IMG/VR virus record: IMGVR_UViG_3300010158_000123
Span: 1 to 44,673 of that record
Strand: one strand, 5' to 3'
DNA from: a virus
Length of the DNA stretch: 44,673 bases
Made by a program: the position numbers and the translations under genes. Under the pieces are notes generated by a model. That model saw only the letters and a program-made list of their open reading frames with translations. It searched no databases and was not told where the DNA came from. Positions 1 to 44,673 of the stretch are shown one piece after another (within the stretch, counting starts at the first letter, position 1; each line of letters begins with the position of its first letter).

Positions 1-1086
1 AATATTCTTACCGCCTTCTAGCATTGTGACGTCTGATCCTTTGCCGTCTGCTGTTTTAGGGAAGAAATAATCTTCGTTAATGCTTAGAGGGTTGTATGCA
101 GAGTCTATGACATTCTGTCCGCCTCCTGTTTGTGACGGAATACGGCGCTGATGAATTTCGTTTTTAACACGTTCTACAAATGCCATAGCCAAGTGACTAG
201 GCATATTACCCACATCAATGTGGAATACTCTGCGCTCTGGAGCACGTTGTATACGATAAATTAGAATAGCATCTTCTAATAATTCTTTTTGTTTGTACAC
301 TTTGTAGATATTTTCTAACAAACTATTACCAAACGGATAGTTGTTATCTAGTCCTTCGCTTAGACTTAAATGTACAATATGCTCAAAATCAATAGCGTGT
401 TCAGTTTGTTGTAGACCAAATCTGTTGCTTGAACTACCCGTTGAACCTTTACTTCCAGAGCCACTACCGCTGTATCCGCCTACTGGTTGTGGTCCTGACC
501 CTGCACCTTGTTGAGGCTTAATAGTTGGTGTAATCTGTGTTGCAACTAAATTTACAAAGTTTGGCGCAAGGTCTTTAATTATAAATTGTTCAGGTTTTTT
601 GCCTTCGCTTTCGTTGACAATAACTTTAATTAAGTTGCTTGGATCAATATAATTCCATTTTTGATTTTCAGGATCTCGAATAAAAAAACTATCGCCATAT
701 TTGAATGTGTTACGCACAATACGGAATATTTTTGTATCAAATTTTTGTAAAGTGTTCCATTGTTGCAGGTACTCTCCGAGAATTTTAATCTCAGAATTAG
801 TTGCCTTTTGACGCCATTTGATAGCAAATGGGTTCTTACTATCTTTTAATTTTTGTGTACAAAACTCAGCTAAAATATCCAAAGCCGCGTTAACTTCTGG
901 ATCGCTGTCCATAACTTCGTATTGCTGATAACGTTCAATACGATTTGGGCTTCCTGTATATACATCTGGAAGATAGCTACTATAATTAGTACGAGCAGGT
1001 CCTGGACGATTACCGCTGCTTTGGCCGCTAATAGTACTTAACTGTCCACTGACTTCCACAGGGCTGAAATATTTTTTCCATGTCAT
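1..1086 (-). CDS. 20: Portal vertex protein gp20, partial (C-terminus outside window)
   Basis: This frame starts at the ATG read from 1086 and stays open to the window edge (362 codons visible; T4 gp20 is 524 aa). The protein begins MTWKKYFSPVEVSG and contains RIERYQQYEVMDSDPEVNAALDI-type sequence (in pieces: RIERYQQYE, SDPEVNAALDILAEF), RNTFKYGDSFFIRDPEN, and a region ending in RAPERRVFHIDVGNMP and VERVKNEIHQRR. These are hallmarks of the T4-like portal family. As a dodecamer it forms the DNA channel at one head vertex, starts prohead assembly and docks the terminase. A Gly/Ser-rich stretch (about residues 180-205) interrupts the middle. AAGGA stands about 9 nt before the ATG. The gene lies 12 bp downstream of the tape measure gene on the same strand and probably shares its late transcript. 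The identification rests on remembered family similarity and is strong. Confidence 0.93.
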   Translation of the reverse strand, partial: MTWKKYFSPVEVSGQLSTISGQSSGNRPGPARTNYSSYLPDVYTGSPNRIERYQQYEVMDSDPEVNAALDILAEFCTQKLKDSKNPFAIKWRQKATNSEIKILGEYLQQWNTLQKFDTKIFRIVRNTFKYGDSFFIRDPENQKWNYIDPSNLIKVIVNESEGKKPEQFIIKDLAPNFVNLVATQITPTIKPQQGAGSGPQPVGGYSGSGSGSKGSTGSSSNRFGLQQTEHAIDFEHIVHLSLSEGLDNNYPFGNSLLENIYKVYKQKELLEDAILIYRIQRAPERRVFHIDVGNMPSHLAMAFVERVKNEIHQRRIPSQTGGGQNVIDSAYNPLSINEDYFFPKTADGKGSDVTMLEGGKNI

Positions 1087-1098
1087 TGTGACTTATCC

Positions 1099-4000
1099 TT
1101 AAAATGCTCTACCAGTTGATTTTGCCGCTGTCTTTGCTGTTTTGCTACTAGCATCGGCTGTAGTGGCACTGTGATTAATTAATTCTACCATATGTCTATT
1201 TAACATGATTAGCTGGTCGTTCAAATCTTTTAAGGTAGCCTCAGCTGTTTTTGCTTTGGGTGCTTCTTTAGGTGCTTCTTTAGGTGCTTCTTTAGTTGCC
1301 GCAGCTTTTGCTTGTTCTGATTCTCCAGGTTTACCTGTTGTTTTTGTTTCTTCTTTCTTAGCGGCCGCTTCGGTAGTTTTAGGAGCACTAGCAGTTGCAG
1401 CAGGTTTTGGTGCACCTGTTGTTTTTGTTTCTTCTTTCTTTGCGGCCGCTTCAGTAGTTTTAGGAGCACTAGCAGTTGCAGCAGGTTTTGGTGCACCTTC
1501 TGTTTTATTTTTTGCTGTGAGTTTGGCAAATTCTTCATCACTTACTTTGTTAACAATTTTAGGATTAAACATATCGCCAAGCATGCCACCTTTGCCACCG
1601 ATAATATCTCCAAAACTTCCAGTTAATTTGTTAGCTTGCTCGGTGACATATCCTACATCTCCTGATTTTTTTCCTTTAGTCAAATCTCCTACCTTACCTG
1701 CTATGTCTGCACTTTTAGGAATCATTCCACCAAGCATTTTATTCATCTGTGATTTTGCAGATTCTGCTTGAGCAATAACTGCTTTAGCTTCTGGACTATT
1801 AGGATCTACAATTTTTCCGTTAATTTTTACGGTTGTATTTGCATTTTCAAGTGCGTCTGCCTGTGCTGTTTTTGTAACTTCTGATATTTTTGCAACTGTT
1901 TCTTCTTGCATACTTACTTGTTCGTTAGCTGCTTGTTGCTTTAATTCTTTTTCTCTTGTAGCACTATATTCGTTAAGATTCTCCATGACATCTTGCATTT
2001 CTCTTTTAGATGCCGCTTGCTTTTCAAACATTGCTTTATTAAGTGTTTCGTTTTCAATTGCAGCAAGTTCTTCGGTAGTTGCTTGACGATCACCAATTTC
2101 TGCTTTCATTTTAATAATTCGTTCACCGATCATCTGTGCTGTTTCAGCATCTTCTTTGGCTCCTTTTTCCATAGCTTTTGCATGGAACGATCTGTTTTCT
2201 TCACTGTATCCTTTATAGTCGTCAATTATTTTTTGCTGACTTTCTGTAAATTGTGAATGATATTGTTCTTGGGCTTTTCCTGCAACTGTTGCAGATTCTA
2301 TACTTTTTAATCCCATATCTTCAGATACTTTTCGCGCAGCTTCCGATGCCGATATCTTAATTGTTGAAGATGCTTGCTCGTTGTCTGTTATTTTTTTCAA
2401 ATTATTTGCGCTGTCATTGGAAAAACTTTGTATATTATCGTTCATATCTATATAAAAGTCATCCATACTTGCACTAATAGGCAATATTGCAGCTATAGCA
2501 TCATCACTAAGACCTTTAACATTGTATCCTACAACGCTTCTTGCAAGCTCAGCGGCTTTAAATATTTCATCTTTCTTAGCTGCCTGATCAGCTAATTCAG
2601 CAGAAGTTTTTTTCTTAGTGTCTCCAAAGAAATTATCTTCATCTTTTGTTTTTGATTTAAACGCTTCTAATTGTTTTGCATTTCCAGAAAATGATATTTT
2701 AGTTTGTTCTTCTACTACTTTTTTAGTTTCTTCAATTGCAGAAGCTTTTTTAGTAGTTTCCCAACTAATGCCAGCTTCAATTTGTTTTTGTAAAGGCTCC
2801 ATTATAGCCTTATATTTGTCACCTATTGCTTTACCTTCGTCTCCAGTCCGCATTTCATAAGAAACTTTACTTCCACCTAACTTGCTACCGTCACCCATTT
2901 GAGCTTTTAATTTTTCTCTAAGAGCAGCTCGCTCAGCTTGCATCTGTTCTCGAACAGCTGCCAATTCTTTTTCAGCAGCTTTGCTACTGTCATTTTGTAC
3001 TTGTTTGGTTTCAGTTGAGCCGCCACCTGACATGCTACTAATAGAAGTGGATACTGATTTGCTAATTTCAGAAAAATTTACTCCTCCTGGAGCTTTACTT
3101 CCAGCACTTAGTTGTTTGCCCATAGCTTTAGTAGCATCAGGATTTAATACAGTTTCACCTTTGTGTATTTTGACAATAGCATCTTCAGGTTCTACAGCAC
3201 TTCCAGTTTCTGCTAGTGTTCCGCCTGCACGTTTTTTAGTTGGCTCGTAGTCTTTAGGCAAACTACTAGCACCGCCTGTAGTTTTAGTAGGACCTTCTTT
3301 TCCTCCCGAAACTATTTCGTTTAAACCTTTAGCAATTTTTGAAGGAGCTTTTTCAGCTTGCTCCATTGTAGTAGCACCGCCAGAAACTTTCTTCATAGCT
3401 GCGTTCATAGCATCTATATAAGCAGGCGTGGTAGCTAATTTTTTGTTTACATCTTCAAAATTATGAGAAAGGCCTCCGGCTGCTATTGCAGCTGCTTTGT
3501 TCATTGCATTTAAATCTTGAGCAACTTTTTGTCCTTCGTCTGCTTCAGGCGTTGCTTTTGCTTTGCCGTTTTCATCTACTTTCAAACCAGCTTGAGTAGC
3601 TTGCACAGCTTCTCGTTGATCTTTAATTGCTTTTACATAGTCGCCGCCGTTTTTGTTTGCTTCACTTTGTACACTCATCATGGCTTTATTGCCCATGACA
3701 AGATTAGCCGCAGCTTGTTGTTGTTCTGCTGTTCCGCTCTTGACTAACCGTTTAAATTCTTCATCAGCCATACGACGTTGAACAGCCGCTTGTGCTTCAT
3801 CCATTTGAGCTTGCGCTACTTTTTTCTGCTCGTCAGTTTTGGCATTCAACATAAGTTCAGTAGCTGCTTGATATTTGTTAGCTGCTTCTGGTCCCATCGC
3901 CTGCAACATGGCCAAACCTTCTTTAGTTTGCACTCCACCTGTGGCAATTTCTGTTGTCAGGCTCATAAATCCAGGGCCTAGTTTTTGCACTTGCTGTTGG

Positions 4001-4782
4001 ACTTTTTCGTAATTTTCTCGTTGCTTTTCGTCCATTTGCATCATGGCTAACTGTGCTAAAGGTTTTTTCTCTTCAGCTTTAATGCTGTCCATGATAGCTT
4101 GACGACTTTGGCCAGTAATTTTTGCCGTTTCATCTAAACTCATTGCTAAATCAATAGCACTCTTGGCGATAGCAGCTTGTCCAGCTTTATCATTAGCATT
4201 TCTTTTGGCATCATTCATTGTAGCCATTGCTGTGATTTCAGCTTGCTCTTGCGCACTGATACCCATCTTGTTCAACTGATCACCAGTTTCTACAATTTGT
4301 TTCTGAACTTTACTAAAATTTAACGCACTTTGCTGTGCTGTGATACCTAATCCGCCAATACTTCCATCAGCTCGTTTGATTACTTCAGAGAATTGTTGCG
4401 TAGTTAGTCCTGCATCTCCTGCCATTCTAACAAACAATCCAATATTATTGCCGCCAATGCCTAACTCGGCACTAGCTTTATCCATATTAGTTTTTTGTTG
4501 TAATAACGCACCGCCAAATAAATCTAAACCTTTACCCAGTGCATTCAATCCAACAGCTTGAGCACCTTTAGATAACGCTGCTAATCCAGCTGTGGCTGCA
4601 TCAGTTCCGCTGTTTAATCTATTAAATCCAAAATATAAACTGGCCGCGCCATCGGATAGATCTTTTAAACCTTTGTTTGCGCCAGCAGCATTTAGACCAG
4701 CTTGTTGCGGTTGAGCTGCACTATTGCCCGAGCCTTGTGCTAACAGTTTTTGTGCGGTTTCTTCAGATAATGGTGTTGCCAT
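1099..4782 (-). CDS. Probable tail tape measure protein (1227 aa)
   Basis: A long, Ala/Lys/Gln/Glu-rich, mostly helical protein. The N-terminal part (about residues 48-95) has hydrophobic Gly/Ala-rich segments such as GLAALSKGAQAVGLNALGKG. The centre is charged and coiled-coil-like. Near residue 535 is VKIHKGETVLNP, a motif often seen in tape measure proteins. The C-terminus holds two 27-aa repeats (about 1097-1150), three KEAP repeats (about 1163-1174) and a final helix LNDQLIMLNRHMVELINH. Tape measure proteins span the tail tube, set its length and are ejected with the DNA. T4 gp29 is 590 aa, so this one would suit a longer tail or carry extra domains. The gene is divergent from gp26/gp51 and directly upstream of the portal, unlike T4, where gene 29 lies in the 27-28-29-48-54 cluster. 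The start is the ATG read from 4782, 43 nt from a late promoter box, with a weak GGA ribosome site. It could instead be another long virion protein. Confidence 0.72.
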   Translation of the reverse strand: MATPLSEETAQKLLAQGSGNSAAQPQQAGLNAAGANKGLKDLSDGAASLYFGFNRLNSGTDAATAGLAALSKGAQAVGLNALGKGLDLFGGALLQQKTNMDKASAELGIGGNNIGLFVRMAGDAGLTTQQFSEVIKRADGSIGGLGITAQQSALNFSKVQKQIVETGDQLNKMGISAQEQAEITAMATMNDAKRNANDKAGQAAIAKSAIDLAMSLDETAKITGQSRQAIMDSIKAEEKKPLAQLAMMQMDEKQRENYEKVQQQVQKLGPGFMSLTTEIATGGVQTKEGLAMLQAMGPEAANKYQAATELMLNAKTDEQKKVAQAQMDEAQAAVQRRMADEEFKRLVKSGTAEQQQAAANLVMGNKAMMSVQSEANKNGGDYVKAIKDQREAVQATQAGLKVDENGKAKATPEADEGQKVAQDLNAMNKAAAIAAGGLSHNFEDVNKKLATTPAYIDAMNAAMKKVSGGATTMEQAEKAPSKIAKGLNEIVSGGKEGPTKTTGGASSLPKDYEPTKKRAGGTLAETGSAVEPEDAIVKIHKGETVLNPDATKAMGKQLSAGSKAPGGVNFSEISKSVSTSISSMSGGGSTETKQVQNDSSKAAEKELAAVREQMQAERAALREKLKAQMGDGSKLGGSKVSYEMRTGDEGKAIGDKYKAIMEPLQKQIEAGISWETTKKASAIEETKKVVEEQTKISFSGNAKQLEAFKSKTKDEDNFFGDTKKKTSAELADQAAKKDEIFKAAELARSVVGYNVKGLSDDAIAAILPISASMDDFYIDMNDNIQSFSNDSANNLKKITDNEQASSTIKISASEAARKVSEDMGLKSIESATVAGKAQEQYHSQFTESQQKIIDDYKGYSEENRSFHAKAMEKGAKEDAETAQMIGERIIKMKAEIGDRQATTEELAAIENETLNKAMFEKQAASKREMQDVMENLNEYSATREKELKQQAANEQVSMQEETVAKISEVTKTAQADALENANTTVKINGKIVDPNSPEAKAVIAQAESAKSQMNKMLGGMIPKSADIAGKVGDLTKGKKSGDVGYVTEQANKLTGSFGDIIGGKGGMLGDMFNPKIVNKVSDEEFAKLTAKNKTEGAPKPAATASAPKTTEAAAKKEETKTTGAPKPAATASAPKTTEAAAKKEETKTTGKPGESEQAKAAATKEAPKEAPKEAPKAKTAEATLKDLNDQLIMLNRHMVELINHSATTADASSKTAKTAAKSTGRAF
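1261..1296 (-). repeat. Three 12-bp tandem repeats encoding KEAP
   Basis: Three copies of TGCTTCTTTAGG (the last ends in T) follow each other without a gap. In the tape measure frame they encode KEAP three times. A Lys/Glu/Ala/Pro tract of this kind is probably a flexible or extended linker near the C-terminus. Confidence 0.85.
1333..1494 (-). repeat. Two nearly identical 81-bp tandem repeats in the tape measure gene
   Basis: Copy 1333-1413 and copy 1414-1494 differ at only a few bases. They encode two copies of a 27-aa unit containing PKPAATASAPKTTEAAAKK. The near identity at DNA level points to a recent duplication, with copy number likely to vary between relatives. The repeat lies in the Ala/Pro/Lys-rich C-terminal linker. 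Confidence 0.88.
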
Positions 4783-4806
4783 AATTTTTTCCAGGAAATG
4801 TGCGTA

Positions 4807-4814
4807 TATAAATA
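4807..4814 (+). promoter_or_regulatory. T4-type late promoter box for gp26/gp51
   Basis: An exact TATAAATA, the T4 late promoter -10 consensus, stands 29 bp before the gp26 ATG. A GGAG ribosome site (4833-4836) lies between them. Confidence 0.75.
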
Positions 4815-4824
4815 CTACATAAGA

Positions 4825-4832
4825 TATTTATC
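4825..4832 (-). promoter_or_regulatory. T4-type late promoter box for the tape measure-portal unit
   Basis: GATAAATA on the minus strand, 43 nt before the tape measure ATG. It lies only 10 bp from the opposing TATAAATA box, so the two late promoters are head to head, and their transcripts would overlap over a short stretch. Confidence 0.65.
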
Positions 4833-4843
4833 TGGAGATAAAC

Positions 4844-5665
4844 ATGGTACAGAACCCTTTACAGCAATTTTTTAGACAACCTAAAATTTACATCAAATTA
4901 CCAAGTCAGGGTGTGTACTGTCAGCCCGGAACTATACAAGGAGACGTGGGTAACATGCCTGTGTATAGTTTAACAGGCATGGATGAAATTATTTTAAAAA
5001 CTCCTGATGCTTTGCTATCCGGCGAAAGTTCAGTTAAAGTTATAGAAAGCTGTGTTCCAGGAATTAAAAACGGCTGGGACATGAGCATTTTAGACAGTCA
5101 GGTTATATTTGCTGCCATGCGCATTGCTACATTTGGTAATGAAATGGCTGTTACTAACACTTGTAGCAGTTGCAAAACTGAAAACGATTATGATTTAGAT
5201 CTAAGTAAAATTATTGAACATTTTAGTTCAGTGGTCTACGACAGCAAAATAGTTTTAAAAGAATTAATTATAAAATTACAACCATTAAACTATCGTCAAA
5301 GCACAGAGTTTAATTTGAAGAATTTTAGACTACAACAAAAGATTCGACAAACAGAAACAATAGAAGATCAAGCTGAGCAACAGCAACTGATCAATAAACT
5401 GTTTGAAGAACTAAGTGTAATTCAAAATGAATTGTACAAAGCATGTGTTGAATCTGTAGAAGTCAATAATAAAGTTGTTACCGAACGTTCGTTTATTAAC
5501 GAATGGCTAGACAACTGCGATAAAGAAGTATACGACAGTATCAAGAAACATATTGAAGATAGCAGAGACAAATGGAAAGCACCTACATATCCTGTTAAAT
5601 GTGACACTTGCGGTACTGAAGCTAAACTTTTTGTGGAATTAGATCAAAGTAATTTTTTCGACTAA
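4844..5665 (+). CDS. 26: Baseplate hub subunit / assembly chaperone gp26
   Basis: 273 aa (T4 gp26 is 208 aa). The protein matches the T4-like gp26 baseplate family: an N-terminal segment with FFRQPKIYIKLPSQG and YSLTGMDEIILKTPDALLSG, then IESCVPGIKNGWDM, which is typical of the family. Two CxxC pairs, C107-C110 and C253-C256, probably bind one zinc ion. The stretch from about residue 140 to 240 is helical and Gln/Glu-rich. In T4, gp26 with gp51, gp27, gp28 and gp29 builds the central baseplate hub. The start is the ATG 6 nt after GGAG, behind an exact late promoter box. The last sense codons AAT TTT TTC carry a slippery heptamer followed by a long stem, so part of the translation should shift into the gp51-like frame and yield a protein of about 349 aa. 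Confidence 0.88.
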   Translation: MVQNPLQQFFRQPKIYIKLPSQGVYCQPGTIQGDVGNMPVYSLTGMDEIILKTPDALLSGESSVKVIESCVPGIKNGWDMSILDSQVIFAAMRIATFGNEMAVTNTCSSCKTENDYDLDLSKIIEHFSSVVYDSKIVLKELIIKLQPLNYRQSTEFNLKNFRLQQKIRQTETIEDQAEQQQLINKLFEELSVIQNELYKACVESVEVNNKVVTERSFINEWLDNCDKEVYDSIKKHIEDSRDKWKAPTYPVKCDTCGTEAKLFVELDQSNFFD

Positions 5666-5715
5666 GCCTAATCGGACTTAGTGGTCAAGAAATCCACGAA
5701 AGTTTGGTTAGGCTT
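5653..5715 (+). promoter_or_regulatory. Candidate programmed -1 ribosomal frameshift cassette (gp26 to gp51)
   Basis: The heptamer T TTT TTC (5653-5659) is in the correct X XXY YYZ phase of gp26, two codons before its TAA stop. After a 4-nt spacer, 5664-5679 pairs with 5700-5715: eight Watson-Crick pairs (AAGCCTAA with TTAGGCTT), four pairs with G-U wobbles, then four Watson-Crick pairs (ACTT with AAGT). Above a small internal loop, GTGG (5681-5684) pairs with CCAC (5694-5697) around a 9-nt loop. Shifting by -1 enters an open frame (CGA CTA AGC CTA ...) with no stop until 5890. Pairing was worked out by hand; no folding energy was computed. Confidence 0.8.
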
Positions 5716-5892
5716 GAAAAAGAAACAAAGATTTTTAAAGAAGATTTGTTTAGAATCTCGTGGTACATGCGTGGCGGAGTTACTGTAAACGATCTAATGG
5801 AGCGATACGGTTTCGAAGATCGTCAGATCATGTACGAGATTATTAAAGAAAACATCGAAGCAACTAAAGCTAGCCAAATGCCTTTGCTTTAA
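5659..5892 (+). CDS. 51: gp51-like baseplate hub assembly catalyst, expressed as -1 frame extension of gp26
   Basis: The -1 frame contributes about 77 residues, starting RLSLIGLSGQEIHESLVRLE and ending in YEIIKENIEATKASQMPLL. The short protein with WYMRGGVTVNDLMERYGFE and IIKENIEATK resembles the small gp51 entries found after gp26 in marine T4-like phages; T4 gp51 itself is 249 aa. There is no ATG or GTG start in the frame. The only candidate is a TTG at 5704 without a clear ribosome site, and it is buried in the stem described at 5653-5715. The sequence before that TTG (LIGLSGQEIHESL) reads as real protein, which supports translation through a frameshift. The likely role is that of the longer chaperone form, as in G/GT systems that bind the tape measure; this is inference. 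The stop overlaps the stop of the opposing gene. Confidence 0.72.
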   Translation, partial: RLSLIGLSGQEIHESLVRLEKETKIFKEDLFRISWYMRGGVTVNDLMERYGFEDRQIMYEIIKENIEATKASQMPLL

Positions 5893-7094
5893 TCTGGCTT
5901 CCATCCTGGCGGTTTCAATGCTCGCTTGACAGGATTAGTAGGATCTTGTATCATATTTTGATTATCGGGATCCACTACCCAGCCAGTTATATCCTGATTG
6001 TTACTGTGCCAGTTGTCATTGTAGTACATCTTACGGCCAGCAGCTGTTTTTCCAGTAGTTGGGTTAACAGGATTAGCTGATGTCCCAGGATCACTAGATG
6101 CTGCTATATCTTTTTGAGGATCAGTCTCACCGGTTGTTCCAGTTGGTGCTGCGGCTTTGTTGTATTCGCTATTAGGATTGTCAGCATTAGGAATTGAAGG
6201 ACGTATTGCCTTTGGTACGTATTGTAATCCGTTATTAATAGTTTCGCCGATTGTTTGAGCCAGTTCAGGAATGTTATCTGCTATTAATGCCGCAATATAG
6301 TTTGCATTATCTTTGTTGTTAATCCAAGATTTAATAGCAACGGCACCGCCTAACAATACTGTATTAAATCCAGGAATGTGTTTTGTTATTGTTCTTAAAA
6401 ATGGGCCACCTGTTAGTGCATAAAAAGCTGTTGTGCCAGCAAGTACTGTTGCCCAACGAGCCAACATAATAGTGGCTTCTTGATTCAATACTGCATTGTA
6501 TTCGTCTTCAGTCCATGCACCTGTATCTAGTTTAGTTTTTTTGTAACCATCCATCTTGCTTACAAAATCTAAATAAGGCTGTATCAATTCCTTAATATTC
6601 CAACCCCACAATGCAGCCTTTACAGATTTAGTAATTACGCCCCAAGCTGAAATCTTTTCCAAACCAAGACCTAAGCTACCAATTTTCATTTGAGCAGTAG
6701 CTGTTGCTTTTTTAATAACAGCCGCATCTAATTGTTCTGCTTCCATGCCCAGACTATCAATAGCTTGTGCTCTAAGAGTTGTTTGATTAGGAACTGCTTT
6801 GCCAGCTTCTTTATACTCTCTTTCCAAATTCATCATTTCTCTACTGACTTTGGCATTATTTCTACGCAAATACTCAGTAGCAGCATCTGCGGCTTTCATG
6901 TTTTTGTTTTGGGCAAGTACAGCTATTTCATCAGCAATTTTATCTTCTAAAGCACCTGCAGCACCCCTAAGAGTCTTGATAGGACTTGAAATAAATTGTT
7001 TTCCTTTAGCCAAGGTACTGCCTAATTTCTCAATTCCTTGAGATATTGCACCTTCATGAACTTTCTTTTCAACAATTATTTCGTAGACTTTCAT
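5889..7094 (-). CDS. Unknown late (probably virion) protein, 401 aa
   Basis: I do not recognise a family. The protein starts MKVYEIIVEKK; residues 40-140 are charged and helical. About residues 205-258 contain two hydrophobic stretches, IMLARWATVLAGTTAFYALTGG and FNTVLLGGAVAI, which could be membrane or amphipathic helices. About residues 300-355 are Pro/Thr/Gly-rich and probably disordered, and the end has YYNDNWHSNNQDITGW. The ATG read from 7094 follows AGGGA about 9 nt upstream and a late promoter box at 7114-7121, so it is expressed with structural genes. A late protein with hydrophobic segments near the tape measure and portal genes could be an internal or ejected virion protein, but nothing proves it. 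The stop is shared within TTAA with the convergent gp51 stop. Confidence 0.6.
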   Translation of the reverse strand: MKVYEIIVEKKVHEGAISQGIEKLGSTLAKGKQFISSPIKTLRGAAGALEDKIADEIAVLAQNKNMKAADAATEYLRRNNAKVSREMMNLEREYKEAGKAVPNQTTLRAQAIDSLGMEAEQLDAAVIKKATATAQMKIGSLGLGLEKISAWGVITKSVKAALWGWNIKELIQPYLDFVSKMDGYKKTKLDTGAWTEDEYNAVLNQEATIMLARWATVLAGTTAFYALTGGPFLRTITKHIPGFNTVLLGGAVAIKSWINNKDNANYIAALIADNIPELAQTIGETINNGLQYVPKAIRPSIPNADNPNSEYNKAAAPTGTTGETDPQKDIAASSDPGTSANPVNPTTGKTAAGRKMYYNDNWHSNNQDITGWVVDPDNQNMIQDPTNPVKRALKPPGWKPD

Positions 7095-7113
7095 TACTTT
7101 AATCCCTATAAGA

Positions 7114-7121
7114 TATTTATC
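7114..7121 (-). promoter_or_regulatory. T4-type late promoter box
   Basis: GATAAATA on the minus strand, 20 nt before the ATG of the 401-aa gene, with AGGGA as ribosome site between. It gives this gene a late start independent of the gp55-gp46 operon upstream. Confidence 0.68.
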
Positions 7122-7130
7122 ATACTGTAA

Positions 7131-7149
7131 AGATGAACTACGTTCATCT
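7131..7149. repeat. 8-bp perfect inverted repeat, 3-nt loop
   Basis: AGATGAAC and GTTCATCT flank TAC. On the minus strand it is followed by TTTAC, too weak a U-tract for a clear terminator, but it lies just upstream of the late promoter at 7114-7121 and could end the gp55 operon transcript. Confidence 0.6.
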
Positions 7150-7239
7150 GTTCTTCGCTTTCGCTCGAACTTTTTGTTTCTTTTTTAATTATTATCAAGT
7201 GCGAAGCACTGTTAATATTATCTAGATTGTTCAGTCACA

Positions 7240-7260
7240 CTTTGCCCAGGCAGGGCAAAG
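7240..7260. repeat. 8-bp perfect inverted repeat, 5-nt loop
   Basis: CTTTGCCC and GGGCAAAG flank AGGCA. The stem is GC-rich for this genome. Neither strand has a U-tract directly after it, so it is not a standard intrinsic terminator. Confidence 0.65.
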
Positions 7261-7363
7261 AATAAAATAACATTATCTGAGTTGCACAATGTCACACTAG
7301 CGTTACTGCATTACTGTGGCGGTTGTCCGGTACCACGAGCAGAGTCTTTATCACAACGGCGGC

Positions 7364-7391
7364 TTACAAATATACGCTAACATATTTGTAA
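7364..7391. repeat. 10-bp perfect inverted repeat, 8-nt loop
   Basis: TTACAAATAT and ATATTTGTAA flank ACGCTAAC. It could be a hairpin in RNA or a dyad binding site in DNA; nothing in the sequence decides this. Confidence 0.65.
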
Positions 7392-7568
7392 ACGTGGGTT
7401 TTTCACCCTCCTTTTGCCTTTTTTACTATTTTTAAACAACCAAACAGCGGCATTTTGCTATCATCGTCCTGTTAAGGATAGTGGTTGAGTACTCACAACG
7501 GCGAGAGATTTCCGTCCCTGCGACCCGAGGTCCAGGTATAGAGCGCACGAAATTAGCCTGCGCCAGCT

Positions 7569-8006
7569 TTAACCGTTTAATTGTTTGCCTTTAATGTGGG
7601 AACCGTGTACCCGAACCTGTATGTGCCCGTTATAATAGTCGTCAGATTCTAAAACTCTACGACTAAATTGCTCTCTTGCCTCTATGTAACTGCATTCTGA
7701 TTTGGATTTACAGTAATAAAGTATTTCTCTACGGAAGTTTTCGGTACCTAACTGCGTAACATCTTTGCTAAGTTCAGGGCTAGAACCATAATATTCTTGC
7801 CAGTCGCTATCAATTTTGCTACGGATTTTCTTTTTTTTCTTTGTGCCGTTCTTTAACTTTAAAGTTTTGTAGGTCGTTTTACTAAATTTTGCTAATTTTT
7901 TGCCTATGTACATACGCCCGGTAATTGTATTTGTTATATTATAAACAAACCCAACACAATCTTCGGGCAATTCTGTGATTAATTGATTTTCGTAGTACCA
8001 AGACAT
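7569..8006 (-). CDS. SegE-like GIY-YIG homing endonuclease family protein
   Basis: 145 aa. The GIY-YIG core is visible: VGFVYNITN at 18-26 (GFVY in place of GIY), GRMYIGKK at 30-37, the conserved region DWQEYYGSS (68-76), then SYIEAREQF with Glu109 as the likely metal ligand, and YYNG at 124-127. This matches the short Seg/SegE-like proteins of T4-like phages, which cut DNA at specific sites and spread themselves by homing. The protein consists of little more than the nuclease domain, and no DNA-binding extension is evident. It is the last gene of the gp55 operon, 3 bp after the preceding gene. A poly-lysine tract (about 55-60) is encoded by an A-run that contains an in-phase A AAA AAG (minus strand, 7836-7830); a -1 shift there would meet a stop after three codons. 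Confidence 0.8.
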   Translation of the reverse strand: MSWYYENQLITELPEDCVGFVYNITNTITGRMYIGKKLAKFSKTTYKTLKLKNGTKKKKKIRSKIDSDWQEYYGSSPELSKDVTQLGTENFRREILYYCKSKSECSYIEAREQFSRRVLESDDYYNGHIQVRVHGSHIKGKQLNG

Positions 8007-8009
8007 ACA

Positions 8010-8288
8010 CTAGTTAGTGTTATCTGGATCCTCCGACTGTGCCTTTTGATTTTCTTTCTTTGCTGCCTTGTCTTTGTCCAGCCACATTCTATATTGTTGA
8101 ACATGCCCTCTACGTTCTTTTGCTATAATTCTAATCTGTGCCAACCAGTAGCGCATGTTTTCGCCTGCTCGTCTTGAGCCTCTTGATTGCCAATTTTGAT
8201 TTGCCTTGAAATATTCTCTAAAAGCCAGCATGAGTCTTTCATGAGATTCCTCATTTTGTTCTGGACTCGGCTCTACATGCTTAGACAT
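8010..8288 (-). CDS. Small conserved-looking protein of unknown function, 92 aa
   Basis: I do not know a function. The protein is basic and helical: SHERLMLAFREYFKANQNW, then RAGENMRYWLAQIRIIAKERR and a Lys/Gln-rich tail. No cysteine motif, membrane segment or catalytic motif is visible. The start overlaps the preceding gene by 8 bp and the endonuclease gene follows after 3 bp, so it is part of the gp55-gp47-gp46 operon. The aromatic/basic helices would suit a nucleic-acid or protein-binding accessory of replication or recombination; this is inference from context. Confidence 0.7.
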   Translation of the reverse strand: MSKHVEPSPEQNEESHERLMLAFREYFKANQNWQSRGSRRAGENMRYWLAQIRIIAKERRGHVQQYRMWLDKDKAAKKENQKAQSEDPDNTN

Positions 8289-8517
8289 TTGGACCTTTTA
8301 TCTTCTCCAACAGTTGATAATGTTCATATTTTTTAACATATTCTGATTCTTGGTCATAAGTTGCACACTGATTTAAGGCCTGTTCACACGCCCATTTTAA
8401 CAAATACAAGTCTTTTTTACAATCCCATTGACTATTTGTATTGCGTCTAGGACTGTTTACTTCAGTTTTTATACGTTTTATAAGCTCAATGGCTTGACCA
8501 GTGGACCATTCCTTCAC
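8281..8517 (-). CDS. Small protein of unknown function, 78 aa
   Basis: I do not recognise it. It is a mostly helical, charged protein with MKEWSTGQAIELIKRIKTEV at the start and two or three cysteines (WDCKKDLYLLKWACEQALNQC). The ATG overlaps the stop of gp46 by 4 bp (ATGA) and its end overlaps the next gene by 8 bp, which shows translational coupling within the operon. The spacing argues that it is a real gene. Confidence 0.7.
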   Translation of the reverse strand: MKEWSTGQAIELIKRIKTEVNSPRRNTNSQWDCKKDLYLLKWACEQALNQCATYDQESEYVKKYEHYQLLEKIKGPNV

Positions 8518-10295
8518 TCATTGACCTCTAAATCATTTGCATAACTGGTGTAACCGTTTTCTTTAATAACTTTTAGCACATTGTTTACACGACCAATTAG
8601 TTCATCCTTGTGACTGATTAAGAAAATATTCTTTTTACGTTCACGCGACATCTTTTTAAGTACAGCTAATGCGCCTTCAACGCCTGATGCATCAAGTCCG
8701 TTGTCAATAAGCTCATCGACAAACAGTAAATTAATCTGCTGATACAAACTTTCCCATACATCTCTAAACGACCAAGACAGGCCTAGAATCAAACGATTAC
8801 GTTCGCCACGCGACAAGTTGTCAAAGTCTAAGTCTTGCCCAAGCTGTGTAATTTCCACAGTTAAATCGTTTTTAAATACAACAGTATGCGGTAAGCCCAT
8901 CTTGTCTAGATAGTAAGTAAGACGATTGTTTAAGTAGGCTAGATTTTGATCTATAATCTTCTTGCGAATAAAGCTGTCTTTACTTGTAAGTAGTTTAAGC
9001 AAGAACTCTTGATGTTCTTTTAATGTATTAAGTGTGTTTACATTATCCCAAGATATTTCTTGCATAGCGGTATTGGTCAATTCATCAATTTGATCTTGAT
9101 AAGGATCGCTTTCGCCAGCTTTAATTTGTAATTGTGTTTCAAGTGTCTTGAGATTGTTCTGATGTTTAAGTGCTTGCTCTATTGTATCGTAATAAGTTTC
9201 TGGGCGACTAGCAACTTCGCCTGTACCGGCAATCTCAGTTGTAATTTTAGTAAGATCCTTACCGACTTTATCAAAATACATGACAGCTTCATCAGCATTA
9301 GCCTGTGCTTGCTTGCTCATTTCTTCATGCTTATGGTCATGTAGTTCTTGTTCACAAGCGTGACACTTTTTATCCTGCAACTTAGCAAGCTCGTCAGCGT
9401 ATTTTTTTACGCTTCGCTCCGCTTGCGCTATCGCGCTTTCGAGTGTTGCCCTCTCTTTGTTTAGACTCTTTAATTTTCTGTTTCGTTCTTCGTAATCTTT
9501 TAACTCGGCATGTTTAATTAATTCGCTATCAATGTCTACATTCTCAAGTTCGACAATAGCACGGCCTATTTTTTCTAGTTCTTGTGTATGCTGATTATTC
9601 CAAGCACTTTGTCTAGTTAAAATACCATCAATACTTTTTTGAATATTTTCATTAGATCGTTTAATTGCTTCTATATTTGCAGATTCTTGTATGATTGTAT
9701 CTTTAGTCTGACGAATTTGTTCTTTAAGAGCTTCTGCTTTTTCACTCAGTAGAGTAATGCCAAGTAATTGTTCAATAATAACTCGTTGATCATTAGCCCG
9801 CATACTAAGAAACGGTTCTGTATAAGTGTTTAATGCCACAATATGTTTAAACATATCGTGACTCATACCTAGCAAATCATCTAGATCTTTTTGCGTTTCA
9901 CGCATGTCGCCTTGTGCGTCATCTGTTTCTTCTGTTTCTTGTGCTAGATTATTAACAAAGAATTGCAATACATTTGGCTTGCGTCCTCGCTCAATACGAT
10001 AATCAATGCCGTCTTTTTCAAATGCTAGTGTAACTAACATGTTCTTATTGTTAATCTTATTAATAAGATTATCTTTTTTAATGTTAGTTAACGCATTACC
10101 AAACAATGCATAGCTAAGGGCATTTACAATAGTTGTTTTGCCCGTTCCATTGCGCGAACCGCTGTCATCTCCGCCTTGATCTAGATTTTCACCTAGGACA
10201 AGAGTTAAATTTTCTTGTGCAAAATTTACAGCCTGGGTTTGATTGCCCACGCTCATAAAATTTTTAACTGTTAATTCTTTAATTTTAATTGTCAT
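8514..10295 (-). CDS. 46: gp46 recombination endonuclease subunit (Rad50/SbcC-like ATPase)
   Basis: 593 aa (T4 gp46 is 560). Order of motifs: Walker A GSRNGTGKTT at 46-55, preceded by LVLGENLDQGGDD; a coiled coil from about 185 to 440 with the zinc hook CHAC at 311-314; the ABC signature LSRGER at 494-499; Walker B LLFVDE at 523-528; and the switch histidine in ISHKDE at about 562. With gp47 it forms the phage Mre11-Rad50-type complex that resects DNA ends for recombination-dependent replication and helps degrade host DNA. It overlaps gp47 by 4 bp. The insertion between strand 1 and Walker A (NLDQGGDDSGSR) is longer than a minimal P-loop, as in T4-like relatives. A GC-rich patch at 9409-9443 lies inside the coiled-coil coding part. 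Confidence 0.96.
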   Translation of the reverse strand: MTIKIKELTVKNFMSVGNQTQAVNFAQENLTLVLGENLDQGGDDSGSRNGTGKTTIVNALSYALFGNALTNIKKDNLINKINNKNMLVTLAFEKDGIDYRIERGRKPNVLQFFVNNLAQETEETDDAQGDMRETQKDLDDLLGMSHDMFKHIVALNTYTEPFLSMRANDQRVIIEQLLGITLLSEKAEALKEQIRQTKDTIIQESANIEAIKRSNENIQKSIDGILTRQSAWNNQHTQELEKIGRAIVELENVDIDSELIKHAELKDYEERNRKLKSLNKERATLESAIAQAERSVKKYADELAKLQDKKCHACEQELHDHKHEEMSKQAQANADEAVMYFDKVGKDLTKITTEIAGTGEVASRPETYYDTIEQALKHQNNLKTLETQLQIKAGESDPYQDQIDELTNTAMQEISWDNVNTLNTLKEHQEFLLKLLTSKDSFIRKKIIDQNLAYLNNRLTYYLDKMGLPHTVVFKNDLTVEITQLGQDLDFDNLSRGERNRLILGLSWSFRDVWESLYQQINLLFVDELIDNGLDASGVEGALAVLKKMSRERKKNIFLISHKDELIGRVNNVLKVIKENGYTSYANDLEVNE

Positions 10296-11305
10296 AGGCT
10301 ATTATAAATGGCTAATAATGTATTTTTATCAAATTGATCTGAATCAATACTTATAATTTGGTTGCTAACAATTTGATCTACACTTTCAAATGCTTGTATA
10401 TCAATGTTTGTATTGATTTCTGTTTCTTTCTTTTCTGCAATAAGTGTAAGTTCGCGGATGTCGTAATCAGCCATGAACTTTTCTTTAATAAAACTTGCTT
10501 CTTCGTAAGTAATATCAATGTCTAGTGTAACACGTAGATGTTGCTTGGGTTTAATAACTGTGTCTGCTTCATCGATCAGCTGACTTAGTTTAATAGTTCT
10601 AAATGTAGGTTGAGCTGGCCAGCTGTGATATTCAGGTTGCCCGCCCCATTCTAAAATCATCATGCCACGTTCATCGTCCCATGCATCCGCATAGTTGTGG
10701 GGAAAGGCATTGCCAATATAAACCATGTTCTTTTGTTGCTGACGTTTGTGAAAGTGTCCACTAAATCCTAATTCATAGTTTTTAAAACTGCTAAGTTGAA
10801 TTTCTCCGTGATCTGGCATTTGAATCATTGCATTCATAAAGAAACTGGGTAATTCAAAGTGACCAAAGATATACTTGCCACCTTTTTTGCCTACAGCTTT
10901 CCATTCTTCTCCAACCAACCACGGACAAAGGGTAACATCTCCAATAGTAGTAGGCTCGTGTACGACAGTGACGCCAGGAATATATTTTCCAAACTCCACA
11001 GAGTGTATGTCCCGTTTGTCCTTATAATACAAATCATGATTACCAGGAAAGAAAAAGAACTGATCAAACGCCTGCCCCAACTTTTCCAGGGCCCTAAGGC
11101 TATAATCCATTGTAGTAATGTTAAGGCTATTGCGGTTATGATGCCAATCGCCCATAAAGATACCTGTATCACAACCTTCCTCCTTTGCTTTAGCAATATA
11201 CCAATCTACAAAATCTTCACAGTCTTGGTTATGTGTGTTACTATTAGACTTTAATCCAAAGTGTATATCTGTAAAACAAGCAACTTTTTTAAATAAATTT
11301 GTCAT
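10292..11305 (-). CDS. 47: gp47 recombination endonuclease subunit (Mre11/SbcD-like)
   Basis: 337 aa, close to T4 gp47 (339 aa). All phosphoesterase motifs are present: D13-I-H15, GDWHH with D53 and H55, GNHD at 88-91, GH at 148-149 and GHFH at 183-186. These bind the two manganese ions of the Mre11 nuclease. The C-terminal part (about 245-337) is the capping and gp46-binding region. It pairs with gp46 to resect double-strand ends. The gene overlaps gp55 upstream and gp46 downstream by 4 bp each, so all three are translationally coupled. Confidence 0.96.
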   Translation of the reverse strand: MTNLFKKVACFTDIHFGLKSNSNTHNQDCEDFVDWYIAKAKEEGCDTGIFMGDWHHNRNSLNITTMDYSLRALEKLGQAFDQFFFFPGNHDLYYKDKRDIHSVEFGKYIPGVTVVHEPTTIGDVTLCPWLVGEEWKAVGKKGGKYIFGHFELPSFFMNAMIQMPDHGEIQLSSFKNYELGFSGHFHKRQQQKNMVYIGNAFPHNYADAWDDERGMMILEWGGQPEYHSWPAQPTFRTIKLSQLIDEADTVIKPKQHLRVTLDIDITYEEASFIKEKFMADYDIRELTLIAEKKETEINTNIDIQAFESVDQIVSNQIISIDSDQFDKNTLLAIYNSL

Positions 11306-12135
11306 TCGGCACCTTCGTCGAATCGCTTAACAGCGGCTGCATGCTCCCCTGAACCGGTTCTGCTATAACTTGGATTCATACCATTAATTTCTAAAATGTC
11401 ATCTCGAATATTTTGATTGCGTTTTTCTGTATTGATAACACGAACAAAACTATTTGTAACAGCTGCGGTAAAATAAGCAAACGGATTATCGCTTTTAGAC
11501 TCATCAAATTGTAGACCAATTTGTGTTAATTGCAAAATAGCCATGCCTTTCATTTCGTCGTTATAGGTATAACCCCGAACATTACCTCGTGTAGCATATC
11601 GTTCGCATAGTTTGATCATCATCTTAGCCAGTGTATTTGATATAGATCCAGCATCTTTGTCAAAATGACCCTTTTCTAGATCACCCTTCCAGTGACTTTT
11701 TCCAACACATATTAAGTTTTCTGGCGCATCGTCATCAAATTTCCAATGCTGGAACGGAGGAAAGTTCACTTTGTCTCTATGATCTGCAAGACTTTTTGGA
11801 TTCTTTTTACGAGTTCCGTTTAAAGGAATATGATCAAATGTCATAATCCTAAAAACAACATCTGTTTTGGCTATTTTTTTATAATCAACTTCACAATCTG
11901 CGATTTTAATTTTTTCGCCAAGCGATTTTCTCCGCTCAAATTCTTGCTGACCCATGCGTTTAGCACGAACACGCTTGGCTTCAGCTATGCTTCTGATATT
12001 AATTTTATCCACACTAGGTAGAATTAGATCATATTGGTGATATTCTGGTTTTGTAAAACTACAATATGATGTTTTACTTCTGTGTATTTCTAACAACATA
12101 TCTTTGTTGTTTAAATAGTTAACTTTTACTGTCAT
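11302..12135 (-). CDS. 55: gp55 sigma factor for late transcription
   Basis: 277 aa against 185 in T4. The N-terminus VNYLNNKDMLLEIHRSK lines up with the T4 start (NYVNNKELL...). Residues about 165-240, from SNTLAKMMIKLCERYATRG through GYTYNDEMKGMAILQL, FDESKSDNPFAYFTAAVTNS and FVRVINTEKRNQNIRDD, match the sigma-2-like core of gp55, which recognises the TATAAATA late promoter. About 130 residues (26-155, with FRIMTFDHIPLNG and NFPPFQHWKF) lie between these parts and are absent from T4; I recall such a segment in cyanophage gp55. The C-terminus ends in AAVKRFDEGAE and lacks a recognisable SLDFLYE-type sliding-clamp motif. It is the first gene of its operon, behind a sigma-70-like promoter, so the switch to late transcription is made early. 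Confidence 0.9.
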   Translation of the reverse strand: MTVKVNYLNNKDMLLEIHRSKTSYCSFTKPEYHQYDLILPSVDKINIRSIAEAKRVRAKRMGQQEFERRKSLGEKIKIADCEVDYKKIAKTDVVFRIMTFDHIPLNGTRKKNPKSLADHRDKVNFPPFQHWKFDDDAPENLICVGKSHWKGDLEKGHFDKDAGSISNTLAKMMIKLCERYATRGNVRGYTYNDEMKGMAILQLTQIGLQFDESKSDNPFAYFTAAVTNSFVRVINTEKRNQNIRDDILEINGMNPSYSRTGSGEHAAAVKRFDEGAE

Positions 12136-12157
12136 CCTGAGAGCCCTCTTATATGTA

Positions 12158-12186
12158 ATTATAAACTACGTACATAATAAAGTCAA
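12158..12186 (-). promoter_or_regulatory. Sigma-70-type (early) promoter of the gp55-gp47-gp46 operon
   Basis: On the minus strand TTGACT (12181-12186) and TATAAT (12158-12163) are separated by 17 bp, one mismatch from the full consensus. The predicted start is about 12151, some 15 nt before the gp55 ATG, with GAGGG as ribosome site. The host polymerase can therefore read the operon without phage factors. Confidence 0.8.
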
Positions 12187-12193
12187 ATAAATA
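12186..12193 (+). promoter_or_regulatory. T4-type late promoter box of the baseplate block
   Basis: AATAAATA, 24 bp before the ATG at 12218, with AAGGA between. It touches the -35 element of the divergent early promoter, so the two may compete. Confidence 0.6.
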
Positions 12194-12217
12194 GAGTATC
12201 AAAAGGAAAGAAACACT

Positions 12218-13219
12218 ATGTCATTTGGCGATTCATTATTAAACACTGCAACATCTGTAGGTGGTATAGCGGCCGGCATTGGTATTGCTAGTAATCTGAG
12301 CGCGGCACTTGGTACAGGTGCAAATATTCCAGGCGCATTATCAAGTGCGATGCGAAGTCTTAATTTACCTCCTGCAGGACAAGCAATTGCAGGACTATTA
12401 GGAGCGGCATCAGCAACATTTGGCGGAGATGTTAGTCCAAATGATTGGAGAGTCCGTTTAAGTTTGAGTAGCTGGTATAGCTTTCAAACTAGTCCTATCC
12501 TTGCTCCTTTAAAACATGCAGGCGGCTTAGTATTTCCTTATACTCCTCAGATTAACATAGCCAGTGCTGCCAAATATACTCCAATTAGTACAATACATAC
12601 AAATTTTACAATGCAATCCTTTCAAAATAGCGACCCTGGAACAATTACTATCACAGCTCCGATGAATGTTGAAGATTCTACACAAGGCCTATATTGGATT
12701 GCAGCTGTACATTATTTACGAAGCCTGACAAAAATGTTTAGTGGTCCTGATGCACTAGCTGGAAATCCTCCTCCTGTTATTTTCTTAAACGGTTATGGAA
12801 ATCATGTGTTTAAAAATGTTCCAGTAGTTGTAACACAATTCTCAACTCAATTAGATAATGATTGTGATTATATAAGTGTTGATTTAGCGGCCACCGGTGG
12901 CCCGCTAGGTGGGTTAGGTGGAATTGCATCAGGCTTAAATGATATTGCAGGAATTGCCGGAGCATCCGCTCTTGGACTTGGCGGCATTGCAAACAAACTA
13001 AGTAGTGTAGCTTCTGGATTAGGCTCCATTGCAAATATAGCAAACACAGTTTCTCAGTTAGGTGGCGGCAGCGTAACAGGCGATGTTAGCCATGTACCTA
13101 CAAAAAGTAGTTTTTCAGTAACATTACAACCAGTTTATAGTAGAAGCAGCGTGAAGAATTTCAGCCTCGATACGTTTGTTCAAGGCGGCTACTTAAATAA
13201 TTCATTCGGATATATCTAA
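12218..13219 (+). CDS. Baseplate tail-tube cap/initiator protein (gp48/gp54-like)
   Basis: 333 aa, close to T4 gp48 (364) and gp54 (320). A Gly/Ala-rich N-terminus is followed by LVFPYTPQI (about 104), a strand-rich part with TNFTMQSFQNSDPGTITI, WIAAVHYLRSLTKMF (about 160-173), PPPVIFLNGYGNHVFKNVPV and DCDYISVDL (about 215). This order is typical of the T4-like tube cap and initiator family, on which the tail tube polymerises. Residues about 226-290 are a long Gly/Ala/Ser-rich repetitive insertion (GLGGIAS, GIAGASALGLGGIANKL). I favour gp48 but cannot separate it from gp54, and no second copy is seen in this window. It opens the plus-strand baseplate operon. Confidence 0.7.
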   Translation: MSFGDSLLNTATSVGGIAAGIGIASNLSAALGTGANIPGALSSAMRSLNLPPAGQAIAGLLGAASATFGGDVSPNDWRVRLSLSSWYSFQTSPILAPLKHAGGLVFPYTPQINIASAAKYTPISTIHTNFTMQSFQNSDPGTITITAPMNVEDSTQGLYWIAAVHYLRSLTKMFSGPDALAGNPPPVIFLNGYGNHVFKNVPVVVTQFSTQLDNDCDYISVDLAATGGPLGGLGGIASGLNDIAGIAGASALGLGGIANKLSSVASGLGSIANIANTVSQLGGGSVTGDVSHVPTKSSFSVTLQPVYSRSSVKNFSLDTFVQGGYLNNSFGYI

Positions 13220-13220
13220 T

Positions 13221-13520
13221 ATGGCCAAATATTCAAACACTAGTCCTTGGTATAAGACACCAGTAACTAATAATTATTTAAATATTTTAACTATTCGTCC
13301 AGTTAGTGCCGAGACTGATGATTTCTTTTATCACATTGAAGCACAATATGCATATCGTCCAGATTTATTAGCGTATGACTTATATGGTACATCTAATTTA
13401 TGGTGGGTATTCATGCAAAGAAATTTAAATGTTATCCAGGATCCTATACTAGATTTTGTACCAGGTACTGGCATTTTTATTTGCAAAAAAAATAGTTTAG
13501 TAAAGGCATTAGGACTATAA
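13221..13520 (+). CDS. 53: Baseplate wedge subunit gp53
   Basis: 99 aa, half of T4 gp53 (196 aa). The diagnostic part is YAYRPDLLAYDLYGTSNLWW (43-62) followed by VFMQRN, then DPILDFVPGTGIFI, the LysM-like core of the gp53 family. In T4, gp53 clamps neighbouring wedges together around the hub. The gene starts 1 bp after the previous stop and its own stop overlaps the next ATG (TAATG), so translation is coupled. It seems to keep only the core of the longer T4 protein. Confidence 0.86.
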   Translation: MAKYSNTSPWYKTPVTNNYLNILTIRPVSAETDDFFYHIEAQYAYRPDLLAYDLYGTSNLWWVFMQRNLNVIQDPILDFVPGTGIFICKKNSLVKALGL

Positions 13521-15955
13521 TGGGAATATTTGATCCGTTAGGTTCCACTATATCACATGTTGGATCTAGTTTAGTATCTGGTGCATCTAATGCAATAACA
13601 GCAGTAGAGCACGGTCTAGCTTCAGGCCTGTCTGCTGCAACTAATGCATTATCTGGTGTAACGTCAGCTCTTGGAAATTTGTCTGGCGGAGTGTCCGGCA
13701 TTCTGTCTGTTGCAAATAGTTTTGGTTCTTCTTTTGTATCATTATCAGGACCAGCAAACAGTGAATTTCCTTTGCCTAATCCTCTATTTGATTATGCAAC
13801 TTATAACTGTCTTATTGGATTGGCAGCATTGCCTAAAGATTTTTTAGAAAATCCCGATAGCACTTATCGAGTTGGAGCAAGGGCCCCTTTAATTGCAAAA
13901 TCCGCCAGCATTGATCCTGAGAATCGAGTTCGTTTAGCAGAAGGATCTTTTGAATTTTATATAGATGATCTTAAAATACATAGTATGGTAGGATGGGAAC
14001 AGGGTAAAAATAGTAATGCACAGACAATGTCATTTAAAATATTTGAACCATACAGTATGGGATTGTTTTTTGAAGCACTACAAGTTACAGCACAAAAATT
14101 AGGGTTTAAGAATTGGACAGATGCGCCCTATATGATAACAATTGAATTCCAGGGAAATAAAGAAACTGGACAGATGGAATTTATTCCCAAGACAGACAGA
14201 CAAATTCCAATTAATATAACTGACATACAAATGAGGGTTACCAACGAAGGTACTCATTACGATTGTGTGGCCAATCCGTATAATCAAGCAGCACTAACAG
14301 ATGGTTTTAAAAACTTTCAATCTGATTTGGCTATTAAAGGAACAACTGTACAAGAGATGTTGCAGTCAGGACCAAAAAGTTTAGAATCTGTTATTAATCA
14401 AAAACTAAGAGAAGTTGCTAAAATTAATAACATAGAACGACCAGATAGGATATTAATTTTATTTCCAAAAGAAGCTGCGTCAGAAGCAGCTAGTAGCGGA
14501 TCAACTTCTGGTGACACAGAAGCTAACCCTGATACAAATGCTGCAACAACCGCATCGGACCCGGTCAGTGTTAGCGATAGCAAATCGGTAACCATAAAAT
14601 TAAATGTGACTGAAAGTGAGCATCATAATTTAATACAATCTAAAGATGATGTTAACGATATTGGTAGAGCTAAAATGGGTTTTTCTCAAACTCGTCGAGG
14701 CGATGCGCCTATGGGCAACGATAAAGACGTATATGATGCCGAAGGCAAAATCATGAGTCGTAATCAAAATCCAATTGATGTAAATCAATCAGATATGAAG
14801 TTTAGACAAGACACTGATATTTTAAATGCTATAAATCAAGTTATACTACAAAGTGAATTTATTGATCAAACCTTAGACCCTGGAGCTGTTACTGCGGAAG
14901 GATACAAAGGTTGGTGGAATATTGATACACAAGTTTATATCATTGGTGAGATGAATAAAGCAACAGGTGTTCCTCCTAAACTATTAGTTTATAGAGTGTT
15001 ACCTTATAAATTACACATGAGTTCGGGACCTACTCCTCCTAACGTTAAACCTGCTGGCGTTGCTGCTCTTAAAAAACAAGCAGTAAAAGAATACAACTAT
15101 ATCTACACTGGAAAAAATGTTGATATACTTAAATTTGACATTAACTTTAAAGCTAATTTCAGAGGAGTGCTGTTAGCAGATGGCGGCACAGCTAATCAAA
15201 GTGTAGTTACTCAGTCCAATACTGGTGGATCTAAAGAAAACAATGTTCCAGAAATTGAAGCTATCACTCCAGGAAATAATCCGTCAACAGCTCCTTCTAT
15301 TCCTACTAGTGTAAGTTATTTTCAAACACTGTCTAATACTGATAAATTTGGTGGCGGCGGCGCCGAAACTCAAGCTACACGAGCAGCAAGAATGTTTCAC
15401 GATAGCGTTACCGCAGGTTTTGATATGATGTCTCTAGATATGACAATAGTAGGAGACCCATATTATATTGCAATGAGCGGAACTGGAAATTATACAGCAC
15501 AAGCATCAACTGAAAATCTCAATGAAGACGGGTCAATAAGCTATCAAACTGGAGAAGTACACATCGTGGTTAATTTTAGAACTCCTATTGATATTGATCT
15601 AAATAAAGGGCTGTATAATTTTGGTAGCAATCCTACTGTGCCTGTTCATAGTTTTAGCGGTTTATATAGAGTACAATCAATTGATAGTACATTTTCAAAA
15701 AATCAATTTACACAAGATTTACATCTATTTAGAATAAGAAATCAAGAACTGGCCGGAGCAGGAACAGCATCTGCTGCACTAGCTGTAACTAGAACTGAGC
15801 CATACAAAGGACCGCCTGACTCGGATGAAACAGGCGGTGGCACTAGTGCATCGTCTCCTGCATCGTCAGATCCAGAAATGCAAGATCAAAGCGAATCAGG
15901 TGCAGGTAGCACAGAGCCAGGTAGTACAGAAGGCCAAGAGGAATCAGGAACATAA
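13520..15955 (+). CDS. Large baseplate hub protein, probably gp27 equivalent (811 aa)
   Basis: The N-terminus (about 8-75) is Ala/Gly/Ser-rich and helical (ALGNLSGGVSGILSVANSFG). The folded part begins with FPLPNPLFDYATYNC (about 83) and includes VGWEQGKNSNAQTMSFKIFE, ITIEFQGNKETGQMEFIP, ITDIQMRVTNEGTHYDCVA and, near 640, MSLDMTIVGDPYYIAM, all rich in beta strands as in hub and tube proteins. The last 40 residues are Ser/Glu/Gly-rich and disordered. Its position directly before gp5 and the absence of any other hub candidate suggest the gp27 role: a trimer holding the spike and joining sixfold wedges to the tube. T4 gp27 is only 391 aa, so this would be doubled in size. The start TAATG overlaps the gp53 stop. 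The gp27 assignment is inference. Confidence 0.58.
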   Translation: MGIFDPLGSTISHVGSSLVSGASNAITAVEHGLASGLSAATNALSGVTSALGNLSGGVSGILSVANSFGSSFVSLSGPANSEFPLPNPLFDYATYNCLIGLAALPKDFLENPDSTYRVGARAPLIAKSASIDPENRVRLAEGSFEFYIDDLKIHSMVGWEQGKNSNAQTMSFKIFEPYSMGLFFEALQVTAQKLGFKNWTDAPYMITIEFQGNKETGQMEFIPKTDRQIPINITDIQMRVTNEGTHYDCVANPYNQAALTDGFKNFQSDLAIKGTTVQEMLQSGPKSLESVINQKLREVAKINNIERPDRILILFPKEAASEAASSGSTSGDTEANPDTNAATTASDPVSVSDSKSVTIKLNVTESEHHNLIQSKDDVNDIGRAKMGFSQTRRGDAPMGNDKDVYDAEGKIMSRNQNPIDVNQSDMKFRQDTDILNAINQVILQSEFIDQTLDPGAVTAEGYKGWWNIDTQVYIIGEMNKATGVPPKLLVYRVLPYKLHMSSGPTPPNVKPAGVAALKKQAVKEYNYIYTGKNVDILKFDINFKANFRGVLLADGGTANQSVVTQSNTGGSKENNVPEIEAITPGNNPSTAPSIPTSVSYFQTLSNTDKFGGGGAETQATRAARMFHDSVTAGFDMMSLDMTIVGDPYYIAMSGTGNYTAQASTENLNEDGSISYQTGEVHIVVNFRTPIDIDLNKGLYNFGSNPTVPVHSFSGLYRVQSIDSTFSKNQFTQDLHLFRIRNQELAGAGTASAALAVTRTEPYKGPPDSDETGGGTSASSPASSDPEMQDQSESGAGSTEPGSTEGQEESGT

Positions 15956-15956
15956 T

Positions 15957-17642
15957 ATGGGAAAATCCAACGATCCAGGAATTAGCACAATTGCACAACC
16001 GGATCCCAAACCGGGCCCGTTTTTAGCTAAAGTGGTTAGCAATGCCGATCCTACCTACATGGGTATTTTAGAAGTACAAATATTAAGACCAACTGGTGGA
16101 AGTACTAGTGAAGGACAATTACATCAAGTAAAATATATGAGTCCTTTCTTTACCGCAACAAATACAAACTATAACGGCGAAGATAACGATTATAATAATA
16201 CACAAAAGTCAGCGGGATTTTGGATGGCTCCTCCTAATCCTGGACAGATTGTAATGATATTTTTTATTGACGGAGATCCTAAACAAGGATACTGGATGGG
16301 ATGTGTTCCTGACGGCGCCGCCAATTTTATGACCCCAGGTATAGCAGCAACTGAAAATTGTGTAGAAGGTGGAATAGATACTCCATACGGTCATGCAGAT
16401 CGTGTTCCAGTTGCAGAATATAATAAAAACGCACCTGAAAATAAAACATTAACAGATCCAAACAAGATTAAAAAACCTATTCATCCATTTGCACAAATAC
16501 TTGCAGATCAAGGATTAATATTAGACGATGTGCGCGGCATAACAACTAGTAGTTCTAGAAGAGAATCTCCTAGTATGGTTTTTGGTATCAGTACCCCAGG
16601 ACCGTTAGATAAGCAATCGGGTTCGCAAACAGGAAATTACGGTAAACCAGAACATTTAATTAAAAATGGTCCTGTAAGCAGATTAGGCGGATCGTCTTTT
16701 ATAATGGACGATGGAGATGATAAATTTTTAAGAAAAACATCTCCTAGTGAAGGTCCGCCTGAATATGCTGCTGTAGAAGAAAAAGAAAAAGACGGTGATG
16801 TTACTCGTCCGCATAATGAATTAATCAGACTACGTACCCGAACTGGCCATCAAATACTATTGCATAATAGTGAAGATCTCATTTATATCACTAACAGTCG
16901 AGGCACAGCATGGATTGAATTAACCAGCGACGGTAAGATTGATGTTTATGCTCAAGACAGTATTAGTATACGTACACAAAACGATTTAAATTTTTATGCA
17001 GATCGAGATATTAATATTGAAGCTGGTAGAAATTTTAATTTAAAAGTTGCAGAACGTCATCAAACAGAAGTAGGCATGGATAAAATTTGTATAGTCAACG
17101 GCAATGTTGCTATTCAAGTTGACGGAACTCATGACGAAACAATTACTGGAGATACAGCAATTAGTATTGCAGGTGCATTAGATATAGATGTTGGCTCAGG
17201 TACAAAACTATCATCAGGCGGTGATTTTGATGTCAACACCGGCGGTGGAAATAAGTTTACATCAGGCGGAGATGCAGATATAAAAGCTGCTAATACTACC
17301 ATTTCTGGAGGTAACATTAATTTCAACGGGCCTGCGGCAGGCGCTGCAACAGCTGCGGCATCTGCTACTGCTCCCGAGCCGCTTAGTACCTTTGATAATC
17401 CAACAGAAGTCGAAGGCGATACTATTACCAGTATCATGTTACGTATTCCTACAACTGAGCCGTACCCTCATCACGAAAATCTAGATCCTACTATGTTTAA
17501 GACAGATTTAACAGATAGGGAATCAGGTAGTGCAATAGATCCACCCGCAGCATGGAAACAATATTCTACTTCAATTGATACGTTTTCTCGTAATATTCCG
17601 CTACAAGGTCAAATAGAAGACCAATACTCTGAGACAATATAA
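15957..17642 (+). CDS. 5: gp5 baseplate hub spike protein without visible lysozyme domain
   Basis: 561 aa. The OB-fold region (about 20-135) has PFLAKVVSNADPTYMGILEV, SAGFWMAPPNPGQIVMIFF and GDPKQGYWMGCVPD. After a linker region (about 135-295) comes TGHQILLHNSEDLIYITNS and a long beta-helix with short repeating strands (INIEAGRNFNLKV, TAISIAGALDIDVGSGTK, GGDFDVNTGGGNKFTSGGDA), as in gp5/VgrG spikes. A C-terminal non-helical part of about 85 residues follows. T4 gp5 has a lysozyme domain between OB fold and helix; I see no glycosidase motif here. The frame is open upstream to 15825, but that would overlap the hub gene by 131 bp; the ATG at 15957, 1 bp after its stop and preceded by AGGAA, is the natural start. 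Confidence 0.88.
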   Translation: MGKSNDPGISTIAQPDPKPGPFLAKVVSNADPTYMGILEVQILRPTGGSTSEGQLHQVKYMSPFFTATNTNYNGEDNDYNNTQKSAGFWMAPPNPGQIVMIFFIDGDPKQGYWMGCVPDGAANFMTPGIAATENCVEGGIDTPYGHADRVPVAEYNKNAPENKTLTDPNKIKKPIHPFAQILADQGLILDDVRGITTSSSRRESPSMVFGISTPGPLDKQSGSQTGNYGKPEHLIKNGPVSRLGGSSFIMDDGDDKFLRKTSPSEGPPEYAAVEEKEKDGDVTRPHNELIRLRTRTGHQILLHNSEDLIYITNSRGTAWIELTSDGKIDVYAQDSISIRTQNDLNFYADRDINIEAGRNFNLKVAERHQTEVGMDKICIVNGNVAIQVDGTHDETITGDTAISIAGALDIDVGSGTKLSSGGDFDVNTGGGNKFTSGGDADIKAANTTISGGNINFNGPAAGAATAAASATAPEPLSTFDNPTEVEGDTITSIMLRIPTTEPYPHHENLDPTMFKTDLTDRESGSAIDPPAAWKQYSTSIDTFSRNIPLQGQIEDQYSETI

Positions 17643-17644
17643 TT

Positions 17645-18082
17645 ATGGCAAATACTTTATACACTACCAAAGAAGTTCACACTCTTCCAGCTCACCCACC
17701 GCCTATAACAAGACGCTATCGTGGATTTAGTACAGTTAGTAAATCAACTGAAAATTTTTCTTTATTTGATTTTGAATTAATAAAACAAGATTTATTAAAT
17801 CACTTTTATGTAAGGCAAGGCGAGCGATTAATGAATCCAGCTTTTGGAACTATAATTTGGGACGTTATATTCGAACCGTTAACTAATGAAATACAAAATC
17901 TTATTTTGCAAAATGTAAATGAGATTTTTAGTAGTGACCCTCGAGTAAGAGCCAAGAGTATAGTTATTACTCCTTACGATACTGGTTTAGAAATACAATG
18001 TACATTAGAATATCTGCTTTACAACATACAAGAAAGCATGAGATTAAAGTTTGATCAGAATAACGGGTTGACGAGACAATAA
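17645..18082 (+). CDS. 25: Baseplate wedge subunit gp25
   Basis: 145 aa (T4 gp25 is 132). The conserved core is VRQGERLMNPAFGTIIWDVI (56-75) followed by FEPL, the signature of the gp25/TssE family, which nucleates the sheath on the baseplate. The N-terminus YRGFSTVSKSTENFSLFDFE is typical of the marine T4-like branch. It starts 2 bp after gp5. In T4, gp25 forms the wedge core with gp53 and gp6, and all three genes lie together here. Confidence 0.93.
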   Translation: MANTLYTTKEVHTLPAHPPPITRRYRGFSTVSKSTENFSLFDFELIKQDLLNHFYVRQGERLMNPAFGTIIWDVIFEPLTNEIQNLILQNVNEIFSSDPRVRAKSIVITPYDTGLEIQCTLEYLLYNIQESMRLKFDQNNGLTRQ

Positions 18083-18103
18083 ACTACCCACATAATTTGA
18101 TCT

Positions 18104-18111
18104 AATAAATA
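18104..18111 (+). promoter_or_regulatory. T4-type late promoter box before gp6
   Basis: AATAAATA, 18 bp before the gp6 ATG, in the only gap of this size in the baseplate operon. TTAGGA lies just before the ATG. Confidence 0.62.
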
Positions 18112-18129
18112 CACTTATTAGGATACATT

Positions 18130-21100
18130 ATGAGCTCAACGGATAGACAGAATAACCTGTTAATTGCTGAAAATTGGCAAAAAATTTATCAATCATTTAA
18201 AAATGCGGACTTCCAAAGTTACGACTTTGAGAACTTACGCCGCACAATGATTGACTATATCCGAACAAATTTTCCTGAAGATTTTAACGATTATATTGAG
18301 TCTAGCGAATACCTAGCCCTAATTGACCTTATTGCATTTGTGGGCCAAAGCATAGCTTTCCGTGTTGACTTAAATGCTCGCGAAAACTTCTTAGAACTAG
18401 CAGAACGCAGAGATAGCATACTTCGATTGAGTCGAATGATAGGCTATAATGCCAGTCGTAATCAAGCAGCAACTGGACTTTTAAAATTTAATACAGTTAG
18501 TACTACCGAAGCTATTATTGACAGTAATGGTCGAAATCTTGCAGGACAAACTATTCAATGGAATGATCCCAGTAACGTTAATTGGTATGATCAATTTATT
18601 AAAATAATAAACGCAGCACTTCCACAAAATCATCAGTTTGGTACTCCTATTGATTCTGCTAAAATTTACGGAATTCCTACAGCACAATACAGATTTAATG
18701 CATCTAATAACAACGTTCCGATTTATAATTTTACTAAAACAGTATCTGGACGTAGTATGAATTTTGAAGTAACTAGTACAACTTTCAAAGGAAAAACATA
18801 CATTTACGAAGAAGCACCTAAAGTGGGTAATAGTATTGCTTTTATCTATAGAGATGATGGCTTTGGTGCAACCAGTCCTACAACTGGATTCTTTTTTAAT
18901 TTTACACAGGGCACATTAAACAATGGTTCCTTCTCAGTAACGCATCCTGTTAGCAATCAAACAGTGGATATTGCTACACAAAATATTAACAATACTGATA
19001 TTTGGGTATACTCTATTGATCAAAACACTGGATTAGAAACCGAGCTATGGACTCAAGTTCCATCGACTACCGGAAACAATGTTATCTATAATAGTTTAAA
19101 TTCAAAAATTAAAAACATTTATAGTGTTGTTACTAGAGCAGGGGATGCAATTACACTTAATTTCAGTGATGGAATTTTTGGAAATTTACCTTTAGGACAA
19201 TTTAGAATTTATTATAGAGTTAGTAATGCGCTTCACTACTCAATAAATCCAGCTGATATTGTCAATATTAGCGTAGCTATTCCTTATATTAGTACAAAAA
19301 ATAAAGTTGAAACACTTACTATTAGTTTAAGTTTACCAACTAGTGTGTCAAATTCAACTACGGCAGAAACAAATGCTAGCATTAAAACTAATGCACCCCA
19401 AACATACTATATGCAAGATCGTATGGTTACAGGTGAAGATTATAACATTGGTCCGCTAAGTGCAAATTTATCAGTAGCTAAAGTTAAAGCTATTAATAGA
19501 ACAAGCAGTGGTATTAGTAGATACTTTGACCTTACTGATCCTACTGGAAAATATTCTAAAACAAACTTGTTTGCTGACGACGGAGTATTATACCAAGAGA
19601 TTTATATTTCTGATATAAATTTTTCATATGTTACACAAACTGATATTCAAGGTGTGATTTATAATACTGTTTACGATTTATTAAATACTCCCGACTTACG
19701 AAATTTCTATTATGCAAATTACTTAGATTTTTTAAACGTTAGTCTTAATATACAATGGAATGCTGTTACTTCTGATAGTAATAGTTCTACTGGTTATATA
19801 AGTTTAATTAATAACACTCCGGGAATTTTTCTTTCTCCGCTTAAAGTTGGAACTTATGCATCAACTGATTTAAAATATCTTACAGTGGGATCTCTAATTA
19901 AATTTGTAGCACCAACTGGATTCTATTTTGATACAGCTAATAATAATGTTCTTATTTCAGGAACAGCAAATGTTTTAAATTCTTCAACATATGTTTGGGC
20001 AGAAGTAGTAAATGTTGTTGATAATGGAACAGCTGGTGGCAAAGGCATATTACCAACAAATGCTGGACCAATAACATTGAATAAATCAATTCCAACTACT
20101 GCCATTGCTACACAGGTAATTCCTCAATTCACTGTTACTATTAGTCCCACAGTTGTTACTGGTATGATAGATAAAATATTTGCTAATCTTAATTTTGGTT
20201 TACGCTACGATGCAACTACACAAAGTTGGCAATTAATTTCAGCAGCTAATTTAAACACAGTTGATCAGTTTAGTTTAGGTAATCAGGGTAATACAGATAA
20301 TTTACAATTAGATTCTAGTTGGTTGTTATTGTTTACCACAGACACTGAAAAATATACTATAACAACAAGAAATTTACGTTATATTTTTGAAAGTGATAAA
20401 GATGTCACTTTCTATTTTGATACAAATGCAGTTGTTTATGATACTGTATCGAGTACAACTGTGTTAGATACAATTAAAGTACTCGGTGTCAATACTAAAC
20501 CTGACAGTACTAATCCGTTTACATTAGATTTAACATGGGAAGTCACTTCAGCTTATACTGGAAAAGATGGCTATATTGATCCTAAAAAGATTATATTAAC
20601 ATTTGCAAATTCTAGCGGATCTAATGTAGTGGATAATCCTCAGCTATTTTTAGATATAGTTGATCCATCAGTTAACCCATTACGTAAGTATGTTGTTGAA
20701 CAGAGATATTCTATATCATCAGGACAAGAAGATTACAAATATGTATTAAATGATCCATATAATGGTCCAGTAAGAATTTTTAACAGTCGAAGTGATCCTA
20801 GACTAGGATCGTTACAACAATATGCAGATGGATCGTATTTTTACTTTGTTGATTCTGCTACAGTGTTTAAGTTAACAGCATCTACAGGAAAATTATCTCC
20901 TACTTTAGATTATAAAGTATACGTTGGAAGAGATAGATTGAAGTTTCAGTATGTTCATAGTGCAGACTACGATAGTAGAATAGATCCAGGTAATAGTAAT
21001 ATCATGGATATCTATATATTAACTACTAGTTACGATACATTATTTAGACAATGGGTAACTAACGGAACAACAGGAGTCAAACCGTTGCCTCCTAGTAGTA

Positions 21101-21621
21101 GTGAGTTAAACAGTATACTAAGTTCTAATTTAAATTTAATTAAATCTATAAGTGACGAAATAATATATCATCCAGTAAATTATACATTATTATTTGGATC
21201 AAATGCTGATATATCCTTGCAAGCAAATTTTAATGCTATGATAAATTCAAATAGTGCTGTATCGAATTCAGACGTACAGGCACGAATATTAAAAGCAATT
21301 AATACATTCTTTGCATTAGATAACTGGGATTTTGGAGACACATTTTATTTTACGGAGTTGAGTACATATGTAATGAATCAACTAGCACCTGACTTAATTT
21401 CATTTGTAATAGTTCCAGTGCAACCTAATCATTTCTTCGGAGCATTATTTGAAATACAGTGCTCTACTGATAGTATATTTTTAAGTTGTGCTACAACAGA
21501 TAATATTATTATTGTAAACGGATTAACTAGCAGCAATTTAAAAACCATTGGCGCATCACCAACAAATAGTCTTACGACCAACCAAACAGTGACTAGCAAT
21601 TCAATCGGAGGAACTATTTAA
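18130..21621 (+). CDS. 6: Baseplate wedge subunit gp6
   Basis: 1163 aa against 660 in T4. The N-terminal 150 residues are diagnostic of gp6: NADFQSYDFENLRRTMIDYI, FNDYIESSEYLALIDLIAF, GQSIAFRVDLNARENFLELA and RLSRMIGYNASRNQAATGLL. The middle is a chain of beta-rich segments, and the C-terminal part contains QARILKAINTFFALDNWDFG and FTELSTYV, typical of the gp6/gpJ-like end. In T4, gp6 dimers form the inner ring that holds the wedges together and triggers sheath contraction. It has its own late promoter, and its TAA overlaps the next ATG (TTTAATGG). The extra 500 residues lie mainly in the middle. Confidence 0.93.
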   Translation: MSSTDRQNNLLIAENWQKIYQSFKNADFQSYDFENLRRTMIDYIRTNFPEDFNDYIESSEYLALIDLIAFVGQSIAFRVDLNARENFLELAERRDSILRLSRMIGYNASRNQAATGLLKFNTVSTTEAIIDSNGRNLAGQTIQWNDPSNVNWYDQFIKIINAALPQNHQFGTPIDSAKIYGIPTAQYRFNASNNNVPIYNFTKTVSGRSMNFEVTSTTFKGKTYIYEEAPKVGNSIAFIYRDDGFGATSPTTGFFFNFTQGTLNNGSFSVTHPVSNQTVDIATQNINNTDIWVYSIDQNTGLETELWTQVPSTTGNNVIYNSLNSKIKNIYSVVTRAGDAITLNFSDGIFGNLPLGQFRIYYRVSNALHYSINPADIVNISVAIPYISTKNKVETLTISLSLPTSVSNSTTAETNASIKTNAPQTYYMQDRMVTGEDYNIGPLSANLSVAKVKAINRTSSGISRYFDLTDPTGKYSKTNLFADDGVLYQEIYISDINFSYVTQTDIQGVIYNTVYDLLNTPDLRNFYYANYLDFLNVSLNIQWNAVTSDSNSSTGYISLINNTPGIFLSPLKVGTYASTDLKYLTVGSLIKFVAPTGFYFDTANNNVLISGTANVLNSSTYVWAEVVNVVDNGTAGGKGILPTNAGPITLNKSIPTTAIATQVIPQFTVTISPTVVTGMIDKIFANLNFGLRYDATTQSWQLISAANLNTVDQFSLGNQGNTDNLQLDSSWLLLFTTDTEKYTITTRNLRYIFESDKDVTFYFDTNAVVYDTVSSTTVLDTIKVLGVNTKPDSTNPFTLDLTWEVTSAYTGKDGYIDPKKIILTFANSSGSNVVDNPQLFLDIVDPSVNPLRKYVVEQRYSISSGQEDYKYVLNDPYNGPVRIFNSRSDPRLGSLQQYADGSYFYFVDSATVFKLTASTGKLSPTLDYKVYVGRDRLKFQYVHSADYDSRIDPGNSNIMDIYILTTSYDTLFRQWVTNGTTGVKPLPPSSSELNSILSSNLNLIKSISDEIIYHPVNYTLLFGSNADISLQANFNAMINSNSAVSNSDVQARILKAINTFFALDNWDFGDTFYFTELSTYVMNQLAPDLISFVIVPVQPNHFFGALFEIQCSTDSIFLSCATTDNIIIVNGLTSSNLKTIGASPTNSLTTNQTVTSNSIGGTI

Positions 21622-24600
21622 TGGCAACAAATATCAATGGTAAAAAAGGTCTTAGCGCAAATTTATTGCCAAGTTTTTATCAAACTCCTGCAAACAAGAA
21701 ATTCTTACAAAGCACTATAGATCAATTATTTCAACCTGGTACGCTTACAAAAATTAAAGGTTATATTGGTAGAGAAAATGCAAAAGCAAGTACTGGTAAT
21801 GATGTTTATCTTAAATCTGCAAATCAGATTAGACAAAACTATCAGTTAGAACCGGGACTTGTAATTAAAGATTCATCGGATAATATTGCATTTTTTAAAG
21901 ACTATATTGATTATATAAATCAAATTAGTATTTTTGGCGGCAATACTTCTAATCATGCAAGATTAAACAAACAAGAATTTTACAGCTGGGACCCCCATAT
22001 TGATTGGGATAAATTTGTTAATTTTCAAAATTATTACTGGTTGCCTTACGGTCCTGACACAATTACAATTTACGGTCCTCAGAATGTTATTAGTACAACA
22101 TATACTGTTAAGTTACAAACAGAAGGATCCAACAATCAATATGTTTTTACACCAGACGGTTCAACTCCTAATCCTGACTTAATACTCTATAGGGGTAAAA
22201 CATACAAATTTGATATTGACAGTCCTGGCAATCCATTTAGTTTTAAAACAACTAGAAGTACTGGATCTTTAAATCGCTATCAGCGTTTAAATGCTGTGGA
22301 CAATTATGCAGTTGAATCTGGAACTATTACAATTTCTATACCAGAAGATGCTCCAAGCATTTTATATTATCAAAGCGAAACTGATATAACATCCGGTGGC
22401 GTGATTCAAATATTATCAATAGATGAAAATACAAATATTGATGTTACTTTAGAAATTCTAGGTAAAAAATCAGTTACATTAAGCGATGGCACTTTATTAA
22501 GTAACGGCATGAAAATTGCATTTGGTGGCAACGTACAACCGGCAAGTTATGCTGTAGATCAATATTATGTTGAAGGTGTTGGTAAATCTATTATACTAGT
22601 TCCAGCATCTGTATTAGAAGTTATCAGTCCATGGTCGGTGGATGAATCAATACCTTTTGATTCAACTCCTTTTGATAAAGCACCATGGGAAGATGCCACA
22701 AGTTATGCTAGCGAAGTAGATTATATAACAATTAATCGCTCTAGTCGAGATCACAACCCTTGGAGTCGATATAACAGATGGTTCCATAAAGATGTTATTA
22801 CCGCAAGTGCATTGTACAATAACACTACTGTTGGCTTAGATCAAACTCTTCGTGCTGTTCGTCCTATTATTGAATTTGAAGCAGATATTCGATTGTTTAA
22901 TTTTGGTACAACCGCAATTTTTGACATTGACATCTTTGATGATACTACTGGTAATACTGCATTGAATAAACATGCATTGCCTGTTTTTACAGCCATCGAA
23001 GGCACAACAAGTTACCAAGCACCTACAGGCAATCCGTCGGTTTCTATACCATTATCGGATGGTATGCTAGTTTTATTTACAGGCGACCCTGATCCGTTAG
23101 TGCAAAATAAAATTTATCGAGTAGAATATATTGATGTAAAACATGTTGCACCTACTGATAATTCACCGTCGGGCAGTAAACAACTTCACTTGGTTGAAAT
23201 TGCATCACCTGAGTTAAATCAAGTAGTGTTAGTTAGACAAGGAAAATATCAAAGTCAGATGTTTTGGTTTAACGGTAGTTCTTGGATACAAGCACAACAG
23301 AAATTAAAAGTAAATCAACCACCGTTATTTGATATTGTTGATGATAGTGGAACAAGTTTTGGAGATGAGTCTGTTTACACAGGAACTACATTTAAAGGTT
23401 CTAAGATTTTTTCTTATAAAATAGGAACAGGACAAACAGACTCTAAATTAGGATTCCCATTAAGTTATCAAAATGTGAATAACATTGGGGATATTGTTTT
23501 TAACTTTGACCTTGCAAATGATGCTTTTGAATATAAAAAAGAATTAGGATTAATATCGCAAAACATAAATGTTGGATACTTGTCTTCTTTAAACTACGGC
23601 GGCAATACAATTTATAAAAATGGCTGGCAAACCTGTACTACTGAAAATGTTCAAGCAGCTGTTAGAATTTATAAAAATTCCGGATTAACTAAATCTTTTC
23701 AGTTAGATATATTTGATAATCATAATAAATTAGAAGATTTAGTAGTCAAAGTATATGTTAATGGCCATCGACTATCTAGCTCTAATTGGAATTTAGTTAA
23801 TTCAACTCCTTACAAACGAATTGTTTTAACTACACCTATTAGTTTAACAGATGTTCTTACTGTAAGAGCATTTTCTTCTCAGCCTATTAATGCTAACGGA
23901 TACTACGAGGTTCCGCTTAATTTACAAAATAATCCGTTAAACGATAATATGCTTAACTTTACACTAGGTGAAGTTATTGATCACGTTGGAACTATTGTAG
24001 ACAATTTGCCAGGATTTACAGGAGTTTTTCCAGGCAATAGTACATTAAGAGATTTAGGAAATATAACTCGTTATGGAACACGATTTGTCCAACATAGCGG
24101 CCCACTAAGTCTAGGCATATATCATGTTACATCAGAAACTAATAACATTATAAAAGCAATTCAACAATCTCGAGATGATTATAATAATTTTAAACGAGTT
24201 TTTATTGATACAGCTAGTAACTTAGGAAAAGATGGCGACCCTATAACTATAACAAATTTAGTTTTAGAAAAAATAAATGCAAACAAACCAAATACTGCTC
24301 CATATTATTTTAGTGATATGGTGCCCTACGGTGCATGCATAGTTTCTGATCTTTCAGTAGTAGATTATCGAATTAAAAAATACCCTTTAAGCACAGTTTT
24401 CACTTTAGACAAATTAAGTAACAAAGCAGTTGGTGTATATTTAAATGGTACACAATTGATAAATGAACAAGATTATTCGTTTAGTAATCAAAGTTTTGTT
24501 ATTATTGCTGATCGGGTTAATCTTAAAAATGGCGACACTATTACTACCTACGAGTACGATAGTACCGACGGATGCTTTGTACCAGCAACTCCTACTAAGC

Positions 24601-27600
24601 TAGGAATGTATCCATCATTTATTCCACAGATTTATACCGATACAACATTAGTTAATCCCCAAACAGTAATTCAAGGACACGATGGCAGTATTGTTTTAGC
24701 ATACGGCGATTATCGAGATGATTTGTTGCTAGAGTTAGAAAAAAGAATTTTTAATAACATTAAAGTAAAATACAATACTGATATCTTTGATATATCTGAC
24801 GTTATTCCTAGTTATAACAGAAATACAGATTATACATTATCTGAATTTAATCAAGTATTAGCTCCTAATTTTTACAAATGGACTAACTTAATAGGAAAAG
24901 ATTTAACTACTCCTTTAAATTATGACCGAGCAAATTCATTTACGTATAATTACTCGTTAAACTATGCGCCCGATGCTTCTACTAGTCTTCCAGGTTACTG
25001 GAGAGGAGTTTATAGATATTTGTTAGATACCGATCGTCCTAATATCTGTCCGTGGGAAATGCTTGGATTTACTATCGAACCTAGTTGGTGGCAAGATGTT
25101 TACGGACCAGCACCTTATACTAGCAATAATTTACCATTATGGCAAGATATTGCAAACGGCACAATTCGTATACCAAATCAATCGGCAATGTATTCTAAAA
25201 AATATGCAAAGCCTTTTATATTAAATCACATACCGGTTGATGATTCTGGAAATCTTATTAGTCCGTTAGATTCGGGAATTGCCGGAGGTTCGTTAAATCC
25301 AAACATAGATAATAACTTTGTGTTCGGAGACGGCAGTCCAGTTGAAACAGCGTGGTCAAGAAGTAGTCACTATCCGTTTAGTGTTTTAATTTCTAGTATT
25401 TTATTATTTCCTGCAAAAACGTTCGGAATTTTGTTAGACAGATCTCGCATTAAACGAAACCTTGCAGGCCAATTAATATATACCGCAACTGGTTTACGTA
25501 TAACACCTGCAGATATTATTTTGCCAAGTATATATTCAAGTAAGTCTAGGGAACAAACAGCTGGACTTATAAATTATTCGGTTGATTTAATATTCAATTA
25601 TATTTTTAGTAATAATCTTGCAAATTATAATTCTTATCAATCTGATTTAAGATCAATGTTACCTCAGTTAAGTTATCGCATGGGTGCGTTTTCTAATCAA
25701 GGTCAATTTAATTTGTTATTAGAATCTAAAACACCAACCAGTTCTGGTAATGTTTTTGTCCCAACCGATGACTATAAGATATTTCTAAATAAATCCAGTA
25801 GTATAAAAAAATTAAACTATAGTGGTGTTATTATCACAAAGCTATCTACAGGTTTTGAAATTAAAGGTTATAGTATAACACAACCTTATTTTAATTATTA
25901 TAGCCCTAACAATGTTGGAGTTACAATAAATGTAGGTGGTATATCTGAAAACTATTCAACATGGACCGCAGGTCAACAATATGCAACCGGTCATGTAGTA
26001 AAATCTGATAATGTTTACTATAGAACAACAGTTACACATGTTTCATCTAACACATTTAATTCAGATTATTTTGTTGCATTGCCTGACTTGCCAATGTCGG
26101 GCGGGGTATCGGCCAAATTAAAAAATTCATGGGATCGATCATCTGTTAATGTTGCACCGTACGGAACTTTAATTACAAAACTACAAGATGTTGTTGATTT
26201 CTTATTAGGATACGGAGAATATTTAAAAGATCAAGGATTCTTATTTGATGACTTTAATAGAAATCTTTCAGCAGTTGCTAACTGGGAAACTAGTGCAAAA
26301 GAATTTATGTTCTGGTCAACTCAAACTTGGAGTACTGAACAAGATAAATGGAGTGATTGGTCTGCATCGCAACCTTATACATACGGCACAATTGTAAGAT
26401 ACGATGGCGACTACTATAGCGCATTATTCAATATTGCGCCTGCAACTACTTTTGATTATACAAAATGGTCAATATTACCAGGTTTGAGTAATGTTGGTAG
26501 TAGTGTAATTAGTTTAAGTCCTAGCGCAAATGGTATAACTTTTGTCACTGACTTGGCTGTAGTGGATAGCATTACTAGTAATTTTAATCCTTATGAAATT
26601 TTTAAAGTTGACGGAACCCCCTTTGAAATAGCTCATATAGATAGTTACCGACAAGAGAACACTGTAACTTATAGTCCTCGTACCACAGATGGAATTTTTG
26701 GTGCAAGTTTTTACCTAGTTCAAAACGAACATATTATTGTTGTAAACAATAAAACAATATTTAACGATATAATTTACAGTCCTGCTAGTGGATATAGACA
26801 GGAACGATTAAAAGTTTCCGGATATGTTACTACTGATTGGTACGGCGGCCTTGACATACCAGGGTTCATATTTGACTCAGCAGCAATAAAATTATGGGAA
26901 CCTTATCAAGACTATTCAATTGGTGATATTGTTAACCATCAAGGATACTATTATAGTGCTCCTAAGCTATTAGGAGGAACTGCAGTATTTTCAGCAAGCG
27001 ACTGGACCTTATTACCTAAAAAGCCATCAAGCCAGATTTTACCAAATTGGACAAACGTTGCAACTCAATTTACAGATTTTTATAATCTTGAAGTTGATAG
27101 TTTTAATACTGACCAACAATCGATGGCTCATCATTTGATCGGCTATCAAAAACGCCAGTATCTTGATAATATTATTCAAGATGATGTAAGCGAATTTAAA
27201 TTCTATCAAGGAATGATTCGAGAAAAGGGAACACAAAATGTCCTTAACAAATTATTTGATGTGTTAAGTTCTGATAATCTTGAAAGTTTGGTATTTTATG
27301 AAGAGTGGGCGATTCGTGTCGGACAATATGGTGCTGCAAATGCATTTGAAAATGTTGAATTTATTTTAAATCAAGAAGATTATAATAGAAATAATCCGCA
27401 AGCTACTCTGTTAGTAGAACAATTTAACTCATCGGTTAGTACATTTGTTAATCAACAACCAGCTAACTCTGTATACTTAAAACCGTTAGGATATAATTCT
27501 AATCCGTTTCCGCTTAAAGAAAGTAACAATTCTTTCTTAAGAAGTGCCGGACATGTAAATTTGCTAGATGTTAAATTAGGGATACGAGATCTTAGTCAGC

Positions 27601-30600
27601 TAGTATCTCAGTCGGTTGCTTCGATTAAAACAGGAATTAACTATAAAATATTAGTTCCTGGCGCAACTAACTTTACACAAATAGGATCATCTAATAACGA
27701 TCCTGGTACAATTTTTAATGCTACTTCTGTAGGAACAGGAGACGGTACAGTATCGGTTGATGTTACACAGTTTACAGAAGGTGATTACATTTGGTGTTCA
27801 TTTGATGATACTGTTGTGTCAAACACTTGGAATGTCTACAGATTTACCGATATAGGCTTGCGAGTAACTAATGCAACTTATTCTAATAATACTCTTTCTA
27901 TAACTTGCAAACATCTAGTGAATCTTAAAGTTGGGTCGTATGTTGGTATTGTTTTAGAATTACCAAACTCGCAAAAAATAAAAGGGCTTGATGGATTTTT
28001 CCAAGTAGCTAGTGTTAGTTTAAATTCGTTTACGGTTTCTGCTAAAATTGCAGGTTTCCCTGCACACTTTACGCACTTGCAACAACTTGTTATATTTGGT
28101 CTATTAACACAACGATCTACCAACATTGATTTAATAGATAATATTTTACCAAAAAATCTGCGTCAGGGGGATTTATTATGGACAGACAATGATGCTTCGG
28201 GCAAGTGGGCTGTATGGACCTATAAACCGGCATTTTCTAAAAATACAATCAAACCAAAAACTCGCCCGAGCAATTTAAAATTTGGAAAAACTACTGCGAT
28301 AAATCAGCTTGGAACTATTTCTGCGGTTGGAACAGCAACAGGTAGTGTTAGCATATATGATAGAATTAGCAAAGGACTTGGTTGGATAAGTCGACAATAC
28401 ATACAAGCACCGTTTACTGCACATTCTGATGTTAATGAACTTAGTACACTTGCTACAGTACTAGCAATATCCCCATCGGGCGAATGGTTCTTATCAGGAT
28501 CTCCAGCCGCTGGAAATATTGCTACAGCTTATGTTGGGGAATATGTTTCTTCTAATGCATACAATATTGGAGATATAGTAAAGTATATTGACACTTATTA
28601 CGAAGCAATAGTATTAACACCTGCTCATCAAACTCCGTCAACTAAATCGTTATATTGGAAATCTATACTATACATTCCAGTTAGTAATCAATCAGATAAT
28701 TCAGAATTATCTACACAAGGTGCTGTATCTTTATACAAAAAAGATATCAATAATACCTATACATTAGTAGATACTGTTATTAGTCCAATGCCGGCCAATA
28801 ATGAACAATTTGGCCAATCAATTGTACTTAATGATAATGTACTATGGATAAGTGCTCCAGGTGCAAATGATTCTCAAGGCGCAATTTATAAATTTATTAA
28901 TACTGATACTGTACAGGCAAGCACATTTTATGATGCGGTTGGAAGTTCTGGTGTAACAATGCATGTAACTAGTACAGCTGGTATATCAGCAGGACAACTT
29001 GTTCGAGGAGTTGGATTTGCAAGTGGACAAGCAGTTAAATCGGTATTATCTAAATTATTTTTTGCTTCTATTCCAGGAGTTCCAAATTATATTCGTGATA
29101 CACAAAATAATAATGTAAATTTAAATTTTATATCACAAGCAACAGTTGTTACCGGTAACGGTATTTTACCAGGCACACAAGTAGTAAAATCAGGAGTAGA
29201 TATATCTGGAAAATACTATGTGTTAGTTAGTTCAGAAAGAGATATCTTACAAACTGTGACAACAGTCACATTTACAAATTCAATAATCTCGGCAGAATTT
29301 ACAATTGATAATATACAAAGCGATGCAACTATATTATTATCTAGTAAACCAGATCAAACGCCTGAGGGTAATTTGCAATTCATTGTTACTAATTGGAAAT
29401 ATGATTTAACAGGAACGATTTCTGGCCAACAAGTCAACTCTAATTTTGGAAGTGTGCTTTCATTTAGTAAAGACGGTTCTACCCTGTTAGTTTCTTCCAT
29501 AGAAACTAGAATAATTAGCCCTTCAGAAACAATAATGATTGGTGTAGTCTATGTCTATAAAAATAACGAAAATACTTATAGTTTAATTCAAACACTAGAA
29601 GGAACAGACAGTAGTTTTGGTCAAAGTACCTCAATATCAACTAATGGAGAATTTATTTCCATTACTGATAGTACATATCCGGATAACGTAAGTCGTCATG
29701 GACGAGTTAGTATCTATTCATTGAACACTGAAACTAATCAGTATGAAAATCCTCAGTATATTACTGACCACTATTCTGATATAGGTAGTAATTTTGGCAA
29801 TTTGGCAGCATTTATGAATAACTATGATACATTAGTTGTCTATAGCGAAAATGCTGCCGGCCCACAAATAACTTCGTTTGATAGCGGAACAGTAACCTTT
29901 GATAAAGCATCAACTAAAATTATTTCATCTATTATTGGTAGCGGAAGAATTGATGTTTATGACAGATACAATAACAATTGGGTGTTCGGCGAGTCGTTAG
30001 CTAATCCTGATGAAAATCTTGATGCGTTTGGAGCAGGATTTTCTGTAGGCAACAATAGTATATTTGCTGGCGCACCGTTGTTTACCCCAACTGATTCTGA
30101 CGGAAACTTAATTACTGATTCAGAAAATACCGGAGTATTGTATTCTTACACAAAAACTGAAAATGTATATAGTTGGACACGAAAAGATATTCAATCTAAA
30201 ATAGTTGATGTTGAAAAACTTAAAAAATCTTTTTTATATAATAAATCTACAGATCAACTTGTAACTTATCTAGATGTAATAGATCCTATACAAGGTAAAA
30301 TTGCAGGACCAGCCGATGAAGAATTGAAATATAAAACTTTTTATGATCCTGCAGTTTATTCGCACAGTGACGGCACAGTATCGGTTACAGTTAGTACACA
30401 AACATACTGGTCAAAAAATCAATTAGGTCAACTATGGTGGGATTTAAGATCTGCAAAATTCATTGATCCTTATTTTAATAATATTCTTTACAAGTCTAAT
30501 ACTTGGAATAATCTTGCACCCGGCGCAACTATTGATATTTACGAATGGATTACTTCTTCGGTGTTGCCCGAGTCATGGGATGCTCAAGCCGATACTCCTG

Positions 30601-33600
30601 CAGGAATTGCGTTAGGTATTAGCGGTACAAGTTTATATGGTAATAAAGTTTATAGTGTACGTCAACGATACAATAATATAACTAAAAAATTTACTAATGT
30701 TTATTATTTCTGGGTTAAGAATAGACGATTGACGCCGGCTATTACAGGCCGCCGTATTTCGGCGCTATCAGTTTCAAATTTGATATCGTCTCCAATTTCT
30801 GAAGGATACACATATCTTTCATTGATTGGTGGAGATTCGTTTGCATTATCAAATTCTTACAAATACCTAGAAGGAAATAATACAGTATTGTCAGTAGAAT
30901 ACTGGACAACTGATAGCATACACAGAAATATCCATAGTCAGTGGAAATTAATTAGCTCCGATAGTATTGTAGATTTACCTCATACTATTGAGCAAAAATG
31001 GATTGACAGTCTTTGCGGATCTGATATTGCCGGAAGAGTTGTTCCTGATACAGAATTACCTCCTAAACTAAGATACGGTATTGAAAATCGTCCACGTCAA
31101 AGTATGTTTGTAAATCGTATTGAAACTTTAAAAGAATTTGTTGAACTAACTAATATTTCTTTATTAAAGCATCAAATAACTAAGACACGGGATATTAGCA
31201 AACTAGAAGAGTATGATATTCATCCTACAGTAATACACGGATTGTATGATAGCACTCTGGACACCGAAGCAGAACTATCATATACAAATGCAAATTTATT
31301 CCAGAGACCAAGTTTATCTCCAATTATAGTAGACGGTAAAATTACTGGAATTATGATTATAAATTCAGGCAAGGGGTATTTAAATCCGCCATACATTCAG
31401 ATATCTGGATCAGGCGAAGGCGCCATTGTAAGATCGGTAATTGATTCTTCTGGTAGAATTATATCAGCAACTGTAGAGTCTTCAGGCTATGGATACGATG
31501 ATAATACAACTTGCTCTGTAAGGGATTACTGTGTATTAGTTCTTAGCGATATTTCAGCAAATGGTGTGTGGAGTATATATTCTTACGATCCTACATATAT
31601 TGATAATACAACAAGATCAGTAGTTGGCATATGGTCCCGAACACAGACACAAAGTTACGATGTTAAAAATTATTGGACTTATGCCGACTGGTACGGATCA
31701 TACACAGATACTTCTGGGAAAGTATTATTCACCGCTAGTCAGTATACCGCAGCGGATTTTAGTGTTGCAACCTATGCAGATTTAAATTCTATAGCAACAA
31801 AAATTGGTCAACTTGTTAAAGTATTAACTGTTAATACTGGTGGTTGGGAATTATTATACAAGTATGCTGATTCTTCTAGTATTGATTGGACACAAAGCTA
31901 TAGTTTAGTTGGTATACAAAATGGTACATTGCAATTAAATTCTAACTTGTACGAAACTAGTTCAACTACTGTAGGCTATGATTCTGGTATATATGATAAT
32001 ACTGGATTTGATATTAAAGCAGCAACTGAATTAAGAAGAATTTTAAATACTTTAAAAAATAATATTTTTATTAACGAGTTAAAGAGTTCTTATTTAGAAT
32101 TATTTTTCAGCAGCATACATTATGCGCATAGTGAACAACTGTATCTTGATTGGATCTTTAAAACAAGTTTTGTTCGTGCCACACACAATGTAGGAGATCT
32201 AGGACAACCTGTTTATTATCCTGTGGATAATTTAAGTAATTTCCAAGATTATATTTCTGAAGTTAAACCTTATAAAACAAAAGTTCGAGAATATATTAGC
32301 AATTACACATCAACTGATATTTCTGAATCTGCTGTTACAGATTTTGACTTGCCTCCAGTATTTTCTAATAATGCATTAGTTCCAGTAGAAACTCAGGTGG
32401 CAAATGAAGTATTAAAATTTAATTCTTCAGTTATAAACACATATCCTTGGAAATTCTGGGCTGATACAGTTGGTTACTCTGTAACAGAACTAAAAATAGT
32501 TGACGGCGGTTCCGGTTATGTTACTTTACCAGAAGTAGTAATATCTAGTAATAGTGGCGCAGGAGCAACAGCCAAAGCATTTTTTACTAACGGGGTAATT
32601 AATAGAATATTATTATTAACACAAGGTAGTGGCTATTTAACTGCTCCTGTTGTTAGTTTAGTGGGCGGCCAATCAACCGGCGGTGTAGCAGCTAGGATTG
32701 TAGCTATCATCGGTAACGGATTAGCTAGAACTAATTCAGTAAACATAAAATTTGATAGACTAACATATACAAATTACGTTAATACATTGGATGTTACCGA
32801 AACATTTACTGGAACAGGTAGCAAACTACAATATTCTTTAAAATGGGCACCCAATGTACATGTTGGAAAGTCTTCAGTTTATATAGACAATAATATTGTT
32901 CTGCGAGAATTATATACTTTAAATATTGTTTCAAAAGTAGTAGGCGGATATACCCAATACTCTGGTACAATAACTTTTGAAACAGCGCCTACAACACTAG
33001 CATCTATTGTTGTAAATTACAAAAAAGATATATCGTTATTAAATGCTATAGATAGGATTGAATTTTTCTATGATCCAGCAGCTGGCGAAATAGGCAAAGA
33101 GTTTAATCAACTAATGCTAGGCATCGATTACGGCGGAACAATTGTCGGTAATCTTGGATTCAACACTAGCAAGGGTTGGAATGATGTACCGTATGCTGTA
33201 AATGCATGGGATGTATTTGATCCAACATTTAATGATTATATTATTACTGTTGGTGCAAATACACATAGTTTCAAACTACCTTATACTCCAAAGATAGGAA
33301 CTGAAATTAATGTTTATTATTCTCAAAATTCAACAACAACAACTCCGTCAGACGGTGTGTCGTTAAATTATAATTTTAATTTACTAATTAACCAACCAGT
33401 AGTATCAGTTGTTACTAATGTTTATTCAATAAGTTCAGTAGGTATAACTGCTTCTACAGCATTGGCAACTGTAAATGGAATTACTTCGCAATATGCAATA
33501 TCTACTAATTTACAATCGGTTCTTACTTCAGTGTTTGGCGCCGTGGGACAAGGTGTAGTTGAGTTTGATCATGTATCAAATATAGTAGTAGGACAATTTG

Positions 33601-36554
33601 TGTCTGGCGCTGGTGTAGCAACTAATACCAAAGTAACATATATTTCAAATAAATTTGTTACATTGTCTACAAATCTTTCAGAAAATGCATCGGGCAACTA
33701 CAACTTTTTTACTTTAGGAACATCTTTAACCTTAACCAGCACTACAAATATTGATGCAGGGTTAAGTGTTATTGGTTTAGGATTTACAACGCAAACTGTA
33801 AGTAAAAAACTTAATTCTACTACAATTATATTATCAAGTCCTCCTGATTTAATTCCAAAAGTTGGAGAAGTAATAGAATTTACTAATAATAGTGCAGGAT
33901 CTAAAATTATAAAAGTATCTTCTGTTGCAAATTTAAAGATAGGAGATGGCTGTGATATATCTACACATCAACTTGGTGTATTTGGATACAACACAAAAAT
34001 AGTTAGCATAGATGTTATAAACTCTTCAGTAACATTAAATCAAATATTATTTGTTAATCTAGCAAATAATACAAGTTTAACATTTACTAGAATATTATCT
34101 CAACCTGTTGACGCTATTACATATGCAAACGGAACAGCAACATTAACAGAGGTTGTTCCAGTAGGCAGTGATATTTGCATATATGGAAAAATAGACCCAA
34201 TTAGAATAGATGATCCTGCCTTTGGAACAAGTCAGCAAGCTAATCCGGATGCTAAAATACCTTCAATAATTATTGGAACAACACAACAACCATTATTAAC
34301 GAGATATCCATTAGTAACTGGTTCTTTTGCATATGTCATAACACTTCCTTTAGATTTTACAGTAAACAAAGGAGATGAATTTATTTTCCGCCAAAGTACA
34401 AGTGACGGATCAATTATTCCTTCAGATTACGATAGTGATATTGTTGGCGGCGACATGGCTTATTCATCGGCGCAGGGATTACTGGCAGATGATATAGTTG
34501 TAGATGGTGACGGATTTACTACGCCAACATCAAGTCCAGCACCAGAAGAAGTTGTTCCGGGACAAGTTGTTGATACCTTATCAATTAAAGTTTTTGACAA
34601 ACCAACTGCTGGCAATGCTAATATACAAGTTAGTAATTATGTTGCAACTGGTTCTCAGGCAATTTTTGAATTACCTAAGATTTTTAGTAATTCTCAATCT
34701 ATTATAGTTAAACTTGACGGAGTAATACAAACAGTTACTACTGATTATATTATCAATTATGCAACACGATCTGTTACGTTTAATGCAACTCCGTCTGCAA
34801 AAGCAATTGTAAGTATCTTTACTATTGGTTTATCTGGGACTAACATTTTAGATATAGAATATTTTGTTGGTGATGGCACTACAACTGAATTTGTTACTAG
34901 AGCACCGTGGTTATCTGATGTTTATTCTTTGATATACGTTAACGGTTTACTAGCTGATTATGTGTTATTTAAAACTGATAGCACTTATGATCTAGCAAAT
35001 GCTACTGGAATCAGATTTGCTGTTGCTCCAGCTACCGGTGCAACAATTAATTATATTATTGTTTCAGGTAATCAACAAACATTTTCTGTGACAACTACAG
35101 AAAGAATTGCAACTAATGGAAGTAACACATATACATTGAATACTATCATAGGAAATTCATTTCCAAATGAATCGAATGTTATTGTTCGCGTTGATCAAAA
35201 TATTTTGAGAGCTCCTAATGTTAGTTATTTTACTATTAAATCTAATAAATTAACTTATTCTATTAATACTGATAAAATTCTTCCACAAAGTGTAAGTTTG
35301 CAAGATATAATTGTTTATGTTGATAACTTTACTTTGATATATGGTAAAGACTATACAGTTGATCTTACTGGTATATCGATTAAAATTACTAAAGAAACAT
35401 ATAAAGCATATACAGGAAAACAATTAGTTATCAGTATACAATATAATCAAGGATACATGTATAACCCTGCTACTAATCAAATAGTCTTTGCAAATTCTTA
35501 TGATAGTTCACATGTAGTTGAAGTGATTTCATCATTCCGTCACGATAGTTTAGATATACAAAGAACTGAAATAACAGCAAGAACAATTGAAAATATTACA
35601 CCTGAGTCTTTGGTATATTACGAATACTTGTCCACACTTGGCGGTACAATAATATTAGATAGACCAGTAATAAATGAAAATTATATCTGGGTAATCAAGT
35701 CACGTGACGATACTAGAACCTTGTTAACACCAGGTGTTGACTACATTCTACACGATAATCTTACAGAAATTCAATTGACTTCAACATTTGGTGTAAATGA
35801 TTCAGTCGAATTAATAACTTTTGGTAGTAACATACTTAAATCTGGTATTGCATATATGCAATTTAAAGATATGTTAAATCGAACAGTGTATAAACGATTA
35901 AGTTTGAAGAAACAAACTACATTGGCAAGTGACTTATTGTGGAATTCTACACAAATTGTATTAACTGATGCAAGCGAATTCCAATCACCTAACCAGTCAA
36001 GTAATGTACCAGGCGTTATTGAAATTCGAGGAGAGCGTATCGAGTATTTTAGTAAGGTTGGAAATATACTCAGTAACATACGCAGGGGAACATTGGGTAC
36101 TGGAATTACTAGAATAAACAAAGCTGGTACATTTGTACAAGACATTGGCAACGCAGAAACTATTCCTTATAAGGATTCGGTAAGTACAACAACGTTTGCA
36201 GCTAACGGTACTAATATTGTACCGCTGGGATTCACTCCATCAAGTGTAAATGAAATTGAAGTATTTGTCGGCGGCATTCGATTGAAGAAAGCACCTTATG
36301 AATTGTTTAATGTAAATTTAGGACCATATAGTAACAAGGATACTATTGTAAAGTTTGATGCAGAATTTACAGTTGACGGTCAGAGCAATCTGGTAACATT
36401 AACAAACGGCACACCTGAAACTGGAACTAGGGTCACAGTCATTAAAACTACAGGAATTTCTTGGGACGGAAAAACCAGTGTAATGTCAGATACTAGCAAG
36501 ATTGCTGAATTTATTAAATCAGAGCCAGGTATTTGGTATTCAGAATACAAATAA
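21621..36554 (+). CDS. Giant baseplate/tail protein in the gp7 position (4977 aa)
   Basis: One uninterrupted frame of 14.9 kb following gp6, where T4 has gp7 (1032 aa). The N-terminus has NLLPSFYQTPANKKFLQ and FQNYYWLPYGPDTITIYG (about 138), found in large structural proteins of marine T4-like phages. Visible modules: four CBM5/12-like segments at about 1445-1490, 1576-1621, 1758-1800 and 2303-2353; an FG-GAP-like beta-propeller at about 2217-2860 (blades with FGQSIVLNDNVLWISAPGAN); two GSGY/GKGY repeats (about 3235-3300 and 3623-3680); at least eight short beta modules with a V.VNG...DY pattern; and a C-terminal VIEIRGERIEYFSKVGN...RRGTLGTG segment near 4797. The role is probably a wedge scaffold with surface-binding arms. 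A strong GGAGG precedes the ATG. The family is known to me only as a structural protein, and the gp7 equivalence is by position. Confidence 0.78.
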   Translation: MATNINGKKGLSANLLPSFYQTPANKKFLQSTIDQLFQPGTLTKIKGYIGRENAKASTGNDVYLKSANQIRQNYQLEPGLVIKDSSDNIAFFKDYIDYINQISIFGGNTSNHARLNKQEFYSWDPHIDWDKFVNFQNYYWLPYGPDTITIYGPQNVISTTYTVKLQTEGSNNQYVFTPDGSTPNPDLILYRGKTYKFDIDSPGNPFSFKTTRSTGSLNRYQRLNAVDNYAVESGTITISIPEDAPSILYYQSETDITSGGVIQILSIDENTNIDVTLEILGKKSVTLSDGTLLSNGMKIAFGGNVQPASYAVDQYYVEGVGKSIILVPASVLEVISPWSVDESIPFDSTPFDKAPWEDATSYASEVDYITINRSSRDHNPWSRYNRWFHKDVITASALYNNTTVGLDQTLRAVRPIIEFEADIRLFNFGTTAIFDIDIFDDTTGNTALNKHALPVFTAIEGTTSYQAPTGNPSVSIPLSDGMLVLFTGDPDPLVQNKIYRVEYIDVKHVAPTDNSPSGSKQLHLVEIASPELNQVVLVRQGKYQSQMFWFNGSSWIQAQQKLKVNQPPLFDIVDDSGTSFGDESVYTGTTFKGSKIFSYKIGTGQTDSKLGFPLSYQNVNNIGDIVFNFDLANDAFEYKKELGLISQNINVGYLSSLNYGGNTIYKNGWQTCTTENVQAAVRIYKNSGLTKSFQLDIFDNHNKLEDLVVKVYVNGHRLSSSNWNLVNSTPYKRIVLTTPISLTDVLTVRAFSSQPINANGYYEVPLNLQNNPLNDNMLNFTLGEVIDHVGTIVDNLPGFTGVFPGNSTLRDLGNITRYGTRFVQHSGPLSLGIYHVTSETNNIIKAIQQSRDDYNNFKRVFIDTASNLGKDGDPITITNLVLEKINANKPNTAPYYFSDMVPYGACIVSDLSVVDYRIKKYPLSTVFTLDKLSNKAVGVYLNGTQLINEQDYSFSNQSFVIIADRVNLKNGDTITTYEYDSTDGCFVPATPTKLGMYPSFIPQIYTDTTLVNPQTVIQGHDGSIVLAYGDYRDDLLLELEKRIFNNIKVKYNTDIFDISDVIPSYNRNTDYTLSEFNQVLAPNFYKWTNLIGKDLTTPLNYDRANSFTYNYSLNYAPDASTSLPGYWRGVYRYLLDTDRPNICPWEMLGFTIEPSWWQDVYGPAPYTSNNLPLWQDIANGTIRIPNQSAMYSKKYAKPFILNHIPVDDSGNLISPLDSGIAGGSLNPNIDNNFVFGDGSPVETAWSRSSHYPFSVLISSILLFPAKTFGILLDRSRIKRNLAGQLIYTATGLRITPADIILPSIYSSKSREQTAGLINYSVDLIFNYIFSNNLANYNSYQSDLRSMLPQLSYRMGAFSNQGQFNLLLESKTPTSSGNVFVPTDDYKIFLNKSSSIKKLNYSGVIITKLSTGFEIKGYSITQPYFNYYSPNNVGVTINVGGISENYSTWTAGQQYATGHVVKSDNVYYRTTVTHVSSNTFNSDYFVALPDLPMSGGVSAKLKNSWDRSSVNVAPYGTLITKLQDVVDFLLGYGEYLKDQGFLFDDFNRNLSAVANWETSAKEFMFWSTQTWSTEQDKWSDWSASQPYTYGTIVRYDGDYYSALFNIAPATTFDYTKWSILPGLSNVGSSVISLSPSANGITFVTDLAVVDSITSNFNPYEIFKVDGTPFEIAHIDSYRQENTVTYSPRTTDGIFGASFYLVQNEHIIVVNNKTIFNDIIYSPASGYRQERLKVSGYVTTDWYGGLDIPGFIFDSAAIKLWEPYQDYSIGDIVNHQGYYYSAPKLLGGTAVFSASDWTLLPKKPSSQILPNWTNVATQFTDFYNLEVDSFNTDQQSMAHHLIGYQKRQYLDNIIQDDVSEFKFYQGMIREKGTQNVLNKLFDVLSSDNLESLVFYEEWAIRVGQYGAANAFENVEFILNQEDYNRNNPQATLLVEQFNSSVSTFVNQQPANSVYLKPLGYNSNPFPLKESNNSFLRSAGHVNLLDVKLGIRDLSQLVSQSVASIKTGINYKILVPGATNFTQIGSSNNDPGTIFNATSVGTGDGTVSVDVTQFTEGDYIWCSFDDTVVSNTWNVYRFTDIGLRVTNATYSNNTLSITCKHLVNLKVGSYVGIVLELPNSQKIKGLDGFFQVASVSLNSFTVSAKIAGFPAHFTHLQQLVIFGLLTQRSTNIDLIDNILPKNLRQGDLLWTDNDASGKWAVWTYKPAFSKNTIKPKTRPSNLKFGKTTAINQLGTISAVGTATGSVSIYDRISKGLGWISRQYIQAPFTAHSDVNELSTLATVLAISPSGEWFLSGSPAAGNIATAYVGEYVSSNAYNIGDIVKYIDTYYEAIVLTPAHQTPSTKSLYWKSILYIPVSNQSDNSELSTQGAVSLYKKDINNTYTLVDTVISPMPANNEQFGQSIVLNDNVLWISAPGANDSQGAIYKFINTDTVQASTFYDAVGSSGVTMHVTSTAGISAGQLVRGVGFASGQAVKSVLSKLFFASIPGVPNYIRDTQNNNVNLNFISQATVVTGNGILPGTQVVKSGVDISGKYYVLVSSERDILQTVTTVTFTNSIISAEFTIDNIQSDATILLSSKPDQTPEGNLQFIVTNWKYDLTGTISGQQVNSNFGSVLSFSKDGSTLLVSSIETRIISPSETIMIGVVYVYKNNENTYSLIQTLEGTDSSFGQSTSISTNGEFISITDSTYPDNVSRHGRVSIYSLNTETNQYENPQYITDHYSDIGSNFGNLAAFMNNYDTLVVYSENAAGPQITSFDSGTVTFDKASTKIISSIIGSGRIDVYDRYNNNWVFGESLANPDENLDAFGAGFSVGNNSIFAGAPLFTPTDSDGNLITDSENTGVLYSYTKTENVYSWTRKDIQSKIVDVEKLKKSFLYNKSTDQLVTYLDVIDPIQGKIAGPADEELKYKTFYDPAVYSHSDGTVSVTVSTQTYWSKNQLGQLWWDLRSAKFIDPYFNNILYKSNTWNNLAPGATIDIYEWITSSVLPESWDAQADTPAGIALGISGTSLYGNKVYSVRQRYNNITKKFTNVYYFWVKNRRLTPAITGRRISALSVSNLISSPISEGYTYLSLIGGDSFALSNSYKYLEGNNTVLSVEYWTTDSIHRNIHSQWKLISSDSIVDLPHTIEQKWIDSLCGSDIAGRVVPDTELPPKLRYGIENRPRQSMFVNRIETLKEFVELTNISLLKHQITKTRDISKLEEYDIHPTVIHGLYDSTLDTEAELSYTNANLFQRPSLSPIIVDGKITGIMIINSGKGYLNPPYIQISGSGEGAIVRSVIDSSGRIISATVESSGYGYDDNTTCSVRDYCVLVLSDISANGVWSIYSYDPTYIDNTTRSVVGIWSRTQTQSYDVKNYWTYADWYGSYTDTSGKVLFTASQYTAADFSVATYADLNSIATKIGQLVKVLTVNTGGWELLYKYADSSSIDWTQSYSLVGIQNGTLQLNSNLYETSSTTVGYDSGIYDNTGFDIKAATELRRILNTLKNNIFINELKSSYLELFFSSIHYAHSEQLYLDWIFKTSFVRATHNVGDLGQPVYYPVDNLSNFQDYISEVKPYKTKVREYISNYTSTDISESAVTDFDLPPVFSNNALVPVETQVANEVLKFNSSVINTYPWKFWADTVGYSVTELKIVDGGSGYVTLPEVVISSNSGAGATAKAFFTNGVINRILLLTQGSGYLTAPVVSLVGGQSTGGVAARIVAIIGNGLARTNSVNIKFDRLTYTNYVNTLDVTETFTGTGSKLQYSLKWAPNVHVGKSSVYIDNNIVLRELYTLNIVSKVVGGYTQYSGTITFETAPTTLASIVVNYKKDISLLNAIDRIEFFYDPAAGEIGKEFNQLMLGIDYGGTIVGNLGFNTSKGWNDVPYAVNAWDVFDPTFNDYIITVGANTHSFKLPYTPKIGTEINVYYSQNSTTTTPSDGVSLNYNFNLLINQPVVSVVTNVYSISSVGITASTALATVNGITSQYAISTNLQSVLTSVFGAVGQGVVEFDHVSNIVVGQFVSGAGVATNTKVTYISNKFVTLSTNLSENASGNYNFFTLGTSLTLTSTTNIDAGLSVIGLGFTTQTVSKKLNSTTIILSSPPDLIPKVGEVIEFTNNSAGSKIIKVSSVANLKIGDGCDISTHQLGVFGYNTKIVSIDVINSSVTLNQILFVNLANNTSLTFTRILSQPVDAITYANGTATLTEVVPVGSDICIYGKIDPIRIDDPAFGTSQQANPDAKIPSIIIGTTQQPLLTRYPLVTGSFAYVITLPLDFTVNKGDEFIFRQSTSDGSIIPSDYDSDIVGGDMAYSSAQGLLADDIVVDGDGFTTPTSSPAPEEVVPGQVVDTLSIKVFDKPTAGNANIQVSNYVATGSQAIFELPKIFSNSQSIIVKLDGVIQTVTTDYIINYATRSVTFNATPSAKAIVSIFTIGLSGTNILDIEYFVGDGTTTEFVTRAPWLSDVYSLIYVNGLLADYVLFKTDSTYDLANATGIRFAVAPATGATINYIIVSGNQQTFSVTTTERIATNGSNTYTLNTIIGNSFPNESNVIVRVDQNILRAPNVSYFTIKSNKLTYSINTDKILPQSVSLQDIIVYVDNFTLIYGKDYTVDLTGISIKITKETYKAYTGKQLVISIQYNQGYMYNPATNQIVFANSYDSSHVVEVISSFRHDSLDIQRTEITARTIENITPESLVYYEYLSTLGGTIILDRPVINENYIWVIKSRDDTRTLLTPGVDYILHDNLTEIQLTSTFGVNDSVELITFGSNILKSGIAYMQFKDMLNRTVYKRLSLKKQTTLASDLLWNSTQIVLTDASEFQSPNQSSNVPGVIEIRGERIEYFSKVGNILSNIRRGTLGTGITRINKAGTFVQDIGNAETIPYKDSVSTTTFAANGTNIVPLGFTPSSVNEIEVFVGGIRLKKAPYELFNVNLGPYSNKDTIVKFDAEFTVDGQSNLVTLTNGTPETGTRVTVIKTTGISWDGKTSVMSDTSKIAEFIKSEPGIWYSEYK

Positions 36555-36582
36555 ATTATAAAATACCTAGTTAATAATAGCA

Positions 36583-36590
36583 GATAAATA
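36583..36590 (+). promoter_or_regulatory. T4-type late promoter box before the 203-aa gene
   Basis: GATAAATA, 20 bp before the ATG at 36611, in the 56-bp gap after the giant gene. It restarts transcription for the fibre genes. Confidence 0.65.
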
Positions 36591-36610
36591 CTAAACAAAG
36601 AGAGATCAAC

Positions 36611-37222
36611 ATGCAGACTAAAGACGCAACTGGAATTCATATAGAAGGGCATATTAAGATATTTGACCCCGTTTCGAAAGAAATTTATATTGATAAACGT
36701 AATGCCATTCATTATGAAAACATGAGTATTGCCTTGGCACAGTCGTTGTCTAACAGTAATACTGGCGGATTTATATATGAAATGAATTTTGGAAACGGCG
36801 GCACAGCGGTGGATCCTACAGGGATTATCACATATCTCACACCAAATTCAAGCGGATCTAATGCTAGTTTGTATAATAAAACTTATAGTAAGGTAGTAGA
36901 TCCTAGTAGCAGCACTAATACCGACCCTACAAGGAATTTTACAGAAGTAAGACATGCAACAGGTACAAACTATACCGATATTTTTGTAACTTGCTTACTA
37001 GACTACGGCGAACCTAGCGGCCAAACAGCATTTGACACTACTTCAGATATTAATAGTACATTCACTTTTGATGAATTGGGATTAAGAAGTTATAGTACTG
37101 TAGGCGAAAGTTTATTATTAACTCATGTTGTATTTCATCCTGTATTAAAAAGTCTTAACAGACTAATACAGATTGATTATACTGTACGTATTCAGAGTTT
37201 AACTGGCCTTGTGTCAGTTTAA
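36611..37222 (+). CDS. Baseplate/fibre-region structural protein of unknown role, 203 aa
   Basis: The protein begins with GIHIEGHIKIFDPVSKE and RNAIHYENMSIALAQSL, then FIYEMNFGNGGTAVDPTGII and YLTPNSSGS, and ends with a strand-rich domain (VVFHPVLKSLNRLIQIDYTV). I recall similar proteins next to baseplate genes of marine T4-like phages but cannot tie it to a numbered T4 protein; gp8, gp9 or an adaptor between baseplate and fibres are possible. It has its own late promoter and the fibre genes follow after 11 bp (AAGGAG ribosome site), so it is probably a virion protein joining the fibres. Confidence 0.7.
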   Translation: MQTKDATGIHIEGHIKIFDPVSKEIYIDKRNAIHYENMSIALAQSLSNSNTGGFIYEMNFGNGGTAVDPTGIITYLTPNSSGSNASLYNKTYSKVVDPSSSTNTDPTRNFTEVRHATGTNYTDIFVTCLLDYGEPSGQTAFDTTSDINSTFTFDELGLRSYSTVGESLLLTHVVFHPVLKSLNRLIQIDYTVRIQSLTGLVSV

Positions 37223-37233
37223 GGAGTTAGCAA

Positions 37234-39441
37234 ATGACTTATCAAGTTCAATTTACTGATTCTACTAATCCTAATAAACCTCCGATTATAGTTGCTGACG
37301 GAACAATAAACACTGATTCTACTAGTATTGGATTCGTAGGCCAGTCATATCCGGGGTATGCTCCAATTGTTGCTGACAATTTATTGCACATGCTAGAAAA
37401 TTTTGCAGCACCGTTTGCTCCCTCAAACCCTGTTCAAGGACAGCTTTGGTACGATACTAATTCGAGCACTTTGAAAATTTTTGATAGTACTAACTGGGTA
37501 ACAGCAGGAAATTTAAAAAAAGGTACAGCAGCACCTGCTGTATCTAGTAGTTTACAAGGCGACTTGTGGTCGAATACTTCAACAAATCAGTTGTATTTGT
37601 TTACAGGAAGTAATTGGACACTAGTTGGCCCACAATTTAGTATAGGCACACAAACAGGTCCTAGCGTAGATGCCATTATTGATAGTAATAACGTTAGTCA
37701 TTATGTTATTTCTATGTATGCAAATAACAATATTATTTCTATAATCAGTAAAGAAAAGTTTATTCCAAAAGCAGCCATTCCTGGATTTAGTATTATAAAT
37801 GAAGGTATTAATCTTAGTTCAATAGACAGTACTAGTACTACTAATCCAACTAGATTTTGGGGAATTGCTCAGCAAGCAGATGCACTATATTACAATGGCA
37901 TTACTGTTCCTGCTACAAATTTTTTAAGAAGTGATATAGTAAGTACTACAGCTAATCAGTTAAACATTCAGTCAGACTCTGGTTTAGGTGTCGGATCTAA
38001 TTTAGGTTTTATTATAGACATTGAAAATGGTAGTCCTACATTAAAATCTACTCTAGCTGGTACAAATCTTAATATTAAATTAACAACTTCCGGCGGAGTA
38101 ACTAATACTGTAATACATGCCGATTCTTCAGGAAAAGTAGGTATAAACACACTTGCACCATCTTCTGCACTAGATGTTTCAGGACTAATTACGGCCAGTA
38201 CAGGATTAAAAATTACAGGAACTACTGACAGTAGTTACTCTCCGGGTACATTATTTACAACAGCAACAGGTAGTATAGTTACGCAGGGCGGTTTGAGTGT
38301 TGCTAAAAAATCAAATTTTGGCGGAGATGTTACTAGCTTTGGACAATACATCCTAAATCGCCTAGATGCTAATGCAAGCCCAATTGCTGCATCAGTTATT
38401 GTGCCAGGATATTCATCTAATACAGCTGAAGCAACTCTTTTAAATATTCCTAATATTGTAAATCCACTATACGATATAGGAACAGAAACACGACGTTTTA
38501 GAAATATATTTGCTACTAACTTTTCTGGAAATTTTACAGGAACGTTTACTGGTACATTAGAAGGAAGTGCTAACGGAACAGCCGCCGCATTATCTAGTCC
38601 TACCGTTTTTAGTTTAATTGGAGATGTAACTAGTAATAGTGTTAGTTTTAACGGACAGTCTGAAACAGGCACAGCAATATTCAGTACATCAATTAATCAG
38701 AATTTTATCTCAGGTAAAACTGCAGCAACTGATTCATTAATAAACGACGAATTTTTAGTATATCGATCTGGAACAGGTTTACTAAAAATGTCAAAAGCTG
38801 TGCTTACTAATCATATAGCAACTATTCCAGTTGGTACAATTTTGCCTTTTGCGGGAACATCTATACCTACAGGATATTTACTATGCGACGGCTCAGAAGT
38901 ATTAATAGCAACATACTCGGATTTATATTCAGTTATTGGGTATGCTTATAAAGCACCGGGATTATTAGACGGTCTTGGCACGTTTGGACTTCCAGATCTA
39001 CGTGGGCGTTTCCCGCTAGGAGCTGATAATATGAATAATAATATTACAGTTCCGAGTAAGGACGGTTCAGGAAATCAAGTAAGCACTTCTTTAGACCTAA
39101 ACGGTAACCCTAGCTTGGTTGCACATCGTGTTAACGAGATAACGGCTACAATAATCGGACAAGGTAATACTTACGCAACAGAATCAAAAACATTAGAAAA
39201 TAGTAATTTACCAGATCATACACATAGTTTAAATGACGGTACTAGTCAATTCTATGCTGTTAATACTCCTACAGAAGCAAGCGATAGAAATGCCATTCCA
39301 AACAAGGGTACATCTGGTGAAAGTGGAACAGGATCTGGTATTTTAAACACAGGTAGTGTGAATGGAACTACAGGCCTACCTGTAAATATAATGAATCCTT
39401 ATCAGACTATTAACTATATAATTTTTACTGGTATAATCTAA
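37234..39441 (+). CDS. Short tail fibre with phage tail collar domain (735 aa)
   Basis: The N-terminal ~135 residues (YQVQFTD, NLLHMLENFA, QGQLWYDTNSSTLKIF, QGDLWSNTSTNQLYLF) are shared with the next two genes and probably anchor to the baseplate. The middle has a DSSGKVGINTLAPSSALDVSG segment (about 295-320) and YDIGTETRRFRNIFATNFSG. The C-terminus is a tail collar domain: GTILPFAGTSIPTGYLLCDG (about 533), LPDLRGRFPLGADN (about 585), DHTHSL (about 660) and the closing PYQTINYIIF. In T4 gp12 an HxH pair binds zinc in the receptor-binding tip; DHTHSL could do the same. It is therefore a receptor-binding fibre of the gp12 type. Confidence 0.85.
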   Translation: MTYQVQFTDSTNPNKPPIIVADGTINTDSTSIGFVGQSYPGYAPIVADNLLHMLENFAAPFAPSNPVQGQLWYDTNSSTLKIFDSTNWVTAGNLKKGTAAPAVSSSLQGDLWSNTSTNQLYLFTGSNWTLVGPQFSIGTQTGPSVDAIIDSNNVSHYVISMYANNNIISIISKEKFIPKAAIPGFSIINEGINLSSIDSTSTTNPTRFWGIAQQADALYYNGITVPATNFLRSDIVSTTANQLNIQSDSGLGVGSNLGFIIDIENGSPTLKSTLAGTNLNIKLTTSGGVTNTVIHADSSGKVGINTLAPSSALDVSGLITASTGLKITGTTDSSYSPGTLFTTATGSIVTQGGLSVAKKSNFGGDVTSFGQYILNRLDANASPIAASVIVPGYSSNTAEATLLNIPNIVNPLYDIGTETRRFRNIFATNFSGNFTGTFTGTLEGSANGTAAALSSPTVFSLIGDVTSNSVSFNGQSETGTAIFSTSINQNFISGKTAATDSLINDEFLVYRSGTGLLKMSKAVLTNHIATIPVGTILPFAGTSIPTGYLLCDGSEVLIATYSDLYSVIGYAYKAPGLLDGLGTFGLPDLRGRFPLGADNMNNNITVPSKDGSGNQVSTSLDLNGNPSLVAHRVNEITATIIGQGNTYATESKTLENSNLPDHTHSLNDGTSQFYAVNTPTEASDRNAIPNKGTSGESGTGSGILNTGSVNGTTGLPVNIMNPYQTINYIIFTGII

Positions 39442-39442
39442 A

Positions 39443-41347
39443 ATGAGCTATAATATAACCCTTACCGACGGAACAAGTTTAACTGTTATTTCAGACGGCC
39501 AGATTGATCAAATCCATACCGATCTTACATTAATAGGAAAAAACACTACAAGTTACGGTGTGTTTTTTAACGATAATTTTGTAAGATTATTAGAAAATTT
39601 TGCAAACACCAGTCAGCCAAATCATCCGTTAATAGGACAACTATGGTTTGACACTGCAGAAAGTAGACTTAAAGTCTATAACGGAACTTCGTTTACTACT
39701 ACCAATGGTACAATAGTTTCTCCTACTAGTCCAGTTAGTATCTCTAAAGGAGATATTTGGATTGATAGTACAAATGGACAATTATGGTTTAATGATGGCC
39801 TTTCTAATAAACTTGCTGGCCCGTCTTACTCAACCATGCAAGGCGAAAGCGGCTTGTTTACAAAAACAAGATTAGATGTTAATGGCGCAGAACATATTAT
39901 TGTAGAATTAAAAGTTGGAAGTACAACTCTTGGTATTTTTAGCAAGGATACTTTTATTCCTGCTGATTCAATTCCGGGATTTAGTACAACAGCAAAATTT
40001 TTAGGATACCAAGTTGGCACAGTTTTAACAGTTACTTCAATAACCAGCGGACAATTAGGAGTAGGGCAAACTATATTTGGTAATATTATATTTGCTAATA
40101 CACAAATAACAGAACAGTTAACAGGCGATACTGGCAATGTTGGTACATATGCTGTTAGTAATAGTAACATAGTAGGTAGTGTACAATCTCCAGTAGCATT
40201 AAGTTCAACAAATGATATAATTAAAGTTGGATTTAACACAAGCGCCTACCCTGGTATTGTTTTTAACACAGTCGTTAGTAAGGCACAACAATTATTAGCT
40301 GCTGACGGTAGCTTGAAGACAGCTGAAAGTTTTCTTTCTTCTCAAGAAAATTCTTCTACAACAGGTACACTAGTAATACAGAACGATAATCCGCTGGTAT
40401 TAGGAGGTTATTCAGATTTTGAATTAGATATTAATAGATCGACAAATACTATTATAATGCAGTCGACTGTTATAAATCAAAATTTTCAAATTAATCTTAA
40501 AAGCGGAGGAGCAACAGCAACTCCGATTTATGTAAACGCACAGGATAAAAAAGTAGGAATTTTTACCACAACACCAACTGCTATGTTGGATGTTGCTGGT
40601 AGTGTTAAAATTCAAGGAGATCTTACTGTACAAGGTAATGTTACTACAGTGAGTAGTACTTCAGTAAGCGTAGCAGATAAAAATATTGTCTTAGGTAATA
40701 CAGCTACACCAACGGATACTACAGCTAGTGGCGGTGGAATAACTCTAGCAGGATTGACATCAAAAATTATTGCATGGGATTCTGTAACTAACAACGGATC
40801 AACTAACACAGGATATTGGAATTTTACAGATAACATCAACGTTGGAAGTAGTTCGTTAGGATACTATATTAATGGCCAAAATGTATTGAGTTTAACAAGT
40901 TTAGGTAGCACTATAACTAGCGCACCAGGGCTTACTAGTGTAGGAATATTAACTAGTGTTCAAGCAGGAAATTTGTCCATTGTTGGTTCTACGATTTCTT
41001 ATACTAGTATACAAACTTCAGGAGATGTTAAACTTCAACCAAAAGGTACAGGATCAGTAGATGTTAGTAGTACAAAAATTATTAATCTTGCAACTCCTAC
41101 AAACGGAACAGATGCAACTAATAAATCATATGTAGATTCTTCTATAAAATTAGCACCTCTAGGTATAAGTTTAAATACTACCGGACAAACTGATACTACA
41201 ATTGGTACATTACTATTAGCTACTATTTTCCCTGTAGCAGAGCATCCAAATGGTACAAAATGCAGAGTACAGTGCTCAGATTTAACAATAAAATTGTATG
41301 AAGTAGCGGGCGGTGTGTGGAGTTGGCAACAAAATATTCCTTTCTAA
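39443..41347 (+). CDS. Tail fibre paralogue with LTVTS module (634 aa)
   Basis: The N-terminal anchor resembles the two neighbours: DLTLIGKNTTSYG, NDNFVRLLENFANT, GQLWFDTAESRLKVYNG and KGDIWIDSTNGQLWF. At about 190-250 sits a small beta module (GTVLTVTSITSGQLGVGQ ... GTYAVSNSN). Next come KVGIFTTTPTAMLDVAG and VTTVSSTSVSVADKNIVLGN, stretches often found in fibres of marine T4-like phages. The C-terminus (residues about 560-634, NATNKSYVDSSIK-like then CSDLTIKLYEVAGGVWSW) is a small beta domain that I do not recognise. No collar domain or chaperone domain is visible. It follows the previous gene by 1 bp without a clear ribosome site, so it probably depends on coupled translation. Confidence 0.8.
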   Translation: MSYNITLTDGTSLTVISDGQIDQIHTDLTLIGKNTTSYGVFFNDNFVRLLENFANTSQPNHPLIGQLWFDTAESRLKVYNGTSFTTTNGTIVSPTSPVSISKGDIWIDSTNGQLWFNDGLSNKLAGPSYSTMQGESGLFTKTRLDVNGAEHIIVELKVGSTTLGIFSKDTFIPADSIPGFSTTAKFLGYQVGTVLTVTSITSGQLGVGQTIFGNIIFANTQITEQLTGDTGNVGTYAVSNSNIVGSVQSPVALSSTNDIIKVGFNTSAYPGIVFNTVVSKAQQLLAADGSLKTAESFLSSQENSSTTGTLVIQNDNPLVLGGYSDFELDINRSTNTIIMQSTVINQNFQINLKSGGATATPIYVNAQDKKVGIFTTTPTAMLDVAGSVKIQGDLTVQGNVTTVSSTSVSVADKNIVLGNTATPTDTTASGGGITLAGLTSKIIAWDSVTNNGSTNTGYWNFTDNINVGSSSLGYYINGQNVLSLTSLGSTITSAPGLTSVGILTSVQAGNLSIVGSTISYTSIQTSGDVKLQPKGTGSVDVSSTKIINLATPTNGTDATNKSYVDSSIKLAPLGISLNTTGQTDTTIGTLLLATIFPVAEHPNGTKCRVQCSDLTIKLYEVAGGVWSWQQNIPF

Positions 41348-41352
41348 ACCGA

Positions 41353-41360
41353 CATAAATA
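41353..41360 (+). promoter_or_regulatory. Late promoter-like box before the third fibre gene
   Basis: CATAAATA, 22 bp before the ATG at 41382, with AAAAGG between. It has one mismatch to TATAAATA. Confidence 0.5.
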
Positions 41361-41381
41361 TACAAACAAGGAAAAGGCGCA

Positions 41382-42902
41382 ATGTCATACACGATAAATC
41401 ATTACAACGGTTCATTATTAACAGTAGTATCGGAAGGAACCGTAGATACTAGCACAGATCTTACATTAATTGGTAAGAATTATGCTGGATATGGCACTGC
41501 TCAAAACGATAATTTTGTATGGTTATTAGAAAATTTTGCAAATACTACTGAGCCTCCTTCCCCATTAACTGGTCAAATATGGTTTGATAGTGCCAATCTT
41601 AAATTAAAATTTTATGACGGTAGCAAATTTAGAACAACTAGTAGTACCGAAGTCAGTGCCATACCTCCAACTGGACTAACTCTTGGAGATTTATGGTTTG
41701 ATACTACAACGGATCAGCTATATGCATACAATGGCAACCTATCAGATCCTTTTACATTAATTGGACCTCAAGGTGTTGCAGGAGAAGGACTTACTGAAAT
41801 GCAATCAATTTCAGTAAAAGACACTTCTAATGCTTCGCATCCAATTATACAAGCGGTTATTAACGGTACGGTAGTGTTTATAATTAATGCAGATAGTGCA
41901 TTTACACTTAACTCTATTAATCCTATTAACGGATTTGATAGAATTGAACAAGGTCTTACTCTTGCATATACCCGACAAGCAGATAACGGCATAACAAATA
42001 GTAGTACAGCACATAGATGGTGGGGAACAGCAACTAATTCTGATAGATTAAACGGCCTTCCTTCTTCTAGTTATGTACAAAGTGATAGTCCTATTTTTAT
42101 GGGTACAGCACACTTTCCTGATACTGGATATACTGTTGGCGGATCGACTGGATTAGTTAATCCTAAACTAAAAATTAGTATTGGCAATTCTGGAATCACG
42201 CCAATCGTTGAAAATGTTGTTAATGATACAATAGCATTTCGAACTACATCGGGCGCAGGAAAACTATATCCTTTAACAATTAAAGGTAATGATTTATTAC
42301 CAGGCGGCCCTTTAGCAATTACTAATTTTACTTCTGATAGCACAAATAATATAGGTAGTTCCACAGCACGATGGTCTACTGTGTGGGCTGTAAATTTTAA
42401 CGGAACTGCTACAAATTCAAATTATTTACTGGTCGGTGGAAGTCCGTCCGCTGCGTCTGTAGCAAGTGCTCCAAATACTATTGTTGCAAGAAATAGTAAT
42501 AACGATATATTTGCTAATGTTATAAACGGTACATCTACAAGTGCAAACTATGCTGACTTGGCTGAAAAGTACCTTGCTGATAAAAAATATGATATTGGTA
42601 CAGTTGTATCAGTTGGCGGAACAGCTGAAATAACCGAATCTAAAAACGGAGATCTTCCTATAGGTGTAATTAGTGAAAATCCTGCATATAAAATGAATGC
42701 AACGTTAGTAAACGGTGTTTATGTTGCATTAAAAGGCCGTGTTCCTGTAAAAGTTGAAGGTCCAGTTGTCAAAGGTCAGAGATTAGTTGCAAGTAATAAT
42801 GGTTGCGCACAAGTTGCAACAAATACGGTAGATACTTTTGCTATAGCATTAGAAACTAACGACACAACTTCAATTAAATTAGTAGAATGTGTTATACTTT
42901 AA
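41382..42902 (+). CDS. Tail fibre paralogue with ADLAEKY C-terminal domain (506 aa)
   Basis: The anchor is the third copy: TDLTLIGKNYAGYG, NDNFVWLLENFANT, GQIWFDSANLKLKFYDG and LGDLWFDTTTDQLYAYNG. The middle has RWWGTATNSDRLNGLPSSSY and NIGSSTARWSTVWAVNFNG, which resembles the first paralogue. The C-terminal domain (about 389-506) has YADLAEKYLADKKYDIGTVV, GVISENPAYKMNA and YVALKGRVPVKVEGPVVKGQ, a domain common at the tips of phage fibres and related surface proteins. Its exact job is unknown; it may cap the trimer or bind the receptor. The gene has its own late promoter-like box and AAAAGG ribosome site. Confidence 0.82.
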   Translation: MSYTINHYNGSLLTVVSEGTVDTSTDLTLIGKNYAGYGTAQNDNFVWLLENFANTTEPPSPLTGQIWFDSANLKLKFYDGSKFRTTSSTEVSAIPPTGLTLGDLWFDTTTDQLYAYNGNLSDPFTLIGPQGVAGEGLTEMQSISVKDTSNASHPIIQAVINGTVVFIINADSAFTLNSINPINGFDRIEQGLTLAYTRQADNGITNSSTAHRWWGTATNSDRLNGLPSSSYVQSDSPIFMGTAHFPDTGYTVGGSTGLVNPKLKISIGNSGITPIVENVVNDTIAFRTTSGAGKLYPLTIKGNDLLPGGPLAITNFTSDSTNNIGSSTARWSTVWAVNFNGTATNSNYLLVGGSPSAASVASAPNTIVARNSNNDIFANVINGTSTSANYADLAEKYLADKKYDIGTVVSVGGTAEITESKNGDLPIGVISENPAYKMNATLVNGVYVALKGRVPVKVEGPVVKGQRLVASNNGCAQVATNTVDTFAIALETNDTTSIKLVECVIL

Positions 42903-42933
42903 AAATGACTAATTTAAAAACAAAAGGTAAAAA

Positions 42934-44673
42934 ATGACTGTTTCTATTGTTTCATTTACAGGATATATTAATAACGGCACAAACGGAGTTGTAGGAACTA
43001 CATTAACAGTTTCAGTAATATCTTCGGGAAGAATTGCGTTAGGCATGGCTATTTCAGATGATGCCAATACAATTAGTGCCAATACACGTATTATATCTCA
43101 ACTAACTGGAAGCACTGGAAGTACAGGAACTTATCAAGTAACTGTTAGTCAGTCATCAGGAACAAGTTCTGCCAAATTAAATATTACTGGAACGTCTGCT
43201 GGAAAGATACTTGCAAGTGACTATAACGTATTACAATCAAAATTGGCACTAGTAATGTCTACGGGATTTGGAAGATACGGTTACGGACAAGTATCTCCAA
43301 GATATACTAGTTCTCAAATATCAGGCAATCCTATTATTACCGCCGATCAATGGTCAAAACTAAGAGATGATACGATCAAGGCATATTATCATCAAGGTTC
43401 AATTGGTAATTTAACAATACCAATTGTTCCGGTAAAAACCAATACTATTACTGGAACAGATTATGCACTTTATGCAAATTTAATACAGTCAGTTTATAAT
43501 AATTTAAATACTACACCACCTGCTGGACAAGCTAGTCTTGTGACATTCCCGCAAGCGGTTCGAACTAGTTCTTGGAATGGTACAGTATATCATACAGTAA
43601 CACTAACATTTCCTACTAGAAATGACGCCAGGTACTACTTTAACTCTGGTAGTAATTTACAATTTAGTGCTAGTTTGATTAATTATCCTGGGTACCCAGG
43701 ATATACACAAGGACCAGATGCTTCTTTTGCAAAAGATAGTGATTGGAATATGTTGTTATTTAATATGAAAAAAATTACATTTGATATCAACGGCACAACT
43801 TCCACAGGATCTTATACAACCATTGGTTCTAATATTGGTTTTTATAATCTTACTACTACTCCGCAGAATATTTTCCAAAAGAAAACAGCTAGCCCGTCTT
43901 ATACTAATAATCAGTATGATATATTGGCTAGTATAGATGCTACTGGAAGAATTTTAACTTTTAGCATACAATTTGCAGACCTTTCTGGAGGTAATCCTGA
44001 TGAAAGTGTTGAAGGCACATTAACCAGCACAGTTCAAGCATATTATTCTACTGGTAGTAATGTTCAAGTTAGCTTGCCTAGTTATAGCTCTACAATTACA
44101 GGCGGAGTAATAGTAGCTCCCTCGTCAACATACTTTATTACACCCGTTACAAATAGTGTCAATGAAGGCAGTAGTTTAACAATTAATGTAACAGGATCAT
44201 TAATTATTGATGATACTTACTATTGGACCATTAATAATAACACAACAAGTTCAGCTGATTTTTCAGCAACATCTGGATCATTTACTATTACAAGTAATTC
44301 TGGATCGTTTGTAATATCGCCAACAGCTGATAGCTTAACTGAAGGTGCGGAAACATTTACAGTATCAATTCGTTCTACTAGTATTACTGGATCGGTACTG
44401 GCTACAAGTTCAACTATTACTATTAATGATACTAGTGTTACTCCTCCACCGCCACCTCCAGCAGTAACGACTTTAAGTTATGATGTATCATCAGTTAATG
44501 AAGGTAGTTCAGTTACACTAACGGCAAGAAATGTTGCCGGAGCGGACGGGACTTATTATTGGACTATATTACATGGAACTACATCTAGTGCTGATTTTTC
44601 AGCAACATCTGGATCATTTACAGTATCAAGCGGAACAGGAACATTTAGTGTAACGCCAACAGCTGACAATTTA
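42934..44673 (+). CDS. Tail fibre / adhesin-like structural protein with Calx-beta repeats, partial
   Basis: 580 codons are visible; the frame is open at the window end. Residues about 8-85 form the same small module as in the second fibre (GTTLTVSVISSGRIALGMAI ... GSTGTYQVTVSQ). The middle (about 95-385) contains LASDYNVLQSKLALVMSTG and YFNSGSNLQFSASLINYPG, seen in structural proteins of marine phages. From about 405 come Calx-beta-type repeats (SVNEGSSLTINVTG ... ADSLTEGAETFTVSI), a hinge with six prolines near 506, and a second repeat running off the edge. Such repeats build extended, often calcium-binding rods, so this may be a long fibre stalk. The ATG follows AAAAGG by 6 nt. A 10-codon ORF at 42905-42937 overlaps the start and is probably chance. 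Confidence 0.75.
   Translation, partial: MTVSIVSFTGYINNGTNGVVGTTLTVSVISSGRIALGMAISDDANTISANTRIISQLTGSTGSTGTYQVTVSQSSGTSSAKLNITGTSAGKILASDYNVLQSKLALVMSTGFGRYGYGQVSPRYTSSQISGNPIITADQWSKLRDDTIKAYYHQGSIGNLTIPIVPVKTNTITGTDYALYANLIQSVYNNLNTTPPAGQASLVTFPQAVRTSSWNGTVYHTVTLTFPTRNDARYYFNSGSNLQFSASLINYPGYPGYTQGPDASFAKDSDWNMLLFNMKKITFDINGTTSTGSYTTIGSNIGFYNLTTTPQNIFQKKTASPSYTNNQYDILASIDATGRILTFSIQFADLSGGNPDESVEGTLTSTVQAYYSTGSNVQVSLPSYSSTITGGVIVAPSSTYFITPVTNSVNEGSSLTINVTGSLIIDDTYYWTINNNTTSSADFSATSGSFTITSNSGSFVISPTADSLTEGAETFTVSIRSTSITGSVLATSSTITINDTSVTPPPPPPAVTTLSYDVSSVNEGSSVTLTARNVAGADGTYYWTILHGTTSSADFSATSGSFTVSSGTGTFSVTPTADNL
44254..44621 (+). repeat. Exact 32-bp direct repeat marking two Calx-beta units
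   Basis: The 32 bases at 44254-44285 recur at 44590-44621, a spacing of 336 bp (112 codons). They encode ADFSATSGSF in both units. Exact identity suggests recent duplication or gene conversion between the repeats. Confidence 0.85.

Follow-up and report, generated by a model that had tools for sequence, protein, structure and literature searches.

How is an open frame translated that overlaps the 3' end of another gene and has its first ATG well inside its own coding sequence? Such an arrangement occurs in the window analyzed here, the full 44,673 nucleotides of IMG/VR virus record IMGVR_UViG_3300010158_000123, where a gene of the phage T4 gp26 family ends within a second frame in the -1 register. 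The original prediction was that a programmed -1 frameshift fuses a gp51-type tail to a gp26-type protein, making the pair a counterpart of lambda G/G-T. A conserved slippery heptamer, a conserved -1 frame and a covarying stem support that proposal at the level of sequence, and we put the probability at about 0.93 that -1 frameshifting yields both gp26 (273 aa) and a 349-aa gp51-like fusion, which would act as short and long tail assembly chaperones in the manner of lambda G and G-T.

The gp26-family gene and its neighborhood

The ORF at 4844-5665 (plus strand, 273 aa) belongs to family PF12322 (T4_baseplate), which it matches with an E-value of 4.5e-14 and a score of 53.1 bits (curated cut-off, 24.5); it also matches phrog_150 (E 1.3e-18, alignment 1-271). 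Its AlphaFold model (pLDDT 87.9) resembles predicted T4-like baseplate hub assembly proteins in a fold search (best E 1.2e-23). Comparison with the PDB gave no match to the sequence at E ≤ 1 and none to the model at E ≤ 0.001 (Foldseek). The best VIA-align hit to the model (Z 7.5) covered residues 146-206 only, and no solved tail chaperone was among the VIA-align and PDB matches listed. The product of this ORF would be the short tail assembly chaperone, TAC-N.

Several other properties of the gene were recorded. The model also matched predicted proteins of 507-686 aa in the large phages Erwinia phiEaH2, Special G, Ralstonia RP12 and RSF1 (E 8.7e-7 to 4.5e-5), and on the strength of the modeled fold these might possibly be the tail chaperones of those phages. 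Two cysteine pairs, C107/C110 and C253/C256, are invariant in gp26 (encoded at 4844-5662 of the window), a sequence pattern that suggests a metal-binding site. A putative motif, TATAAATA, lies at 4807-4814 on the plus strand, 29 bp before the gp26 start, and we take it to resemble a T4 late promoter. Three contigs tested carried window positions 4700-6000 unchanged; one of these is 345 kb long, so the source of the window is a large phage. Contigs of the wider clade reach 372 kb.

Divergent from gp26, and separated from it by 61 bp, a long ORF (1099-4782, minus strand, 1227 aa) is by its position a candidate tape measure gene. Its product is 15.7% alanine and 11.4% lysine. Among the related contigs, 88 have a gp26 that begins at or beyond locus position 600; in 79 of them no more than 150 nt separate the gp26 start from the ATG of the longest minus-strand ORF upstream. 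These counterparts vary in length, as tape measure genes do. The ORF had no Pfam or PHROG match, and blastp against the corresponding ORFs of nine named phages gave nothing better than E 0.32. The RaK2 counterpart is annotated as similar to tape measure protein and matches PF09718 at only E 0.36; in PHROGs it is a 'virion structural protein' in the category head and packaging.

The heptamer and the frame that follows it

The last codons of gp26 read AAT TTT TTC GAC TAA. The heptamer T TTT TTC (5653-5659, plus strand) is in phase, as had been predicted, and a single sense codon (GAC) separates it from the TAA at 5663-5665. Directly 5' of the heptamer, a TAA at 5650-5652 (plus strand) closes the -1 frame, so that the only ways into it are the heptamer and internal initiation. 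From the heptamer the -1 frame is open to 5889 and ends in a TAA at 5890-5892, giving an extension of 77 aa after the two phenylalanines (5659-5892, plus strand) and a fusion of 349 aa; both the reading frame and the length of the fusion agree with the prediction. The first ATG, GTG or TTG of the -1 frame after the heptamer is indeed a TTG, at 5704, within the 3' arm of the downstream stem described below; the first ATG is at 5767.

Relatives of the gene were gathered by similarity in parts of gp26 other than the heptamer. The 98 related contigs comprise 25 from a first scan for gp26 similarity and 73 new ones from the best 80 of 522 matches, 7 repeats being left out; among these matches there were 74 distinct 80-nt junctions and 82 distinct gp26 sequences. 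A second, cyanophage-like set (L053-L132) consists of the best 80 of 591 matches. Since only the best 80 matches were kept in either case, each set is a sample of near relatives.

TTTTTTC occurred near the gp26 3' end in all 98 related contigs listed, that is, as the in-phase, conserved X XXY YYZ heptamer expected of a programmed -1 frameshift site. It is followed by three sense codons and a stop in 81 contigs, by one in 16 and by four in one. Because the junction is alike in 98 of 98 contigs listed, we rejected a sequencing error or a decayed gene as its origin. At the second phenylalanine codon all 82 distinct genes have TTC, which makes up 106 of 794 phenylalanine codons (13%) elsewhere in those genes. 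The codon before the pair ends in T in 82 of 82, when asparagine codons ending in T number only 884 of 1379; the script behind these counts located the site by the pattern T-TTT-TTY, which every one of the 82 genes satisfied. At other codon positions of the same 82 genes, in-phase X XXY YYZ was found 176 times in 21,960.

The -1 frame is conserved along with the heptamer. Among the matches listed it spans 79 codons and a stop in 94 of the 98 contigs and 78 codons and a stop in one, and is open to the contig end in three. In 74 distinct contigs the other two frames contain means of 5.7 and 8.5 stops per 71 codons, and divergence at the three -1 codon positions is 0.365, 0.198 and 0.543, a bias toward third positions; these contigs were picked for a 79-codon -1 frame and so lack -1 stops by choice, the unselected lengths being those of the 98-contig count. 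The extension contains a conserved W-M-R-G-G-V pattern and is predicted to be helical (helices 9-36, 43-48 and 52-72; pLDDT 85.4).

Database comparisons placed the extension less firmly. Its fold search returned 34 matches at E ≤ 10 and none at E ≤ 0.001. The window's extension did not match phrog_634 at E ≤ 1, nor did that of L143 at E ≤ 0.1, and we do not assign the extension to that family. A direct match of the clade extension to a T4 gp51 profile also failed; profile-profile comparison with cyanophage gp51 gave a weak match (28.8% probability, E 6e-4). The name gp51-like, as applied to the clade extension, is thus based on position, architecture and this weak match. The extension would correspond to TAC-C.

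A covarying stem and the readings it helps to separate

A spacer of 4 nt (5660-5663, plus strand) separates the heptamer from a stem-loop at 5664-5715 (plus strand; arms 5664-5679 and 5700-5715), a candidate frameshift stimulator. Spacer and stem had been described from the sequence, and the 16 contiguous pairs and further inner helix of 4 pairs are as claimed; the G-U pairs number three rather than four, a fourth being reached only by adding a 17th pair, U-G. The proposed folding check came out in favor of the stem, with a z-score of -5.85 and none of 200 shuffled sequences as stable.

Comparison among relatives provides further evidence for the stem. Across nine core pairs in the 74 distinct junctions (666 cells), 89.6% of cells are paired, compared with 54.5% in the best slid register. 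Cells changed on both sides number 35, versus 7.5 in shuffles and 15 at most in slid registers, and the covariation score is 0.314, versus 0.172 in shuffles and 0.079 in the best slid register; the structure scored is the window's own stem, which favors it over slid registers. Six of the nine core pairs have changes on both sides, a number equally reached by 3 of 500 shuffles and by the +2 slide. At the pair formed by columns 21 and 54, both third positions of -1 codons, UA, AU, UG, CG, GC and GU were all seen. At least 8 of 10 window-type pairs are present in 63 of the 74 junctions.

Alternative helices were sought in 16 of the 74 junctions, including all 11 that form no more than 7 of 10 window-type pairs. 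Whole helices have been replaced in L213, L214, L022, L023 and others: L213 has the entire helix swapped in the same register (AGGTTGTTGA/TCAACAACCT), and another replacement reads GGCTTCT/AGAAGCC. The 3' arm lies 11-14 nt further on in L195, L196, L203, L208, L211, L214, L022 and L023, with the 5' arm in place. L215 has 6 pairs only. The alignment of related junctions that had been suggested as a check hence bore out the heptamer (98 of 98 listed) and the compensatory changes in the stem, but not its universality: L207, L212, L012 and L013 (4 of 74 distinct junctions) have no helix of at least 6 pairs at the stem position. The median junction folds at -18.0 kcal/mol, compared with -11.1 kcal/mol for controls from the same gene; only 26 of the 74 are more stable than all control windows taken from their own gene. 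The covarying stem sits at a near-constant distance, about 4-6 nt downstream of the heptamer in the clade. Of the two kinds of putative stimulator sought, a downstream structure or an upstream Shine-Dalgarno element with covariation or codon constraint, the clade has the first. Upstream, the 12 commonest best Shine-Dalgarno matches (60 of 71 distinct sequences) were only 2-4 nt long and scattered in distance, and we rejected Shine-Dalgarno stimulation in this large-phage clade on those grounds.

In the mechanism that we propose, most ribosomes would terminate at 5665 and produce gp26, the short chaperone TAC-N. A minority would pause at the stem, which starts 4 nt beyond the heptamer; both phenylalanine tRNAs would slip back by one base, and reading would go on in the -1 frame to 5889. 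The product would be the 349-aa gp26-gp51-like fusion, the long form TAC-NC. By analogy with lambda G and G-T, the two forms may coat the tape measure protein and load it while the tail is being built. At the level of sequence the locus has the makeup of a chaperone pair, in which one or two genes supply a short form and a long form with an extra C-terminal part; the slip and its efficiency, binding to the tape measure protein and chaperone function are parts of the proposed scheme.

Other accounts explain fewer of these features. In translational coupling, gp51 would be a separate protein made by reinitiation near the gp26 stop after termination, and the T run would be incidental. Cyanophages offer some encouragement for such an account, as all 43 of their distinct contigs among the matches listed carry an ATG just past the gp26 stop, at codon index 5 of the -1 frame; free gp51 is therefore also possible there, and both routes could be used. 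Phages K469 and Cygsa01 likewise have a TAATG junction without X XXY YYZ. Coupling is weak in the clade, however, because 62 of 74 distinct contigs have no -1 ATG before the one at codon index 38, which lies within a conserved WYMRGG motif and is preceded by residues that are themselves conserved. The first weak start in the window would be the TTG inside the stem, and the invariant TTC of the second phenylalanine codon is left unexplained; coupling therefore seems to us very improbable. We give even less credence to transcriptional slippage on the six T, by which mRNAs one base shorter or longer would arise and the fusion would be made at the RNA level. The six-T run is present and invariant, but six is short for efficient transcriptional slippage, which moreover would require neither a run ending in C in 98 of 98 contigs listed nor a covarying stem at a near-constant distance.

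The role of the stem can be questioned separately. It might be a transcription terminator or a processing site, with the heptamer alone driving the slip. Its absence from four distinct junctions and its reduction to 6 pairs in a fifth fit that suggestion, as does the situation in cyanophages, where the heptamer is retained and the RNA beyond it is only a little more stable in its fold than controls from gp26 (median -13.7 versus -10.9 kcal/mol). Yet no T run follows the 3' arm, for which reason we rejected a terminator, and the 5' arm stays by the heptamer even where the 3' arm has moved. We consider it unlikely that the stem lacks a stimulatory role; judging from its covariation and placement, the stem at 5664-5715 is probably a frameshift stimulator, and ribosomal frameshifting at the heptamer remains our preferred reading of the junction.

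Gene 26 junctions across the T4 superfamily

Equivalent junctions occur in other T4-related phages. The 14 named jumbo phages fetched among 60 records found each have a -1 ORF, preceded by T TTT TTC (12) or T TTT TTT (2); in the eight scanned, the best SD-like matches were 2-4 nt long, and none at a spacing of 9 nt exceeded 3 nt. In all 80 cyanophage-like contigs (best 80 of 591), T TTT TTC is present and a single sense codon separates it from the stop. In S-ShM2 the -1 ORF is annotated 'baseplate hub assembly catalyst' and matches phrog_634 with E 9.5e-29. The heptamer class was also found in Sf-FS3, IC12, RL38J1 (TTTTTTG), pf16 (TTTTTTT), EniLVp02 and K571; no X XXY YYZ was found at the gp26 end of Cygsa01, Mutine or K469.

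Two further groups deserve mention. Aeh1 (L051:3705-3884) has a slippery site and an unannotated -1 ORF that matches phrog_634 (E 1.1e-13); by this match the ORF is evidently the gp51 reported missing from Aeh1. That gp51 was missed in Aeh1 would follow if gp51 is a -1 extension of gp26. In Mutine-like Ackermannviridae (L048, L216-L230), all 15 contigs carry ATTTTCATTTAA where gp26 ends, and a conserved -1 ORF with no ATG at its start is present (11 distinct ones listed). This site, which resembles that of T7 gene 10, is perhaps a non-standard slip site.

The cyanophage-like contigs differ from the clade in what accompanies the heptamer. Of 36 distinct upstream sequences (from the best 80 of 591 matches), 30 have GGAGG exactly 10 nt before the heptamer, and the glutamate codon at that position is GAG in 57 of 63 genes, compared with 358 of 1463 elsewhere (among the matches listed). 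A Shine-Dalgarno spacing of 10 nt is dnaX-like, and from its position and codon constraint the GGAGG looks like a dnaX-type frameshift stimulator. SD-like matches of 4-5 nt at 9 nt in Aeh1, pf16, IC12 and RL38J1 may represent a weaker stimulator of this type in Aeh1, pf16 and the two rhizobial phages.

T4 itself is organized differently. An arrangement of genes 26 and 51 adjacent on one strand was rejected, since the two lie on opposite strands. Their products are homologous (blastp 1.7e-6) and both belong to PF12322. T4 gp51 matches phrog_150 over residues 3-248 and phrog_634 over 147-246, and cyanophage-type -1 ORFs align to its residues 207-244 (90.7% probability, E 1.3e-6). T4 gp51 is thus a full-length gp26 relative with an added C-terminus, so that T4 encodes short and long forms as separate genes. 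The shared site in cyanophages, the phrog_634 match of the S-ShM2 ORF and this composition of T4 gp51 add to the case that gp26 and its frameshifted fusion are the gp26/gp51 counterpart of the lambda pair. No slippery heptamer was found in the last 90 nt of T4 gene 26, where the two phenylalanines are encoded by TTC TTT, nor in gp26 of Stupor or Aeromonas phage 31, each of which has a separate gp51 (full-length in Aeromonas phage 31). In the Stupor record, gp26, gp51 and gp28 are all called tape measure protein assembly chaperones. In SdyM_006 a hub-subunit CDS occupies the gp51 position, and only AAATTTA, further upstream, is present.

In the lineages examined, then, these sequences suggest one of two sources for the long form, the slip or a separate gene; three lineages with a non-standard junction are exceptions. 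We lean toward the view that the gene 26 slip is ancestral in the T4 superfamily and has been kept while its stimulator turned over: a stem about 4-6 nt downstream in the clade, GGAGG 10 nt upstream in cyanophages with weaker versions in Aeh1, pf16 and two rhizobial phages, and, for Mutine-like Ackermannviridae, an ATT TTC site of non-standard type. The T4 lineage would have dropped the slip in favor of two genes.

The original prediction allowed that the gp26/gp51 slip might be undescribed, but its essentials had been published in 2022 for T4-like phages. Vladimirov et al. 2022 (Virology 566:9-15) reportedly describe frameshifting for several groups of T4-like phages, and for T4 itself two separate genes, 26 and 51. 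Passages of PMC10274946 and PMC12846349 cite Vladimirov, Gautam & Davidson 2022 for tail chaperones that in some T4-like phages are encoded by a short gene and, separately, a fused long one; with the same citation, the Adele paper (PMC12846349) mentions poly-T -1 signals in TAC-N genes of T4-like phages. Earlier, a part of the 2010 T4 tail review (PMC3004832) presented gp26 and gp51 as hub assembly chaperones, with gp51 essential and of unknown function. Portions of a 2016 paper (PMC5009743) describe G-T-like -1 frameshifts that give an extended tail protein in long-tailed phages and except T4 from this short/long chaperone rule, an exception that long stood. The available parts of PMC11364771 and PMC12671138 contain nothing on gp26/gp51 frameshifting. 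The general fact of gp26 frameshifting in T4-like phages is already in print, and the window provides a further, well-supported case; what may go beyond the published work is the covarying stem, together with the SD-like element of cyanophages. Annotators of T4-like phages should join gp26 and -1 ORFs.

The window shares with the T4-like gp26/gp51 chaperones, as these sources present them in part, the predicted short and long forms and a poly-T -1 slippery site; its clade may be set apart by the covarying stem and by a -1 frame of 79 codons in which an early ATG is mostly absent. Like T4, it has a protein of the gp26 family, and the T4 gp51 C-terminus matches cyanophage -1 ORFs, whereas T4 uses two opposite-strand genes, has no heptamer at the end of gene 26 and makes a gp51 that is a complete gp26 homologue. 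The likeness to lambda G and G-T, whose heptamer is G GGA AAG, is one of architecture: a -1 slip near the 3' end of the short chaperone gene gives a C-terminally extended form, although the candidate tape measure gene is divergent and upstream in the window and is downstream on the same strand in lambda. A similar likeness, again of architecture, connects the window to E/E' of phage P2, a -1 frameshift in tail genes, where the slip also yields an extended tail protein beside tail genes.
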